Below are positions 1-64,000 of a DNA stretch of 64,000 nt, piece after piece. Made by a program: the position numbers and the translations under genes. Origin of the DNA: Pedobacter arcticus A12 (GTDB taxonomy: Bacteria; Bacteroidota; Bacteroidia; Sphingobacteriales; Sphingobacteriaceae); contig NZ_JH947127.1 of the NCBI RefSeq assembly GCF_000302595.1, forward strand, positions 911,501-975,500, read 5' to 3'. Numbering within the stretch: the stretch's first letter is position 1; each line of letters opens with the position of its first letter. Below the pieces are notes generated by a model. The model was not told the origin of the DNA. It saw only the letters and a list, made by a program, of their open reading frames with translations, and did no database searches.

Positions 1-912
1 ATTTTAGCGCCTGCCGGCTACAATTATTCGCCAATTTTGGATAAATACAATATGGGCGACCAGTCCATAGATTTTGCTTATTTGGGCAATGAATTACCGT
101 CGTTCAATTTTCCTGGGAATTTAAAACAGCTTTATAACTATAAAACTTGGCTTTTGCTGAAAAGCAAGATGAATTGTCATCCGCTGTTTTCGTTGAAGGA
201 ATATTTAACAGCTACAGAAAAAGACAATTCGTTAAACTTGGTGAGTGTTTGTAATAAAGATTTAGATAGTGATGATTTTGCTGCTTTGCCTTTTGATAAA
301 ACGTTGGTTTTTGTTTTAGAGACGAGTGAAGAGCATGGAATGGCCGACCAAAGAGCTTTCTTTTTCAAGCTGATGAATGCTGGAATTGACACGCCTGTGA
401 TTATAAAACGAAACTATACTTTTAAAGATTCTGAATCTATAGGTGAAAAAGAATTAAAAACTCAGTTACACGGCGCTACAGATTTAGGTGCTCTGCTTTT
501 AGATGGTTTAGGAGATGGCGTTTGGCTAGATGCCCCTCAAGTTTCTACAAAATTTAGAGTTTCTACTTCTTTCGGGATTTTACAGGCAACACGTTCACGT
601 ATTTCAAAAACAGAATACATCAGTTGCCCAAGTTGCGGACGTACACAATTTGATTTACAAGAAACTACGCAAATGATTCGGAGTAAAACTGATCATTTGA
701 AAGGTGTAAAAATTGGGATTATGGGTTGTATTGTAAACGGACCAGGAGAAATGGCGGATGCCGATTATGGCTATGTTGGAACAGGACCCGGAAAAATTAC
801 TTTATACCGAAGCAAAGAGGTTGTTAAGAAGAATGTAAGCTCTGACAATGCTTTGGATGAGTTAATAAATATTATTAAAGCCGACGGTGTTTGGGTGGAG
901 AAGGAAGTTTGA
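1..912 (+). CDS. ispG: 4-hydroxy-3-methylbut-2-enyl diphosphate synthase, 3' part
   Basis: This is the C-terminal part (303 codons) of the MEP-pathway iron-sulfur enzyme that reduces methylerythritol cyclodiphosphate to HMBPP for isoprenoid synthesis in the cytoplasm. The reading frame is already open at base 1, so the start lies outside the window. The C-terminal [4Fe-4S] domain is clear: a CPSCGRT motif supplies two cysteines, MGCIVNGPGE supplies the third cysteine and the conserved glutamate, and a GPGKITLY segment follows. The sequence upstream of these cysteines belongs to the extended Bacteroidota/plant-type enzyme, which carries a large insert between the TIM barrel and the Fe-S domain. 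The identification is firm; only the 5' extent is unknown. About 115 bp of nondescript sequence separate it from the next gene, which points the other way. Confidence 0.95.
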   Translation: MLAPAGYNYSPILDKYNMGDQSIDFAYLGNELPSFNFPGNLKQLYNYKTWLLLKSKMNCHPLFSLKEYLTATEKDNSLNLVSVCNKDLDSDDFAALPFDKTLVFVLETSEEHGMADQRAFFFKLMNAGIDTPVIIKRNYTFKDSESIGEKELKTQLHGATDLGALLLDGLGDGVWLDAPQVSTKFRVSTSFGILQATRSRISKTEYISCPSCGRTQFDLQETTQMIRSKTDHLKGVKIGIMGCIVNGPGEMADADYGYVGTGPGKITLYRSKEVVKKNVSSDNALDELINIIKADGVWVEKEV

Positions 913-1028
913 AAAGTTTGAGGTTGTAAGTAGTAGGTGATAAGTTTTAATAACGTTCTTTCCAAAAGAATATAAAAGATAAGCAAAACATGAATGGGGG
1001 CTTTAGTGCATCAGCAGGAATAACTAAA

Positions 1029-2213
1029 TCAGAACAAGTCGTTCGGATTTAATTTCAGAAATTCCTGCCAAGGTAAACCGCCGTTTCCAATCATTAAAAC
1101 CTTATCAGGATGGTACATTTTATTGAAGGCATTCATCCCGTTTGTAATTTTGGTGTTGTTAGTTTTTACTTCCAAGCCTATCACTTTCCCTCGTTTTTCT
1201 AGTACAAAATCCAACTCCTCATTTCTATGTCGCCAATAATAAACTTTAAAATTATGGGTTAAACCCGAGTTGACTAAATGGCTACCGATAGAAGACTCAA
1301 CCATACGCCCCCATTCTTCTTTATTCTTTAAAATCTCATCAAAATATTCAATCCGCTGGGCGCTGATTAATGCATTATTATGTACTTGAAATTTTGGACT
1401 GGACGAACGTTTTCTAATTACATCAGCAGCGTATTTTTCAATCCCAGCTAGTAAACCGGCTGTATCTAGCAAATCCAAATAATTGGAAAGCGTAGTAGTA
1501 TTCCCTGCATCTTGCAACTGTCCCATTACTTTGGTATATGATAAAATCTGACCAGAATACAAACAGCCCAATTCAAATAAGCGTTTCATTAAAGCAGGCT
1601 TGTCAATCCGAGTGAGCATTAAAATATCTTTTGATATGCTGGTTTCTATCAACGCATTATTTACGTAATTTTTCCATCGTTCCTCATCGTTGATTAACGA
1701 GACAGAACCCGGATAAGCCCCAAACCAAACGTATTGCTCTGCCGTAAAACCAAAAGCTTCTTCCATTTCCGAAAAACTCCAGTGCGCTACGTAAGTGCTT
1801 TCAAACCTCCCTGCTAAAGATTCAGTTAAGCCTTGCTGTAATAACAAGCGTGACGAACCCAAAAGGATAACCTTTAATCTAAGCTTGTTCTTGGTGTCTT
1901 CATCCCATAATTTTTTTACAATTTCGCTCCAGTTATCAATCTTTTGAATCTCATCAATGACCAATAAAAAATCCTGGCTTTCTGCATTGCTATTTAACAA
2001 CCTAGCTTTCTCCCATAATGCCGAAATCCAAGTTTGATCTGATGCCGGAACAGCATCTGCTGATTCAAAAATATAAGGATAACCGATTTGCGTTGTTAAT
2101 TGTTCAATTAAAGTTGTTTTACCGACTTGTCTTGGTCCCATTAACACTTGAATAAACTGTCTTGGCTCGTTCATACGTGTTATAAGTTTCTCTAAATAAG
2201 CTCGTTGGAACAT
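1029..2213 (-). CDS. AAA+ ATPase with DUF4143 C-terminal domain
   Basis: A 394-residue ATPase of the AAA_14/DUF4143 family, a group found in many bacteria with no settled function. A Walker A motif (GPRQVGKTT) lies near residue 26 and a Walker B-like LLVIDEIQKI near residue 85. A sensor-like LLGSSRLLL follows. The C-terminal half is DUF4143 and ends in a nuclease-fold-like segment with ELDFV, then EVKTN about 15 residues later, reminiscent of PD-(D/E)XK enzymes; activity is not shown. The ATG is chosen because an unusual pair of perfect palindromes ends 11 bp upstream of it. It stands alone, convergent with ispG. These proteins are often spread horizontally, and the operator suggests tight self-control. 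The family call is sure; the biological role is unknown. Confidence 0.85.
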   Translation of the reverse strand: MFQRAYLEKLITRMNEPRQFIQVLMGPRQVGKTTLIEQLTTQIGYPYIFESADAVPASDQTWISALWEKARLLNSNAESQDFLLVIDEIQKIDNWSEIVKKLWDEDTKNKLRLKVILLGSSRLLLQQGLTESLAGRFESTYVAHWSFSEMEEAFGFTAEQYVWFGAYPGSVSLINDEERWKNYVNNALIETSISKDILMLTRIDKPALMKRLFELGCLYSGQILSYTKVMGQLQDAGNTTTLSNYLDLLDTAGLLAGIEKYAADVIRKRSSSPKFQVHNNALISAQRIEYFDEILKNKEEWGRMVESSIGSHLVNSGLTHNFKVYYWRHRNEELDFVLEKRGKVIGLEVKTNNTKITNGMNAFNKMYHPDKVLMIGNGGLPWQEFLKLNPNDLF

Positions 2214-2223
2214 GATTTACAAA

Positions 2224-2265
2224 TTACTCAATACATTGAGTAAAATTACTCAATGTATTGAGTAA
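2224..2265 (-). promoter_or_regulatory. Twin palindromic operator before the AAA/DUF4143 ATPase
   Basis: Two perfect 20-bp palindromes, TTACTCAATACATTGAGTAA and TTACTCAATGTATTGAGTAA, start 22 bp apart and are separated by two A residues. They differ only in the central dinucleotide (AC versus GT), so each is the reverse complement of the other and the whole block is almost a palindrome. It begins 11 bp before the ATG of the ATPase gene. Spacing of about two helical turns suits cooperative binding of a dimeric repressor. The regulator is not identified. An RNA hairpin role is possible, but the duplication argues for DNA binding. Confidence 0.7.
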
Positions 2266-2316
2266 AATGAAATTAATCATAAAATACTTTAATTTAACGT
2301 TAGAAAATTAACGGAA

Positions 2317-3147
2317 TTATTGAACAATAAATGCTATTGAAGCATCTACAAAATACTGTAAATCTGTAGGAAGTTCTTTTTTGGCATAAGGATGGGAGGC
2401 TCCTAGTACATGGTTTCCGCCGGTTAATATCAAGAGTGCAGACGCTTTTTGTAAGCGGTGAAATTCTTCAGCAACCTCTACTTTTACAGCAGAATCTTCG
2501 GTTCCTTGGGCAATTAACCATGGTTTATTTAACGAACTAGCTGCCGATTGTAAATTATAATCTATTTCATGTGCTAAAACATCATTTAACAAACCTACAG
2601 AAAGTGGCATCTGTTGTTTTGTTCTACCGTTTAAGATGTAGCGTACTCCCGTTTCTTTCCAATCGGCTTCATCTTCTTTATTCCACAAGCTCCTAAAACT
2701 AGGTATAGCAGCCAAAGTGATTAACTTAATAATTCTTTTATCTTTCGTTGCTTGCAAAATGGACAAGGCTCCTCCTCTACTATGGCCTAACAAAACAAAC
2801 TTTAGATTAGGAAATCTATTTTTTGCGTAGGTAATTACCTTGTCTAAATCATAAAGTTCTTTGGTGGGTGTATTATTGGAAAAAGATTGAAGATCATTAA
2901 CATCAGATAAATCTTCGGGCTTTACACCACTGTGTGAAAAGTTGAATTTCATGAAGTAGACTCCCGCCTTAGCAAAAGCTTCCGCCATTAATTCATGCGT
3001 TCCCCAATCTTTAAATCCCTTAAAACCATGAACAAAAATCACCAGATAATCAGGATACGCGTTTGCATAAGTAATGTCGCCAACAATAGCCTTATCATCT
3101 GCACCGCTAATCTTAAAGTATTCTTTGCTCAATGTATTTACATTCAT
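2317..3147 (-). CDS. Alpha/beta hydrolase, cytoplasmic
   Basis: A 276-residue serine hydrolase of the alpha/beta fold. The nucleophile elbow is GHSRGG around residue 122, preceded by an oxyanion-type VFVHGFKGFKDW segment near residue 37. A late D (GTEDSAVK) and H (GGNHVLG) complete the expected Ser-Asp-His triad. No signal peptide or membrane segment is visible, so a cytoplasmic esterase or peptidase-like role is likely; the substrate cannot be read from the sequence. It resembles the Bacteroidota alpha/beta hydrolases annotated as dienelactone-hydrolase-like. The DUF3467 gene lies 24 bp upstream on the same strand, so the two may be co-transcribed. Confidence 0.85.
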   Translation of the reverse strand: MNVNTLSKEYFKISGADDKAIVGDITYANAYPDYLVIFVHGFKGFKDWGTHELMAEAFAKAGVYFMKFNFSHSGVKPEDLSDVNDLQSFSNNTPTKELYDLDKVITYAKNRFPNLKFVLLGHSRGGALSILQATKDKRIIKLITLAAIPSFRSLWNKEDEADWKETGVRYILNGRTKQQMPLSVGLLNDVLAHEIDYNLQSAASSLNKPWLIAQGTEDSAVKVEVAEEFHRLQKASALLILTGGNHVLGASHPYAKKELPTDLQYFVDASIAFIVQ

Positions 3148-3171
3148 GCGCTAATTTTAATTTATTGAAAT

Positions 3172-3486
3172 CTACGCTTGTGCAGTTGGTCCACCAAAAT
3201 TAAATGGCATCCCACCGTTATTGTCACCACCAACTTTAATTGTTCCGTTAGACATTTCAAACTTCGCTATATTATCTTCTAAAGCACTCATTAAGCGCTT
3301 TGCATGGTCTGGCGTTAATACAATTCTACTTTTAACCTTTGCTTTCGGCACTCCTGGCATTACTCTGATAAAATCCAGTACAAACTCACTATTTGAATGC
3401 GTAATGATCGCAAGGTTTGAGTATGTACCTTCTGCCATCTCTTCGGAAAGCTCTATGTTTAATTGGTTGTCGTTTTGTTCTTCCAT
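3172..3486 (-). CDS. DUF3467 family small protein
   Basis: A 104-residue protein of the DUF3467 family, which is widespread in Bacteroidota and has no known function. The start is taken at the ATG giving MEEQNDNQLNIEL, because family members begin this way and the upstream in-frame codons encode a lysine-rich stretch with no homology. Recognisable family features are the SNLAIITHSNSEFVLDFIR core, the MPGVPKAKVKSRIVLTP segment and a helix ending in a Gly/Asn-rich tail. No signal peptide or membrane segment is seen. It lies just downstream of recA, but a terminator between them suggests separate transcription. Confidence 0.85.
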   Translation of the reverse strand: MEEQNDNQLNIELSEEMAEGTYSNLAIITHSNSEFVLDFIRVMPGVPKAKVKSRIVLTPDHAKRLMSALEDNIAKFEMSNGTIKVGGDNNGGMPFNFGGPTAQA

Positions 3487-3582
3487 AAGGCTAAAATAGA
3501 AATTCCACTTGTTAAATAGGGTATGCTTTATTTTTTTTTGAATCTGAACACGTAAAAGCACTTGAGTGATAATTTCATTATC

Positions 3583-3621
3583 AATAAAAAAAGCAACATC
3601 GTTTTTTCCACAATGTTGCTT
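3583..3621 (-). terminator. Rho-independent terminator after recA
   Basis: Reading on the minus strand, a 9-bp stem (AAGCAACAT pairing with ATGTTGCTT) encloses a 13-nt loop and is followed by a run of T residues. It sits 24 bp beyond the recA stop codon, the expected place for its transcription terminator. Confidence 0.8.
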
Positions 3622-3644
3622 CTTAATATTTTTTAATTTAAAAT

Positions 3645-4676
3645 CTATTCTGGCTCCACCATTAAAGTTACCCCAGAAACAGCATCCTTAATTTTAGCTT
3701 CCAGTTCATCAGAAAGTTCTGGGTTATCCATTAAAAGTTGTTTAACAGAATCTCTTCCTTGTCCTAATTTGGTATCGCCGTAGCTAAACCATGAACCTGC
3801 TTTTTTTACAATGCCATATTCAACACCTAAATCAACAATTTCCCCAACTTTAGAAATTCCCTGTCCAAACATAACGTCAAACTCTGCAATTCTAAAAGGC
3901 GGTGCAACTTTGTTTTTCACGATTTTTACCTTCACACGGTTACCCGCTACTTCATCGCTATCCTTAATCTGCGCAATACGACGAATATCTAAACGAACCG
4001 AAGCATAAAATTTCAATGCATTACCACCGGTTGTAGTTTCTGGACTACCGAACATTACCCCAATTTTGTCACGCAATTGATTGATAAAAATACAGCAACA
4101 ATTAGTTTTACTGATGGTTCCGGTTAACTTACGTAAAGCTTGAGACATTAAACGAGCGTGTAAGCCCATTTTAGAATCTCCCATTTCGCCTTCAATCTCA
4201 CTTTTTGGAACCAATGCCGCAACAGAGTCAATCACAATTACATCAATTGCTCCAGAACGGATCAAATTATCAGCAATTTCTAAAGCTTGCTCTCCGTTAT
4301 CTGGTTGCGAAATCAGCAAGTTCTCTATATCAACACCTAATTTTTTAGCATAGAACTGGTCAAAAGCATGTTCAGCATCAATAAATGCAGCAATCCCACC
4401 TTTTTTCTGTGCCTCAGCAATAATATGCGTAGCTAAAGTAGTTTTACCTGAAGATTCTGGACCATAGATTTCAATTACTCTACCTTTTGGCACTCCGCCA
4501 ATACCCAAAGCTATATCCAAACCTAAAGAACCCGTAGAAATAGCCTCCATAGCTTCTATTGGCGCATCGCCAAGTTTCATCACAGCTCCTTTACCATAAG
4601 ATTTCTCTAACTTATCTAAGGTTAATTGTAATGCTTTTAATTTGTCACTACTTGCTTTATCGTTGCTTGCGGCCAT
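3645..4676 (-). CDS. recA: Recombinase RecA
   Basis: Full-length RecA (343 residues), the DNA-dependent ATPase that forms filaments on single-stranded DNA, drives strand exchange and triggers the SOS response. The Walker A motif GPESSGKTT lies near residue 70. The RecA signature [14 protein letters not shown], loop L2 with [12 protein letters not shown], and the acidic C-terminus are present. The start MAASNDKAS is chosen over an ATG 42 bp upstream because the additional residues are basic and not part of the family. The upstream region is AT-rich; no clear SOS box was recognised. Core gene, highly confident. Confidence 0.98.
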
Positions 4677-4810
4677 GTATGTTTTTTTAGTATTTGTCTT
4701 AATTATTTTCTTTAACAATGCAAAAATGCTAATTTTTTTGGTAAATCCAAATTTATAAATATAAACTTAACTAAGTACCTTGGCATTTCAAATTAATGTG
4801 AATAAAATGC

Positions 4811-5563
4811 TTACTTAATTGCTCGTTTTTTTAATTCTCTAGCTAATTTATCTTTCTTTAATTTCAGAGATTTCTGTTTTGCCTTCTTAATTTCTGCTTC
4901 TTCTTTCTTTTTAAACGCGGTGGGCGTATTGTGCTGGGCATAGTATTTACAGAAATGACTGATGGGGCAAATATCACATTTCGGACTGCGGGCAACACAG
5001 ATATATCTACCATGTAAAATCAACCAGTGATGGGCAATATGAATTTTATCTTCAGGAAGGTATTTCACCAGTTGTTTTTCTACCGCTAAAGGCGTTTTTG
5101 CTGCTGTAGTTAAACCCAAACGATTAGAAACCCTAAAAACATGCGTATCCACCGCCATTGTTGGCGCATTATAAATTACAGACGCAATTACATTCGCCGT
5201 TTTACGTCCAACGCCTGGCATTTTTTGCAAATCATTTATTTCTTCTGGCACTATCCCTTTAAATTCACTGAGCAGAATTTTCGCCATCCCCACTAAATGT
5301 TTTGCCTTATTATTAGGATAACTTACTGAACGGATATAGTTAAAAACTTCATCAGAGGTTGAGGATGATAAAGATTCTGGCGTGGGATACCGCTCAAATA
5401 ATTTGGGAGTAATTTGATTGATGCGCTTATCTGTACACTGTGCAGAAAGTATTACAGCAATCAGTAATTCAAACGGATTAGAATAATTTAATTCTGTTTC
5501 TGCCTCAGGCTGATGTTTTGAAAAATAATCTACAAAAGCTTGGTAGCGATCTTTTTTTAGCAT
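4811..5563 (-). CDS. nth: Endonuclease III (base-excision repair glycosylase/AP lyase)
   Basis: A 250-residue Nth protein that removes oxidised pyrimidines and cleaves at abasic sites. The helix-hairpin-helix LQKMPGVGRKTANVI carries the catalytic lysine K121, and the catalytic aspartate is D139 in AVDTHV. The [4Fe-4S] ligands are C189, C196, C199 and C205 with the classic 6-2-5 spacing. Compared with the usual length of about 210-225 residues, it has an additional lysine-rich tail (from about residue 215), probably disordered and DNA-binding; such tails are common in Bacteroidota Nth. It lies between recA and a REP transposase gene on the same strand. Confidence 0.97.
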   Translation of the reverse strand: MLKKDRYQAFVDYFSKHQPEAETELNYSNPFELLIAVILSAQCTDKRINQITPKLFERYPTPESLSSSTSDEVFNYIRSVSYPNNKAKHLVGMAKILLSEFKGIVPEEINDLQKMPGVGRKTANVIASVIYNAPTMAVDTHVFRVSNRLGLTTAAKTPLAVEKQLVKYLPEDKIHIAHHWLILHGRYICVARSPKCDICPISHFCKYYAQHNTPTAFKKKEEAEIKKAKQKSLKLKKDKLARELKKRAIK

Positions 5564-5582
5564 TATCGGTTATTTTTTAAAG

Positions 5583-6224
5583 CTATCGCTTTTTGTAAAA
5601 TTTATCGTCAAACCACTTTGCAGGATTGTTTATAATGTAGTGAGAAATGTTTTGATAAGCCCTTTCGTCTCTGATGATGTGCTCATAATAATTGCGTTGC
5701 CACAATTTTCCCATTGTTTTATTTTTAGATTTAAAAATCTTTAAACAAGTGTTTGAAACGAGTGATTTATATGCGCCGACTATATCTGGAACGCTTGCTG
5801 TCGGGGCGGGGCTCGCCCCCGCCCTAAACCGCTCTGCTTGAACATCAAGTTCTGCTAAATCATTAGGCTTTGCTGAATCATCAAGCTTTACTAAATCAAT
5901 ATGAGCTGCGGGTGTTTGGGCAACCGCGAGGGTTGCCCCGACGTTGACATCAACATCTTTCAAAACAATAATCCCATGCATATGATTCGGCATAATCTGA
6001 AATACATCTAATTCAAAACAATCAAATCTTTCTGCAAGCTTAATCCATTCTGCATAAGCAATCTCTCCTAATTCATTCAACATCATCCCGTCCTCATTTA
6101 CTTCGCCAAATCGGCAAGCCATTTTTTCACAACAAATTGTAATAAAATAAGCTCCTGCTTTTGAGTAATCATATCCTTTTAAACGGATTGATCTACGATG
6201 ATGAATTCTCGGATCGTATTTCAT
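5583..6224 (-). CDS. REP-associated tyrosine transposase (RAYT, Y1/HUH family)
   Basis: A 213-residue single-strand DNA transposase of the IS200-like Y1 superfamily. The HUH motif is H81-M-H83 in MPNHMHGII and the candidate nucleophile is Y189 or Y190 in RNYYEHII, followed by the usual IRDERAYQNISHYI helix. RAYTs normally act on nearby REP hairpins rather than on insertion-sequence ends. Residues about 96-142, between the HUH strand and the tyrosine helix, form an odd low-complexity insert containing GATLAVAQ and RAGASPAPT. At DNA level this insert is two REP hairpins in opposite orientation that keep the frame open. The gene is otherwise intact, so it is probably functional. Confidence 0.9.
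   Translation of the reverse strand: MKYDPRIHHRRSIRLKGYDYSKAGAYFITICCEKMACRFGEVNEDGMMLNELGEIAYAEWIKLAERFDCFELDVFQIMPNHMHGIIVLKDVDVNVGATLAVAQTPAAHIDLVKLDDSAKPNDLAELDVQAERFRAGASPAPTASVPDIVGAYKSLVSNTCLKIFKSKNKTMGKLWQRNYYEHIIRDERAYQNISHYIINNPAKWFDDKFYKKR
5800..5824 (+). repeat. REP hairpin 1 inside the RAYT gene
   Basis: The 25 nt are, in order, the head GTCGGGGC, an arm GGGG, the loop CTCGC, the complementary arm CCCC and the tail GCCC. GGGC plus the arm pairs with the complementary arm plus the tail, giving an 8-bp GC stem. A GTCG head before a hairpin is the layout expected of a REP element recognised by a RAYT. It lies within the coding sequence of the transposase. Confidence 0.75.
5918..5942 (-). 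repeat. REP hairpin 2 inside the RAYT gene, inverted
   Basis: Read on the minus strand it has the same plan as the other copy: head GTCGGGGC, arm AACC, loop CTCGC, arm GGTT, tail GCCC. Only the four-base arms differ between the copies, and they differ on both sides so that pairing is kept. The two copies face each other across about 93 bp, a BIME-like inverted arrangement. Confidence 0.75.
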
Positions 6225-6288
6225 TTCAAAATAATAGACCTTTAAATTTAAAGATTTTTATCAGAAATAAAATCAATTTACACGATAA

Positions 6289-9150
6289 CTAAACTTTCGC
6301 TTTCTTCATACTCTCCATTTCCTTTTTTAAGAAAACGCCCGTAAAACTCTCCTTAACCTTAGTCAACCCTTTCGGTGTACCTGCATAAACAATGTTTCCG
6401 CCGCCAGAGCCACCTTCTGGGCCTAAATCCACAACATAATCCGCAACTTTAATCACATCTAAATTATGCTCAATTACCAAAACCGTGTTTCCTTTATCAA
6501 CCAACATATTCAACACGCCTAAAAGCACATTGATATCCTCAAAATGCAAACCGGTAGTTGGTTCATCTAAAATGTAAAAAGTGTTTCCGGTATCTTTTTT
6601 AGAAAGCTCTGTTGCCAGTTTCACCCTTTGTGCTTCTCCGCCAGATAATGTTGTAGATGACTGACCTAAAGTAATGTAACCTAACCCAACATCTTTTAAT
6701 GTTTTGATTTTACGATAGATTGAAGGAATATTCTCGAAGAAATCACAAGCGTCTTCAATGCTCATATCCAGCACATCAGAAATTGATTTCCCTCTAAAAC
6801 GAACTTCTAAAGTTTCGCGATTATAACGTTTACCACCACAAGCTTCACACGGAACCTGTACATCTGGCAAAAAGTTCATCTCAATCACCTTCATTCCACC
6901 ACCTTGGCAAGTTTCGCAACGCCCACCTTTTACGTTGAACGAAAAACGGCCAGGTTTATAGCCTCTAATCTGCGCTTCTGGCAATGCAACAAATAAATTC
7001 CTGATATCAGAAAAAACGCCAGTATAAGTTGACGGGTTTGAACGAGGAGTACGTCCGATCGGCGTTTGATCAATTTCAATTACTTTATCAATATGCTCTA
7101 AACCTTTAATTTCTTTAAAAGGCATTGGTGTTTTTTTAGCTCTAAAAAAGTGCTTGTTTAAAACAGGATAAAGCGTCTCGCCAATTAAAGTCGACTTTCC
7201 ACTTCCAGAAACACCGGTAACGCAAATAAACTTCCCTAAGGGAAAATCAACACTTACATTTTTTAAGTTATTTCCAGATGCTTTTTTCAATGATAAAACA
7301 TGACCGTTTCCTTCTCTTGTTTTTGCAGGAATTGCAATTTCTCGCTCTCCGTTAAGGTATGACGCTGTTAAAGTGTTAGAAGCTAAAACCTCCGCCGCTG
7401 TTCCTTGTGCAACTACTTGTCCGCCTTTAACCCCTGCTGCGGGTCCCATATCTATCACGTAATCGGCTTCTAAAATCATATCCTTATCATGCTCAACCAC
7501 CAAAACGGTATTGCTTAAATCACGGAGGTTTTTCAATGCTTTTATCAAACGATCATTATCTCTTTGGTGCAAACCTATGGAAGGTTCATCCAAAATATAC
7601 ATCACGTTCATCAGTTGCGAACCAATTTGCGTAGCCAAACGAATACGTTGTGCTTCCCCTCCTGATAAAGTTCTGGCAGTTCTGTCCAGCGTTAAATAAA
7701 CTAAACCAACATCCAATAAAAAGCCAATTCGTGAGCGAATTTCTTTCAAAATCTCTTTTGCAATTACATTTTGGCGTTCGCTTAATCTACCCTCTAAACC
7801 ATCAAACCATATTTGCAGGTTGCTGATATCCATCGAAGCCAATTCAAAGATATTCTTCTCATCAACTTTAAAATGGAGCGATTCTTTTTTAAGCCTTGCA
7901 CCTTCGCATAAAGGACATTTTTTCAAGACTCTAAAAGCCTCTAAATCCATACTGCTTGTGCCTGCTTTTTTCTCGTTCTGTTCTTCAAGCATTTTAATAA
8001 TGCCATCAAAATCTATCTGGTAATTTTGAACGTTCCATTTATTGTACTCTACCGGAACGGTAATTAATTCCTCTGTTCCGTGAAGCAAAATATCAATAGC
8101 TTTTGGATCCAGTTTCTCAATAGGTTGCGATAATGAGAATCCATACTTTTTACCTAAGGCTTTGATCACTTGGAATATCCAAGTTTCGCGATAATCGCCC
8201 AAAGGAGCTAAGCCACCGTTTAAAATGCTCAGTTTTCTGTTCGGGATAACAGATTCTTCATCTACATCAAAAATATAACCTAAACCATCACACTCTGGGC
8301 AAGCACCGTAAGGCGAGTTGAACGAGAAAGAATTTGGTTGAGGCTCATCGTAAGATACGCCCGTTGTTGGGCACATCAAATACTTAGAAAAATGGTAGCT
8401 GTTATTTTCCTTATCAGATATTTTAATAATTCCTTTAGCAATTTTTAATGCAGACTGGATAGAATCATATAACCGCTTTTTATCGTTTTGTGATACAATT
8501 AAACGATCAACAACGGTTTCGATATCATGAATTTTATACCTATCTAATTGCATTTTAGGCACAACATCTATAATTTCTCCATCTACACGCACTTTCAGAT
8601 ATCCTTGCTTACGGATTTGTTCAAAAAGTTCGCGATAATGCCCTTTTCTTCCCTTTACAACTGGCGCCAAAATATTGATAGGCTTTCCTTCAAATTGCAT
8701 TAAAATTTGGTTCATTATCTGATCTTCAGACATTTTCACCATTTTTTCACCAGTGTTGTAAGAGTAAGCATCGCCAATACGGGCATAAAGCAACCTCAAA
8801 AAATCGTAAATTTCTGTAATTGTACCTACTGTTGAGCGTGGGTTTTTGGAAGTGGTTTTTTGTTCGATAGCAATAACCGGGCTCAAACCCGAAACTTTAT
8901 CCACATCGGGGCGTTCCATGCCACCCATAAACTGGCGGGAATATGCAGAAAAAGTCTCCATATACCTACGCTGACCTTCGGCGTAAATGGTATCAAAAGC
9001 TAAGGAAGATTTCCCCGAACCGCTTAAGCCAGTAATTACTACCAGCTTATTGCGAGGAAAAGAAATATCTATATTTTTTAAATTATGAACTCGGGCACCG
9101 TAAACTTCAACCTCACTTTGTTCACCCAAATCAATTGGCTTATCACTCAT
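6289..9150 (-). CDS. uvrA: Excinuclease ABC subunit A
   Basis: UvrA (953 residues), the damage-recognition ATPase of nucleotide excision repair, working as a dimer with UvrB. Two ABC ATPase modules are visible: Walker A GLSGSGKSS near residue 40 with signature LSGGEAQRIRLA in the first, and GVSGSGKST with LSGGEAQRVKLA in the second. Zinc-binding CPECDGLGY and CETCQGGG...CEACGGKRY clusters are present. The start MSDKPIDLGEQ is preferred over an in-frame ATG 39 bp upstream, whose additional residues are not family-like. Length is normal. A TAATTTTG promoter-like box lies about 60 bp upstream. Confidence 0.98.
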   Translation of the reverse strand: MSDKPIDLGEQSEVEVYGARVHNLKNIDISFPRNKLVVITGLSGSGKSSLAFDTIYAEGQRRYMETFSAYSRQFMGGMERPDVDKVSGLSPVIAIEQKTTSKNPRSTVGTITEIYDFLRLLYARIGDAYSYNTGEKMVKMSEDQIMNQILMQFEGKPINILAPVVKGRKGHYRELFEQIRKQGYLKVRVDGEIIDVVPKMQLDRYKIHDIETVVDRLIVSQNDKKRLYDSIQSALKIAKGIIKISDKENNSYHFSKYLMCPTTGVSYDEPQPNSFSFNSPYGACPECDGLGYIFDVDEESVIPNRKLSILNGGLAPLGDYRETWIFQVIKALGKKYGFSLSQPIEKLDPKAIDILLHGTEELITVPVEYNKWNVQNYQIDFDGIIKMLEEQNEKKAGTSSMDLEAFRVLKKCPLCEGARLKKESLHFKVDEKNIFELASMDISNLQIWFDGLEGRLSERQNVIAKEILKEIRSRIGFLLDVGLVYLTLDRTARTLSGGEAQRIRLATQIGSQLMNVMYILDEPSIGLHQRDNDRLIKALKNLRDLSNTVLVVEHDKDMILEADYVIDMGPAAGVKGGQVVAQGTAAEVLASNTLTASYLNGEREIAIPAKTREGNGHVLSLKKASGNNLKNVSVDFPLGKFICVTGVSGSGKSTLIGETLYPVLNKHFFRAKKTPMPFKEIKGLEHIDKVIEIDQTPIGRTPRSNPSTYTGVFSDIRNLFVALPEAQIRGYKPGRFSFNVKGGRCETCQGGGMKVIEMNFLPDVQVPCEACGGKRYNRETLEVRFRGKSISDVLDMSIEDACDFFENIPSIYRKIKTLKDVGLGYITLGQSSTTLSGGEAQRVKLATELSKKDTGNTFYILDEPTTGLHFEDINVLLGVLNMLVDKGNTVLVIEHNLDVIKVADYVVDLGPEGGSGGGNIVYAGTPKGLTKVKESFTGVFLKKEMESMKKAKV

Positions 9151-9208
9151 GTTTTTGTATTCTCCTTCTGTAATTAAAACATCAAACACGTTTTTGTTTT
9201 AAAGCCTG

Positions 9209-9216
9209 CAAAATTA
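9209..9216 (-). promoter_or_regulatory. Possible -7 promoter box for uvrA
   Basis: TAATTTTG on the minus strand matches the Bacteroidota -7 consensus TAnnTTTG. It would give a leader of roughly 50 nt before the chosen uvrA ATG. A convincing -33 element was not seen. Confidence 0.4.
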
Positions 9217-9326
9217 ACGAAAAAAGGGCGCATTTTTTGAACAGGCTTGTTCTTTAGAATGTCATTTAACTACTTGACTTTTTGAGAAAAGCCACCTCTA
9301 CAATAAATTATTTTTTCGAAGCTATT

Positions 9327-10706
9327 CTAAAAAACCAATCCCCAAACCCAGTTTACAAAAACAAAAGTCAGTATAATAGAAATCACATTCAAGGCAAAAC
9401 CAGTTTGAACCATTTCTTTGATGGTAATTTTTCCCGAACTAAAAACAATTGCATTTGGCGGAGTAGCAACCGGCAACATAAAAGCACAGGAAGCAGCAAT
9501 TGCAGCGCCTGCCAAAAGTGGCAAAGTTTCTACTCCTAAAGAAACACTTAAAGTAACCAAAACAGGCAAAATCAAACTTGCTGTTGCTGTGTTAGAGGTA
9601 ATTTCTGTTAAAAAGTTTATTACAGCAATCACTAAAACAACAATAGCAAAAGCCGGTAAAAACTTTAGGTATATAAAATAGCTGGCTAGCCAAGTAGTTA
9701 AATCTGTTTGTGCAAAACCTTTCGCTATCGCCAATCCTGCACCAAAAATCAACAATACGTCCCAAGGTAATTTTCTAGCACTCTCCCAATCCATCAAGTT
9801 GCCCTTTCCCTCTCCAGCCGGAATCAAAAACATCAATACTGCACCAACAATGGCAATAATAGTATCATCCAAACCGGGAATAATTGGTTCCCAGATAAAA
9901 GAGCGTGTAAGCCATAAAAAAGCGACAAACACAAAAACCATAGAAACCCGCTTTTCCTGCACAGAAATTTTAGGGAGTTTGTCCATCTCAAAACATTCCG
10001 CATCTGCTTCCTTCTCAATTTTATACCTTGTTAAATAAAACCAAGTAATCAACAGTAAGACAATGCTGAGTGGGGTTGCAAACATCATCCACTTAAAAAA
10101 AGAGATTTCTGCACCTAAAGATTCCTTAACAATTCCTGCTAAAATAATATTTGGAGGCGTACCAATTAAAGTCGCCACCCCACCAATGGATGCCGCATAA
10201 GCAATACCCAACATGAGATTTTTACTAAAGGGCTTTCTATCTCCAAAATGATCCACCACAGATAAACCGATAGGCAACATCATTACGGCCGTTGCAGTGT
10301 TAGAAATCCACATCGATAAAAATGCAGTAGCAATCATAAACCCCAAAATCACTCGCTTTTCACTGGTTCCAACTACCTCTATAATGTTAAATGCAATACG
10401 CTGGTGTAAATTCCATTTTTGTATGGCAAGTCCTATAATAAAACCTCCCATAAAAAGATATATCAGTGGATGGCCATATGAAGTGGTAATTTCTGCCAGC
10501 TTTAATCCGCCGGATAAAGGAAAAATAACAATCGGTAAAATAGAAGCTACCGGCAATTCTACCGCCTCGGTAATCCACCAAAAAGCGACCCATAATGTAC
10601 ACGCCATTACCGATTTCCCTTCTGTAGATAGGCCTTCTATCGGCAAAAACATCACCAATGCAAACAGTACGGGTCCTATAAAAAGGTTGATTCTTTTCCA
10701 GTTCAT
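9327..10706 (-). CDS. SLC13/DASS family sodium-coupled anion transporter
   Basis: A 459-residue inner-membrane carrier of the divalent anion:Na+ symporter family (dicarboxylates or sulfate). It is almost entirely hydrophobic, with about 11-12 helices. The two inverted-repeat signature loops are present: SNTATAVMMLPI near residue 150 and SNTATASLILPV near residue 370, the SNT motifs that bind sodium and substrate carboxylates. A late FMLPVATPPNAIVFSSG segment is also diagnostic. Which anion is carried cannot be decided from sequence; C4-dicarboxylates are a common choice in this family. It is a single gene, divergent from the DUF72 gene. Confidence 0.9.
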   Translation of the reverse strand: MNWKRINLFIGPVLFALVMFLPIEGLSTEGKSVMACTLWVAFWWITEAVELPVASILPIVIFPLSGGLKLAEITTSYGHPLIYLFMGGFIIGLAIQKWNLHQRIAFNIIEVVGTSEKRVILGFMIATAFLSMWISNTATAVMMLPIGLSVVDHFGDRKPFSKNLMLGIAYAASIGGVATLIGTPPNIILAGIVKESLGAEISFFKWMMFATPLSIVLLLITWFYLTRYKIEKEADAECFEMDKLPKISVQEKRVSMVFVFVAFLWLTRSFIWEPIIPGLDDTIIAIVGAVLMFLIPAGEGKGNLMDWESARKLPWDVLLIFGAGLAIAKGFAQTDLTTWLASYFIYLKFLPAFAIVVLVIAVINFLTEITSNTATASLILPVLVTLSVSLGVETLPLLAGAAIAASCAFMLPVATPPNAIVFSSGKITIKEMVQTGFALNVISIILTFVFVNWVWGLVF

Positions 10707-10824
10707 CGAACTAAATTATCACAATTCGGCTTAAATTTTGAATATCTGCAAATTATTATCAAAACAATGCAAGAAAATGCGTGTTAAAATTTTTATTAGA
10801 GCCGATCATAACTAATTTTAAGCC

Positions 10825-11712
10825 ATGCAATTTGGACAAGTAGAAAATCCTGGAGAAATAGACTTTAGCCTTCCGGCGGATGCAAAGGAAACCGCAAAAG
10901 TATTAAAAACCAATAAAGAGAATGACTTTAAGGCTTATGTTGGTTGCGCAAAATGGAACAAGACCGATTTAAAAGGTTTTTATCCGCGAGGAACAAAAGA
11001 CGAACTTGTTTATTACGCAACACAGTTTAACTCCATAGAACTCAACGCAACGTTTTACAGTATTCCCAATAGGCAGCAGGTAATTACCTGGAAAGAGAAA
11101 ACGCCGGAAAATTTCCGATTTTTCCCTAAAATATCTAATACAGTTAGTCACTTTCGCCGGCTGAACAACGTTAAAGAGCCACTTACGCAGTTTTGTGATG
11201 CCATTAGCAATTTTGAAGAAAAACTAGGGATGGTTTTTCTGCAATTGCATGATAATTTTAAACCAAAAGATTTTGACCGCTTGAAAACGTTGGTAGAAGA
11301 ATTTCCAAAAGCAATTCCGTTGGGTATTGAGCTCAGAAACGAAGAGTGGTTTACTGATAAAAAAGTTGCTGACGATATTTTTGAGCTTTTCAACAAACAT
11401 CATATTGCGAATATTTTGGTTGATACTGCCGGCAGGCGGGATATGTTGCACATGAAGCTAACGACCTCACAGGCTTTTATCCGTTACGTTGGCGCAAACC
11501 ACGAAAGTGATTATGCCCGTTTAGATGACTGGGTAAACCGCATTGCGAAATGGAAAAAAGAAGGTTTGCAGGAACTTTATTTCTTTGTTCATCAGAATGT
11601 TGAAAAGGCTTCTCCTCTCCTTTCTGCGCATTTTATTGAGAAGTTGAATAAGGCTTTGGGGTTGGATTTGAAGGTTCCGAGAATGGCTACTGATGAGCCG
11701 ACTTTGTTTTAA
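10825..11712 (+). CDS. DUF72 family protein
   Basis: A 295-residue cytoplasmic protein of the DUF72 family (TIM-barrel-like, YecE group), of unproven function. Family features are the early VGCAKWNKTDLKGFYP segment, the ATQFNSIELNATFYSIP strand, FRFFPKISNTVSHFRRL, the GIELRNEEW motif, and the late FVHQNVEKASP segment. Length is normal. It is transcribed alone, divergently from the SLC13 gene with a gap of about 118 bp, and is followed by a repeat-rich intergenic region. Confidence 0.88.
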   Translation: MQFGQVENPGEIDFSLPADAKETAKVLKTNKENDFKAYVGCAKWNKTDLKGFYPRGTKDELVYYATQFNSIELNATFYSIPNRQQVITWKEKTPENFRFFPKISNTVSHFRRLNNVKEPLTQFCDAISNFEEKLGMVFLQLHDNFKPKDFDRLKTLVEEFPKAIPLGIELRNEEWFTDKKVADDIFELFNKHHIANILVDTAGRRDMLHMKLTTSQAFIRYVGANHESDYARLDDWVNRIAKWKKEGLQELYFFVHQNVEKASPLLSAHFIEKLNKALGLDLKVPRMATDEPTLF

Positions 11713-11884
11713 TTTTTACTTTCTGTAAATGGATTTGCAGGAGTTTTTGCCTTTCCCCACAGGACTTGCCTGCCCTATTGCCGGGCATTGGCAGTGACTT
11801 TTTTCATTCTTTTTTATTTTACTGTTCATTCAAGAGTGCTACGCAATTTTTTTTCGCAAAAAAAGTAACCAAAAAAACTCTCGC

Positions 11885-11965
11885 CTGCGCCCTTTGCTAT
11901 GAATGGTAGTGCTTTTAATTTGTTCATCTCTACCGCAAAGACCAAGGGCGAATTAACGGTTAATT
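11885..11965 (+). repeat. Dispersed repeat family B, copy 1
   Basis: This stretch begins CTGCGCCCTTTGCTA and ends near GACCAAGGGCGAATT; its ends pair (GCGCCCTTTGC against GCAAAG..AAGGGCG) around a roughly 40-nt centre. A second copy lies about 18 kb away at 29843-29920 with the same ends and the shared core AGTGCTTTTAAT. Both copies are preceded by an A-rich tract reading AAAAAGYNACCAAAAAACT-like. It looks like a small non-autonomous element or a structured RNA; nothing nearby encodes an obvious partner. Confidence 0.6.
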
Positions 11966-12033
11966 CAGGTTAGTGCTTGGACTTGCTTGATGGAAAATTG
12001 GATTTCATCTCGACAATTCATTTTCAGCAATGC

Positions 12034-12238
12034 AGGTGCGTTAACGATTGAAACGTCATCCTTTTTTTTGTCGTTCTGAGGTCTAATATATTTCATATAA
12101 ATCAATATGAAATGACGTTTTTCTATAAAACATAAGAAACTGATTTTCAGCTTTTCATAAAAAAAGTCAATGGTAGCGGAGTCGAAGAGTAAGATAAAAA
12201 AAAGATAAAGTGAAAAGCGTGTTAAAATGCCCAAATAA
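12034..12238 (+). repeat. Dispersed repeat family A, copy 1 (full)
   Basis: The left end reads GGTGCGTTAACGATTGAAAC and the right end GCGTGTTAAAATGCCCAAAT. Between them lie about 165 bp of AT-rich sequence. A short full copy is at 32235-32310, a left end only at 22069-22105 and a right end only at 24745-24817. The region between the DUF72 gene and purM holds no credible gene; a reading frame on the minus strand overlapping this repeat is repeat-derived. Confidence 0.6.
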
Positions 12239-12312
12239 AACTTATGCACTTAATTATACCAGCCGATCCTTAAACCTTCCACCTTAAGCCTAAACCTTTT
12301 GCACTAATTTAA

Positions 12313-12320
12313 TATCTTTG
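12313..12320 (+). promoter_or_regulatory. -7 promoter box for purM
   Basis: TATCTTTG fits the Bacteroidota TAnnTTTG box. Transcription would start only a few bases before the purM ATG, so the message would be nearly leaderless. Confidence 0.45.
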
Positions 12321-12327
12321 CGGCAAC

Positions 12328-13506
12328 ATGAGTGATAATAGATATAACCAACGTGGCGTTTCTGCCGGAAAAGAAGATGTACACAATGCCATCAAAAATA
12401 TTGATAAAGGCATTTTCCCTCAGGCTTTCTGCAAAATTATTCCTGATATTTTGGGGAATGACGACGCCTATTGCAACATTATGCATGCAGATGGTGCTGG
12501 CACAAAATCTTCTTTGGCTTATATTTATTGGAAAGAAACTGGTGATATTTCTGTTTGGAAAGGCATTGCTCAAGATGCAATAATTATGAATTTGGATGAT
12601 TTGTTATGCGTTGGCGCAACTGACCATATTTTATTGTCATCCACTATTGGCAGAAATAAAAACCTGATTCCAGGAGAGGTAATTGCCGAAATTATTAACG
12701 GAACAGAGGAAATTTTAGCTGATTTACGCGAAATGGGTATTAATATTTATTCTACCGGTGGCGAAACTGCCGATGTTGGCGATATTGTACGTACCATTAT
12801 TGTGGATTCTACGGTTACTTGCCGAATGAAACGTGAAGACGTGATTTCTAACCATACCATTGCGGATGGCGATGTGATTGTGGGTTTATCATCAAGCGGA
12901 CAAGCAACTTACGAAACGGAATACAATGGTGGAATGGGCTCTAACGGCTTAACCTCTGCCCGTCATGATGTTTTTGAAAAAGCCATTGCTACAAAATTCC
13001 CTGAAAGTTTTGACCCTGCTGTTCCTTTCGACTTGGTTTTTTCGGGTAAAAAAGCGTTAACGGATTTGGTTGAAGTTACTGACGATTTAACTATAACCGC
13101 TGGTAAACTGGTTTTATCGCCAACGAGAACTTACGCTCCGGTGATCAAAAAAATATTAGATCAACATCGTTCCCAAATTCATGGAATGGTGCATTGCAGT
13201 GGTGGTGCGCAAACCAAGGTTTTGCATTTCGTAGAAAACCTGCACATTATCAAAGATAATCTATTCCCAATCCCTCCACTTTTCAAATTAATTCAGGAAC
13301 AATCGGGCACTGACTGGAAAGAAATGTATAAGGTTTTTAATATGGGACACCGAATGGAAATTTACGTCTCGGCTGATGTTGCACAGAGCATTATTGATAT
13401 TTCAAACTCTTTTGGGATTGATGCGCAGATTATTGGACGAGTTGAAAATGCAAATAAAAAACAGGTGACTATTACCAGCGAGTTTGGAGAGTTTGTTTAC
13501 AATTAA
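12328..13506 (+). CDS. purM: Phosphoribosylformylglycinamidine cyclo-ligase (AIR synthase)
   Basis: A 392-residue PurM-type enzyme making aminoimidazole ribotide in purine synthesis. It begins with the YNQRGVSAGKEDVHNAI segment, has the ATP-binding HADGAGTKSSLAY and the STGGETADVGDIV motif, and later the VHCSGGAQTKVLHF region. Bacteroidota PurM is longer than the roughly 345-residue proteobacterial form, and this length matches. The start is set by the promoter-like box immediately upstream. It stands alone, with the aminotransferase gene about 150 bp downstream. Confidence 0.93.
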   Translation: MSDNRYNQRGVSAGKEDVHNAIKNIDKGIFPQAFCKIIPDILGNDDAYCNIMHADGAGTKSSLAYIYWKETGDISVWKGIAQDAIIMNLDDLLCVGATDHILLSSTIGRNKNLIPGEVIAEIINGTEEILADLREMGINIYSTGGETADVGDIVRTIIVDSTVTCRMKREDVISNHTIADGDVIVGLSSSGQATYETEYNGGMGSNGLTSARHDVFEKAIATKFPESFDPAVPFDLVFSGKKALTDLVEVTDDLTITAGKLVLSPTRTYAPVIKKILDQHRSQIHGMVHCSGGAQTKVLHFVENLHIIKDNLFPIPPLFKLIQEQSGTDWKEMYKVFNMGHRMEIYVSADVAQSIIDISNSFGIDAQIIGRVENANKKQVTITSEFGEFVYN

Positions 13507-13657
13507 TATTTCACCAAAATCACCCCTAAATTCAAAAAGGCATTTTACCCAAATAAAACATAAGTGATTACAAGAAATGGCAGAATTATAAATTTAGTTT
13601 TCTTTTTTTCGCCAAATCGTTTCACTTTTCTTTTTTAGATGACTAGCTTTGCTGGCT

Positions 13658-14866
13658 ATGCCAAAAGTCTCATCAAAAGGAGAACAAATGCCAGCTTCCC
13701 CAATAAGGAAGTTGACTCCGTTTGCCGATAAAGCAAAAAAGCAGGGAATAAAAGTATATCATTTAAACATCGGTCAGCCGGATATTGAAACGCCAAAAGC
13801 AATGCTTGACGCGATAAAAAACGCCGACATTGATGTTTGGGAATATACCGCGTCGGAAGGAACAGAGAGTTACAGAGAAAAACTAGCGGCCTATTACAAT
13901 AAGTTAAATTACAACATCACGCCAGAGGATATCATTGTTACCCTTGGCGGTTCGGAAGCAATATTAATTGCTTTGCGTTCTTGCTTTGATATTGACGATG
14001 AAGTATTAATTCCAGAGCCATTTTATGCCAACTACAATGCATTTGCTTGCCAAACAGACGTGGTGGTTTCGCCTATTTCATCGAGTATTGAAACGGGTTT
14101 TGCCCTTCCTTCAGTAAAAGAATTCGAAAAATATATTAATGGACGCACCAAAGCAATCATGATCTGCAATCCTAACAACCCAACCGGCTATTTATACAGC
14201 CAAGAGGAAATGGAGGATTTAAAGGAGCTTGCGCTAAAACATGATTTGTTTATCATAGCCGATGAAGCTTATCGCGAATTCTGTTATGACGGTCGTAAAT
14301 TTATTTCACCAATGCATCTTTCAGGATTGGAACAAAATGTAATTATCGTAGACACAGTTTCTAAAAGATACAGTGCCTGTGGTGCAAGATTGGGATGTTT
14401 GATTACCAAAAACAAAGAAGTTAGAGCTACTGGATTAAAGTTTGCACAGGCCAGATTGAGTGCGGGAATGTTGGAACAGATTGCCGGCGAAGCCGCTTTA
14501 GACACGCCGGATGAATATTTTGAGGAAATAAATAAAGAGTACACTGCTAGAAGAGATATTTTGGTGGAAGCTTTAAACAAAATGGAAGGTGTTTTTTGCC
14601 CTGTTCCTGGTGGCGCCTTTTACGTGGTTGCCAGCCTACCGGTGGATAACGCAGAAAACTTTTGCCGCTGGATTTTGGAAGAATTCAGTTACGAAGGACA
14701 AACGGTAATGATTGCACCAGCAACCGGTTTTTACGTTGGCGATGACAAAGGTTTAAATCAGGTTCGATTGGCTTATGTGATTAATCAGGACGATATTAAA
14801 AAGGCTATGATTTGTTTGGAGAAAGCTTTGGAGGCGTATCCGGGAAGGGGTGCAAGTTTAAAGTAG
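13658..14866 (+). CDS. PLP-dependent aminotransferase, class I (aspartate aminotransferase-like)
   Basis: A 402-residue fold-type I aminotransferase. The NIGQPDIETP motif near residue 40, the CNPNNPTGYLYS motif near residue 175, and DEAYREFCYDGR are typical. The PLP lysine is in DTVSKRYSACGARLG near residue 240, and the C-terminal substrate arginine region reads LNQVRLAYVI. The ATG giving MPKVSSKGEQMPASPIR is used because Bacteroidota homologues start this way; a TTG 9 bp upstream is less likely. The precise amino-acid substrate (aspartate, or another amino acid) is not decided by sequence. Confidence 0.88.
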   Translation: MPKVSSKGEQMPASPIRKLTPFADKAKKQGIKVYHLNIGQPDIETPKAMLDAIKNADIDVWEYTASEGTESYREKLAAYYNKLNYNITPEDIIVTLGGSEAILIALRSCFDIDDEVLIPEPFYANYNAFACQTDVVVSPISSSIETGFALPSVKEFEKYINGRTKAIMICNPNNPTGYLYSQEEMEDLKELALKHDLFIIADEAYREFCYDGRKFISPMHLSGLEQNVIIVDTVSKRYSACGARLGCLITKNKEVRATGLKFAQARLSAGMLEQIAGEAALDTPDEYFEEINKEYTARRDILVEALNKMEGVFCPVPGGAFYVVASLPVDNAENFCRWILEEFSYEGQTVMIAPATGFYVGDDKGLNQVRLAYVINQDDIKKAMICLEKALEAYPGRGASLK

Positions 14867-14936
14867 AAAGTGGAAAGTAGAAAGTTTAAAGTGGAAAGTT
14901 TAGCGTAAAAAGTATAGACTCTTAACTTTAAACTCT

Positions 14937-14944
14937 TAACTTTG
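14937..14944 (+). promoter_or_regulatory. -7 promoter box for ssrA
   Basis: TAACTTTG, a TAnnTTTG match, ends 14 bp before the 5' end of the tmRNA. It lies in a stretch of imperfect AGTGGAAAGTTTAAAG-type direct and inverted repeats between the aminotransferase gene and ssrA, which may also terminate the upstream transcript. Confidence 0.45.
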
Positions 14945-14958
14945 AACTTCTATAAAAT

Positions 14959-15352
14959 GGGCTCGACCGGAATAGACAGGATGGATGATAAGTGTGTAAG
15001 CATGCAGCGCAATGAGGATTCAGCGCTCTAATATTGATTCTCAAAACACAAAAGGCGAAAATAACTACGCTCTTGCTGCTTAATCTTAACATGTTAAGAT
15101 TTGCTTAGTCGTACTTTAGAAGTACGAGCGAGATGTTTCCCGAAGGCCAAGTCTGGCGGCAATCGATCAGGAAGCACAGAAATGCTGGAATAAGGAAAAG
15201 TAAGTTTCGGACTTTTCTCTAAAACTCAAGAAACTAAGGAGTAACCAGATTGTTTATGGTCAAGTTGCTCTCGAAAACCAACCATAAAATAAGCATGTAG
15301 AAAGCGCAACTGGTCCCATGTTTGGACGAGGGTTCGAATCCCTCCGGGTCCA
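14959..15352 (+). ncRNA. ssrA: Transfer-messenger RNA (tmRNA)
   Basis: One-piece tmRNA that rescues stalled ribosomes. The 5' end GGGCTCG can pair with the 3' CGGGTCC to form the acceptor stem (two G-U pairs), followed by discriminator A; the CCA is not encoded. The T arm contains GGTTCGAATCC near the 3' end. The tag reading frame encodes ..GENNYALAA followed by TAA at about 15081, the usual Bacteroidota tag ending. The 3' end is immediately followed by a terminator and then a tyrosine recombinase gene, so ssrA is very probably the integration site of the downstream island. A minus-strand reading frame overlapping its 3' end is spurious. Confidence 0.95.
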
Positions 15353-15378
15353 CTTCTAAAACATCAAAATCAACTAAA

Positions 15379-15410
15379 AACCTGCAAATCAAATGATTGC
15401 AGGTTTTTTT
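15379..15410 (+). terminator. Terminator after ssrA
   Basis: AACCTGCAA pairs with TTGCAGGTT around a 9-nt loop, followed by a run of T. It lies 26 bp after the tmRNA 3' end. Confidence 0.8.
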
Positions 15411-15449
15411 ATTTACCAAAAACTATCAAAATATACATATTTTATGATG

Positions 15450-15502
15450 TTTTGGTGAGTGAGCTGGTGAGTTAAAGACGATTTTCAAATGACTCACCAA
15501 AA
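15450..15502. repeat. 11-bp inverted repeat between ssrA and the integrase gene
   Basis: TTTTGGTGAGT and ACTCACCAAAA are perfectly complementary and enclose 31 bp that contain another GGTGAGT. Placed between the att region and the integrase gene, these could be arm-type recombinase or excision-factor sites. The rest of this 250-bp gap is AT-rich and shows nothing else. Confidence 0.5.
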
Positions 15503-15599
15503 CACTATCAACATGCTGAATATCAACTAGTTTAATGATTGAACATCTTGACTAAACGTCGCTGTTACGCTAAATTTGTAAACTACTTAGTGAATCATT

Positions 15600-16829
15600 A
15601 TGAAAACGAACTTCAGCTTACTTTTTTTTATAAAAAAGCCAAAAAACTACCAATCAGGTCCTGCTCCGATTTACACTAGGATTAAGTCAAATGGAAAACG
15701 TTCAGAGACCAGTACCGGTCAATATTGCGATCCAAAACATTGGAATTCCAATTTCGGAAGAATGCAGGGGAAAAAAGATGACATAAAAATCAAATCATTA
15801 AACGCTAGTCTGGACGAAATACAGAATAAAATTTATAGTGCGCTTCAATTTTTGCAAGAAAACAATCAAGAAATTACTGCGGAAAACATAAGGAATCAAT
15901 ATATTGGAAAGCCTACTAGTCGTCCATTTACTTTGGTCGAGGTTTTTAACGACCATAATGAAAAAATGAGAGCCTTAATCGGCAAGGAATACACCAAAGG
16001 AACCCACCTTCGATATGTAACATCTCTGAAACACACTGTAGCTTTCCTAAAATGGAAATTCAAAATAAAAGATATAGAACTGAATCGTATAGATCATTCT
16101 TTCATTATGGATTATGAATTTTATTTAAGATCAGTTCGTAATTGTGCAAATAATTCAGCAGTAAAGTATATCCGCAACTTCGGCAAAATTATACATATAT
16201 GCGTGGCTAATCAGTGGATTAATCACGATCCTTTTCTCTCCTATAAGAGTAAGTTTAAAAAAGTGGAAAGAATATTTTTGACTAAGGAAGAACTCCAAAG
16301 GCTGGCAGATAAAGAGTTCGAATTTAATCGATTGGCATACGTAAGAGATGTGTTTTTATTTTGTTGTTTTACGGGATTAGCCTATGTGGATGTTAAACAA
16401 CTAAGAAAACAAGATATCGTAATAGGGATAGATGGAGAAAAATGGATTTCCATTAAAAGGCAAAAGACAAATGTGCCGTCAAAAATACCTATTCTTCCTA
16501 TGGCAATTAGGCTCCTAAATAAATATGAAAATCATCCTCAATGCGAGGAAAATGCGGCTGTTCTACCGGTCCTAAGCAACCAAAAAATGAATGCATATTT
16601 GAAAGAAGTTACTGACTTATGTGGTGTACATAAAAATGTAACATTCCATATTGCGAGACATACGTTTGCTACCACAGTAACGCTTTTAAATGGTGTTCCT
16701 ATTGAAACTGTGTCCAAGATGCTAGGTCATACAAACATCAAAACCACGCAACATTACGCAAAAATATTAGACATCAAGGTAAGTGCCGATATGAAAACAC
16801 TTAAAGAAAGAATAGAAATGGAATATTAA
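15600..16829 (+). CDS. Tyrosine recombinase / integrase of a mobilizable island
   Basis: A 409-residue phage-integrase-family protein with the Bacteroidota layout: an N-terminal arm-binding domain (about 1-95), a SAM-like core-binding domain (about 105-215) and a catalytic domain. Visible catalytic residues are HIARHTF (His and Arg), LGHTNIKTTQHY with the second His, and the nucleophile Tyr near residue 386. The first catalytic arginine, normally in TGLR, is replaced: the motif reads FTGLAYVDV. Loss of this arginine is known for CTnDOT-type integrases, so the enzyme need not be dead. It lies about 250 bp past ssrA and points away from it, consistent with site-specific insertion at ssrA. Confidence 0.92.
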   Translation: MKTNFSLLFFIKKPKNYQSGPAPIYTRIKSNGKRSETSTGQYCDPKHWNSNFGRMQGKKDDIKIKSLNASLDEIQNKIYSALQFLQENNQEITAENIRNQYIGKPTSRPFTLVEVFNDHNEKMRALIGKEYTKGTHLRYVTSLKHTVAFLKWKFKIKDIELNRIDHSFIMDYEFYLRSVRNCANNSAVKYIRNFGKIIHICVANQWINHDPFLSYKSKFKKVERIFLTKEELQRLADKEFEFNRLAYVRDVFLFCCFTGLAYVDVKQLRKQDIVIGIDGEKWISIKRQKTNVPSKIPILPMAIRLLNKYENHPQCEENAAVLPVLSNQKMNAYLKEVTDLCGVHKNVTFHIARHTFATTVTLLNGVPIETVSKMLGHTNIKTTQHYAKILDIKVSADMKTLKERIEMEY

Positions 16830-16920
16830 ATTTTAATAGCCATATTATAATTCGGGCTAACTCAGTTAGCCTGAATTAAATCAATTTTGGGTTTTGATTA
16901 GTTGTAATTCCAGCTACTAA

Positions 16921-18840
16921 CTATACAATATTACTTATCTCGTCCTTAATTCTTAAATAATTTCCTTCCACAACGGCCGCATCTATCTTCCTTATTTGAG
17001 GTATTTCCTCATACCCTTCAGTCTCCCTTTTCAAAGCTCTATGATCATTCAAAATCTCATTGTGAAAAGCTTTCAGTTCAATCTTATTCTGTGGATCATC
17101 TGCCACCATTCCCACAAATTGTCCAGAACTTAAAGCTGATATTTTGGACGCGGGAACGGCAGCTTCCAATTGTTTTGAGCGACTTATAGAAGTGTCGCCA
17201 CTGTTAATTGAAATACTCTCTCGGTCTTGCATAATTTTGCCTACTCTATCTGATAATTGCTTGGCGGTATCGCCAGTAACCTGACCAGAAATTACATTGC
17301 CAACTATGCCCATAATTACATCGGCTTGTTCTCTTCCGTAGTCTTTTCTTAACTGGCTTAAATCCTGAATACCCAATGTTGTGCTTACCTTATTACTTCT
17401 AGCTGTTGCAATCAAGCTATCAATACCATTTAAATAGATCGTTGGGAATTCATCAAAAATCAAACTGCTCTTAATCTTGTTCTTTTGGTTCACTAGCTTT
17501 ACCAAACGGTTAACGTACAGAGACAGAACAGCTCCATAAATCTGAATTTTCTGAGGATTGTTCCCCATACAAACTAGCTTCGGCTTTCCAGGATCGTTGA
17601 TATCCAAACTGAAATCATTACCAGAAAGAACGTAGTATAACTGCGGAGAAGACAATCTCGCCATTGCAACTTTTGCGGATGCTATTTGCCCTTCTAATTG
17701 CTCCATTGCTTCATTTTTATAGGCATTGATGAATGGATTTATAAGCACCTCTATCTCTTTTTCAGATTGCAACAATACAAAGAGTTTCTCATATTCCACC
17801 TGCATCAATTCTATCACATGAGGAAGTGTGCAGTACTTTTCGTCTTCGTATTTCTTCAAAAACCAGATAATCGCGGTAACGAAATTGATGGCAGATTCAA
17901 TGAAAAAATCCCCCTGTTTTTTTATCCACTCCCTATTCAGTCCAATCAATATTGTTCTTGCGGATTCGGCAGCATCAGTTACGTCAGTCATAAGAGTTGG
18001 GTCTAAAGGATTGCATCGATGGGTACGGTTGAGGTCATCAAAATTGATCACATAAAAATGCGGTTCAACGGCATAGCGATGTTTGTATTTAAGCCATGTA
18101 TTGTAAACGATAATTGATAAATCAGATAGCTTAAAGTCGTAAACAAACATGCAAAAACCTTTTTTAATGTGTTGTGTAATCACATGTCGAATTACAAAAT
18201 AGCTTTTTCCTGAACCGGGAGTTCCCATTACCAAGTTCCCTCTAAAAGGGTTGATGATATTTACCCAGCTTTTGCGATACTTTCCTTTTAAAAGATATTT
18301 TGCAGGCAAGTTGATTGAGTATTCATTCTCTAAGTGACGCTCTTCTTGCGGAAAAGTCTCTTGATCGGCATTGAAAATATCGTCTTTTAATTTAGATTTT
18401 ATTACCCGGGTAAGCAGTGTTGCTCCACTTATAATTAACAAAAATCCTATAACAGTCATGGCCATATACAGAATGGAGATTAGAAGTGAATCAGAATTTT
18501 TATTCCATAAAAGATTACTGAAAAAGTATAAAATGAATCCCGTAATTAGATAGGCAATGGCAGGCTTAAATGATAATTTATCATCCTTCTTTCCTTTCAC
18601 TCCCATCAATGAGATCAGCAAAAGCAGCAACGCCCACCACTTTGAATAATTAAATTTAGCGAACAACCCAGTATTGCTGATATGCCAGATTAATTTATCT
18701 GTGAATGGAACTGTTAGTCCCCAGCTCACAAAAGCGCCATAACAGTAAAAGTAGAAATGAAGCATCAATAAAGTGATTGCAATGAAGCGACTCATGTCTG
18801 CTATTTTCCGTAAAGCTTGTTCGTTTTCTCCTGTTTGCAT
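16921..18840 (-). CDS. mobC: Mobilization coupling protein MobC (VirD4/TraG-like ATPase)
   Basis: A 639-residue membrane-anchored ATPase that brings the relaxase-DNA complex to a type IV secretion channel. The N-terminus has several membrane helices, including the aromatic HFYFYCYGAF segment of the YWFCY family. Walker A is MGTPGSGKSY near residue 205, and a Walker B-like SSLIFDEFPTIYL lies in the TraM-recognition part. No transfer-channel genes are present nearby, so the island would depend on a helper conjugative element. The gene is 18 bp downstream of mobB on the same strand and is probably co-transcribed with it. Confidence 0.9.
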   Translation of the reverse strand: MQTGENEQALRKIADMSRFIAITLLMLHFYFYCYGAFVSWGLTVPFTDKLIWHISNTGLFAKFNYSKWWALLLLLISLMGVKGKKDDKLSFKPAIAYLITGFILYFFSNLLWNKNSDSLLISILYMAMTVIGFLLIISGATLLTRVIKSKLKDDIFNADQETFPQEERHLENEYSINLPAKYLLKGKYRKSWVNIINPFRGNLVMGTPGSGKSYFVIRHVITQHIKKGFCMFVYDFKLSDLSIIVYNTWLKYKHRYAVEPHFYVINFDDLNRTHRCNPLDPTLMTDVTDAAESARTILIGLNREWIKKQGDFFIESAINFVTAIIWFLKKYEDEKYCTLPHVIELMQVEYEKLFVLLQSEKEIEVLINPFINAYKNEAMEQLEGQIASAKVAMARLSSPQLYYVLSGNDFSLDINDPGKPKLVCMGNNPQKIQIYGAVLSLYVNRLVKLVNQKNKIKSSLIFDEFPTIYLNGIDSLIATARSNKVSTTLGIQDLSQLRKDYGREQADVIMGIVGNVISGQVTGDTAKQLSDRVGKIMQDRESISINSGDTSISRSKQLEAAVPASKISALSSGQFVGMVADDPQNKIELKAFHNEILNDHRALKRETEGYEEIPQIRKIDAAVVEGNYLRIKDEISNIV

Positions 18841-18858
18841 AGTGGTTGAATTTGAATT

Positions 18859-20112
18859 TTATAAATGCGTGGTGTTTTTTCTTCTTTTCTTTTTGCCTGA
18901 TTTCTTTAATTGATATGGCAATGGTTCATAACCATTTTCAGCCTGTAACAATACTTGTAGAAATGTATTTTGAAAATTATTTGAAGGTTGAAAATTATCA
19001 GATTTTGAGTAGTCGTTTCTTTCTAATAAGGCTTTTTTAGTTTCCTTAAAGCTTTGCTTTGTTTCAATTTGAAATCTTTCTTGTATAGATTTTGCACTAT
19101 AGGCTTTGCCTAATTTGCTGCCGTTAAACACATACTTATTTTCATGGTCGATATAAGTTAAACCGTAAATTATACCTTCAGGATTTGTCCGGCACACGAG
19201 CTGAATTTTCTGCTGTTCTAATTTTTCCTTTAACTCGTCTATTGAGTTTATACCTGAGTTTAATGCATGATCAATCTTGTTTTTTAATAAGTTTCTGTAC
19301 GGTCTTCTTGATTTCTCATTCTCCAAAAAACGTTTCTCTAAGAACTTTAATCCGGGATTTTGGTAAAACAAGCTGGCTTTAATTGGTGTAGATACTTTGT
19401 TCCCGTCAGCATCTAACAATCGATAATAGAGACCATCTTTTTGGTAAACTCTTGAGGTTTCTTTTCCTCTATCTGCAGTAACATGATAGTTTTTCAGTAC
19501 CGCATTCAGCTCTGGAATTGATGTGTAATTGTAGTTCGTTAGTACTGCATTCAATACTTTCGCTATGGCATTTTTAGTCTCCAATTTCGTCCCGCCATTT
19601 CCAATTATATCAGCTGGTTTTATGGTGTTTTCTTTTTTGTTTTGTTTAGATGCTTCCACCAAATTATATTTCTTTTCAATCGCAATTCGAGCTGGTTCAC
19701 TTTTGTTTTTTCCGATGTTTTGGGTGTCGATCCGTGATCCGTCTGCTTGAATTTTAGTGGTCACGATATGGATATGTGGATGAGATGCATCGTTATGTTT
19801 ATATACCAAAAACGGCTGTTCTCCAAAGCCAATCGCTTTCATATAATCCTCCGCAATTGCAATCAACTTGTCTTCATCTAAAGTCTCATCTTTAGCGAAA
19901 TTCAAAGAAATATGGATGCTGTTCGTCTTCACATTCTCGTTTAACTTAGCTTGATTTATGAGTCGATTTAGCTTATGTGTAATACTTAAATTTTCCTTAT
20001 CCATCGGGTAATTTGAAGCCAAAATACATTTCGCAACCCCCAGCTTTACTTTATTTTCATTGTAATTGAGGATCCGTGATATAGACCGTCCAGACTTGAT
20101 TACCGCAACCAT
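18859..20112 (-). CDS. mobB: Relaxase MobB (mobilization nuclease)
   Basis: A 417-residue relaxase of the MOBP-like relaxase/mobilization nuclease family that nicks oriT and pilots DNA. The N-terminal catalytic domain carries the histidine triad YKHNDASHPHIHIV near residue 105-116. The candidate catalytic tyrosine is Y17 or Y39 in the N-terminal part; which one acts is not clear. The C-terminal half is charged, ends in a Lys/Arg-rich tail and looks less conserved. The start overlaps the end of mobA by 13 bp, so the two are translationally coupled. Confidence 0.9.
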   Translation of the reverse strand: MVAVIKSGRSISRILNYNENKVKLGVAKCILASNYPMDKENLSITHKLNRLINQAKLNENVKTNSIHISLNFAKDETLDEDKLIAIAEDYMKAIGFGEQPFLVYKHNDASHPHIHIVTTKIQADGSRIDTQNIGKNKSEPARIAIEKKYNLVEASKQNKKENTIKPADIIGNGGTKLETKNAIAKVLNAVLTNYNYTSIPELNAVLKNYHVTADRGKETSRVYQKDGLYYRLLDADGNKVSTPIKASLFYQNPGLKFLEKRFLENEKSRRPYRNLLKNKIDHALNSGINSIDELKEKLEQQKIQLVCRTNPEGIIYGLTYIDHENKYVFNGSKLGKAYSAKSIQERFQIETKQSFKETKKALLERNDYSKSDNFQPSNNFQNTFLQVLLQAENGYEPLPYQLKKSGKKKRRKNTTHL

Positions 20113-20492
20113 TCTGCTCCAATTTTGTCCATTATTTCCCTCATTTCGCCAACTTTTCCGAACAGTATTTTGCGTTCATTTTCATAGTGCACAAGTAGAT
20201 CTTTTAAAGAAGAACCATGGTCTAACGTGTGAAGCTTGTGAACGGTTTGGTTGAAATTGTTTGCCAGTCCATTGAGGTCTTTTCTTAGCTTGATGAGTTC
20301 GTTCATTAAGTCGTCAATAGATGCGTTTCTGTAGGTTGCAATCATAGGTTTCCCTAACAGAATCTTACGAGCGTAATCACTGAATTTTCTTTGTGTTGTT
20401 TTTAAAAAAGCTTTATTAATTTGTGTTCTCTCACTCTCATACAGCCTTAGGTGTAGCCAGTGATTTCTTATTTGTTTTTTCTCGTTTTCCAT
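20100..20492 (-). CDS. mobA: Mobilization accessory protein MobA (relaxosome component)
   Basis: A 130-residue basic, helical protein of the bacterial mobilization accessory (MobC/NikA-like) family. It has a WLHLRLYESERTQINKAF ribbon-helix-helix-like start, a KFSDYARKILLGKP segment, and a helical LRKDLNGLANNFNQTVHKL region typical of proteins that bind oriT and load the relaxase. It is the first gene of the mobABC transcript. The 140 bp before its ATG contain two strong hairpins and are the best oriT candidate. Confidence 0.88.
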   Translation of the reverse strand: MENEKKQIRNHWLHLRLYESERTQINKAFLKTTQRKFSDYARKILLGKPMIATYRNASIDDLMNELIKLRKDLNGLANNFNQTVHKLHTLDHGSSLKDLLVHYENERKILFGKVGEMREIMDKIGAEWLR

Positions 20493-20526
20493 CTTCTTCC
20501 TTTCTAGGTTTTTTAATCGCTTCCAG

Positions 20527-20580
20527 CGCCCACGACTTCGGAGTTAGGGCGCCTAAAAAAAGCGTTTGTGACACAAACGG
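20527..20580. other. Candidate oriT hairpins upstream of mobA
   Basis: Two adjacent inverted repeats occupy the gap between mobA and the primase gene. The first pairs GCGCCC with GGGCGC and has an inner ACT-TCGG-AGT stem. The second is a perfect palindrome, CGTTTGTG and CACAAACG around one A. Position directly before the mobilization operon and this structure fit an origin of transfer; the nick site is not identified. Confidence 0.5.
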
Positions 20581-20632
20581 ACATCTTGCCGTTTGCAGGA
20601 ACGGGGCAAACTCCCCTGATCTATCAATTTCC

Positions 20633-21511
20633 CTATAGTTTAAGCTTGGTCTTAATATTCTTGGAAGCTTTTGTCAACATCAGCCATTCGTTTAGGTCTT
20701 TATAAGGCTCAAAAAGATTGCTTTTATCCTCGTATTTTTTAGAGCGTGTCAAAGCATGGGCTGTAAGCTTTTTTCCGGTAGCGTCTCTGTCTAAAAACAG
20801 ATTTATTTTATCGTGGACTTCTAGAAACGGTTTTGCGCTCTCGAATAGACTTGCGCCGTTGAGAACCAAAAAATCAGCGTTTTCTGTTTTGAGTTTTGGA
20901 ATACTCAGGTAGCTGAGATAATCCATAAAACCTTCAAAAACGGCTACGTTTTTTGAGCCATTTATAAAAGTGCTGACAGCTTTTGGTACGCTACTGTATT
21001 TGTAAAATGGGTCTCGTATTTCATAGCCACCATCATCGTTCCTGAAACCAATGGCATGATAGCTCTTGTCTCCGAATGAGTATTCAACTTCTTGACAGAA
21101 TTTTTGGGCTACCGCTAAGCCAATTCCTCTACGTTCTAAGTAGCGGATTAGGTTTTTGGAAATCAATGGATTGACAGCTATTATCTGCAGTTTGTTTTCA
21201 GTAGGCAAATCGCTTTCGTGGGTATTGTGCAAATGCTTTGTAATGGAGAAATCTGATAGGGTCAGCTTCTCTAAAAAATCGCTTACGGAACATTCAAAAT
21301 ATTTGATCCCGAAATCTACCAAGCTACCGCCTTCGCCAGTTCCGTGATCGTACCACACGTTTAGTTTTTGATTGACTTTGAATGAGGCTGTTGATTCTTC
21401 TCTTAGCGGAGAACGATACCAGTGATCTTTGCTTCTTACTTTTTTTGGTTCATGCCCTAACTGCTTTAAATAGTTGACCAAATCCATTTCGTTTGCTTTT
21501 TCACAATTCAT
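20633..21511 (-). CDS. TOPRIM-domain primase-like protein of the island
   Basis: A 292-residue protein combining a DnaG-like N-terminus with a C-terminal TOPRIM fold. The N-terminal part (YLKQLGHEPKKV..WYRSPLREESTASF) matches CHC2-type primase domains of Bacteroidota mobile elements, though a full cysteine/histidine zinc site is not evident. The TOPRIM glutamate is in AVFEGFMDYLSYL and the DxD-type acids in NLFLDRDATGKK. It could prime replication of the transferred strand after mobilization. It is separated from mobA by the candidate oriT. Confidence 0.85.
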   Translation of the reverse strand: MNCEKANEMDLVNYLKQLGHEPKKVRSKDHWYRSPLREESTASFKVNQKLNVWYDHGTGEGGSLVDFGIKYFECSVSDFLEKLTLSDFSITKHLHNTHESDLPTENKLQIIAVNPLISKNLIRYLERRGIGLAVAQKFCQEVEYSFGDKSYHAIGFRNDDGGYEIRDPFYKYSSVPKAVSTFINGSKNVAVFEGFMDYLSYLSIPKLKTENADFLVLNGASLFESAKPFLEVHDKINLFLDRDATGKKLTAHALTRSKKYEDKSNLFEPYKDLNEWLMLTKASKNIKTKLKL

Positions 21512-21581
21512 GTTTTTCTTGTTTTCGGTAAATTCTTCTGTGATACAAAATTAGGTGCGTAATGCTTTTGAAACGAACCAG

Positions 21582-21676
21582 TCCATTTTTTAGACAGGAT
21601 ACTTTTGAAAGTTTTCCGCTTTTAGGGTTATTGTTCCTTAAGCTAGATCATCCTGTCCATATTTTAGATAGGACAA
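21582..21676. repeat. Pair of 20-bp direct repeats in the primase upstream region
   Basis: TCCATTTTTTAGACAGGATA and TCCATATTTTAGATAGGACA lie 74 bp apart between the divergent primase gene and the small gene to its right. The second is preceded by ATCCTGTCC, making a partial inverted repeat with GGACA. They look like operators or iterons controlling both genes. Confidence 0.45.
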
Positions 21677-21715
21677 AATGAACGTTCTTTCGGAGCTTTG
21701 TATCTATCAAAAAAC

Positions 21716-22003
21716 ATGTTTATGAAAAGTGTAGAAATGAATCAGCTGTACGAAACTTTATTGTGCAGCCCGGGAATGAAAGAGACAGTGAAAGTTGATG
21801 TACGCATCTCGAGGAAATCGATTTTGTTGCTTAGCCAAATTATCCAAAAGGGATTATCCGAGTCTGGTAATCAGGCTTCGGAGTTCGCGACAATTGCTGG
21901 TGCGGAAAGCAGTAACGAGCTACAGGAAATGTTGAAGACTTGCTTGGAGAAAGCAAACTTATTTGAGCTGGACGAGCGTTTAGCCAAGCTTCGAAAAAAT
22001 TAG
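21716..22003 (+). CDS. Small island protein of unknown function
   Basis: About 95 residues, predicted helical, starting at ATG with MFMKSVEMNQLYETLLC (a second ATG two codons later is equally possible). It has a basic middle (VDVRISRKSILLLSQIIQKGL) and an acidic C-terminal helix ending in KLRKN. No known domain, signal peptide or membrane segment was recognised. Its divergent position from the primase gene over a shared repeat-bearing upstream region suggests it belongs to the mobilizable island, perhaps as a regulator. Function is not assigned. Confidence 0.6.
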   Translation: MFMKSVEMNQLYETLLCSPGMKETVKVDVRISRKSILLLSQIIQKGLSESGNQASEFATIAGAESSNELQEMLKTCLEKANLFELDERLAKLRKN

Positions 22004-22068
22004 ATTTTCCAGTTTAAACTTAGTATGGCAGTTTAAAAGTAAAGTTCAACAGTTTTAAAGATAGCAGA

Positions 22069-22105
22069 GTGCGTTAAGGATTGAAACGGCATCGTTTTTT
22101 TGCCC
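22069..22105 (+). repeat. Dispersed repeat family A, left end only
   Basis: GTGCGTTAAGGATTGAAACG followed by GCATCG and a T run resembles the left end of the family at 12034 and 32235. It stops abruptly 14 bp before the broken beta-helix gene, with no right end nearby. Confidence 0.5.
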
Positions 22106-22118
22106 TATGATTTACCCA

Positions 22119-22315
22119 CTACCGATACACCCCTGTATGTACAGTTATAACATCTCCGGGCTGAGCAATTAGCTGCTTTTGGAATAGTTTTAATGGGAGC
22201 TTCTACTTCCATTATTAAAGCCATACCCTGTTTTAGCTACATGGTACTCCTTTGCCTGAAGCGTTAATGTAAAGATTAGACACACAATAAGTAAAACTGC
22301 TTTTATACGCTTCAT
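22119..22315 (-). pseudogene. Remnant of a secreted beta-helix polysaccharide enzyme
   Basis: Read across three frames the minus strand gives a signal peptide (MKRIKAVLLIVCLIFTLTLQ), then KEYHVAKTG, FNNGS, KTIPKAAN and QPGDVITVHTGVYR. This is the characteristic N-terminus of right-handed beta-helix enzymes (DUF1565-type polysaccharide lyases and glycosidases). At least two frameshifts and a stop break it after about 65 codons and the rest of the gene is missing. It abuts a family A repeat end. The identification is by motif only. Confidence 0.6.
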
Positions 22316-22503
22316 TTATTTATATTTTTTTTACTAAAAACTGGGTCTTAATTTATAAGCCATTTAAGGAAGACTGCAACAATAACTGATAAAGTCACAG
22401 CTTCAAATTTTAACTATAAAAGAAAAAACTGAGTTCGTTTACTATCCTCGAACTCAGCCTCTCTAATAAAAAACTGGTAAAAAATAAACTCTTAACGTAT
22501 ATC

Positions 22504-23712
22504 TTACTTAGGTATAATATTATAAGTATATGCTGGTGGCGCAGCTATATCATTCCACGCTTGACCTAATGCTGTGAGCGTATAATTTGGTGCTCCTGTA
22601 GTTGGCGCAAGCCCTGCTGGAAAAAAATAAGCATACCGCTCAACATAGGGAAGTTGGTTAAGATAATTAGCAGCAAGCTTCATAAATATCTTATGCACAT
22701 CTTCACTTCTTGCCGGGTTACAGTTAAACTCGGTAAACCATAAATTATGATCTGGATAAACTCCATGAAGCTTCTCTACATAATTTTTAAATCTTCCGAA
22801 AGCAGCTTCTGCGGTAAGCTGAGGCGTTGCCTTTTGTTCTGTTTGGTTTCCCCAATCATACCAATGCAGTGCAATAATATCAACCCGGACATTTTGTGCT
22901 TTAGCCGCAGTCATAAAATCAGGAAGCCATTTGCCGTTTCCGCTTGAACTATTTTGTTCTACAGCAGGTGAGCACATTCTTAAGCCGGTTTGTAATAGCA
23001 ACTTATATCTTGCCACAGCGGTATCTATATTAGCAATGTTGGATTGGGTAGAATTATCGGGCTCGTTAAATGTTAAAACATGATCAATATCTTTTCTATC
23101 AATAAACGTTGCAACGTTCGTTGCACTTGCTCCGCCTTTCCCCCAAGTCATGGGCACATAAGTTTTTGTATTTGTGGAGGTGGCGCTCAATCCCCAGTTG
23201 TAATACCATGAACCATTTAAAGTACCAATAACGGTTGCATCTTGTTGTCCTAAACCTTTTTTGGTAGTATATTTAATTGGCGAAAATCTAACAAATGAAA
23301 CTTTACCTGAAAGCCTGCTCGGTAAATTCTCTTTTACAGCACTTACTGCCGCAACATAACATATGGATTCACCCGTACCGTTTTGGTTTTCAGCAAAAGT
23401 TACCATGTAGCCCTTTGGCAAAATAAACGATTTAATGTTATCATTGTAACCAGCTGGTAAAGGCTTGTAATAAGCTACACTTTGAGTAGAATTTGTGTAT
23501 ATATAAGTAGTGTCCAGATCTACTTTCGGGCTGGCCTGGCTTAAGCCCTGAGAAATTGTAAACCCTGTTTCACCTGCCGAACCCGTTGGTGGCGTAACTG
23601 CCGGCGGAGGTACAGCTAAGTTTGGCTGAGTGTTGTTGTCTTTTTTGCTACAAGCAAAAAAAACAAAGCTAAAAGCTAGGGTTACTAAAATATTCATTTT
23701 TGATGTCTTCAT
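22504..23712 (-). CDS. GH128 family endo-beta-1,3-glucanase, lipoprotein
   Basis: A 402-residue secreted lipoprotein: the signal peptide ends in the lipobox FVFFAC-SKKD, followed by a Pro/Thr-rich linker. The C-terminal half (about residue 145 on) is an Asl1-like/GH128 TIM barrel. The acid/base glutamate is in LTFNEPDNS and the nucleophile glutamate in LWFTEFNCN; an ALHWYDWG strand also fits. GH128 enzymes cut beta-1,3-glucans such as laminarin or curdlan. The adjacent GH16 gene has the same target class. The module between residues 45 and 145 may be a carbohydrate-binding region but was not recognised. Confidence 0.88.
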   Translation of the reverse strand: MKTSKMNILVTLAFSFVFFACSKKDNNTQPNLAVPPPAVTPPTGSAGETGFTISQGLSQASPKVDLDTTYIYTNSTQSVAYYKPLPAGYNDNIKSFILPKGYMVTFAENQNGTGESICYVAAVSAVKENLPSRLSGKVSFVRFSPIKYTTKKGLGQQDATVIGTLNGSWYYNWGLSATSTNTKTYVPMTWGKGGASATNVATFIDRKDIDHVLTFNEPDNSTQSNIANIDTAVARYKLLLQTGLRMCSPAVEQNSSSGNGKWLPDFMTAAKAQNVRVDIIALHWYDWGNQTEQKATPQLTAEAAFGRFKNYVEKLHGVYPDHNLWFTEFNCNPARSEDVHKIFMKLAANYLNQLPYVERYAYFFPAGLAPTTGAPNYTLTALGQAWNDIAAPPAYTYNIIPK

Positions 23713-23842
23713 TTTTATTCCTTTAATAAAAGTAATTCACAATGGTTTATACGCTAGAAACAGCATGATAAATATCAGAACTTATAAGTACTTTTAATGG
23801 TGTATTTCTTGTCAGATTGGGGGGTAAATCTGGTCAGGGTTT

Positions 23843-24736
23843 TTATTGGTCGGTTTTAACCTGGTAAACCCTCACATAATCAACAAGGTACTTTGACGGG
23901 AAATGCGTTTTGGATAAATCCCCACCGTTATCGCCACCTAAAGCTAAATTTAAAAGCAAATAATGAGGTTGCTGAAACGGATTACTGCCGTTGGTTAAGT
24001 TATGCATTTCTGATAATTTAACGCTATTCAATAAAAGATCATCCACATAAATCTCCATGCTTTCTTGGCACCAATCTAAACGCCAGATATGAAAATCTTG
24101 ATCCCAATTTGTGTTATCAAAAGACTCCATTTTTTTGAATGCACCATTCCAGATGGGTTTTTCTGGATTTAAACTTCCGTGAGCAAAATTGGCATGTAAG
24201 CCTCCTTTATAATATTCCATTATATCGCACTCCCCATTATAAGGCCATATTCCTGATACACCCAAAGTCCAGATAGCAGGCCATAAACCTTGGGAAGCAA
24301 TAATTTTCGCCCTTACCAATACTCGTCCGTATTTAAAGGCGAAAGTCTTTTTTTGCTTTAAACTTGCGGAAGTATATTCAATGTATTTTCTGTTGTACCG
24401 CCAGTTTTTACTGTCCAACACATACTCCGGATTTGCTTTTCGTTCCTTTTTTGCACTAATTACCAAATTTCCATCTAAACATGTAGCGTTTTCTTGCTGA
24501 TACCACTGTGCTTCTGTATTCCGAACAAATCCTTTCTCAAAACTCCAGCTTGTAGTATCAGGAGACCCATCTTTATCAAACTCATCAGACCAAATTAAAG
24601 TAAAATCCTTTGCTTTAAGCTCAGCTGAATCACTTCTGACAATTACCTTATTACTGACATTTCTCGGTTGACTTTTAGGCAAAAGAGAACTTGATATAAG
24701 CAATGAAATAATTACAAGAAGCTTGCAACTTATCAC
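23843..24736 (-). CDS. GH16 family beta-glucanase (laminarinase-like)
   Basis: A secreted GH16 jelly-roll glycosidase. The catalytic ExDxxE motif is in GECDIMEYY; surrounding WPAIWTLG and a late HYLLLNLALGG strand support a beta-1,3(-1,4)-glucanase. The start is uncertain. The first hydrophobic stretch ISCKLLVIISLLISSSLL is a signal peptide; the GTG just before it is used here. The frame stays open 78 bp further to another GTG, but that part is encoded by a dispersed repeat (it reads VILSGVEG, a frequent product of this repeat) and probably replaced the native start region. It follows the same strand as the GH128 gene, 130 bp away. Confidence 0.85.
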   Translation of the reverse strand: MISCKLLVIISLLISSSLLPKSQPRNVSNKVIVRSDSAELKAKDFTLIWSDEFDKDGSPDTTSWSFEKGFVRNTEAQWYQQENATCLDGNLVISAKKERKANPEYVLDSKNWRYNRKYIEYTSASLKQKKTFAFKYGRVLVRAKIIASQGLWPAIWTLGVSGIWPYNGECDIMEYYKGGLHANFAHGSLNPEKPIWNGAFKKMESFDNTNWDQDFHIWRLDWCQESMEIYVDDLLLNSVKLSEMHNLTNGSNPFQQPHYLLLNLALGGDNGGDLSKTHFPSKYLVDYVRVYQVKTDQ

Positions 24737-24744
24737 AGAATCTT

Positions 24745-24817
24745 TTTTTTGTCCTTCGACTCCGCTCAGGATGACAAAAAAAGATACAGTGTAAAAGCCT
24801 GTTAAAACGCCCACATC
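24745..24817 (+). repeat. Dispersed repeat family A, right end only
   Basis: Contains TCCTTCGACTCCGCTCAGG, then GATACAGTGTAAAAGCCTGT and TAAAACGCCCACAT, matching the right end of the family (GATAAAGTGAAAAGCGTGTT then AAAATGCCCAAAT in copy 1). It lies over the 5' end of the GH16 gene. Confidence 0.5.
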
Positions 24818-24973
24818 ACTATTCTTGTCACTGATTAATATGAGCTTGCGTTAATATTATCGTTAAAAGATAAATTCTAAATAGAATTATTACTAAGTTT
24901 ACATCAGCAAAAGGGGGATGAATTACATCCCTTCTCGCAAGCAAAAACTTAAATAGGTATTACTTATGGCTAT

Positions 24974-25759
24974 TTGGATCAATTCATCAACGAACTACGT
25001 TCGGAGGGAAAGTATTCCTTTACCTTAGCAGAGGTAAGAAACCAGTTTGAGCAATCGGACGAGGCCATTAAGAAAGCGTTACAAAGATTAAAAAAGAAGA
25101 AAGCGATTGCCTTAGTAAGAAACGAGTTTTATGTGATCGTCACTCCAGAATACCGAAGTAAAGGTATCCTTCCCCCCTCTTTATTTATTTCGGAATTGAT
25201 GAAATTTTTAGAGAAAGATTATTACGTAGGCTTGCTCAATGCAGCAAGCTATTATGGCGCTGCTCACCAGCAACCCCAATCTTTCTGCGTCATTACCATG
25301 AAACCAAGTTTAAGAAATATCAGTAGCGATAACCTAAAAATCAACTTTTACATAAAAAAGGACTAGGCTAAAGGCGACATAGTTCAAAAAAAAGTTGACA
25401 CAGGCTACATAAACGCTTCATCAGCGGAATTAACTGCACTAGATCTGGTAAATTATTTTGATCAGGCTGGTGGTTTAAATAGAGTAGCGACAGTTCTCGA
25501 AGAACTTTGTGAAAGTATAAACCCTGAAAAAATGCTTGATGCCGCTAAACGGTACGTTCCTATCACTGCGGTTCAACGGTTAGGATTTCTTCTGGAAATA
25601 ATTTTAAACAGGCGAGATTTAAGCGACCCCATAAAAGAACACTTAAAAACAGTGAACTATTTTCCGGTATTATTGAGACCACAAAAAGAAAGACGAGAGA
25701 TGATTACCGGCAACGACTGGAAGGTTGTGCAAAATATAGATATAGAAACAGATTTATGA
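24974..25759 (+). pseudogene. AbiEi-type antitoxin gene with amber stop
   Basis: A type IV toxin-antitoxin antitoxin (AbiEi, about 260 codons), interrupted once. The N-terminal winged-helix part (FTLAEVRNQFEQSDEAIKKAL) leads to IKKD, then an in-frame TAG, then AKGDIVQKKVDTGYINASS and the rest of the protein in the same frame to a TGA. The intact family usually has tryptophan (TGG) at this point, so one base change explains it. The only nearby ATG (24966) is out of frame by one base; the frame itself offers only TTG, so a 1-nt deletion near the start is a likely second lesion. The stop overlaps the start of the toxin gene (ATGA). Confidence 0.8.
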
Positions 25760-26066
25760 TTCCACAGGCATATATAACAGCATGGCGCAAAAAAGCTCCT
25801 TGGCAGGAAGATTTTCAGGTAGAACAGGATTTAGTTATTGAACGAGCTTTGATGGCCATTTATAGCAATGACTATTTAAAAGAACGATTGGCATTTAGAG
25901 GCGGAACCGCCTTACATAAGTTATATCTTTCCCCCGCAGCAAGATATTCTGAAGATATAGATTTAGTACAAATTACAGCTGAGCCATTCGGTCCCATTAT
26001 GGACAAGCTTCGTGAGGTCTTGTCTTTTTAGGGAGATAAGCCTATCCGTAAACAGAAACAGTAATG
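25756..26066 (+). pseudogene. AbiEii-type nucleotidyltransferase toxin, truncated
   Basis: The N-terminal third of an AbiEii toxin (normally about 300 residues). The nucleotidyltransferase signature is present: FRGGTALHKLY and YSEDIDLV, with the acidic pair that binds metal and nucleotide. The frame meets TAG after REVLSF, but continues in the same frame as [10 protein letters not shown], which is family-like (LGDKP..), so TTG to TAG is the probable change. About ten codons later the homology ends at a junction with an inverted thyA fragment. Without its C-terminal domain the toxin should be inactive. Confidence 0.8.
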
Positions 26067-26491
26067 CCATTTGATCAACTTCTGCCACGTTCCAAACACT
26101 AATAATAATTCGCCTTGCATCAGGACTGTTCTTTATAGTCCTAATAATGTTTTCTATTTGATCGATATCTTTCTCATCTGGCGCTGGCCAATTCCGCCAT
26201 TGGGTGCCATAAACGGGACCTAATTCGCTATTTCCATCTGCCCCACTCATCCCAAATCGAAACTCCATTTCCCTTCAAATAAGAAATATTAAAGGAACCC
26301 TTCAAAAACCACGAAAGCTCATGAATGATTGATTTCAAATGCATCTTTTTAGTGGTAACTAAAGGAAATCCCTCTTTAAGATTAAAACGCATTTGTTAGC
26401 CAAATATACTTATCGTTCCGGTTCCCGTACGATCCGCTTTTTCTATGCCGTTTTCTTTAACATGTTTAAGTAGCTCTTCGTATTGATTCAT
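26067..26491 (-). pseudogene. Thymidylate synthase fragment
   Basis: On the minus strand an N-terminal half of ThyA is readable: [27 protein letters not shown], a TAA where Tyr is expected, [39 protein letters not shown], a frameshift, then [26 protein letters not shown] and [11 protein letters not shown]. It stops just before the catalytic PPCH motif, where it meets the AbiEii fragment. The stop, the frameshift and the missing active site make it a pseudogene; a working thyA must lie elsewhere. Confidence 0.88.
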
Positions 26492-26927
26492 GGTTTTAAA
26501 AAATCTTGTCAAAATAGGTGAGTTTTAAAATTAAACAATAAATAATTTGAAGTAATTTAAAATACAACATTCGAGCTGTTGTGATATAATTTAATAATGG
26601 ATAATTCACACACCACAACACAGTTGTGAAAACGCATTATAGTCGTGTTAATAAGCCTCTCACTCAACACAATTTAAGATGTGCTGAAGTTCGTTTTTTA
26701 AAAACTTGATTTATATGCGGATTTAAAAAACACAAGCAGTTTGATTACCCGCATGAGTACTTTGATTTGAAGAAAAAAAACAAGAGACCTTTACAAATAA
26801 ATATATTTTCTATTTAAACAAACGCCTGTAAATTAACAGTTAAATCCTATTTTTGCATGAATTTTAAATAAAATTACTTGCATTTAATATTGAATTGCGC
26901 TACCTTTACGGATAAAGCACCAGAGTA
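26492..26927. other. AT-rich intergenic stretch without a gene
   Basis: About 435 bp of AT-rich sequence between the thyA fragment and the intact AbiE-like pair. It contains only short imperfect inverted repeats (for example around ACAACATTCGAGCTGTTGT) and no readable protein remnant. The promoter of the AbiE-like pair is presumably in the last 60 bp. Confidence 0.5.
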
Positions 26928-27527
26928 ATGACAAAGCTGAACGAACTTAAAAGACATCTTAAACGAGGTGAAGTATATCGCCGTACTGATTTAACCCAAT
27001 GGTCTAAATCAGTGGATAGGCATCTTGATGCCCTTGTTGAGGATGGAACATTTCAGAAATTATCTCAGGGATTGTACTATTATCCCAAAGAATCAGTATT
27101 CGGTACAACCCCACCCGAAGAAGATGCATTGGTACGGAGCTTTCTTAAAGACGACCGCTTTTTATTGACCTCTCCGAATGCCTATAATAGTTTAGGTTTA
27201 GGAACCACGCAGCTCTACAATACCAGAACGGTGTATAATCATAAACGCCATGGTGAATTCAAATTAGGTAATAGAAAATTCCTTTTCTGCATAAAGCCTC
27301 ATTTTCCTAAGAAGATGACTCAAGAATTTCTGTTAGTTGATTTAGTGAATAATTTAAATAAACTTGCTGAAGACCAAGAAGAAGTATGGAAAAAACTTCC
27401 AACCAAAATCAGATCAATGGACGTGAAAAAATTAAAAGCATCTGTTAAAGAATACGGCACTGTAAGAACAAAAAAGTTATTGTTGCCTTTAGTGAACCAA
27501 TCAGAAACGCAGCACCATGTCCACTAA
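26928..27527 (+). CDS. Type IV antitoxin, DUF6088/AbiEi-like
   Basis: A 199-residue antitoxin partner. The N-terminus (LKRGEVYRRTDLTQWSKSVDRHLDALVEDG) is a winged helix-turn-helix expected to repress the operon; then follows KLSQGLYYYPKESVFG and a central domain with LLTSPNAYNSLGLG. This is the DUF6088 layout found upstream of AbiEii-type nucleotidyltransferases. The last 11 bp overlap the start of the toxin gene. Intact, unlike the first AbiE pair 1 kb upstream, and of a different subfamily. Confidence 0.85.
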   Translation: MTKLNELKRHLKRGEVYRRTDLTQWSKSVDRHLDALVEDGTFQKLSQGLYYYPKESVFGTTPPEEDALVRSFLKDDRFLLTSPNAYNSLGLGTTQLYNTRTVYNHKRHGEFKLGNRKFLFCIKPHFPKKMTQEFLLVDLVNNLNKLAEDQEEVWKKLPTKIRSMDVKKLKASVKEYGTVRTKKLLLPLVNQSETQHHVH

Positions 27528-28473
27528 TTACCTTCATCATCATAAAGATTTTTCTGCACTACTCAGCATCATTGAAGATGAAACTGGAATTAATGCTAAT
27601 TTGGTAGAGAAAGACTATTGGATAATGCATGTTTTATATGGATTAAAATCTCAAGGTTTTGATTTTGAATTAAAGGGTGGAACTTCGCTTTCTAAAGGAT
27701 ACGGTATTATTGACCGATTTTCAGAAGACATTGATATTCATATCAAACCTCCAGTAAATTTTGGTATCAATGAAAATCCAAAAAACAATAAGCCAAATAA
27801 CATTGAAGCGAGACGTAAGTTTTACGATTGGCTTGCAGAAACGATTTCTTTTGACGGTATAATTTCTATTGAAAGAGACCATGCTTTTGATGACACAAAA
27901 TACTATCGAAGTGGAGGAATAAGGCTTCATTTTAAGAGTTTAACCGATCATATTGAAGGAGTAAAACAAGGGATTTTATTAGAAGCAGGATTTGACACAG
28001 TCACTCCTAATACAAAATTGACCATTAGCTCGTGGGCTTACGACAAGGCAAAAGAGACGAACTCAATAGCGATAATTGACAATAGAGCTATTGATATTAC
28101 TTGCTATCATCCGGGTTATACATTTGTAGAAAAACTTCAGACCATTGCTACTAAATTTCGTCAGGAACAAAGCGGTGAAAAAAATCGTCCCAATTTTATG
28201 AGGCAATATTATGATGTTTATTGTCTTTTAGGTAATCAGAAAGTTTTAAATTTCATAGGTACAGGTGAATACCATGCCCATAAAACAGAAAGATTTCCGA
28301 AAATTGATCTTGAAATCCCTATTTCAGAAAATGAAGCTTTCTTACTTCATTCAGAAGTATTAACAAATGATTTTAAAAAACGCTACCAAGAAACATCAGG
28401 TTTATACTATAAAGGTCAGCCAAATTTTGAGGATTTATTGGCGAGAATAAGAGAGCACATCAACATGCTTTAA
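27517..28473 (+). CDS. Nucleotidyltransferase AbiEii/AbiGii family toxin
   Basis: A 318-residue toxin of the AbiEii family; characterised members transfer nucleotides (GTP binding or tRNA modification) and cause reversible growth arrest or phage abortive infection. The signature elements are FELKGGTSLSKGYGIID near residue 52 and FSEDIDIHIKPP. A later FVEKLQTIATKFR and RQYYDVYCLL region is typical of the C-terminal domain. No lesion is seen. With its overlapping antitoxin it forms a complete type IV toxin-antitoxin unit, probably for phage defence or stabilisation of the island. Confidence 0.9.
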   Translation: MSTNYLHHHKDFSALLSIIEDETGINANLVEKDYWIMHVLYGLKSQGFDFELKGGTSLSKGYGIIDRFSEDIDIHIKPPVNFGINENPKNNKPNNIEARRKFYDWLAETISFDGIISIERDHAFDDTKYYRSGGIRLHFKSLTDHIEGVKQGILLEAGFDTVTPNTKLTISSWAYDKAKETNSIAIIDNRAIDITCYHPGYTFVEKLQTIATKFRQEQSGEKNRPNFMRQYYDVYCLLGNQKVLNFIGTGEYHAHKTERFPKIDLEIPISENEAFLLHSEVLTNDFKKRYQETSGLYYKGQPNFEDLLARIREHINML

Positions 28474-28697
28474 ATCAAACAGAACATTGTTTATAAATAT
28501 AGTATGTTGTTTTGAATAGTCATTAGAAATTTAAATTACAACGACAAAAACAAGCGTTGAACCTGAGTTCAACCCTACATCTACCTATGAAAAACATGGC
28601 CTCGGGGAGAGCAATATAATATAACAAATGATGAATTTTTTATTTGTTTAAAAAACATCAAAAATTAATACCTTAGTTCAAACAATTAAAAAACAAC

Positions 28698-28871
28698 ATG
28701 GATAAATTTAAAGAATTGAAAACCTTAATTGAAGGTGCAGAAGCAGAGGCAACTGCTTTTTTTGACAAAGGAAACAAAGCAGCAGGTACACGTTTAAGAA
28801 ATGCGATGCAACAAGCAAAAGTATTGGCGCAGGACATCCGCAACGAAGTTACTGCTAAGAAAAACGGATAA
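28698..28871 (+). CDS. Histone H1-like DNA-binding protein
   Basis: A 57-residue protein starting MDKFKELKTLIEGAEAEA and containing the conserved FFDKGNKAAGTRLRNAMQQ core and an AQDIRNEV helix. This matches the short Bacteroidota proteins of the Hc1 histone H1-like family, thought to bind DNA. It is short, lysine-rich and followed at once by a good terminator, so it is a single-gene transcript. Such genes often sit beside mobile regions in this phylum. Confidence 0.82.
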   Translation: MDKFKELKTLIEGAEAEATAFFDKGNKAAGTRLRNAMQQAKVLAQDIRNEVTAKKNG

Positions 28872-28892
28872 TTTAAAAAGCAAGGATTAGGG

Positions 28893-28932
28893 AACCCCGA
28901 CTGGCTCACAAATCAGTCGGGGTTTGTTTTTT
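28893..28932 (+). terminator. Terminator after the histone H1-like gene
   Basis: AACCCCGACTG pairs perfectly with CAGTCGGGGTT around a 10-nt loop, followed by TGTTTTTT. It lies 21 bp past the stop codon. Confidence 0.9.
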
Positions 28933-28942
28933 AAATGCTTTT

Positions 28943-29413
28943 CTAAAACAGCATTCCTTCGTCTCCAAAGGAATAGTAACCTTCTGGCGTAATAATCAGA
29001 TGATCCAAAACATCAATATCCAACAACTTCCCTCCTTCTTTAATTTTCTTGGTTAAACTTATATCTGCTTGACTAGGTTTCAAGTTTCCGGATGGATGAT
29101 TATGCGCTAATATAATTGCACTTGCACAAGCTTTTAATGCCGTTCCGAAAATCAATTTAGGGTCTGCGATGGTTCCTGAAACTCCTCCAGAAGAAACTTC
29201 AAACAATCCTATCACTCTGTTTGCTCTATTCAATAGTAAGACTTTAAATTGTTCATACAATTCAATCGTATCTGTATTCCAGGTTTCTGAAAAAACTTTA
29301 AACACCTCTCTGGAGGAATTTAATTTAGGTCTTTCAGAATTTTTGATTTTTGAACTGTAACTGATACTGATCTCTGCTACTTGAAATGCTGATTGATTGA
29401 TGCTAGCTTCCAT
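28943..29413 (-). CDS. RadC-like JAB-domain protein
   Basis: A 156-residue protein of the RadC (DUF2466) family with a single JAB/MPN metalloprotease-like domain. The zinc-binding motif is H104-N-H106-P-S-G followed by about ten residues and an aspartate (PSQADISL). The N-terminal helix-hairpin-helix of chromosomal RadC is absent, so this is the short version common on plasmids and integrative elements. Function is unknown; the name RadC does not imply a proven repair role. Confidence 0.9.
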   Translation of the reverse strand: MEASINQSAFQVAEISISYSSKIKNSERPKLNSSREVFKVFSETWNTDTIELYEQFKVLLLNRANRVIGLFEVSSGGVSGTIADPKLIFGTALKACASAIILAHNHPSGNLKPSQADISLTKKIKEGGKLLDIDVLDHLIITPEGYYSFGDEGMLF

Positions 29414-29459
29414 AATAATTAAATTCTAAATGTTATTGAATGAATTATGGTGCATCGAC

Positions 29460-29581
29460 AGCTCGCATAGCAGACAAAAGGAGGGTGGAGATTTCAAAAA
29501 CGCGGAGGCTCCGCCCTTAGGTGGATACCCATTTTTTAAATACGACCCTTGCGAAGCGAACCTGTGTCGGCTATGCGAGCT
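29460..29581. repeat. 122-bp element with perfect 12-bp inverted ends
   Basis: AGCTCGCATAGC at the left and GCTATGCGAGCT at the right are perfect inverted repeats; inside is a second GC-rich hairpin (GCGGAGGCTCCGCC). It lies upstream of the radC-like gene and encodes no protein. It could be a miniature mobile element, a recombination or transfer site, or a structured RNA. Confidence 0.6.
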
Positions 29582-29764
29582 AAATTTGTAGCGTAATTGA
29601 TGAATAATTCTCGAAATACTTTGGTTCGTACTGCCTAAACAATCTTTAACTATCTGATTTTCATAGGGTACTGGGATGCAAGAAAAAACCTGTATCCCGA
29701 CGGCTCTCGAATCCTGGCCACCTTTGTTTCAACAAATCGCTAAAACATTTAAAGTTTGAAACTT

Positions 29765-29824
29765 ATGGAAAACATCTCTTGGACAACATTCGGAATTGGT
29801 ACTACAGCTTATTTTTTTTGTTAA
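29765..29824 (+). pseudogene. Possible remnant of a small conjugation-region gene
   Basis: ATG opens MENISWTTFGIGTTAYFFC and stops after 19 codons. The WTTFGIG start followed by a hydrophobic stretch resembles small membrane proteins of Bacteroidota conjugative regions, and the break coincides with the A-rich lead-in of a family B repeat. This is a weak identification. The remainder of the stretch from 29582 to 30007 has no gene. Confidence 0.3.
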
Positions 29825-29842
29825 AAAGCCAAAAAACTTGGA

Positions 29843-29920
29843 CTGCGCCCTTTGCTACAACGGAAGTGCTTTTAATCTTTCATCTGTACCGCAAAGGCCA
29901 AGGGCGAATTTATCGGTAAT
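29843..29920 (+). repeat. Dispersed repeat family B, copy 2
   Basis: It begins CTGCGCCCTTTGCTAC and ends GCAAAGGCCAAGGGCGAATT, with paired ends as in copy 1 at 11885. The inner segment AGTGCTTTTAATCTTTCATC matches copy 1 closely. The flanks differ, so these are dispersed copies of one element rather than a large duplication. Confidence 0.6.
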
Positions 29921-30007
29921 GAAAGCTCCTACTTAAAACTGGAGTGTGTATATTCAAGAAAATAGTCGGACTTAGATTTAGGTTTTAAAAACTCGCTTAG
30001 CTTTCTG

Positions 30008-31168
30008 CTAAATTACTTCATCTTTTATAGGTAAAAAGCCTTTATCGCCGAGTTGCTTGATGATTGCCCGCAACAGGTAATTGTTATCAAAACGGAGTAC
30101 GTATTTACGGGAGCCCTTGTTCTCTGGACTTAACATCTTTTTCTCTATCAGTTTCTTAATCTGTCGGGAGATTTCTGTATTGGCTTTATCCACAAAAAAC
30201 TCTTTTACATCGGCAGCTTGTATTACCTGTTTTTCTACTACCTTTTTTAAAATCTGTGATTCGGTGCTGTTGATGTATTTTTGTGCTAAAGCATAAGTAA
30301 TTGCGGGATTTAATATTTCTTTACGGAGATACTGATAATCTAAAAGCTTATCGATTTTTTCAATTTCTTCTTTTAAACCTTTTAAAACATACTCTACCCA
30401 AATCAGCATTCCTTCTTCTGTTCCGGTATCTGCGTGGGCTAAATTATCGTAATAATCTTTTCTGCTGCTACAAAAAACTGCGGTTGGGTTTATAATGCGA
30501 CCAACATTTACGTTAAAGCCTGCTTTTACCAGCATGGCATAAGTAAAAACGCGCACCGTTCTGCCGTTGCCATTACCAAATGGGTGTATCCAAACAAAAC
30601 GATGATGCGCCAGCGCTGCTTTTAGTAAATCGTATTTTGAGCCATGATCGTAATTAATGAAATCAAAGAGTTCTCGCATATAGTTATCTACCATTATCCA
30701 ATCTGGTGGAAGATGGGACGACTTAGCAATGATTAAATTGTTTTTACGGTAATTACCCGGAGTTTTATCGCCTTCTTCTTTTTCCGATAAACCATCTACT
30801 ACCATTTGGTGCAGTTCGCTGATGAATTTGCTATTGATTACCGTATCCTGAATATGCTCTTCTATAAAAAGCATAGCGTTTTCTATATTTTGGATTTCTT
30901 GAATGCCCGAATTGGTTTTAGTTTGGGTATCTACTTTGGTTTCGATATACTCTGCAATGGTGGTATTATTGCCTTCTATACGGGCAGATTCTATACTTTC
31001 TAATAAATGGAAAATGTGTTTTAGTTGAAAAAACACCTGCGGATGTGTAGAACCCTGTAAGGTTTTTTTACGAAGATAATCCAGTTCGATAATTAAGTCT
31101 GTGAGTTTAGAATCAAACGATGGCTGTACAAGTTTTAAGTCTTGATGTTTAAAGATAGGAGCTGACAT
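30008..31168 (-). CDS. Fic-domain AMP transferase with C-terminal winged helix
   Basis: A 386-residue Fic protein that probably transfers AMP from ATP to a target protein. The catalytic motif HPFGNGNGRTVR begins at H195. An inhibitory helix is present in the same chain, S61-x3-E65-G66 (SARIEG), so it is a class II, self-inhibited enzyme. An N-terminal Fic/DOC-type domain precedes it, and the C-terminal 90 residues (STESQILKKVVEK, QIKKLIEKKMLSPE) form a winged-helix-like domain that could bind DNA. The 150 bp before its start contain four copies of a 12-mer, candidate operators. Confidence 0.92.
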   Translation of the reverse strand: MSAPIFKHQDLKLVQPSFDSKLTDLIIELDYLRKKTLQGSTHPQVFFQLKHIFHLLESIESARIEGNNTTIAEYIETKVDTQTKTNSGIQEIQNIENAMLFIEEHIQDTVINSKFISELHQMVVDGLSEKEEGDKTPGNYRKNNLIIAKSSHLPPDWIMVDNYMRELFDFINYDHGSKYDLLKAALAHHRFVWIHPFGNGNGRTVRVFTYAMLVKAGFNVNVGRIINPTAVFCSSRKDYYDNLAHADTGTEEGMLIWVEYVLKGLKEEIEKIDKLLDYQYLRKEILNPAITYALAQKYINSTESQILKKVVEKQVIQAADVKEFFVDKANTEISRQIKKLIEKKMLSPENKGSRKYVLRFDNNYLLRAIIKQLGDKGFLPIKDEVI

Positions 31169-31210
31169 AAGTGTAAAGTTTTATTTACAGATTTCTCCAA
31201 AAATGCGACA

Positions 31211-31333
31211 AACAATTAACAAATGCAAATTCAACAATTAACAATTTTTAATTGTTATCAATTGATAATTAGATATATAACATCTGAAATATAATACGAA
31301 CAATTAACAAATCCACATAATAACAATTAACAA
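31211..31333. promoter_or_regulatory. Four phased AACAATTAACAA boxes before fic
   Basis: Exact copies of AACAATTAACAA start at 31211, 31233, 31299 and 31322, that is 22, 66 and 23 bp apart, close to multiples of two helical turns. A reverse-oriented partial copy (TTTAATTGTT) lies between the second and third. The nearest gene is fic, whose ATG is 43 bp to the left, so the array overlaps its promoter region. Confidence 0.6.
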
Positions 31334-31403
31334 TACTTAACAACCCTTAATAATACTTAACTATAATAAAACTTAAAGATTGCAATGTAAAAAAACTTTT
31401 AGG

Positions 31404-32122
31404 TCAGTAGTTAAACAAGGGTTCAACCTCTGTCGCTTGCAGATTCCTCCTCGTCCGCCAGCGGATCGATGACGTTAGGCAAATACCTGTTGCAACAAGG
31501 ACTGGAACGTTTCTTCTGATGCTTGCATTTGAGCTTTTACTTTTTCTTTCTGTTCTTCTGTCCTGTACGATAATGATTCCTTCTGCTACTGACTCAAGCG
31601 CTGATTTTGTGTTTCTGGAAACTTCAATCCATTTGTAGGATTCTTTTTCAGAAATAGGTAAGGAGTTATATTTCTTCTCAAACTTTGAACTCAGTTTCAA
31701 CGGACGATTCCAGACTTTTACATCTGAATAACCGTAAGGAACACAGCTAAGGGCATCAACGACAAGACTCGGATGAAGGGAAAATCCAAGCCCTTTCTCG
31801 CTCGAGGCATTGGTGGTGCCGATATGACTATCCTTTTTATTCTCTTTTGATGGCTAGAAAGATCGATTTCTGTAGTGTCATGAAGGCATACAACGTATTT
31901 ACCCCTACACGCAGACTGGCAATTAATCAATATGTTCTCAATAATAGCTTCTTCACTTACCCGATCATTCTGGAGAAACCGATAGAAACCTTTCGCTGAA
32001 GAATCGCTGTCGGTCAATTGGCGGATAGAGTGTACGCTTGTGCTGAATAAATCACTTAATATCTTATTCCCTCTAGATAATAATCGAATATCTTCCAGAT
32101 TAGTAAATTCTCTCTTTTGCAT
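31404..32122 (-). pseudogene. IS4-family transposase remnant
   Basis: The first 85 codons read as an IS4/Tn5-type transposase N-terminus: DSDSSAKGFYRFLQNDRVSEE and VVCLHDTTEIDLSSHQKRIK. Loss of one A in an A-run after KRIK shifts the frame; the other frame continues DSHIGTTNASSEKGLGFSLH, VVDALSCVPYGYSDVKVWNR, then KLSSKFEKKYNSLPISEKES and WIEVSRNTKSALESV. After VQDR the similarity ends and an unrelated coiled-coil piece (EKVKAQMQASEETFQSLLQQ in another frame) follows. The DDE catalytic domain is incomplete, so it is inactive. Confidence 0.8.
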
Positions 32123-32234
32123 CTACAACCAAATCTAAAAATATTAATTGTGTCCACACGATAGCTCCAGAGGGGGACAATTTGCTATCGTATTTTTCGG
32201 TCGGTTAGAGATAGCTTTGTTTTCTATTTTGCAA

Positions 32235-32310
32235 GGTGCATTAACGATTGAAGCGGATACCGGCCCGTGGCTAATGCCTTGTGGCATATGAGCGTGTTAA
32301 ATGCCCAAAT
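32235..32310 (+). repeat. Dispersed repeat family A, short full copy
   Basis: GGTGCATTAACGATTGAAGC at the left and GAGCGTGTTAAATGCCCAAAT-type sequence at the right match the ends of copy 1, but the centre is only about 30 bp (GGATACCGGCCCGTGG...). Different centres between conserved ends are the mark of this family. Confidence 0.6.
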
Positions 32311-32518
32311 CACTTTAAATAAACTGTTGCATTACGTTATTTACTCGGTTGATGATGGGTATCATTTCGTTCATTTTTTGGCACTCGTAATGTGGGTTTT
32401 CTAACAGAAAAATAAACGCTTCGTAATATGAACCTAGAAAAAAAGGATTACTACATCTGGCAACTCGTCAACAATTTCTTGTTTATTAATTTTACTCCCG
32501 TTTTTTCCTAATAAAAGA

Positions 32519-32695
32519 AGATTATGGCGCATTTAGCAACGCAAAATCACAAATTGACAACGTAGTAAAGTATTTTGCTAAACAGCAAGAACATCATCAA
32601 AAAGAAAATTCAGGAAAGAATATGTAAAAACGTTGGAGGCTTTTGATGTGAATTATGATGAACGCTATATTTTCAATGATTTCGCCGATGGGTAA
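32519..32695 (+). pseudogene. IS200/IS605-type transposase C-terminal remnant
   Basis: Two frames together read YGAFSNAKSQIDNVVKYFAK, QQEHHQK, then FRKEYVKTLEAFDVNYDERY and IFNDF. This is the C-terminal part of a Y1 transposase, with the SQID..YI helix that normally precedes QEEHH. The frameshift and the missing HUH half make it non-functional. Confidence 0.65.
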
Positions 32696-33108
32696 TAGGC
32701 AAGAATGAATGATGAATGCGTAAGCTCTACGGGGCAAACAACAACGCATTCAATTTCAAAAGACGTAAAACCGCCAAAATGGCTACGATGTTGATGGCTT
32801 CATTCCAGTAGGAATATTTTTACTAAAAAAGGCAAAATTGATTCTGGAACACCTCTACAGGATATTTGAAATAACTAGCATTTATACAAAAAAAATTAGA
32901 TTTAGAGTTGATTGAAGGAAAGGAAAATTTGACCCCAGACAAAAATTACATGGAGTTGCTCCAGACAACGAATCATTCAACTTGATTCTGGTAAAGAGAT
33001 AAACATTACGAACCTTTTTCAACAAAACTGCAATAGAAAAACACATTTCTTAACTATTTTTTTTTAGCCATCCCTTAACTTAGTATAAAAAATTATTCCT
33101 AAAAAGGC
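32696..33108. other. Intergenic stretch without a recognisable gene
   Basis: About 410 bp between transposase debris and the GH95-like gene. Short readable pieces exist but no family could be recognised. The last 50 bp contain the presumed promoter of the next gene; no TAnnTTTG box was seen. Confidence 0.4.
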
Positions 33109-35400
33109 ATGAAAAAACATACATCATTTTTACTAGCTACCCTATTTGTCAGCATCGGAGCATACGCCCAAAAACCAGTTATTAAAAACACACTAAATTG
33201 GGGAAAAGAGATCAGCAAGCACAATCTCGTTTGGGAAGATTTGCCCTTGCAATGGAACGAGGGCGCATTTACTGGCAACGGACAATTGGGAATGATGGTG
33301 TACATCTCCCAAAAAGATAGCGCCGTGGTTTTTAGTATTGGCCGCAGCGACGTAACCGATCACCGTAAAGACCCCAACAGTAAAACTTCATTAAATACGC
33401 CTGACGCTAACGTAATATACGATTATTGCCGACTGCCCGTTGGCAAACTCTTGCTAAAACTTGGTGCCAAAATAATTTCCGGAACGATTACGCAAGATAT
33501 TTGGAATGCCGAAATACGTGGCCAGCTACTTACAGAAGCCGGTGTCATTAGCTTCAGAGCGCTCACGCCACGAGATGCCGATGTGCAGTTAATTGAGGTA
33601 ACGCAAGATTCCAAATTCACTGGAAAATACCAATGGAAGTTTGCTCCAGGCAGGGCGTGGTCGCCAAGGGCTTTAACCCGTTTAGACGATAAACAAAGTA
33701 AAACCTACGTGGGTAACGATGCGCCTGAACGTAGCCGCAAAAATGGCTATAACGTCTGCAAGCAAACCCTAACCGCTGGTGGCGATTATGCCACGGTATA
33801 TAAAGAGGTAAAAACTACGCCAACTAGCGGATTAATGTACATTTCTACCGCTAACGAAGTACCTCAAGCAGGTGCATCGGTACCGTTGGCCATTAAAATC
33901 ATTGCGCAAACAGAAAAGCGCACCTTACCAGTTGTGCTTAAAGCGCATCAAAATTGGTGGCACACCTTTTACCCAAAATCTTACATTGCGTTGCCAAACG
34001 CACAAATAGAAGATTTCTATTGGATACAATTATATAAAATGGCTACCGCCTCTAGACCTGGCGGACCAGCAGTTGATTTATTTGGTCCATACTATAAAAC
34101 CTCGCAATGGCCGGGTATGTGGTGGAACCTCAATATCCAGCTCACCTACTACCCCGTTTACACCAGCAATCATTTAGAGTTGGGCGAAAATATGATGGAC
34201 ATTGTCGACGAAAATTTCAAAACCCTAATCAAAAAATACGGCGGAGTACGTTTAGGCGATTTGTGTTGGACAATGCACAATTATTGGCGACAATTGGCCT
34301 ATGCCAACGACCAAAAAGGCTTGCAACAACGCTGGTTACCCAAAGCCATTGCCGTTTACGAAGAGTATAAAACGATGATGACGGCCGAAAACAACAAAAT
34401 TGGCCTTAAGCCAATGCGCTCGCCAGAGTATAATGGCTCAACCAATTTCCCTAACAACAACTACAACTTTGCAAATTTGAGATGGTTGTTAAACACGCTT
34501 ATTAATGTTTGTGAACCTGCAAACATCAAGTCATCGGGAGTTGTCGAATGGAAAAAAATATTGAGCCAGTTGATGGATTACCCAACCGACCAAAATGGAT
34601 TGATGATAAGTACCAACCAAAGTGTAGCCGCATCGCACCGCCATTATTCGCACTTGGTGGGGCTTTATCCACTTTTTGTAATGCAACCCGATAATCCGAA
34701 AGACAGTTTGCTTATCGATAAATCGGTAAACCATTGGCTCAGCATTGAAAACGGGAAAGCTTTGGCTGGTTATTCGTTTACTGGCGCATCGTCATTAAAT
34801 GCTGCCTTGGGTCGTGGCGATGATGCTCTTAAACAGCTTTTAAATTTATTAAACGGTGCACCAGCTATAGGCCAATTTTACGCTAATACATTTTACACCG
34901 AGAGTGGTGGAAAAAACGAAGTTATTGAAACGCCCTTAAGCGGAGCCGCATCAGTAAACGAAATACTTTTGCAAAGCTGGGGGGGTAAAATCCGTGTTTT
35001 TCCAGCGCTTCCTACCAGTTGGAAAAATGCTTCGTTCCATAATTTATTGGCCGAAGGTGCCTACGAAGTGAGTTCAGTTATCCAAAATGGACAAGTACAA
35101 TGGATTGCGGTAAAAAGCACCAGTGGTAATCCATTTATACTGAAAAACAGCCAGTTGGCCAATTGTAAAGTAATTGAAGCCACTGGAAAATACACCAGCA
35201 AAACCACTTCGCCAACCGAAACCGCTATCACCTTAGGCGCTGGCGAAACCATTTTCTTTAAACGCGACAAATATACCGAAACAGCTATTGTTCCGTCTAA
35301 CAACCCAATGTATGAGCATCAATTTTATGGTGTAAAAAAAGGTCAGCAGTTAAAGAAAAATCAAGATTTTCAGGTATTCGATTTTTACGAAGCCAAATAA
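33109..35400 (+). CDS. Secreted GH95-like glycosidase
   Basis: A 763-residue protein with a signal peptide cleaved after GAYAQ. An N-terminal beta-sandwich (LPLQWNEGAFTGNGQLGMM) and an (alpha/alpha)6 barrel follow, as in GH95 alpha-L-fucosidases and galactosidases. SHRHYSHLVGLYPL matches the GH95 HRHVSHLFGLYPG strand. However, the usual NLQGLWND catalytic-region motif is replaced by DLFGPYYKTSQWPG before NLNIQLTYYPVY. It is therefore a divergent member whose activity may differ from fucosidase. It is the leftmost gene of the large glycan locus and is read rightward alone. Confidence 0.75.
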   Translation: MKKHTSFLLATLFVSIGAYAQKPVIKNTLNWGKEISKHNLVWEDLPLQWNEGAFTGNGQLGMMVYISQKDSAVVFSIGRSDVTDHRKDPNSKTSLNTPDANVIYDYCRLPVGKLLLKLGAKIISGTITQDIWNAEIRGQLLTEAGVISFRALTPRDADVQLIEVTQDSKFTGKYQWKFAPGRAWSPRALTRLDDKQSKTYVGNDAPERSRKNGYNVCKQTLTAGGDYATVYKEVKTTPTSGLMYISTANEVPQAGASVPLAIKIIAQTEKRTLPVVLKAHQNWWHTFYPKSYIALPNAQIEDFYWIQLYKMATASRPGGPAVDLFGPYYKTSQWPGMWWNLNIQLTYYPVYTSNHLELGENMMDIVDENFKTLIKKYGGVRLGDLCWTMHNYWRQLAYANDQKGLQQRWLPKAIAVYEEYKTMMTAENNKIGLKPMRSPEYNGSTNFPNNNYNFANLRWLLNTLINVCEPANIKSSGVVEWKKILSQLMDYPTDQNGLMISTNQSVAASHRHYSHLVGLYPLFVMQPDNPKDSLLIDKSVNHWLSIENGKALAGYSFTGASSLNAALGRGDDALKQLLNLLNGAPAIGQFYANTFYTESGGKNEVIETPLSGAASVNEILLQSWGGKIRVFPALPTSWKNASFHNLLAEGAYEVSSVIQNGQVQWIAVKSTSGNPFILKNSQLANCKVIEATGKYTSKTTSPTETAITLGAGETIFFKRDKYTETAIVPSNNPMYEHQFYGVKKGQQLKKNQDFQVFDFYEAK

Positions 35401-35500
35401 TTTTTCTTGGAAAAGCAGGGATTGCCAAGCTAATAATCGACAAACTTTTCTGCAGTATCTCTAGAACTCATATTTTGTTGATCTAATAACCATAAATATG

Positions 35501-35532
35501 AAAAAAGGGCTTACTGTTAAAAATAGCCCTTT
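35501..35532 (-). terminator. Terminator between the GH95-like gene and the small secreted protein gene
   Basis: AAAGGGCT pairs with AGCCCTTT around a 13-nt loop; on the minus strand it is followed by TTTTTT. Both flanking genes converge on it, so it may serve both. Confidence 0.65.
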
Positions 35533-35618
35533 ACTTTAAAAAAGATAAGTCGGTTAGTAGTGAAAAAGATTACAGCTTTTCTGCGCAACCAGCTGTTCCT
35601 TTAAGAAAATGAAAGCAA

Positions 35619-35963
35619 TTATTTTTTATTTCTTTTCCTGCTTTCTGACCCGGTAAACTCTCGCCACCTGTTTTTCTGCTCCCGTGTAATAATTGTTATC
35701 AGCTTAGCATCCATTTCTCTTTTATAGGCCTTTATTTGCTCAGCTTTCTGCTCATCATTTAAAGTCTCGTCTTTTTTGATCGCTTTGTTACCGTTTGCAT
35801 TTTCTTTCAGAAAGGCTAAAAACTTAACTTTTGTTTCTGCGTCAAGCTTCATTACATTGTTAATTACCGAGTCTATGCGCTCGTTTACGTTTTTTGTTTG
35901 CGCAAATGAAGCTGTAGCGGTTAACGCAAGCACAACAAGGGTTAATTTTAACTTTTTCAACAT
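35619..35963 (-). CDS. Small secreted helical protein, unknown function
   Basis: A 114-residue protein starting MLKKLKLTLVVLALTATASFAQ, a clear signal peptide; an in-frame ATG 24 bp upstream is less likely. The mature part is charged and helical (NERIDSVINNVMKLDAETKVKFL, then LNDEQKAEQIKAYKREMDAK) and ends very basic (ESRKRNKK). The layout recalls small periplasmic Spy/LTXXQ-type proteins, but no diagnostic motif was found. Not obviously part of the glycan pathway. Confidence 0.65.
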   Translation of the reverse strand: MLKKLKLTLVVLALTATASFAQTKNVNERIDSVINNVMKLDAETKVKFLAFLKENANGNKAIKKDETLNDEQKAEQIKAYKREMDAKLITIITREQKNRWREFTGSESRKRNKK

Positions 35964-36309
35964 GATGTTTTTTATTTTGGTGTTCAAATTGCCAAAAGAT
36001 TTTCAATTGACATTACGAATGTCTTTCAATATCCTTAAAACTTCTTTCAATTATGGTTAAAAGGATTTTAATTTTGTTGAAATCCAACTTAATTTAATGA
36101 GATAGCGTAATGCATAGCCTTGAAAGAGGACTCAGATCGGCACTTGGCTCTTTGCATTTTCCTAACAGGTATCTCAATCGCTGATCATTTTGATATAAAG
36201 AAGATTACGTTTTACATATCCAGAAAATAATGAAAAGCAAAATTGGGCACCTCATTCTTGTGAGATACCCAATTAAGCCAGTCTTATCGTCTTAAAATAT
36301 TCGTCATTA

Positions 36310-36563
36310 TTATTTGAGGTAATCGTGAGCACTATCCAAATTAAAGCGCATTGCATTATTTGGCTTTGGTGTTTTATCAACCTCGCTAAAATAATGTTCA
36401 CTATCCAAACTTTGGTATCTTCCCCAGTTTCTCGCGGATTATTGTTTTTTTAGATAAGTAATTTATTTTATCCCGTAATTCCTTTTTGATTTTAGAATAG
36501 GTAGGAAGCTTAGTCAAATTATGCAGTTTATCAGGGTCCTTGGTCATATCGATAAGTTCTTAT
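36310..36563 (-). pseudogene. Sulfatase C-terminal remnant 1
   Basis: Reading on the minus strand gives ELIDMTKDPDKLHNLTKLP, YSKIKKELRDKINYL, a frameshift near RETGE, then DSEHYFSEVDKTPKPN and DYLK before TAA. This matches the end of the intact sulfatase at 60411-61901 (DPDQLHNIANDPKFAKVKKD, YFSEIDKTPKPS, YNYLK) closely. The N-terminal catalytic part is absent. Confidence 0.85.
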
Positions 36564-36806
36564 GAAGAACGTTTGTTTATTCCCACCCGCTCTTTTTAAC
36601 CTCTTCACTACAATTAAACAGTTTTGAACAAACAAGCGCAGTTCATAAAAGTTAACCGTTTGGATAATTTGCTAAATAAAACTTCTAGATATGATGAAAA
36701 TTAGAACAATTCTATTACAACAAATACAGCAATATCAATGATCTGAAAATCGCATAAATGAGTCTTCTCAATAAGATAAAAGCAGGGAGAATTAAACTCG
36801 ATCTAA
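36564..36806. other. Short gene-free stretch before the SusC/SusD operon terminator
   Basis: Together with 36061-36309 this AT-rich sequence holds no credible gene apart from the sulfatase remnant between the two parts. It marks the left border of the SusC/SusD operon. Confidence 0.4.
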
Positions 36807-36843
36807 AAGAGATAAGTTCGATAAAATATCGAACTTATCTCTT
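36807..36843 (-). terminator. Terminator of the ferritin-like/susC/susD operon
   Basis: A perfect 17-bp stem, AAGAGATAAGTTCGATA against TATCGAACTTATCTCTT, has a 3-nt loop and a short T run on the minus strand. It lies 66 bp beyond the susD stop. Confidence 0.8.
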
Positions 36844-36908
36844 AAATAATTAATCTTAATTGGCTGAATTAAGAGTGCACATCACACCTATCATCCAAGT
36901 CTACTAGT

Positions 36909-38816
36909 CTACCATCCAGGATTTTGACGCGTTATTCTAGTATTCGCATCTCTTTCATTTACTGGATAAGGCATTAGCCAATATTTTGTCGGTATAGTTG
37001 CCTGACTAAATGCTGTACCTGCGTTGTAAGGATAACTTGCTCTTCTCGCTTTTAATGCATCTTGGGTTTCTTGTATTTTATCTGAAAATAAATTCCATCT
37101 GATGAGATCCGCCTTGCGCAAACCTTCAAAACAAAGTTCCCAAGCTCTTTCATTTTGTACGCGGGTTTTAAAGTTGCTATAAATTAAGTCATTTGGCAAA
37201 TCAGCGTCTGTAATTGTCTTTTTTGGTAATAGCGTAGCTTTTGCGGTAGCGCCTGTGCCATCACCAATGATGGTTACTTCAGGTACAGAGGTATAGCCAA
37301 TGCCAGCATTTAATAACCTTACGCCAGTTACCACACCACCTGTGACAATTGGTACTGCCTGAGCATCAAAACCTGTTCCGCTTACTGTCATACCTGTGTT
37401 AGTTTTTCCGGAATTTCCTGTTTTATTATCGCCATATCCACTTCCTCCAGATGTAATGGCAATACTAATCCCGCTGCCGGAAATATCTGTACCAAATGCC
37501 CTTCTTCTAACCTGATTAATCGCATCATAAGCTAATTGGTTTGGGCCGTTATTTAATTCATTCTCAATCTCTGCCCTCATTAGCAACACATCTGAATAGC
37601 GCATAATCACATAATTGATAAAGGTTTTATCTTTCTCTAAAATGCTGCCATTTTGATACTCTCTACTCCATTTTTGAGGTGTCCAACCATGCTCGTCCGA
37701 CGAGCCTACTAAAAGTGGAATTCTCAATCCGTTAGCCCCAAGTTTATAGGTTGCTACAGAAAAATCCTTCCTTAAATCACCATCTGCAAAAGAATTATAA
37801 AACGTGAAGGTTACAAAATGTCGAGAAAGTGAATTAGCGAACACACCAAGTGTAGTATTTGGGGTATTGAAACTTCCAAAATATGAGACATGTCGACCTC
37901 CAGCAGCAGTAGGTGAGTAGAATGATGCCTCGAACAAATTCTCTTTTGGTTCTAATATTTGCCCCGCCTGATTTTTGAATACCTTACTGTAACTGTTGTT
38001 CAATTGGTAAAGATTAGAGCCAATAACATCGTTTATATGAGTTTGAGCCAATCTATAGTACTTAAGGTAATCATCTGGTTTTTGAACGGTTCCATCAGCT
38101 CTTAATGAATACCCACCTGCGGCTAATGCAACACGAGCTAACATTGCTTTTGCACCAAATTTGTTAATTCTTTCGTTTGTAGGTAAGGAAGCGGGTAAAA
38201 CAGCGATAGCTTCCTCCATATCCTTAATAATTTGCTCATAAATAACGTAGCGATCAACAAGCGGCGAAGATAAATCATCTCCTGAAAGCGAATTTTTGGT
38301 CTTAAATGGAACGTCTCCCCATAATTTTACCAACTCTGAATAATAGAACCCACGTAAAAATTTTGCTTCCCCTAACAATCTGTTTAACTCTGCTTTTTCA
38401 GTTTCAGTTCCTGATATAAATTGTTCCATTTGTGGAATAGCAGCAATCACAAGATTTGCCCTATCAATACCTTCGTATAGGAATGTCCAGGTACTGTACA
38501 AATAAGGATGTGCAGAGTTGTGTCGATATTCTGCAATATCCCTCCAATCGTCAATTGAGTTGCCAGGAGCCATGAATGCCACATCATTGTTTAAATCATA
38601 TACCAATGGAATATAATGCCCATAAGTTGCTGTAGTGTTCATGGTTTCATAAATGCCCATGGTAGCAGAGAAGGCTTCAGGTACAGTCTTAAAAAAATTA
38701 GCTGTGGTAAATCTGGAATAAGGTTTTACCTCTACCAACTTTTTACAAGAAACCGAAATCATTGCCAATAACAGCAGTGAGATGGCTATTTTCAAATAAT
38801 TATTTTTTAATCTCAT
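36909..38816 (-). CDS. SusD/RagB-family outer-membrane glycan-binding lipoprotein with insertion domain
   Basis: A 635-residue SusD homologue that caps the SusC transporter and captures oligosaccharides at the cell surface. The signal peptide ends in the lipobox MISVSC-KK. The SusD-like N-domain (YSRFTTANFFKTVPEAFSA) with TPR helices and the RagB C-domain (NERAWELCFEGLRKADLIRW, ending RITRQNPGW) are complete. Between them, at about residues 445-540, sits an additional Gly/Thr-rich module with GGSGYGDN, GVVTGVRLLNAGIGYTS and VPEVTIIGDGTGATAKATL. Normal members are about 500-560 residues, so the excess is this insert. The gene lies 12 bp after susC. Confidence 0.93.
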   Translation of the reverse strand: MRLKNNYLKIAISLLLLAMISVSCKKLVEVKPYSRFTTANFFKTVPEAFSATMGIYETMNTTATYGHYIPLVYDLNNDVAFMAPGNSIDDWRDIAEYRHNSAHPYLYSTWTFLYEGIDRANLVIAAIPQMEQFISGTETEKAELNRLLGEAKFLRGFYYSELVKLWGDVPFKTKNSLSGDDLSSPLVDRYVIYEQIIKDMEEAIAVLPASLPTNERINKFGAKAMLARVALAAGGYSLRADGTVQKPDDYLKYYRLAQTHINDVIGSNLYQLNNSYSKVFKNQAGQILEPKENLFEASFYSPTAAGGRHVSYFGSFNTPNTTLGVFANSLSRHFVTFTFYNSFADGDLRKDFSVATYKLGANGLRIPLLVGSSDEHGWTPQKWSREYQNGSILEKDKTFINYVIMRYSDVLLMRAEIENELNNGPNQLAYDAINQVRRRAFGTDISGSGISIAITSGGSGYGDNKTGNSGKTNTGMTVSGTGFDAQAVPIVTGGVVTGVRLLNAGIGYTSVPEVTIIGDGTGATAKATLLPKKTITDADLPNDLIYSNFKTRVQNERAWELCFEGLRKADLIRWNLFSDKIQETQDALKARRASYPYNAGTAFSQATIPTKYWLMPYPVNERDANTRITRQNPGW

Positions 38817-38828
38817 TTCTATAATTTT

Positions 38829-41800
38829 TTAAAGTGATAAGTTTAACCCTGCTACAAATGATTTACCTCTTGGATAGGAACTAAAGTCTACACCTTTGGT
38901 TAAACCTTTTGAACTACTCACCTCTGGGTCGTAACCAGAGTATTTAGTAAATACGAATAAATTGTAAGCCGTAAAGTATATCCTAGCTTTTGAAATTTTC
39001 ACTCTACTAAGCCACTGTTTTGGCAAACTATAACCTAAACTTACATTGTTCAAACGTAAGAAAGATCCATCTTCAATAACTAAATCATTTACTTTGTTGA
39101 TAGTTCCTAAATTAACCGGAATTTTGTTTTTACCTTGATTTAACGCTGCCAATGCAACCGGACTCGATACTAAATTCCCTTGTGCATCAATCTCGGTCCA
39201 ACGATCCTTTTGAAATCTTAAACTACTTGTATAAGGGTTAGCACGACTCCAGTTGTTTGCGATATTGGCATTGTAAATATCGTTTCCGTAGACAAAATCT
39301 AAAAATACCGAAAGATCAATGCCTTTATAAGTAAGAGTATTGTTGATACCACCTGTAAATTTAGGGTTGGCATTACCGATAATGGTGCGGTCCAATTCAT
39401 TAATTAATCCGTCAGGCACTCCATTTGGGCCACTAATATCTATATATTTTCCAAATCCTGGTCTTACAGCACTTCCGTTGCTAACCACACCAGGCTTAAG
39501 TGTGTAGAGACTAGTAGTTGGATTATAATCAAAATCACTAACCTGATACAAACCATCAGTTAAGTAACCGTACATCATGCCAACTGGTTTCCCAACTTGT
39601 AAAATATAATCAGTGATAGCGGAACTCCAACTGCTAATATTTAAAGAGGTCTGATCGCCGTTCAATTTTAACACTTTAGTTCTATTAAACGCAATGTTAA
39701 AGTTGGTATTCCAAGTAAAATCCTGTTTCTGAACATTTACCGAATTCATTGTAAACTCTAGACCTTTACTGGAGGTTTCTCCAATGTTTTGAATTTGATT
39801 CGCAAAACCAGAGCTGGCTGGTATTCTTGTGTTATACAACAAATCCTTAGAACGATTATCATAAATTTCAGCGGTCAGCGTAAATCTTTGATTAAACAGT
39901 CCTAAATCGACACCAATATTACTTTGCACTACAGTCTCCCACTTTAAGAAAGGGTTAGCTAAGTTAGCTTGATAAACAGCGCTGACCAGTTGATCGTTAA
40001 GTGGGTAAGAACCGCTCACGAACGTTCCTAGCGCTGCGTAATTTGCTATCCTATCATTTCCAGAACTACCATAGCTAACACGCAAGCGAAGATCAGAAAT
40101 GGATCTTAAATTTTTCATAAAAGACTCTTGGTTGATTTTCCAAGCAAATGCACCTGCTGGGAAATATCCAAAAACGTTTTCCGGACCGAATTTAGAAGAT
40201 CCATCCCGTCTTAATGAACCACTAAAAAGATAACGCCCTTTGTAGCTATAGTTTGCTCTCGTAAAAAGAGAAAATAGCTTGTCGTCGTACGCGTCAGATG
40301 ACGGGAACCCAGCTATAGTACCTGCGCTTAAATCAAAATAGCCATTGTTAATAGTCGGAAAATTTGATGCACTTGCAGAAAAACTTTCGTTGTAATTATA
40401 AATATACTCTTGACCTAAAGACATGTCAAATTTGTGCTTCTTAATGACTTTGGCATAAGTGAGTACATTATTATAAGAAAAGCGGTTTCCATTTGATTCG
40501 CTGGTACTACCAAAAGGACCTCCACGCCTAATTGATTGCAAATTCTTTGAACTGGAAAAGAATTGGCTTTTATTTGTGTTGACCCTATAACCTACCAAAC
40601 CATTATAAGTCAAATTTTTGACAATATTATATCTTACCGATACGTTTACGTTAAGATCATTGCGGGTTTTTGTACTATTGCGAGATTGTAACCCTAATAC
40701 AGGACTCTGAAAGGCAGGGTTGCTCTGGTTGTCGAATTCATCTATTTCATCATCGAAAAGATCTAAATCTTCACTGCCCTTTTTATTAATTGGTCTGTAC
40801 TGCAACAATGTTTGCAGGTAACTTAAGCGAGGTGCACCTTCATCATATCCCGCATTGGTACCTCCCGTTCCTAAAATATTTTGCTTCGAGTAATTAACAA
40901 TTCCGGTAATAATTGCTTTCTTACTTACATTATTAGTCACCGTCAATTTAGCGATATCTTTAGTTGCTCCACTATTTGTTAATAATCCGCCATTATCGTT
41001 TCTGGAGTAAAAAAGATTATAACGCATTTCATTAGTACCTCCACTCACCCCAATCTTATGATACTGGCTAATTACTCCTCCACCTAGTACTTCTTCTTGC
41101 CAATTTACGCCTGGTTTATTTTCATACAAAGATTTCAATTCACTAAATTGGCCAAATGCGTTTGTAAACCTTGCTAAATCAGTAGCACTTCCAGAGCTGT
41201 TTTCATAAGCATAAAGCGTATATTCATAGGGGCTTAAAACAGGTAAATATCGCGAGATAATCCTTGCTCCAACATATCCATTATAATTCACACTTGTTTT
41301 CCCTGCTTTAATACTCTTTGTGGTTACCAAAATCACTCCATTAGCTCCACGAGCACCGTAAACTGCTGTAGCAGAAGCGTCTTTCAAAACATCTATTGTT
41401 TCTATATCTGAAGGGTCCAAAAAATCTAGCCCATCTGTTTGTGGCACCCCATCAACCACATACAATGGTTCATTACTTTGTGTAATTGACGTCCCTCCTC
41501 TTATTGTAATAGTAGGCTCAGCTTCAGGATCACCACTAGGCATACTAACTTGCATGCCTGCAATGCGGCCTTGTAAAGCTTGGGCAACGTTAGGCACTGG
41601 CACCTTTTCCAATTCCTGACCACTTATGGAAGATATAGCACCAGTTAAGTCACCACGTTTGGTTTCTGCTCCATAACCAGTTACAACTACTTCATTTAAC
41701 TTTCTTAAATCTTCCAAAAGCTTAACATTTATAGTGGTTCTGTTATTAACACTTAATTCAGTAGTTTTTGACCCTAGAGATGTAAAAACCAAAGTAGCAT

Positions 41801-41993
41801 TAGGCTTAACCTTAATTTGGTAAGCTCCTGTAGCGTCAGTTAACACAATGTTTTTCGAACCCTTTTCTCCTACAATTGCGCCAGGTAACGTCTGTTCCGT
41901 ATGGTCTGTAACCACACCTTTTACCGTAACTAAATTTTGGGCATTAGCCGCGAAGTAAGGCAAGGTAAAAAGTAACAGTATCAATTTTTTCAT
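38829..41993 (-). CDS. SusC/RagA-family TonB-dependent outer-membrane transporter
   Basis: A 1054-residue TonB-dependent receptor importing oligosaccharides. A signal peptide (LLLFTLPYFAANA) is followed by a carboxypeptidase-regulatory-like domain (VKGVVTDHTEQTLPGAIV), a TonB-box/linker region, a plug with the SusC signatures TKRGDLTGAISSISGQELE and DASATAVYGARGANGVILVT, and a 22-strand barrel ending LSL. The start MKKLILLLF is preferred to an upstream in-frame ATG since it begins the signal peptide. It pairs with susD downstream; two ferritin-like genes lie upstream within 27 bp. Confidence 0.95.
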   Translation of the reverse strand: MKKLILLLFTLPYFAANAQNLVTVKGVVTDHTEQTLPGAIVGEKGSKNIVLTDATGAYQIKVKPNATLVFTSLGSKTTELSVNNRTTINVKLLEDLRKLNEVVVTGYGAETKRGDLTGAISSISGQELEKVPVPNVAQALQGRIAGMQVSMPSGDPEAEPTITIRGGTSITQSNEPLYVVDGVPQTDGLDFLDPSDIETIDVLKDASATAVYGARGANGVILVTTKSIKAGKTSVNYNGYVGARIISRYLPVLSPYEYTLYAYENSSGSATDLARFTNAFGQFSELKSLYENKPGVNWQEEVLGGGVISQYHKIGVSGGTNEMRYNLFYSRNDNGGLLTNSGATKDIAKLTVTNNVSKKAIITGIVNYSKQNILGTGGTNAGYDEGAPRLSYLQTLLQYRPINKKGSEDLDLFDDEIDEFDNQSNPAFQSPVLGLQSRNSTKTRNDLNVNVSVRYNIVKNLTYNGLVGYRVNTNKSQFFSSSKNLQSIRRGGPFGSTSESNGNRFSYNNVLTYAKVIKKHKFDMSLGQEYIYNYNESFSASASNFPTINNGYFDLSAGTIAGFPSSDAYDDKLFSLFTRANYSYKGRYLFSGSLRRDGSSKFGPENVFGYFPAGAFAWKINQESFMKNLRSISDLRLRVSYGSSGNDRIANYAALGTFVSGSYPLNDQLVSAVYQANLANPFLKWETVVQSNIGVDLGLFNQRFTLTAEIYDNRSKDLLYNTRIPASSGFANQIQNIGETSSKGLEFTMNSVNVQKQDFTWNTNFNIAFNRTKVLKLNGDQTSLNISSWSSAITDYILQVGKPVGMMYGYLTDGLYQVSDFDYNPTTSLYTLKPGVVSNGSAVRPGFGKYIDISGPNGVPDGLINELDRTIIGNANPKFTGGINNTLTYKGIDLSVFLDFVYGNDIYNANIANNWSRANPYTSSLRFQKDRWTEIDAQGNLVSSPVALAALNQGKNKIPVNLGTINKVNDLVIEDGSFLRLNNVSLGYSLPKQWLSRVKISKARIYFTAYNLFVFTKYSGYDPEVSSSKGLTKGVDFSSYPRGKSFVAGLNLSL

Positions 41994-42020
41994 GTATGTT
42001 TTTTTAATATTCTTCATCCC

Positions 42021-42998
42021 TTAAATTTTAAACCCTGTCTTTAAATAATAATTGATTTGCAATTTGGCACTAACATCCAAGAAATACTCGTCAAACGATG
42101 CTGAAGCCATAGCTCTGGCTTCAAATAGATCATTACCTGTCAATGGAAGTGTTTTTCCATCTGTAAAATGAGCAAAGCCCGCTGTTTCCATACCTGATTG
42201 CACTGATTTATCCTCTCTATTCTTTACCGTACTATCCACATCATATACAGTTACACCACTCAAATACGTATCATTTGTCACTATATCATTACCTGATGAA
42301 AGTAACGCCAACACGCCAGAATCTGATCTTCTTACCCCTACCCATGGCCTTAAGTTTTTAAGGTCTGTTGCTTGTGTATTGCGTAGCAATTCTCTAACCT
42401 GTGCCGAGTGCCTTGCCTGTGCAGTATGTAGTTTCAATGCTGCAGATAATGCCTGCTTATTCTCAAATAAAACACTAAGCTGCCCTTTGTAAATCCTTAC
42501 GGTTAAATCTTCTAGCACCACTGCTGCCGTCAAAAAATTCTGATAGTTCGTATTCACTGTTGTAAAAGTTACACTTGTAACAGTACGTCCATAATCAAAC
42601 GCTGAATTATCTAAAATTGCTCTAGGTATTCCCCCCGCAGCAGTAATAGTTAAGTTTAAAAAATCAACATGTGCTTTCTCTTGGTCTCTTAACTTAGTAA
42701 ACAACGGTTTATCTGCAGCAGGAATAAGGTTAGGATAATTTACCAGAGCATTATTGTAGAAATTGTACTGAAGATATTCCAATACAATTAACATATTTAA
42801 TGAATCAGCAACCGTATTAGTTGTGGATGTTTGCGCTTGAGCAGATCCAAAAAGATTGCCTATAACAGCTGGAATACTTGCCAAGGAAACCTTTTTACCA
42901 AAACCCATCAGACCTTTCAAAGTCTCTCTTCTATCTTTTATAGACTGATCAGAAACTTCCAACTTTACTAATTCCTCTATAATATTTAAAATCTTCAT
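42021..42998 (-). CDS. Tat-exported ferritin-like domain protein B
   Basis: A 325-residue protein with a long N-region containing RRETLKG, a hydrophobic stretch and an AQAQ cleavage site, so probably Tat-exported and folded before export. The mature protein has a ferritin-like (Ferritin_2) four-helix core: VLEYLQYNFY, RDQEKAHVDFL, VVLEDLTVRIY and TAQARHSAQVREL. In the last motif the expected metal-ligand Glu is Gln (QARH), whereas the upstream paralogue has EARH. A 90-residue C-terminal extension has no known domain. The gene lies 11 bp after paralogue A and 27 bp before susC, in one operon. Confidence 0.85.
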   Translation of the reverse strand: MKILNIIEELVKLEVSDQSIKDRRETLKGLMGFGKKVSLASIPAVIGNLFGSAQAQTSTTNTVADSLNMLIVLEYLQYNFYNNALVNYPNLIPAADKPLFTKLRDQEKAHVDFLNLTITAAGGIPRAILDNSAFDYGRTVTSVTFTTVNTNYQNFLTAAVVLEDLTVRIYKGQLSVLFENKQALSAALKLHTAQARHSAQVRELLRNTQATDLKNLRPWVGVRRSDSGVLALLSSGNDIVTNDTYLSGVTVYDVDSTVKNREDKSVQSGMETAGFAHFTDGKTLPLTGNDLFEARAMASASFDEYFLDVSAKLQINYYLKTGFKI

Positions 42999-43009
42999 AA
43001 TTGAGCTTC

Positions 43010-43762
43010 TTAACTATTTAATATTTCTAATTTTGTTTTAATGTATTTAGAAACTTGTTGCAATACAACCTTAGGTGCCAACGATACATCTGTAGCATGG
43101 GTTGCATCAGCTCCCAACTCAACGAGTTGGTCTAAGTCAATTCCACTTCGGTCAGAAACCTGATTACGAAGCCAACAAGCATGCCTCGCCTCAACAGTAG
43201 CTATTTGAGACAATATTAACACATTGGACAACTCTTTTACTCTTTCTAAAGCACCATTATAAGCAGCTACACCTAAATCTTCAAATGTTTGGGCAGCTAA
43301 TAAAACAGCATTCTTAGATGAAAAATCAATGCTTGAAAAATCAAATTCTAGCTTCCCTATTGCTGACTGAATTCCAATTACATTTAAATAATATTCGGCA
43401 TGTGTTTGCTCATGTAATTTCAATTCATTAAAATACACCTTTTGCAAATCGGTAAAATCATTAGATAAAATTTCGGTTAGCTTTATATAGAAGGCGGCCT
43501 CCAGTTGCTCTAACGCATATATGTAATTCAGTAAACCTATGTCATAGTTTGCCGCAAAATTAATTACGTTACCAGGGTTAGTTTCATGAACTGTATTTTG
43601 AATTAATCCATTCTTTTTGCAGCCTAAAGCCACCACAGATAAGGTGCCAACTGCGCCTATCTTTAAAAAGTTTCGTCTATGAATCTTACTGATAGTTCTT
43701 TCTTTCTCTAAACTGAGGTTTGGTTTACTTGGTCTCATATCATAAAATTTAATTGGTTTCAT
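43010..43762 (-). CDS. Tat-exported ferritin-like lipoprotein A
   Basis: A 250-residue protein whose N-terminus has HRRNFLKIG, a twin-arginine signal, then a hydrophobic stretch ending VALGC, which is also a lipobox; a Tat-exported lipoprotein is likely. The Ferritin_2-type helices carry ALEQLEAAFY, KLHEQTHAEYY, TFEDLGVAAY and VEARHACWLR, giving a full set of Glu/His ligands for a di-metal centre. It is the first gene of the operon with susC and susD. Family members are common in Bacteroidota and are called desiccation-related or ferritin-like; their chemistry is unproven. Confidence 0.85.
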   Translation of the reverse strand: MKPIKFYDMRPSKPNLSLEKERTISKIHRRNFLKIGAVGTLSVVALGCKKNGLIQNTVHETNPGNVINFAANYDIGLLNYIYALEQLEAAFYIKLTEILSNDFTDLQKVYFNELKLHEQTHAEYYLNVIGIQSAIGKLEFDFSSIDFSSKNAVLLAAQTFEDLGVAAYNGALERVKELSNVLILSQIATVEARHACWLRNQVSDRSGIDLDQLVELGADATHATDVSLAPKVVLQQVSKYIKTKLEILNS

Positions 43763-43787
43763 AATTATTTAATTGGTTTCATAATTA
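43748..43787. repeat. Perfect 20-bp tandem duplication over a start codon
   Basis: TTTAATTGGTTTCATAATTA occurs twice head to tail. Each copy contains the minus-strand ATG of ferritin-like gene A. The upstream copy encodes only MKPIK and a stop, the downstream one begins the real protein MKPIKFYDM. Confidence 0.9.
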
Positions 43788-44459
43788 TAAGGAAGTGAAC
43801 AGAAGGAATACTTCCTATTACAACTGGTTATCACATATTCTTTTTAACAGATTGTGAAGACGAATTTAACGGTATATCTCTTCCGTCCCTTTCAATTCTG
43901 TTTAAATTCCTTTCAAATTTGATGAAAAATCAAAAAACATTAAACTTACTCTATGATGAATAAAATATCTTGTAAGTAAATTTTAATTTAAAATCACTCG
44001 TTTTTCTCAAAATTTTTTTTCAAGCTCGGCTCTCCTAAATTTTCAATGTGTTAATCAATTCCTAAATTATTAAAGACAATACCTAAAGTCTGATTAAACA
44101 TTTAGCTATAATTTCACAGTGCAAATAAAGAAATTACTAAATACTCTTGATGAACCTGAATAAGAAAATCGACCTGAACGCTGCTACGCTATTGCTGCTA
44201 CTCTTTAACAAAAACACAACGCTTGTCCAAAAGAAAATGCAGATAGCTGGATAGCAAACGCAACAGCTGTCATTGATCTACAGCTGAGGGATGTATCGTT
44301 GGAAATTAATGGGGAAATAAAAATATTGAAGATGGATCTTCAATTGATAGTGAAAGTCTTATCGTAATAAGGAACTAATAAGGTATCTGTTCACAATGCA
44401 AAAAAATTGGCTAATAATGTCAATTAAAAACACAAAAAATAAATTTAAACTAATCACAT
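43788..44459. promoter_or_regulatory. Divergent control region between the susCD operon and hepC
   Basis: About 670 bp between two divergent glycan transcripts. At 43899-43914 it contains TGTTTAAATTCCTTTC, which recurs exactly at 62347-62362 upstream of a sulfatase remnant; this is a candidate binding site for the hybrid regulator encoded at 53009-57097. The part nearer hepC contains a short frame, MNLNKKIDLNAATLLLLLF, with no recognised homology. Confidence 0.45.
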
Positions 44460-46433
44460 ATGAACAAAATAATTGCGCTTTGTTACTTTCTCCTGATAAC
44501 GATTACGATATCTGCTCAGGAAAAGCCGATTACGGCCGAGAGTTTCGACATCATCAACCTAGATTATAACGGCTTAGAAAGTGTTAAAAAACTCGTTAAC
44601 GCGAAAAAATATGAACAGGCAGGCAAGGCTTTACTTAACTATTACCGCACCCGAACCAACGTAAAGATCGGCAAATTTAAAATGGGCGATGTGAAACCCT
44701 TTAATGGCAAGAAATTGAGCAATGATGAGCAGGAAAAAGCAGATAATGCGCTACTGCACAAGTTTAAACCACATAAGGGTTACGGCTTTTTCGATTACGG
44801 AGAGGATATTAACTGGCAAAACTGGCCGGTGAAAGACAATGAAGTGCGGTGGCAGCTACATCGCCTAGGTTGGTTTACATCTATGGGTAATGCCTACAGA
44901 GCATCGGGCGAGGAAAAATATGCAAAAGAATGGGTGAACCAGTACCGCGATTGGGTGAAAAAAAATCCAAAAGGCCTATCAGCAGATAATGACAAATATG
45001 TTTGGCGTCCACTTGAGGTATCGGAGCGTATTAGTATGCTAAGTGGCGTATTCAATTTGATGGGTCCATCTGAAGCGTTTACACCATCCTTTTTATTAGA
45101 GTTTTTGCACAGTTACGGCGAACAGACAGATTATTTGATTAAAAATTATGCTAAAATTGGCAATCATAGATTGTTTGAGGCTCAACGGGCCTTAGCTGCT
45201 GGATGTTTCTTTCCTGAAATAAAAAGTTCTGAAAGCTGGCGAAAAAGCGGTGCAGAGATTTTAGTTGTAGAAATAAAAAAACAGGTTTATCCTGACGGGA
45301 TGCAGTTTGAACTATCTCCAAATTACCACAATACAATGATTAACATCTTTTTGGAAGGATTGAGGTCTGCTAAAAATGCGGGATTAGAGAGCGAATTTCC
45401 ACCAAGCTATAAGGAAACCGTAGAAAAAATGGCGATGGCCACGGTAAACTTTTCGTTCCCCGATTATAATTATCCGATGTTTGGCGATGCCTGGCCTGCA
45501 GACAAAACTTCTATGTTGAAACAGTACAAAAAGTGGGCTACAGCTTTTCCTCATAACGAAGTGTTACAATATTTCGCTACCGATGGCACACAGGGGAAAG
45601 CACCGAATTACTTATCAAAAGGCTTAACTACAGCAGGTTTTTATACCTTAAGAAATGGATGGGATATAAAATCTACGATGATGGTGATGAAAGCGAGTCC
45701 TCCGGGAAAGTTTCACGCACAACCAGACAACGGTACGTTTGAGCTTTGGGTAAACGGTCGCAATTTCACACCTGATGCTGGAGTGTTTGTGTATAGTGGC
45801 GATGAGGAAGTAAACAAAATGCGTGAGGAGTTTCGCCAAACTAAATTCCATAGTACATTAACTTTGAACGACCAGAATATGGTAATCACCAAGGCGAAAC
45901 AAGATAAATGGATTACCGACAAAAACATGGACATTTTAACCTATACCAACCCAAGTTATGCAGATTTGGACCACCAACGCAGCGTGTTGTTTATAGACCA
46001 AAAATACTTTTTAATTATTGATAATGCGATGGGCAAGGCTACCGGGAAACTGGATGTACGTTTCCATCTAAAAGAGGATGCCAAACCAGTTTATGAGGTG
46101 GCTAAAAACCTGATTTATACTACTTACGTTGATGGAAATAATTTATTGATACAGTCTCTGAATACAGATAAAGTTAATCTGTTGGAGGAGCAAAGCAAAG
46201 TATCTTACTTCTACCGTAAAGAACAGCCACGCCCTGCTTTGGCTTTTGAGAAACAGAAAAGCGATGATAAAACGCAAAGTTTTGTGAGCATTTTGTATCC
46301 TTACAACGGTGAGAAAGCTCCTCAGATTAGTGTTAAAGAAAATAAAGGGAATGATTACGCGAAAGGCACTATTAATCTTACGCTAACCATTGATGGTAAA
46401 GTCAAGAATGTGATAGCAAATTTGGCAAAGTAG
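44460..46433 (+). CDS. hepC: Heparinase III (PL12 heparan-sulfate lyase)
   Basis: A 657-residue secreted polysaccharide lyase that cleaves heparan sulfate by beta-elimination. A signal peptide ends at TISAQ. An N-terminal (alpha/alpha) toroid carries FKPHKGYGFFDYGEDINWQ, WPVKDNEVRWQLHR and the GNHRLFEAQR helix (catalytic Asn). FELSPNYHNT holds the catalytic Tyr, and the C-terminal beta-sandwich begins near SPPGKFHAQPDNGTFEL with the catalytic His. All of this lines up with the well-studied HepC of Pedobacter heparinus, including ENKGNDYAKGTINLTLTI at the end. It defines the substrate class of the locus. Confidence 0.93.
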   Translation: MNKIIALCYFLLITITISAQEKPITAESFDIINLDYNGLESVKKLVNAKKYEQAGKALLNYYRTRTNVKIGKFKMGDVKPFNGKKLSNDEQEKADNALLHKFKPHKGYGFFDYGEDINWQNWPVKDNEVRWQLHRLGWFTSMGNAYRASGEEKYAKEWVNQYRDWVKKNPKGLSADNDKYVWRPLEVSERISMLSGVFNLMGPSEAFTPSFLLEFLHSYGEQTDYLIKNYAKIGNHRLFEAQRALAAGCFFPEIKSSESWRKSGAEILVVEIKKQVYPDGMQFELSPNYHNTMINIFLEGLRSAKNAGLESEFPPSYKETVEKMAMATVNFSFPDYNYPMFGDAWPADKTSMLKQYKKWATAFPHNEVLQYFATDGTQGKAPNYLSKGLTTAGFYTLRNGWDIKSTMMVMKASPPGKFHAQPDNGTFELWVNGRNFTPDAGVFVYSGDEEVNKMREEFRQTKFHSTLTLNDQNMVITKAKQDKWITDKNMDILTYTNPSYADLDHQRSVLFIDQKYFLIIDNAMGKATGKLDVRFHLKEDAKPVYEVAKNLIYTTYVDGNNLLIQSLNTDKVNLLEEQSKVSYFYRKEQPRPALAFEKQKSDDKTQSFVSILYPYNGEKAPQISVKENKGNDYAKGTINLTLTIDGKVKNVIANLAK

Positions 46434-46615
46434 TAGCTATTAAATTCCTTTTAAATAATATATCAGCCTGAACCTTTTAGAAACCACGAAACAATCGGGA
46501 AGCTAGTCCTTTCATTGATGGAATTAAAAAAACAATTGTGGAGCAATTGTTATAAGGAGCACATTGCAACAGCATGAGCTATATTTAAATTATTAAAATA
46601 TAAACCATTAAATGT

Positions 46616-47464
46616 ATGGAAAAAATAATTAAAACATTTTTACTTGCTTTCATATTGATTACAAGTTTATCTCTACTTAATAGTTGTGATAAGCGAATTA
46701 CTAATCGCCCTTCACTCGTTTCCCCTAGCGATAGCGATACACTTCTAAATGTAACCTACGAAAATAACCATGTTACTTCTGGTATTACCAATTTAAATCC
46801 TACCAGCGCAACTGCCTTAGATGCCGCTTACATAGTTGGCTCGCCTGGTGGTGATTACGCCATTGCCCACAAAGTAACTCTAGGCATACCTAGTTATTAT
46901 TCAAACGAAGCATACAGGAGTGAAAGTGACGCAGATATGGTTGCTAACGCTCGTTTTATGCCTGGTGATGAAAGGCGTTACGAATTCAGCGTATTGCTCA
47001 AAGACTGGCAAGAATTTAACTCTACCAAACAACCCTATGGCGACAATATCTTTCAACTAAAAGTTACTGGTGGTGCTGTACCTCCTGTACGTATTTTAAC
47101 TAAAAGGAATGCAATTATTACCCGAAACACAAGCTACCAAGACATTTTGCTAGATGATTTTACACCTTATATTAACAAATGGATACATTTCAGGATAGAT
47201 GTAGAATGGGCAACTAAGAATAATGGATATCTAAAGATTTATATTAAGCCAGAAGGGGCCTCTACATTTAATCTGGTGTTAAACAAGACCAATTACGCCA
47301 CTTATACAGGCACACCCGCCGCACTCCCTGGCCAACACGGATATATTAAGTGGGGGGTTTATCGAGAAGTGGGACACGATAACAATGGAAATGTGATTAC
47401 CAGCGATAATGTTTTAACAAGGATTGCTTACCATGACAATATTAGAATAATTCGTTTAAACTAA
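46616..47464 (+). CDS. Heparin-lyase-I-like polysaccharide lyase, lipoprotein
   Basis: A 282-residue lipoprotein with lipobox LLNSC-DKR. The mature part is a predicted jelly roll with the pattern of the heparin lyase I-like polysaccharide lyase family: SNEAYRSESDADM, RFMPGDERRYEFSVLLKDWQ, INKWIHFRIDVEWATKN, a late GYIKWGVYRE and RIAYHDNIRII. Similarity to classical heparinase I is distant, so the exact substrate is open, although a position directly behind heparinase III supports heparin/heparan. The next gene encodes a close paralogue of this domain. Confidence 0.72.
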   Translation: MEKIIKTFLLAFILITSLSLLNSCDKRITNRPSLVSPSDSDTLLNVTYENNHVTSGITNLNPTSATALDAAYIVGSPGGDYAIAHKVTLGIPSYYSNEAYRSESDADMVANARFMPGDERRYEFSVLLKDWQEFNSTKQPYGDNIFQLKVTGGAVPPVRILTKRNAIITRNTSYQDILLDDFTPYINKWIHFRIDVEWATKNNGYLKIYIKPEGASTFNLVLNKTNYATYTGTPAALPGQHGYIKWGVYREVGHDNNGNVITSDNVLTRIAYHDNIRIIRLN

Positions 47465-47497
47465 GTTCAATTTTAACTAAAGGCTCATCTATTTCTT

Positions 47498-49561
47498 ATG
47501 AAAACATTTACTATATATGTTTTTACGGTTCTTGTTTACACCATTTTATACGCGTACAGCAATGCCACTTTTGCCCAACTTTCTGGACAAGTATTAATGA
47601 ATGTTGATTATGAAAATGGAACTGTGACTTCTGGTGTGCATGGTGTAGAAGGTACTGGAATAGATAATCCACCAGCCGATGCTGTTTACATGGTACAACC
47701 TGGTGCAACTGGCAACTATGCTATTGCCCATAAAATTATTGGAGGTGATAACGACTATTTTTCAAACGATAGCTACCGTAGCGAATCTTCCGCATTGCAG
47801 AATTTTCAAGCTAGATTTTACCCAGGAGATGTCCATCGTTACGAGTTTAGTATTTTGCTAAAAGACTGGGTATCATACACTGCGAATGCCAATGAAACAA
47901 ATCTTTTCCAGCTAAAAATGTCTGGTGGTATTACAGTGCCTTATATGTTTAGAATTGTTAGAGATAGAATAAGGATTCGGTATGGTGGAGTTGATGGAGT
48001 AGAAAACTCGATTTTTGACTACGTTAATATTATACCATATGTAAATCAATGGATGCACTTTAGAGTTGATGTGGTTTGGTCTACCACAAACACTGGTTCT
48101 TTTAAAACTTACGCAAAACTTCCAGGGATGAACGATTATCAGCTAGTAGATGCTGTTGAAAATTACAGAACTTTTACGGGCAAACCAAATTCAAGTGTTG
48201 GATATATGAAATGGGGAGTATACACTGCACCGCCTGGAATAACCCGCATTGCTTATCACGATGATATTCGTATAATCAATCTTCGCAACCCCTACATCAC
48301 TACGGGTTTAATTTGGGGAAATGGCATTAGTGATGCCAACCCGGCTTATTTGAACGGTCCATATACAAAAGCGTCGAATATCTATAACCGTGATTTTTTC
48401 AGCACAACAAATGGTCAAAAAGATGTTTACCTACATCCTTACTTGAATTTTACGCCATCCCAAAATATAGGTTATGATTTAACTGGTTCGTCAAATACGA
48501 CCAACAGTGTTCTAGGAACGCCTTACAGTGATTTTTCTAGAGGTAAATTACGTGGAGCTGGCTCCAGCGAGAGTACACAGGGTCCAGATGGCAGGTATTT
48601 GCTTACAGGATGGACAGCAGGTACGGCAGCAAACCCATCATCTTTAAATTCAAACGAGTATTTTGAATTTAAGCTGGAGCCTACCTCTGGTAATAAAATC
48701 AATTTTACCAATATGTTGTTCAACGTTAACAGAGATGGCACCACCCATCCAAATACTTTTGCTTTAAGGTCGAGCGTAGATGAATTTACAAGTGACATTG
48801 GCGCTATGCAACTGATTACTGCTTCTGGCACAACCCCAACACAAATATCATTCGATGCATCTGTCCTTTCTAACATCACAGTGCCTATCACCTTTAGATT
48901 ATATGCCTTTGGTGCTACGGCAGGTGGTTCGCAAAATGTAGGTATACACGATTTTGTCTTTAACGGCCAAGTGCTTCCAGGTGCATTACCCATTTTATAC
49001 AACAGCTTAACAGCAAAACTTACTGGTAATATGTTGCATGTTCACTGGCAAACTGCCGATGAAACTAACAACAATTATTTCGATATTGAGGTGTCTAAAG
49101 ACGGCAAGACATTTACATCAGTAAAAACCGTCAAATCAAAAAACGGAGATAGTAGAGCTTTACAAAGCTATGAAACCACTATACCCCTTACAGATTTGAT
49201 TAGCCTATTTACTATTCCATTTTTATTGGGCTTTACCTATGTAAATCGTTCTGGAAAAATGCAATTGGCTATTTACTTATCAACTATTCTAATTTTAGCC
49301 TGTGTAGGCATATCATGCAAAAAAGATGAACTGTACACTAAAAAGAGCGAACCTATGTATGTAAGGCTAAAACAGGTTGATAAAGATGGTCAGTTCACCT
49401 ATTCTGAATCTGTTATGGTAATCATAAATAAATACACTTTAATTTCAAACGCTATTGGAGAAAAAATATCAGTATTAGGTCGTTACGTTTTAAAAGGCTT
49501 TATAAATACTACGAAGCATGCGTTATACGGTAACACAAGTCGCTTACATGCCTGGATTTAA
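47498..49561 (+). CDS. Multi-domain lyase-like protein with rearranged C-terminus
   Basis: A 687-residue secreted protein (signal peptide before QLSGQ). Residues about 25-265 are a paralogue of the preceding lyase-like protein (SNDSYRSESSALQ, RFYPGDVHRYEFSILLKDW, VNQWMHFRVDVVWSTTN, GYMKWGVYT). Residues about 270-500 form a beta-rich module, then an FnIII-like TADETNNNYFDIEVSKDGKTF segment. A membrane-spanning stretch with a CKKDEL motif and VRLKQVDKDGQFTYSES follow; this tail type recurs in Sphingobacteriaceae cell-surface proteins. From about residue 643 on, the sequence is derived from the 3' end of a hybrid regulator gene, so the natural C-terminus has been lost. Confidence 0.7.
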   Translation: MKTFTIYVFTVLVYTILYAYSNATFAQLSGQVLMNVDYENGTVTSGVHGVEGTGIDNPPADAVYMVQPGATGNYAIAHKIIGGDNDYFSNDSYRSESSALQNFQARFYPGDVHRYEFSILLKDWVSYTANANETNLFQLKMSGGITVPYMFRIVRDRIRIRYGGVDGVENSIFDYVNIIPYVNQWMHFRVDVVWSTTNTGSFKTYAKLPGMNDYQLVDAVENYRTFTGKPNSSVGYMKWGVYTAPPGITRIAYHDDIRIINLRNPYITTGLIWGNGISDANPAYLNGPYTKASNIYNRDFFSTTNGQKDVYLHPYLNFTPSQNIGYDLTGSSNTTNSVLGTPYSDFSRGKLRGAGSSESTQGPDGRYLLTGWTAGTAANPSSLNSNEYFEFKLEPTSGNKINFTNMLFNVNRDGTTHPNTFALRSSVDEFTSDIGAMQLITASGTTPTQISFDASVLSNITVPITFRLYAFGATAGGSQNVGIHDFVFNGQVLPGALPILYNSLTAKLTGNMLHVHWQTADETNNNYFDIEVSKDGKTFTSVKTVKSKNGDSRALQSYETTIPLTDLISLFTIPFLLGFTYVNRSGKMQLAIYLSTILILACVGISCKKDELYTKKSEPMYVRLKQVDKDGQFTYSESVMVIINKYTLISNAIGEKISVLGRYVLKGFINTTKHALYGNTSRLHAWI

Positions 49562-49647
49562 CTCTCCCTCCTACTTTTCAACTTCTTTTAAGCAATATTA
49601 CAATTGCATGCCAACAGAATATATTTATAGAAAAGAGTTAGAATAAG
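49425..49647 (+). pseudogene. Hybrid regulator C-terminal remnant
   Basis: Across two frames this reads like the AraC-type end of the regulator encoded at 53009-57097: NKYTLISNAIGEK resembles its NLYLKLKAITGES, and after a frame change YTVTQVAYMPGFNSPSYF, STSFKQYYNCMPTEYI and RKELE are almost identical to its last 35 residues. It overlaps the 3' end of the lyase-like gene and is followed by the ROK kinase gene. It forms one arm of an inverted duplication. Confidence 0.85.
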
Positions 49648-49778
49648 TCTTTTAAATCAAAATCGAAACAATAAAAGACATAATTAAAATCCTTTAATCT
49701 GCTTTTCCTATACTTTCGGTTAATAATTATTTACTGCAGTTAGTTTGGCTGCTTTTTATCAACCGTAAACATACAAAA

Positions 49779-50729
49779 TTGACACAATCATACGCTATAG
49801 GAATAGACGTTGGAGGTACTGCATTAAAATGTGGCTTAGTAGATGCAAACGGTAAAATAACTTACTCTTTTTTAATGCCTACTAATGATGTATTTACAGA
49901 GGGGGAAGTAATTGCACTGATCAATGCTGCCATTAGAAAATGTGTTAATCATGCCAAAGGAGAAATTATTGGGGTAGGCGTTGGTTTTCCGGGAATTGTA
50001 GAAAACGGAATCATATTAGGTGCCGCTGATAACCTACCGGGCTTTATAAATTTCAATCTCCGAAAAAGTATCAATTCTTCTACAGGATTAAATGTGGTAG
50101 TAGATAATGATGCAAATATGATGGCATGGGGTGAAACTAAATATGGGGCAGGCCTTGGTTGTAGTGATGTGGTATTTTTAACTGTGGGAACAGGGATAGG
50201 TGGTAGTTTGGTTATCAACAATCAACTATACGGAGGGTTTAAAAACAGAGGTACAGAAATAGGCCACATCATCATCAACCACGATGGTATAAAATGTAAC
50301 TGTGGTAGTATTGGATGTTTAGAGGCTTATGCCTCCGTAACGAGTTTGGTTGAAAACTACGCCCAACTTACCCATCAAAATCCTCACGATTTAAACGGTG
50401 AAATAATCATCAAAAAATACCTCGCTAATCAACAAGAAGCAGTACAAGCAATGCAAGACCACTTCGATTATTTAGCGAGTGGCGTAACTAGCCTAATTAA
50501 CATCTTTAGCCCTCAAAAAGTAATTATTGGTGGCGGAATTTCAGCCTCTGGAAGTTTTTATATCGAAGAAATCAAAAAAAGAGTCTATAAAAGAGTAATG
50601 AAAGATACGGTTAGCAATACAGAAATTGTAGCTGCCGCTTTAGAAAACAATGCCGGACTTTTAGGCTGTGCTGGACTTGTATTTCAAAAATTAACCCATT
50701 TAACCCAACTCCAAAAACATGAAACGTAA
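49779..50729 (+). CDS. ROK-family sugar kinase (hexosamine/glucose kinase)
   Basis: A 316-residue ROK kinase. Motifs: IGIDVGGTALKCGL (phosphate loop), GVGFPGIVENG, VDNDANMMAWGE with the catalytic aspartate, GTGIGGSLVINN, and the ROK zinc-binding signature GHIIIN..CNCGSIGCLEAYAS. In this locus, phosphorylation of glucosamine or N-acetylglucosamine freed from heparin is the likely job, feeding the NagB deaminase downstream; glucose is an alternative. It starts with TTG. Its 3' end overlaps the MFS gene by 11 bp, giving an operon ROK-MFS-NagB. Confidence 0.9.
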   Translation: MTQSYAIGIDVGGTALKCGLVDANGKITYSFLMPTNDVFTEGEVIALINAAIRKCVNHAKGEIIGVGVGFPGIVENGIILGAADNLPGFINFNLRKSINSSTGLNVVVDNDANMMAWGETKYGAGLGCSDVVFLTVGTGIGGSLVINNQLYGGFKNRGTEIGHIIINHDGIKCNCGSIGCLEAYASVTSLVENYAQLTHQNPHDLNGEIIIKKYLANQQEAVQAMQDHFDYLASGVTSLINIFSPQKVIIGGGISASGSFYIEEIKKRVYKRVMKDTVSNTEIVAAALENNAGLLGCAGLVFQKLTHLTQLQKHET

Positions 50730-51978
50730 TAATTTATTAGTGGGGATAATTCTACTTATCTGGTTTGTAATCTCTTTCGTTACAAATATATTAGGTCCAT
50801 TGATGCCTATCATTATTGAAACCTACAGCCTCAGCTTAACTTTAGCTGCATTTCTACCTTTTTCGTTTTTTTTGGCGTACGGAGTAATGTCTATTCCCGC
50901 TGGTATAATTATAGAGAAACTGGGCGAAAAAAAGGCTATGCTTATCGCATTCAGCTTAAATCTGTTAGGTTCTATAGCATTTGCAATATATCCTGAGTAT
51001 CTAGTAGCCTTAGCTTCACTATTTACAATTGGAATTGGGATGGCTATGCTACAAGTAATTATTAATCCTTTAATGCGTACAGCTGGTGGTGAAGAAAACT
51101 TCGCTTTCTTTTCTGTATTGGCACAATTAGTTTTCGGCTTAGCGTCTTTTTTAAGTCCTTTTGCTTTCTCCTATTTAATTGGCGCCTTTTCTGGAGGCAA
51201 TGAAAATAATATCCTTTTTACTTTCTTCTCCAATATGGTTGTAAATGGACTAAATTGGACCATTTTGTACTGGATTTTTAGCTTTATTTTTTTATTGATC
51301 ATCGGCATTCTATTACTGATAAAAATTCCAACTGTTCATCTTAAAGACGACGAAAAAACTGGAACTAAAGAAGTTTATCTCAATTTATTGAAAGACAAAC
51401 AAATTATCCTATTCTTTTTCGGAATTGTAGCATACGTTGGTACAGAACAAGCTTTGGCTAATTGGATGTCAGAATTTTTAAAGACTTATCACGCTGTAAA
51501 TCCGGCAGTAGAAGGTGCTAAAACTGTTGCGTGGTTTTGGGGACTAATGTCTTTGGGTTGCTTTTTAGGGCTAGGTTTACTGAAAATATGGGATTCTAAA
51601 ATCATCCTTAAAACTGCAGTGTTACTCACTGTGATAACAATATCATTTGCGCTTTTCGGAGGAAAAGAAACTTCACTATATGCATTCCCAATAAGTGGTT
51701 TTTGTATATCAGTCATGTTTTCTATCGTTTTCTCATTAGCATTAAACTCATACGAAGAACACCATGGTTCATTTTCTGGAATATTGTGTTCTGGAATATT
51801 CGGTGGTGCTTTAGTACCCTTTATCATTGGATTTTTCGGTGATTTTATAGGGCTTCGCTATGCCTTAATGTTTCTTTATATCACTCTTGGCTACATTTGG
51901 TATTTAGCCGGATATGCAAAACCTTTGGTAGCAAACAAGACAATAGCTTTAAAGGAAATCTATAATTCAAACAAATAA
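50719..51978 (+). CDS. MFS sugar transporter (FucP/NagP-like)
   Basis: A 419-residue major facilitator with 12 predicted helices, of the FucP/glucose-galactose type. The first helix is IILLIWFVISFVTNILGPL, followed by LAYGVMSIPAGIIIEKLGEKK, the conserved loop between helices 2 and 3, and LQVIINPLMRTAGGEENFAFF, a hallmark of the FucP subgroup. The partner genes (ROK kinase and glucosamine-6-phosphate deaminase) suggest import of an amino sugar or monosaccharide from heparin breakdown across the inner membrane. Confidence 0.88.
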   Translation: MKRNNLLVGIILLIWFVISFVTNILGPLMPIIIETYSLSLTLAAFLPFSFFLAYGVMSIPAGIIIEKLGEKKAMLIAFSLNLLGSIAFAIYPEYLVALASLFTIGIGMAMLQVIINPLMRTAGGEENFAFFSVLAQLVFGLASFLSPFAFSYLIGAFSGGNENNILFTFFSNMVVNGLNWTILYWIFSFIFLLIIGILLLIKIPTVHLKDDEKTGTKEVYLNLLKDKQIILFFFGIVAYVGTEQALANWMSEFLKTYHAVNPAVEGAKTVAWFWGLMSLGCFLGLGLLKIWDSKIILKTAVLLTVITISFALFGGKETSLYAFPISGFCISVMFSIVFSLALNSYEEHHGSFSGILCSGIFGGALVPFIIGFFGDFIGLRYALMFLYITLGYIWYLAGYAKPLVANKTIALKEIYNSNK

Positions 51979-51980
51979 AA

Positions 51981-52796
51981 ATGCTAAGATTAAACCTTTT
52001 AGAGGAAACACGTTCTGAAAAATCAGTAGTAAACGTATATTCCAACCAAGAAACCGCAAGTAAAAGTGTCGCTAAGCGCATAGCTACTCTTATCCAAAAA
52101 AAACAAAGCATAGGTAAAAAAACAGTCTTAGGACTAGCTACCGGAGCAACTCCAATTTACGTGTACCTCGAACTTATACGACTACACAAAGAGGAGGGAT
52201 TAAGTTTTAAAGACGTGGTGACATTTAATCTTGATGAATATTACCCGATGCAGCCGGATGCGAAACAGAGTTATGTTTCTTTTATGAACACGAATCTGTT
52301 TGATCATATTGACATCGATCGCGAAAATATTCACATCCCTAATGGTACGCTAAATGAAAATGAAGTAGCCGAATTTTGCTTAGCATACGAACGCAAAATA
52401 ACTTCTTACGGAGGTTTAGACCTCCAAATATTGGGAATAGGAAGAACTGGTCATATTGGATTTAATGAACCAGGATCTGCACCTAACTCCAGCACACGTT
52501 TAGTCATGCTTTCAGACATTACCCGCCGAGATGCATTACGTGATTTTGGAGATAAAAAGGATGTTCCTACGAAGGCAATAACGATGGGAGTTGGTACTAT
52601 TTTTAAGGCTAAACAAATTATCTTGATGGCTTGGAACAAGAAAAAAGCCAGTATCATTAAAAAAGCAGTAGAGGGAGAATTATCTTCAGAAGTTCCAGCA
52701 ACATTTTTACAATTATCCGAAAATGTTGAATTTGTATTAGATGAAGATGCCGCATCTGAATTAACTCATTTGATGGTATTAAAAAAGAGCAAATAA
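51981..52796 (+). CDS. nagB: Glucosamine-6-phosphate deaminase, truncated long form
   Basis: A 271-residue NagB that turns glucosamine-6-phosphate into fructose-6-phosphate and ammonia. Present are GLATGATPIYVYLEL, VTFNLDEYYPM, GIGRTGHIGFNEPGS with NSSTR, and KAITMGVGTI. Its wording matches the Bacteroidota long NagB, which continues after AAAGELTR into a PIG-L/LmbE deacetylase-like domain of about 370 residues. Here homology ends at AASELT (residue 262) and the last nine residues come from an inverted ROK gene fragment. The deaminase domain is essentially whole and may work; the second domain is gone. Confidence 0.9.
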   Translation: MLRLNLLEETRSEKSVVNVYSNQETASKSVAKRIATLIQKKQSIGKKTVLGLATGATPIYVYLELIRLHKEEGLSFKDVVTFNLDEYYPMQPDAKQSYVSFMNTNLFDHIDIDRENIHIPNGTLNENEVAEFCLAYERKITSYGGLDLQILGIGRTGHIGFNEPGSAPNSSTRLVMLSDITRRDALRDFGDKKDVPTKAITMGVGTIFKAKQIILMAWNKKKASIIKKAVEGELSSEVPATFLQLSENVEFVLDEDAASELTHLMVLKKSK

Positions 52797-52875
52797 TTTC
52801 CTCGTCAATATCTACTAATCCACACTTTAAAGCGGCGCCGCCAACGTATATTCCTATAGTGTATGGCTTTATCAA
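52764..52875 (-). pseudogene. ROK kinase N-terminal remnant, inverted
   Basis: On the minus strand: KPYTIGIYVGGAALKCGLVD, then EEIICSFLIPSNEL. It matches the intact ROK start (SYAIGIDVGGTALKCGLVDA, KITYSFLMPTND) in both protein and DNA, except that the key Asp of the DVGGT loop is Tyr. It overlaps the 3' end of nagB on the other strand. Its upstream region also matches that of the intact ROK gene (a shared ACTTTCGGTT-ATAATTATT block). Confidence 0.88.
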
Positions 52876-52991
52876 TGATATATTTGGTTAAGGCTTATGG
52901 ACAAGCGATTAAACATCGCAATCAATAATTATCAACCGAAAGTAGCGGAGAAGTATTTTAAAGGAATTTAATTATATTTTTTGTTGTTTCA

Positions 52992-53034
52992 ATATTGCTA
53001 GAAAAGACCTATTCTAGCTCTTTTCTAGCAATAT
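52992..53034 (-). terminator. Palindrome spanning the regulator stop codon
   Basis: A perfect 16-bp stem (ATATTGCTAGAAAAGA against TCTTTTCTAGCAATAT) has the TAG stop of the hybrid regulator in its loop. It can act as a terminator that overlaps the last codons. The counterpart in the inverted copy at 49.6 kb lacks this perfect symmetry. Confidence 0.6.
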
Positions 53035-56000
53035 ATTCTGTTGGCATGCAATTGTAATATTGCTTAAAAGAAGTCGAGAAGTAGGAGGGAGAGTTAAAGC
53101 CAGACATGTAAGCAACCTGTGCAACTTTGTATTTTTTTGTTTGTAGCAATTCAATGGCTTTTTTAAATCTTATTCTTTTGATAAAGTCTGTTACAGATTC
53201 GCCAGTGATGGCTTTAAGTTTTAAGTAAAGGTTAGAGCGGCTCATCCCAATTTCTTTACTGAATTTATCTACAGAGAATTCTGCATCAGTTACATTTTTC
53301 TCCATAATAGCAATGGCATTACGTAAAAAATCTTCATCCAAACTATTGAAAGCGATGTTTTCTGGGACAATTTCCGTTGAGCTTGAGTAAAATTCTTTTA
53401 GCCTTCTGCGAGAGCGCACAATGTTTTGAAGCTTAGCTTCTAATATTGAAATAGAAAAAGGCTTGGTCACGTAATCATCTGCACCAACTTCTAATCCTTT
53501 AATATGATGGGTTGTTTCGTTTTTGGCAGTTAACAGAATAACCGGAATGTGGCAGGTACTGATATTTTGTTTTATTTTTTTACAGAACTGGATGCCGTCC
53601 ATTTCAGGCATCATCACATCACTAATGATGAGGTCGAAATTTTCTTTTTCTACCAGCTCTAATGCTTCTAAACCGTTGTGCGCTACGCTGGTATTGTATA
53701 TTTTACTGAAATAGTTTTTTAAATAGGCTACAATCTCGTGGTTGTCGTCTACAATCAGTAGCTTTTCAGTATTTGTACCAGTAAAGTTAGTTTCATCGTC
53801 AACTGTTTCTGTTTCGACTATCTGTGAATCATCCGTTTGCGAATCATCATCGATAGCGATTGTATGTTCAATAAATTCCTGTTGTAAATGTTCATCCGAA
53901 GCGTAATAAGAATCGCTTATTGGTAAGCTTACTGTAAAGTTAGAGCCGTTCCCTAATTGGCTATCTACTTTAATTTCGCCGTGGTGTAGTTCTACCAATC
54001 TTTTGGTAAAAGCTAAGCCAACACCCGATCCAAGGTTCATCTCGTTGTTGTTAACTTGGTAAAATCTTTCGAAAATCTGCATTTGATCATTTGGCGAAAT
54101 ACCCACACCATCGTCACTAACTTTAATAATGATTTTATCACCGTTAAGGGATAACTGCATACTTATATTGCCTTCTTTTTTAGTGTATTTAAAGGCATTT
54201 GATAAAAGGTTGAAGGCTATTTTCTCTAGGGCATCAGCATCAAAGCTAAACCACAGCTCGTTTATGGTAGTCTCAAATTTAAAATTGATTAAATTTCTTT
54301 CTGCAAGTGCAGAAAATGACGAATGAATATCGCGTAAAAAGCTAACGATATCACCGTTTTTAACCTGCAGTTTTTTTGTGCCTAATTCGGCTTTTCTAAA
54401 TTCGAACAACTGATCAACCAAATGATAAAGCCGTTTTGCATTTACCAAAATAAGCTCGTGATATCGTTTTAACGATTTTTCTAAAGGTGCTTTTTGTATC
54501 AGTTCTTCTAACGGTGCAATAATTAGCGTAAGTGGCGTACGAAATTCATGAGATATATTGGTGAAAAACTCCATTTTCACTTTGTTGATATAGTCTACCT
54601 TTTCTCTTTCAAGGTGGGCTATTTTTAACTCTTGCTTGGTACGTATTCTTTCGGCAATAATTTTGAAGGCCACATAAATTCCACCTATGACGAAGCAAGC
54701 TAAAATAAAGTAGAACCAGTTGCTACGCCACCAGGGTGGCAGTATTTCTATGTTCAGTATCCTCTCGGGGCTTGTTTCTCCTAGCGGACCCACAGCTTTT
54801 ACGTGTAGGGTATAACTACCAAACCTGAGGTTGGAAAATGTTGCACTATTTTTGTTTTTACTAGGTTGCCAATCGTTATCAAAACCAGCTAGCTTGTAGT
54901 GATACTTGATTTTATTGGGAGAGATATAGTTGAATGTGTTAAAAAAAACGGTGAACTGTTTATAGTCTACGCTAAGTTTTATCGTTTCTTGGTGGTCTAT
55001 CTGTTGTTGTAGAATATCATAGCTATCGCCAACTACAACAGGTTTATTCAAAACCTCTAGCCCCGTGAAAGTAACCTTTAAACTAAAAGGTTGTTGCTCA
55101 ATAGATTTTGGATAAAAATAAGTAATCCCGTTGATCCCACCAAAAAGGATCATGCCGTCTGATGTTTTACAGAAGGCATTAAGATTAAACTGACTGTTTT
55201 GTAGACCATCTTTATTATCAAAAAGTTGAACTTTTTTTGAATCGGGATCAAATTTGATTAATCCAGCGTTGGTGGAAATCCATAAATCTCCTTCGTTATC
55301 CGGCTGAATGCCGTAGATTACCCTTTGTACAAATTTGTTTGGACCGTTTAGCTTAGCAAAATTTCGTTTGGTTTCGTTAAATAGGTTTAAGCCATCTCGG
55401 GTACCCACCCAAATTCTTCCTTTTTTATCTTCGGCAATACACGAAACCACATCATGGCTCAACATTTCCCCCTTATAGATTTCTAGTTCTAACCTATCCG
55501 GATAAAAAATATTAACGCCTTTGGTAGTTCCTATCCAGATTCTTCCTTTGCTATCTTCTTTTAAGTAAGTTATCTCATCAGAAGTTAATCTTTGGCCCGT
55601 TTTGTCTAAATAAAAACGGATAAAAGATTTTTCTGAGGGATTGAAGCGGTTTAAACCGGATCGCGTACCTACCCAAATTCTGCTTTTTGAATCTGTTAAT
55701 AGTGCATAAACCATGTCGCCCGATATGGAAGAGGAGTTCTCTGGACTGCTTTTATAACGGGTAATTTGATTGGTTTTTCTGTTTAGATAATTAAGCCCCA
55801 TGTTATGGGTACCAATCAATACATTTCCTGTGGCATCAAACGCTATTGCTTTGACGTTATTAGAGCTTAAAGAGTTTGGGTCTCCGTCTTTGGCTGTAAT
55901 GTAACTGATTACGTTTTGTTTTCTGTCCCAAAAGTTAATACCCTTATCGTTGGTGCCAATCCAAATATTTAATTGAGGATCTTCTTTAATAACGTTTATT

Positions 56001-57097
56001 ACTTCATCGTTGAGCGATAAAGGCCCCGTGTTTTGGTTTAATAAACGAAACTTAATATCGTTTTGATGATAGTAGTTTAAACCACCGTAATAAGTACCCA
56101 GCCACATTCCGTTTTGCCTATCTCGATAGATGTAGCGCACAGAGTTTTGGCTAATGGTGTAAGGTATGGTAGATTGATGGTAGTGGTTTTCAAAAGTTTT
56201 GGTAGTTAAGTTGAACACAGAGAGCCCTCTAAATGTACCTACCCAGATATTCCCGTTTTGGTCTTTGGCCAAACTTCTAACATCATTATCTGCAATGCTT
56301 GATTTATTACCAACGGAACGCTTGTGTTTTTGCAGATTTCCATTTTTGAGGTTAAAAACGTAGAGTCCTTCACCTTCTGATGCCGCCCACATATCATCAC
56401 CATTGAATAAAATCTGGTTTATTTTGGTTTTTCTATCTTTAAAATTCACAAACTGGATAGTTTTAGAACCTAAGGGCATCCTGTAAACCCCAATATCAGT
56501 GGCGATATAGATAAAGTTGTTATGGGGAAATAATTGCCAGATGTTGCTGATTTTAGCTTGGCTATTATTGTAATTATGTACTTGAAATGTGTCTGTTTGG
56601 GAATTGTAAGAGTAAATTTCTCCAGTACTTGTACCTAACCACATTTTGCCGGTTTTATCCTTAATAATGGTTGTTACGTACCATTCTCCGGTAAGTATAG
56701 GTAGGTGGTAATTTTTAAACTTTTCTGTTTTAGAGTCATAGCTGCTAATTCCTTTATCACCACCAACCCAAAGTACTCCAACATTATCAATTAAAAGGCT
56801 TCTGATAAAGCTAGATTGCAAGCTTTGTGGGTCGTTTCTATTTGGTCGATAAACTTTAAATGCTTCGCCATCGTATCTGTTAAGTCCATCTTGAGTGGCA
56901 ACCCACATAAACCCCAAAGAATCTTGAATAATGGAATATACCGTACTTTGTGATAAGCCTCGGTCTACAGATATGGTACGGAAATATTTTTCGGCTAGTT
57001 TTTTTTCTATGCCGTTGTCTGCAAAAGCAGTGATTGCTAACAACATAACTAGTTGTAAAACAATCACTTTTTTTAGTCTCTTTTTTAGAATTAGCAT
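53009..57097 (-). CDS. Hybrid two-component system regulator (sensor kinase fused to AraC regulator)
   Basis: A 1362-residue one-protein two-component system controlling glycan genes. A signal/TM segment (about 8-26) is followed by some 14 periplasmic Reg_prop propeller blades (repeats such as GLSQSTVYSIIQDSLGFMW and RIWVGTRDGLNLF), a Y_Y_Y domain (about 740-805) and a TM helix (WFYFILACFVIGG, about 815). The cytoplasmic part has HisKA with the phospho-His in FTNISHEFRTPL, HATPase (FNLLSNAFKYTKKEG, GVGLAFTKRLV), a receiver with the phospho-Asp in LIISDVMMPEMDG, and AraC-type DNA binding at the end. Such proteins sense oligosaccharides and activate polysaccharide utilisation loci; heparin fragments are the likely signal. 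Confidence 0.95.
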   Translation of the reverse strand: MLILKKRLKKVIVLQLVMLLAITAFADNGIEKKLAEKYFRTISVDRGLSQSTVYSIIQDSLGFMWVATQDGLNRYDGEAFKVYRPNRNDPQSLQSSFIRSLLIDNVGVLWVGGDKGISSYDSKTEKFKNYHLPILTGEWYVTTIIKDKTGKMWLGTSTGEIYSYNSQTDTFQVHNYNNSQAKISNIWQLFPHNNFIYIATDIGVYRMPLGSKTIQFVNFKDRKTKINQILFNGDDMWAASEGEGLYVFNLKNGNLQKHKRSVGNKSSIADNDVRSLAKDQNGNIWVGTFRGLSVFNLTTKTFENHYHQSTIPYTISQNSVRYIYRDRQNGMWLGTYYGGLNYYHQNDIKFRLLNQNTGPLSLNDEVINVIKEDPQLNIWIGTNDKGINFWDRKQNVISYITAKDGDPNSLSSNNVKAIAFDATGNVLIGTHNMGLNYLNRKTNQITRYKSSPENSSSISGDMVYALLTDSKSRIWVGTRSGLNRFNPSEKSFIRFYLDKTGQRLTSDEITYLKEDSKGRIWIGTTKGVNIFYPDRLELEIYKGEMLSHDVVSCIAEDKKGRIWVGTRDGLNLFNETKRNFAKLNGPNKFVQRVIYGIQPDNEGDLWISTNAGLIKFDPDSKKVQLFDNKDGLQNSQFNLNAFCKTSDGMILFGGINGITYFYPKSIEQQPFSLKVTFTGLEVLNKPVVVGDSYDILQQQIDHQETIKLSVDYKQFTVFFNTFNYISPNKIKYHYKLAGFDNDWQPSKNKNSATFSNLRFGSYTLHVKAVGPLGETSPERILNIEILPPWWRSNWFYFILACFVIGGIYVAFKIIAERIRTKQELKIAHLEREKVDYINKVKMEFFTNISHEFRTPLTLIIAPLEELIQKAPLEKSLKRYHELILVNAKRLYHLVDQLFEFRKAELGTKKLQVKNGDIVSFLRDIHSSFSALAERNLINFKFETTINELWFSFDADALEKIAFNLLSNAFKYTKKEGNISMQLSLNGDKIIIKVSDDGVGISPNDQMQIFERFYQVNNNEMNLGSGVGLAFTKRLVELHHGEIKVDSQLGNGSNFTVSLPISDSYYASDEHLQQEFIEHTIAIDDDSQTDDSQIVETETVDDETNFTGTNTEKLLIVDDNHEIVAYLKNYFSKIYNTSVAHNGLEALELVEKENFDLIISDVMMPEMDGIQFCKKIKQNISTCHIPVILLTAKNETTHHIKGLEVGADDYVTKPFSISILEAKLQNIVRSRRRLKEFYSSSTEIVPENIAFNSLDEDFLRNAIAIMEKNVTDAEFSVDKFSKEIGMSRSNLYLKLKAITGESVTDFIKRIRFKKAIELLQTKKYKVAQVAYMSGFNSPSYFSTSFKQYYNCMPTEYIARKELE

Positions 57098-57273
57098 TCG
57101 ATTTTTATTTTTACAAGTTGTTTAACTTCGCTTAAACAAGTAATATCTGATACATAATACGGAGATTATCCCGTACTGATACGGTTGAAACACTGTGATT
57201 TTATAGAATCCGATATGTCATCTATAAATTTAGCTGATTGAAGCTTGCTTTTGTAAGCATATATCGAATTTAA

Positions 57274-57480
57274 CTAATTCCAAGCATTAAAAGAATCTCC
57301 GTGTTCTACTCCCCATTTTTTAAGGTGTTTCCGCATGTCCACTAGTTGCTTTTTAAAGTTGGTTTAACTGCTAAGTTATTGGTTTCTCCAGAATCTTGTT
57401 GCAAATCGAAAAGTTGTTCCCGTATGTCGCCTTTATCGTAAACAATATACTTATAACGCTGTGCAATTACGGCTGTACCT
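57274..57480 (-). pseudogene. Sulfatase C-terminal remnant 2
   Basis: On the minus strand: VIAQRYKYIVYDKGDIREQL, FDLQQDSGETNNLAVKP, then after a frameshift QLVDMRKHLKKWGVEHGDSF and AWN before TAG. This is the typical end of an arylsulfatase (DL..D.GE..NLA..P). It lies directly after the GH95 gene, ending only a few bases from its stop. Confidence 0.8.
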
Positions 57481-57487
57481 TTAATTA

Positions 57488-59926
57488 TCAAAACTTCAAG
57501 CTAACTGCTTGGTTTTGTTTCAAGGCAACCTCTATAAGTTTTCCTCTATATCTGAATTTTTGCATCTTATCGGTAGGACTTGTTGCTTGGGCATTAATCA
57601 AATAACCATCTTTCCATTGCAAATCTATTATATACCCTCCTCTTGCTTTTAGACCTCTCATTTCACCTTCTTTCCAATCAGTTGGTAATGCTGGTAGCAG
57701 ATGTATGCTATCTTCATGGCTCTGCAATAACATTTCTGCAATTCCGGCTGTTACCCCAAAATTAGCGTCAATCTGAAAAGGCAGGGCATTTAGCATACTT
57801 CTATATAGCCCGCCAGAGTTCTCTTTATGTACCTCTGATTCTACTAATGTGATTAAATTTTTAAGCGTGGCAAGAGCATTGTCACCGTCGAGTAATCTAG
57901 CCCAAAGTGATATCTTCCAAGCCATACTCCAGCCTGTAGTTTTATTTCCTCTGGCAATTAAACTTTCGCGGGCTGCTCTAAAAATATCCGGATTTTCTTT
58001 TAAACTGATATCTTTCCCAGGATATAAACCAAATAAATGAGAGACGTGACGATGGGTTGGTTCTGCTTCTACATACTCTTTATCCCATTCAAGTAATTTC
58101 CCAGTTTTTCCTATTTGATAAACTGGCAAAAGCGTTAATTGTTGTTTTAAATGATTGGTAAACTGAGCATCTTTGTCTAATAATCTGGCAGCGATTATAA
58201 CATTGTTAAATAAGGAACGTATTAACGCAACGTCCATTGTGGGAGCTTCTGAAATAGCGATATTAATAGAGTCTTTAAATAAATAGGAGTTTTCTGGGGA
58301 AGTTCCTATGGGTGTAACTAGTTTTCCGTCTTTGTTTTTAACCATCCAAGAAGAATAAAATACTGATGCTTCTTTCATGATTGGATAATATTTATCTAAG
58401 AAAGCCAAATCGTTGTTGAACGCGTAATGTTCCATAATATGGTCACAAAGCCATGCGCCTGCTAGGTTCCAAAATCGCCAATACACATATCCATCCGACA
58501 AGTTTGTTTCTCGCCACAAAGAAGTGTTATGGTGGGTAACCCAGCCATCAAGGCCGTAAACAGATTTTGCTGTTTCACGACCCGCATCGGCAAGTTCCTC
58601 TAAAAAATTGAAAAGTGGTTTATGGCACTCGGGGAGGTTTGTAACTTCTGCTGGCCAATAATTCATTTCCAGATTGATGTTCATGGTATACGCAGAATTC
58701 CAAGGTGGAATAATTTTATCATTCCATAAGCCTTGTAAATTTAAGGGTTGTCCGCCCTCTCTTGATCCCGAAATCATCAAGTATCTTCCGTAGTTGAAGA
58801 GCAGTGCCGCTAGTGATTGGTCCTCTGAATTGTTAAAATCCCTTATTCGTTCATTTGTGGCAAGCTCTTTTTTTTGCACTGACGAGGGCAAAGTAAATTT
58901 TACCCGGTTAAACAACGCCTTATAGTCAGAAATGTGATTATTCCGAATATCTTCATATTTTTTAGGTTCAATTTTCGCTATTTGGTTGTTAATCTCAATG
59001 CTTAGGTTGTTATCTTTTACGTGGACATTATTTTTATACCCATTGTAACCCGTTTTAGCAACAAGAATAAAAGTCACCTGTGAGGCGGATCGCAACGAAA
59101 TTTTACCGTTTTTTATTTCAAGCTCTCCATCATGAGACAGCGGAAATATGCTTGCTTCAAACGGGGTTCCAATATTATCTAAATCGTCTCCATAGATAAT
59201 TTGCGCAGTACGAATCACTTTTCCGTCTTTGCTAAAATATTCTGGATGCCACGCCTGAGTCCCCATTTCTTGCAGACGTTCTACTGTGCGTCTTTGAACA
59301 TGAGCTGGAGCCTTACCATTAATGCTTAAAGAGTTTTTTCCGGTGATTTTAGTAATTGGATGCAATGATTCTAATCTTAAATCTAAATCGATGATTGGTT
59401 TTGATGCTTCAATCCGGATTACGATAGATTGGTCTGGGTAAGAAGCGAGGACCTCTCTGGAAATCTGAACCCCATCGATTTTATATGTTGTGGAAACGAC
59501 TGAGGTTGCTAAATCTAAACTGTGTTTATAATCGGAAATCTTCCCTTTAGTTAAAAAGTCAATGTAAACATCGCCAAAAGGCTGATACGCTTCTGTAAGT
59601 CGTCCGTTCCACTCTTTTTGAATAATCTGTTCGGCTTCGAGCAAATTGCCGTTTAACATCATCTGCCTAACTTGCTTCAGTTTTGGATAGATTTTAGTGT
59701 GGCTGTTAAACATATTTGCTTTTCCACTATACAGCGTGTTTTCATTAAACTGAATACGCTCCGTGTCTGTCGCACCAAAAATCATTGCGCCCATTCTTCC
59801 ATTTCCTATGGGGAGCGCCTCTTCCCATAATTTCGCGGGAGTATTGTACCACAATTTTAAATCCGTTTGAGAAAAAACTTGGACGGAAATATTAGTTAAT
59901 AAAAAGATTAGGAATGCCTTTTTCAT
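57488..59926 (-). CDS. GH95 family alpha-L-fucosidase
   Basis: An 812-residue secreted glycosidase (signal peptide before QTDLK). The N-terminal beta-domain begins YNTPAKLWEEALPIGNGRMG, the standard GH95 opening. The (alpha/alpha)6 catalytic barrel shows GGQPLNLQGLWNDKIIPPWN, the asparagine-rich active-site loop, TMNINLEMNYWPAE, IGTSPEN, and THRHVSHLFGLYPG. GH95 enzymes are inverting alpha-1,2-fucosidases, with some alpha-galactosidases known. All recognisable motifs are intact, in contrast to the GH95-like protein at the left of the locus. Heparin has no fucose, so this hints at a broader or mixed substrate. Confidence 0.92.
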   Translation of the reverse strand: MKKAFLIFLLTNISVQVFSQTDLKLWYNTPAKLWEEALPIGNGRMGAMIFGATDTERIQFNENTLYSGKANMFNSHTKIYPKLKQVRQMMLNGNLLEAEQIIQKEWNGRLTEAYQPFGDVYIDFLTKGKISDYKHSLDLATSVVSTTYKIDGVQISREVLASYPDQSIVIRIEASKPIIDLDLRLESLHPITKITGKNSLSINGKAPAHVQRRTVERLQEMGTQAWHPEYFSKDGKVIRTAQIIYGDDLDNIGTPFEASIFPLSHDGELEIKNGKISLRSASQVTFILVAKTGYNGYKNNVHVKDNNLSIEINNQIAKIEPKKYEDIRNNHISDYKALFNRVKFTLPSSVQKKELATNERIRDFNNSEDQSLAALLFNYGRYLMISGSREGGQPLNLQGLWNDKIIPPWNSAYTMNINLEMNYWPAEVTNLPECHKPLFNFLEELADAGRETAKSVYGLDGWVTHHNTSLWRETNLSDGYVYWRFWNLAGAWLCDHIMEHYAFNNDLAFLDKYYPIMKEASVFYSSWMVKNKDGKLVTPIGTSPENSYLFKDSINIAISEAPTMDVALIRSLFNNVIIAARLLDKDAQFTNHLKQQLTLLPVYQIGKTGKLLEWDKEYVEAEPTHRHVSHLFGLYPGKDISLKENPDIFRAARESLIARGNKTTGWSMAWKISLWARLLDGDNALATLKNLITLVESEVHKENSGGLYRSMLNALPFQIDANFGVTAGIAEMLLQSHEDSIHLLPALPTDWKEGEMRGLKARGGYIIDLQWKDGYLINAQATSPTDKMQKFRYRGKLIEVALKQNQAVSLKF

Positions 59927-60033
59927 GTTTTCTTCAAATAAAATTTATAGTTTTCGCCTCTTATGGTCGAAATGTTTATACAGGTTTTGTCATCTGCATA
60001 TGCAAGAATCACTGGTTTTTATCGTATTTCACT

Positions 60034-60339
60034 TCAAATACAACCATTTAAGGTTAAACGGGTATTGTGTGTTTGTTCTTTTTGTAGCACCTCAACCTCT
60101 GTGAGTGAATCCATATTTCGTTTGGAATTTTTCCGCATATCGGGTTCGCAAATAGTAAGCGTAGCACTGTTTTCTTCTTCTTCTTCTTCTTCTTCTTCTT
60201 CTTCTTCTTCTAAGATGTAACTCAGTGCAATATTAGTTTCCCTCACTCTTAACTGATCAAAGTTGGTTTTAGGATTAAATATTGAGGCGTATGTTATCTT
60301 TTTAAGATTATCCTTAATAATATGGGCGTCATTATCCAT
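60034..60339 (-). other. Doubtful reading frame carrying a polyglutamate tract
   Basis: A 101-codon frame with a start at MDNDAHIIKDNLKK and a run of 13 glutamates encoded by a GAA repeat. No domain was recognised; the segment before the run (FNPKTNFDQLRVRETNIAL) looks protein-like, while the part after it could be debris. It lies between the GH95 and sulfatase genes on the same strand. It may be a remnant; it is kept because the repeat length would leave the frame unchanged. Confidence 0.3.
60172..60210. repeat. (TTC)13 microsatellite
   Basis: Thirteen uninterrupted TTC units (GAA on the other strand) between two glycan genes. Trinucleotide runs of this length are rare in bacterial chromosomes and are prone to slippage. 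Confidence 0.95.
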
Positions 60340-60410
60340 TTTTAAGAGCGAAAATACTAATAGCTAGCGTTGATAATACCGCAGTTAATAGCAGTTTTTT
60401 TTATTAAATT

Positions 60411-61901
60411 TTATTTAAGATAATTATACATGGTATCTAAACCAAACTCCTTAATAGCTTCTTTGCTTGGTTTTGGTGTTTTGTCTATCTCGCTGAAATA
60501 GTCTGTGCTATCCCAAATAATTTTACCGCCTGTTTCTCTAGGGTCGTTTGTCTTTTTTAAATAAGCAACCATTTTATCAGAAAGGTCTTTTTTTACCTTA
60601 GCAAACTTAGGGTCGTTAGCGATGTTGTGCAATTGATCTGGATCGTTTGCAACATCAAAAAGTTCTTCGGCAGGGCGTTTTGCAAAAGCTAAATCATACA
60701 TTGGTTTTACTGCTGGCTCATTTTTATGTTTTAAGATATAAAACTTAGCCGGACCAGGGTAGTTTAGCATGTATGGGTCAACATCTCCATATAACGGCGG
60801 GTCTCCAGCTGGCCATCTTGATGCTTCGTAATTTTTGATGTAAAGGAAATCTTTAGTTCTAATTGCTCTGCCTGGGTAACCTAAACCTTGTTGGCGCACA
60901 AATGCATGGCGTTCTCTGGCCAATACTACAAAGTCTCTTTCTTCATGCTTTGGCGCATCTTTTTGTACAATTGGTAAAATGTTAACACCTGTCATCTGCT
61001 TTGGTATTTCAGCATTCGCGATGCTTAAAAATGTAGGTGCAAAATCTGCTAAAGTCATTAGCTCATTAGTAACTGCATTTGTTTTAAAGTTTTTAGGCCA
61101 TGATATAATCAATGGAACACGGGTACCGAAATCGTAAAGATTTGCTAAACCACGTGGCATCTGCCAGCCATTATCTGCAACAACAATTACAATGGTATTG
61201 TCTAATTCGCCAGTTTCTTTTAGCTGTTGCATAATTGTGCCAACCTCATCGTCAAAATTTTGGATAGCCGCGTAGTAATCTGCAATATCTATACGTACAT
61301 CTTTAGTATCGGGTAGGTATTTTGGAACAGTGATTTTATCTAAATCAATTCCTGCTTTTTCTCCAGAACCTACTACATAGGGGCGGTGAGGGTGTAAGCT
61401 GTTGAACCAATAACTCCAAGGTTCTCCTTTTTTACGGTTTTTGATAAAGTCTGCAAAGTTTGCGTATTTATCACCTCCTGGGTTGCGTGTTCTTCCGTTT
61501 GCCTCATAACTTCCAGGGCCCCATCCTTTACCGTCGAAACCAACTCTATAACCTGCTTTTTCTAAAATATCAGTGAAAATTGGAAACTGCGTAGGTAAAA
61601 CTCCCCATAAATTTGCTCCTTCTTCAATTCTCCAAATATCCTGCCCAGTAAGCATAGCCGCTCTGGCTGGCGTACATGACGGAGAATTACAATAAGCATT
61701 GGTAAAGCGGACGCCTTCGGTTGCTATTTTATCAATATTGGGTGTTTTTACAACGTCATCCCCATACACACCAACGTGGTTCCATGACTGGTTATCAGAC
61801 ATTAGTAATAAAATGTTTGGTCTTTCGGGCTTATCCTCAGACTTACAGGCTACCATAAAAAGTATAGCAGCTAAAAAGATGTTTCTAGCAAACGGTTTCA
61901 T
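60411..61901 (-). CDS. Sulfatase, lipoprotein, probably heparan/heparin directed
   Basis: A 496-residue family S1 sulfatase. The lipobox is LFMVAC-KSE, placing it at the cell surface or periplasm. The N-terminal metal site is NILLLMSDNQSWNHVG, and the active-site cysteine for formylglycine is in SPSCTPARAAMLTG (CxPxR). IVIVVADNGWQMPRG supplies further metal ligands and LYDFGTRVPLIISWP is a typical strand. The gene neighbours and overall build suit removal of sulfate from heparin/heparan glucosamine, but the position (N-, 6-O- or 2-O-) is not decided by sequence. An anaerobic or oxygen-dependent maturase must be elsewhere. Confidence 0.9.
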   Translation of the reverse strand: MKPFARNIFLAAILFMVACKSEDKPERPNILLLMSDNQSWNHVGVYGDDVVKTPNIDKIATEGVRFTNAYCNSPSCTPARAAMLTGQDIWRIEEGANLWGVLPTQFPIFTDILEKAGYRVGFDGKGWGPGSYEANGRTRNPGGDKYANFADFIKNRKKGEPWSYWFNSLHPHRPYVVGSGEKAGIDLDKITVPKYLPDTKDVRIDIADYYAAIQNFDDEVGTIMQQLKETGELDNTIVIVVADNGWQMPRGLANLYDFGTRVPLIISWPKNFKTNAVTNELMTLADFAPTFLSIANAEIPKQMTGVNILPIVQKDAPKHEERDFVVLARERHAFVRQQGLGYPGRAIRTKDFLYIKNYEASRWPAGDPPLYGDVDPYMLNYPGPAKFYILKHKNEPAVKPMYDLAFAKRPAEELFDVANDPDQLHNIANDPKFAKVKKDLSDKMVAYLKKTNDPRETGGKIIWDSTDYFSEIDKTPKPSKEAIKEFGLDTMYNYLK

Positions 61902-61917
61902 AAAAATCTATTAATTA

Positions 61918-62256
61918 TTTATTGTTGGATTAGTGTCTTTATATTGTTTTTGGAGTTTAGCCAATTGACCTTTAAATCGACAAGCGTTTGCTTATAAGCA
62001 GGGTCTTGGTAAAGATTATGCATTTCATGCGGATCTTTTGCTAAATCGCACATCTCTCATTCATGTCTAAATTTGGTGTTTCAATGTGCCGTTTATCACA
62101 AGCACTCAAAGCTTGAGTAGTGTGATCATCAGTCGTGATGAAAATAGTATTAGGTTCCTTTTCTATTGGCTGGCTCTTTTCTGTGCAACCGCTAAGCATG
62201 AGTAACAGTGTGAAAGCGGATAAGCGATGAAATTTTAAGCCGTGATTGATCTTCAT
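61918..62256 (-). pseudogene. Sulfatase remnant 3 with internal deletion
   Basis: The start is intact: a lipoprotein signal (LLLMLSGC-TEKSQ) and NTIFITTDDHTTQALSACDK, KRHIETPNLD, the N-terminal metal site of a sulfatase. The sequence then jumps, with a frame change near 62060, straight to a C-terminal end: EMCDLAKDPHEMHNLYQDPA, YKQTLVDLKVNWL, TLIQQ before TAA. The whole catalytic centre, including the CxPxR motif, is deleted (about 400 codons). Confidence 0.85.
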
Positions 62257-62346
62257 TTTTTCACTACGTTTATTTAACGTTGGTTTAAATCCCTTTATAA
62301 TTGGAACGTGAAATTAGCTAAGGTAGCTGGTTTCAGCTTTTGGAAT

Positions 62347-62362
62347 TGTTTAAATTCCTTTC
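62347..62362. promoter_or_regulatory. Candidate regulator-binding motif
   Basis: TGTTTAAATTCCTTTC, identical to 43899-43914 upstream of the ferritin-like/susCD operon and in the same orientation relative to the downstream minus-strand gene. Here it lies about 90 bp before the start of sulfatase remnant 3. Confidence 0.4.
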
Positions 62363-62810
62363 GATTTGGTTGAATGCTATCCTATAACAGCTTTAGCACT
62401 GTTATAGAATAGCATGTTTGCGCAATTGTATTATTTAACCTAAAGTGGTAACCCCGTTCTCCTACGGTACTGATTACGTTTTAAAACGTTGTTGTGAGCT
62501 TTTTCTCCAAGCATATTTCCTACGCTTAATTCGCCAATAGTATTAAAATACTTTTATCCATTAAAACAGGCTTCGCTATGTTTAATGAATTTTTAACTTG
62601 TTTTTTATCATCGGTAATTAAATATTATGCTATTTGGGCTTATACCGTTTTGTTGTAAACTGAGAATACTGGTGTTTTTTAATGTAAACGGTATTTTAAT
62701 TTATGAGATTTTCTATCAACGGTTACTTTAACTTCTAGCTTATTTCCGTTTGCTACCTTGGGGAATTTACTGTGAAACTGTAAAAACTACTGCTCAAAAC
62801 TTAGATTGTG

Positions 62811-62946
62811 GTGGGTAAGTCCGGGTTCTCAGAATTATATTGTAGCAACGCCAGGTTATACTACTAAGCGTAAACATGATTTGTTACGAATCCCACAGCG
62901 AAATATGGATTTAATGCCGCAGTTTAACCAAAACTTTGCGTGGTAA
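62811..62946 (+). pseudogene. SusD C-terminal remnant
   Basis: A short plus-strand frame reads SQNYIVATPGYTTKRKHDLL, RIPQRNMDLMPQFNQNFAW and TAA. This is the standard C-terminus of SusD proteins (LLPIP..E...NP.L.QNPGW). No upstream part is readable. The surrounding 62.26-63.29 kb holds no other gene. Confidence 0.7.
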
Positions 62947-63297
62947 AATCCATTTTTAAATTTTTAAAATGATTATCTCAATCCACGGTTCGCAAGAATC
63001 GGGGATTTTGCTTTTGTAGATTTTCACATGCAGTCCTAGCTCTATGAGGTAGTCTAACAATGAAGATGGAACCTCCTTGAGATTTTTTAGCGCATTTCCA
63101 GTTGATCACTCTTTAAAACCACCTCCATGTTCTATTTTATACGACCCTTTAAAGGCCTTGTTAATCAATTGATTATTTATCCGATTTAAAAGGTAAAATT
63201 CATTTTCAACAAAACCTAAACGAATTTAGATAATACTTAAATGGCTATAATCTATACTATACTACCTTACACCAAAAAATTATAAACAAAAATTGAT
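62947..63297. other. Gene-free stretch before the GH88 gene
   Basis: About 350 bp of AT-rich sequence. It presumably carries the promoter of the GH88 gene, but no TAnnTTTG box or inverted repeat stands out, and no protein remnant could be read. Confidence 0.4.
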
Positions 63298-64000
63298 ATG
63301 AAGAAAATCACGAGTCTACTTATTGGTTGTGTACTTATTATACTTGGTATAAGTACCCATCTAAAAGCTCAACAAAACTTAAATTGGTTGAAAAACGCTA
63401 AAGTGACTATTGTCCAACAGTTAAAAAAAGCTGGAGATACTTATACGCCTGGGTTAAACCCAAGATCTGTTTACCCGACAGGAAAGGTGAGATTAACGAA
63501 TAACAACGATTGGACAACCGGTTTTTTTCCTGGAAGCTTATGGTACGGCTATGAAATGTCCGGAGATAACAAACTTAAAGCCGATGCCAGAAAGTTCACT
63601 TTAGCTTTAGATTCTGTACAATATGTTACAGATAATCATGACCTTGGTTTTATGCTTTATTGTTCTTATGGCAACGGCTACAGATTAACGAATGATAAAA
63701 TTTATCTACCACCTTTAAAAAACGGTGCGCAAAACTTGGCTAACAGATTTAATCCAACAGTTGGTGCAATAAGATCTTGGGATTTTGGAAAATGGCAATA
63801 TCCAGTGATTATTGACAATATGATGAACTTGGAGTTTTTATTTTGGTCGGCTGATAAATTTAAGAAGCCGGAGTTTGCTAAGGTGGCCGAACAGCATGCC
63901 ATTACCACAATGAAGAATCATTTCAGAGAAGATATCAGCTCATATCACGTAATAGATTATGATACGCTTTCTGGAAGAGCAATTTCTAAAGGAACTTATC
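63298..64000 (+). CDS. GH88 unsaturated glucuronyl hydrolase, 5' part
   Basis: The first 234 codons of a GH88 enzyme, cut by the window edge. A signal peptide (LLIGCVLIILGISTHLKAQ) precedes an (alpha/alpha)6 barrel: NDWTTGFFPGSLWYGYEMSG, TDNHDLGFMLYCSYGNGY with the first catalytic Asp, and PVIIDNMMNLEFLFW with the second. GH88 enzymes hydrate and release the unsaturated uronic acid left at the non-reducing end by lyases, so it completes the action of the heparin lyases in this locus. It is a separate rightward transcript. Confidence 0.92.
   Translation, partial: MKKITSLLIGCVLIILGISTHLKAQQNLNWLKNAKVTIVQQLKKAGDTYTPGLNPRSVYPTGKVRLTNNNDWTTGFFPGSLWYGYEMSGDNKLKADARKFTLALDSVQYVTDNHDLGFMLYCSYGNGYRLTNDKIYLPPLKNGAQNLANRFNPTVGAIRSWDFGKWQYPVIIDNMMNLEFLFWSADKFKKPEFAKVAEQHAITTMKNHFREDISSYHVIDYDTLSGRAISKGTY

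Follow-up and report, generated by a model that had tools for sequence, protein, structure and literature searches.

In-frame REP-like hairpins inside a RAYT gene of Pedobacter arcticus, a possible substrate carried by the gene itself

The stretch of DNA analysed here (the window, 64,000 nt of Pedobacter arcticus A12; GCF_000302595.1, NZ_JH947127.1, 911,501-975,500; all positions are those within the window) contains a RAYT gene with two GTCG-footed REP-like hairpins in its reading frame, and the exact positions, pattern and open reading frame given for them in a preliminary description are confirmed. The reading which we favor, at a probability of roughly 55%, is that this feature works as the enzyme's own inherited REPIN; the earlier suggestion that the gene carries its own substrate remains a good one, judged from sequence. 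Under this proposal, a subclass-2.4 (group 4) RAYT would hold a REPIN inside its frame, in the linker that joins its HUH and tyrosine halves, and would recognize and cut its very own in-gene hairpins as single-stranded DNA. Enzyme and cognate substrate would be inherited and transferred as one piece, a lone RAYT gene such as that of the window could seed a REP population, and the hairpin-encoded peptide would be merely a tolerated flexible loop. We know of no settled account of RAYT-REP matching over time or of the start of new REP populations; if enzyme and substrate share one frame, both become testable by recoding the hairpins with the protein unchanged. In-gene REPs in this RAYT subclass were already published in 2018, to which the GTCG foot and the orphan state are added here.

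The gene, its hairpins and its genome

The features discussed below are as follows.
5583..6224, minus strand: RAYT/TnpAREP (Y1 HUH nuclease) gene, 213 aa (ORF, profile searches, fold match)
5976..5993, minus strand: HUH motif MPNHMH, residues 78-83 (alignments A1 and A2)
5918..5942, minus strand: 5′ in-gene REP hairpin GTCG-GGGCAACC-CTCGC-GGTTGCCC, residues 95-103, VGATLAVAQ (pattern search, DNA folding, homologue comparison)
5825..5917, minus strand: 93-nt spacer, hairpin to hairpin (sequence)
5800..5824, plus strand: 3′ in-gene REP hairpin GTCG-GGGCGGGG-CTCGC-CCCCGCCC (pattern search, DNA folding, homologue comparison)
5670..5702, minus strand: WQRNYYEHIIR, residues 175-185 (alignment to 4er8)
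5637..5639, minus strand: probable catalytic tyrosine Y196 in YIINNP (invariant in A1 and A2; class-2 motif)

The open reading frame possesses the HUH and single-tyrosine motifs of a RAYT (NHMH, residues 80-83, and YIINNP, residues 196-201), which vary little or not at all across alignments A1 and A2, with M78, P79, N80, H81 and H83 invariant in both. Pfam Y1_Tnp (PF01797) matches it at E 2.8e-7, exceeding the cut-off. The NCBIfam model REP_Tyr_transpos scores 62 bits against a cut-off of 80 and matches residues 143-203 alone, as would be expected if the insert splits the match. An AlphaFold2 model computed from alignment A2 (the window protein and 33 of 67 references, 34 sequences) has a mean pLDDT of 80.7 with a confident core. 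A Foldseek search with it puts 4er8, the complex of E. coli TnpAREP with a REP hairpin, at rank 1 among PDB entries (E 2.2e-7), but with a TMq of 0.45 and an rmsd of 7.1 across 187 columns. In the 4er8 alignment the W, Q, E, H and R of the window protein fall on W94, Q95, E100, H101 and R104 of the E. coli enzyme, which are residues of its GTAG-guide region (PMC6006769); these being conserved, changes at them do not account for the GTCG foot. Between strand 81-88 and helix 145-166 the model has a low-confidence stretch, within which a short helix (120-134) is predicted; block-mean pLDDT over residues 91-140 is 47-64, and residues 96-106 lie below 50. Both hairpin-encoded stretches fall mostly within residues 91-140, that at 134-142 extending into the better-predicted part, and the modeled insert is probably a disordered loop.

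A search of the window with GTCGGGGC-N4-CTCGC-N4-GCCC, allowing up to three mismatches, returned two matches, both perfect, at 5800-5824 (+) and 5918-5942 (−); shuffled sequences gave a mean of 0.01 matches, and none of 100 shuffles gave two. Each hairpin measures 25 nt, with arms GGGG/CCCC at 5800-5824 and AACC/GGTT at 5918-5942, and forms, in DNA folding, an 8-bp stem closed by a 5-nt loop, with the GTCG foot left unpaired (−11.3 and −9.3 kcal/mol). The pair lies in frame between the HUH motif (residues 80-83) and Y196, the 3′ hairpin encoding residues 134-142 on the coding strand (the RAGASPAPT region; coordinates derived by hand). The hairpins had been described as facing each other as in a BIME: they do form a facing pair, the correction being that it is the loops that face inward, with the GTCG feet directed outward, which is REPIN-like, tail to tail.

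Elsewhere in the P. arcticus genome the strict hairpin pattern revealed nothing beyond these two copies, both inside the RAYT gene, where dispersed copies would typify a REP. The head GTCGGGGC occurs 16 times, compared with 29 for the reversed control, and only two occurrences have a stem; GTAGGGGCN{9,14}GCCC gave no matches and GTAGAGACN{8,14}GTCT one; GGGGCN{9,14}GCCC gave 14 against 19 for the control, an 8-bp stem being seen by eye only in the two known hairpins. Neither the strict nor the looser patterns thus turned up a genomic REP population of this type in P. arcticus. The preliminary description had named two findings that would tell against its proposal; one of them, a lack of other genomic copies, is what was found. 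Nor does the region 4584-7224 hold a further hairpin that has a GTNG foot and 7 or more perfect pairs, as a REPtron would require. With neither flanking REPs nor a population, there is no sign that the gene is active now.

Among the closest known systems is subclass 2.4, or RAYT group 4, whose marks are NH[IFV]H, WQ, YIxNNP and a variable insertion between β3 and αC, the tyrosine motif of class 2 as a whole being Y---NP (PMC6006769). Judged by the motifs described there, the window protein is a Bacteroidota-type RAYT of this kind, possessing NHMH (M for I/F/V), WQ, YIINNP and REP hairpins in frame in the variable linker between HuH and Y. Quentin et al. (2018; PMC6006769) describe in-frame REPs inside subclass-2.4 tnpAREP genes at the very place of the window's hairpins, and consider that these may affect the protein little. 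Their REP search used GTAG and GTGG feet, whereas both window hairpins have GTCG in place of the GT[AG]G foot of GTAG-type REPs, a foot absent from the main text of that paper; unlike the cases described there, no REPs flank the window gene. The E. coli REPtron, in which TnpAREP is flanked by REP pairs, shares the enzyme fold, the guide-contact residues and the paired inverted REPs, but the window REPs lie inside the gene and not around it, and no genomic population was found. At the ends of IS200/IS605 elements (IS608, ISDra2), the hairpins, which are recognized as single-stranded DNA by a Y1 HUH transposase of matching fold, flank the element, whereas those of the window lie inside the coding sequence. 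Short palindromes in frame in coding sequence are also known as intragenic REPs and Rickettsia RPEs: Di Nocera et al. (2013; PMC3733652) report REPs within many other genes. In those cases the hosts are unrelated genes and the inserts copies of repeat families; in the window the host gene is the transposase itself and the hairpin follows the transposase lineage. A literature search, covering the main text of mostly open-access papers, returned no study that asks whether in-gene hairpins track the RAYT lineage or the host genome.

Hairpins across homologous genes

Homologues were drawn from three sources: 100 relatives, of which 28 gave a match; 395 genomes of the class, of which 129 did; and 80 named loci. 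Set 1 began as 117 loci, 60 extra regions among them having been taken from part of the matches listed for the 395 genomes, and was reduced to 104 open frames with both halves, 102 distinct ones and, after removal of four without the motif expressions, 98 genes. Set 2 went from 80 loci to 79 open frames and, less two duplicates and three without motifs, to 74 genes. Under a strict rule (a GTNG foot with 7 or more perfect pairs, or 9 or more with a single mismatch), a linker hairpin is present in 73 of the 98 genes of set 1 and 57 of the 74 of set 2. Synonymous-codon shuffles, in which codons were moved over the whole open frame, gave means of 4.55 for both sets (maximum 10 in 100 shuffles and 9 in 40, respectively). 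A looser detector found 74 of 98 (null mean 9.45, maximum 15, 20 shuffles). By record title, the hairpin occurs in 26 of 30 Bacteroidota genes and 31 of 44 from other phyla in set 2. Outside the linker, 15 of the 98 genes of set 1 have a hairpin (null mean 1.61, maximum 5). The 25 genes of set 1 and 17 of set 2 whose insert has no hairpin under the strict rule count against the self-substrate reading.

For the pairing test each site was anchored on the foot and the outer four bases with their complement, and the inner four pairs were scored, which avoids selection for pairing. Such a site is present in 134 of 172 genes, amounting to 220 physical hairpins (55 of them footed on both strands), 190 in the linker and 30 elsewhere in the gene. 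Of 880 inner pairs, 849 are Watson-Crick and 12 G-T, whereas permuted partners pair in 34% on average and 39% at most (500 permutations, relatedness ignored); there are 72 different 8-nt arms. The feet are GTAG in 180, GTTG in 17, GTCG in 16 and GTGG in 7. Where a linker has a single plus and a single minus foot, the plus foot precedes the minus foot in all 40 such genes. The plus feet fall in codon phase 0 in 53 cases, phase 1 in 10 and phase 2 in none; a GTAG in phase 2 would give a stop codon. Six genes (L021, L035, L051, L055, L060 and L099) reveal a second permissive site in or near the N-terminal half, located in L055 between FGEI and MxLN.

The window RAYT is sister to a Sphingobacteriaceae group (L054, L190, L191 and L219; support 96/96). 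The same two hairpin positions are found in this sister lineage and beyond, so that recent insertion is rejected; an alignment of homologues had been proposed for dating the insert, and its answer is that the insert is not recent. Among the nearest genes, the 5′ hairpin is fully paired in 10 of 12 with a VGA start, L054 having one broken pair and L190 one G-T, and the 3′ hairpin in 7 of 11 with an APT end, L050 having one G-T. Decay is seen in the 3′ hairpins of L190 and L189, each with two mismatches and a G-T; that of L023 is unpaired in the common register, but a 26-nt form is present. The 5′ hairpins of the window and L054 are set apart by an A-T to G-C change that takes two synonymous substitutions and leaves the peptide VGATLAVAQ as it is, and a like difference separates the 3′ hairpin of L054 from those of L191 and L219, which could be compensation or arm copying.

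The preliminary description also stated that the arms change with pairing kept. This holds across homologous genes; within the window the contrast between the two hairpins, different sites of one gene, does not in itself amount to compensatory change. Point compensation between them was dropped; the lineage has two hairpin types in either order. With types assigned by eye as ACC..GGT and GGG..CCC, the order in L023, L050, L051, L062 and L193 is opposite to that in the window, L189, L192 and L194, a pattern that inversion of the pair, or its insertion in reverse, would leave. L193 comes from a MAG titled Candidatus Firestonebacteria, and its place inside the window's Bacteroidota RAYT lineage suggests either inter-phylum transfer or a misbinned contig.

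Gene lineage, genomic populations and rival readings

For genes from different genomes, sharing of the 8-nt arm climbs with the identity of the protein core: 0 of 664 pairs below 40%, then 46/3738, 168/3619, 122/780 and 37/89 in successive intermediate bins, and 6 of 9 at 80% or above. Close gene pairs from different genomes share an arm in 43 of 98 cases, whereas paralogues within one genome do so in 1 of 12, the sharing pair being 92% identical. On these sequence comparisons, the hairpin belongs to the gene lineage and is not drawn afresh from a genome-wide pool. Since a trend with ancestry is expected of any part of a gene, it speaks for inheritance and not for use; together with the kept pairing, it fits a self-carried substrate and is no proof of one.

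The window-type pattern GTNGGGGCNACCCTYGYGGTNGCCC occurs at 26 places in 14 of the 395 genomes, 10 of them in RAYT frames (8 genomes), one about 40 bases outside such a frame and 15 without a RAYT in the fetched stretch. Of 22 genomes with the in-gene GTAGGGGC hairpin, 9 have no copy beyond the gene ±300 bases and 4 have at least 10. The in-gene GTAGAGAC hairpin (21 genomes) is private in one and has at least 10 copies in 12, which counts against the self-substrate reading. In-gene here means fetched RAYT copies alone, and private genomes may be undercounted. Also counting against this reading is G412, where the in-gene hairpin belongs to a large genomic population. G183 and G394 likewise count against it, having populations (at 89 and 19 places, respectively) for which no in-gene copy was seen; the RAYT of G183 lacks an insert hairpin, and G394 gave no RAYT match in the search of the 395 genomes. 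In G159, G304 and G327 the exact in-gene type is found only in the gene among the matches listed, these genomes having 25, 16 and 10 other places of the class.

Two other readings deserve weight. Mobilized REPs may land widely and survive in a harmless linker loop without function in the gene, a reading near that of Quentin et al. (PMC6006769) and Di Nocera et al. (PMC3733652), and one that we regard as possible yet rather doubtful. It is congruent with the low confidence of the loop in the model, with the 30 of 220 hairpins at other sites of the gene, with genomes such as G412 that have populations of the identical hairpin, with the decay in L190 and L189, and with the suggestion of Quentin et al. 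(PMC6006769) that there is little effect on the protein. Insertion from the genome accounts poorly for an arm common to 1 of 12 paralogue pairs against 43 of 98 close pairs across genomes, for the want of an outside copy in 9 of 22 GTAGGGGC genomes and in that of the window, and for the exact type being confined to the gene, among the matches listed, in G159, G304 and G327 despite their 25, 16 and 10 class places. Alternatively, and in our estimate with similar odds, the hairpins might be maintained by mutation: polymerase template switching within or between inverted hairpins copies arms, and would yield pairing, turnover and swaps of orientation without selection. Such switching homogenizes inverted-repeat arms and inverts spacers in coding DNA (Sci Rep 2021; PMC8604942), a 2022 PNAS paper on RNA hairpins points the same way, and both the G-C in both hairpins of L054 set beside the A-T in both of L191 and L219, like concerted change, and the two type orders, AB and BA (labels by eye), in the window lineage are what it would produce. 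It leaves unexplained the kept GTNG foot outside the stem, the outward feet in 40 of 40 ordered genes and the linker as the usual hairpin site.

The covariation had earlier been taken to indicate selection for structure. That claim goes beyond what is shown, since template switching gives like covariation and two relatives have a decayed 3′ hairpin; with REP populations lacking an in-gene copy as well, selection for hairpin structure is not proven. The data do bear on what share of stem covariation in DNA hairpins is due to selection rather than template switching. A role at the RNA level, in which mRNA hairpins slow translation or bind the protein and so give autoregulation, appears very unlikely: the predicted RNA fold of the 153-nt coding strand beats shuffles (z −3.25), with both hairpins formed and their feet paired together, but the DNA fold is likewise better (z −3.29), so the fold is no pointer to RNA. 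To return to the inherited REPIN, a broader form can be put forward tentatively, with the odds against it: the in-gene REPIN of subclass 2.4 might be a kept, self-carried cognate substrate, specificity and arms might co-diversify, a transferred gene might found a population, and the orphan of the window might represent the seed-only state.

The locus and other RAYT genes

The window RAYT is flanked by what we take, from translation, synteny and general knowledge of the families, to be nth (4811-5563) and uvrA (6289-9189). A genome of the same genus, G001 (G001:C3, loci L030 and L276), has at the same place a 62-residue C-terminal RAYT remnant, 74% identical and without hairpins, from which we surmise that a RAYT was probably present at the nth-uvrA locus in the common ancestor of P. 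arcticus (G000) and G001. At the other 14 nth loci of the genus, neither uvrA nor a RAYT was matched in the flanking sequence fetched, which at some loci is cut short by a contig end.

In L208, from a Chloroflexi MAG, long runs of G and C lie beside a GTAG foot near the start of the frame, which may be an assembly oddity. The second RAYT of P. arcticus (G000:C5:135109-135714, locus L004) is 34% identical to that of the window and has a different in-frame linker hairpin, GTAGAGACAAGGCATGCCTTGCCT, with one mismatch. At G095:C2:2300426-2302062 (L028) RAYT genes stand in a row, two of which are 85% identical in their conserved halves and possess different in-gene hairpins.
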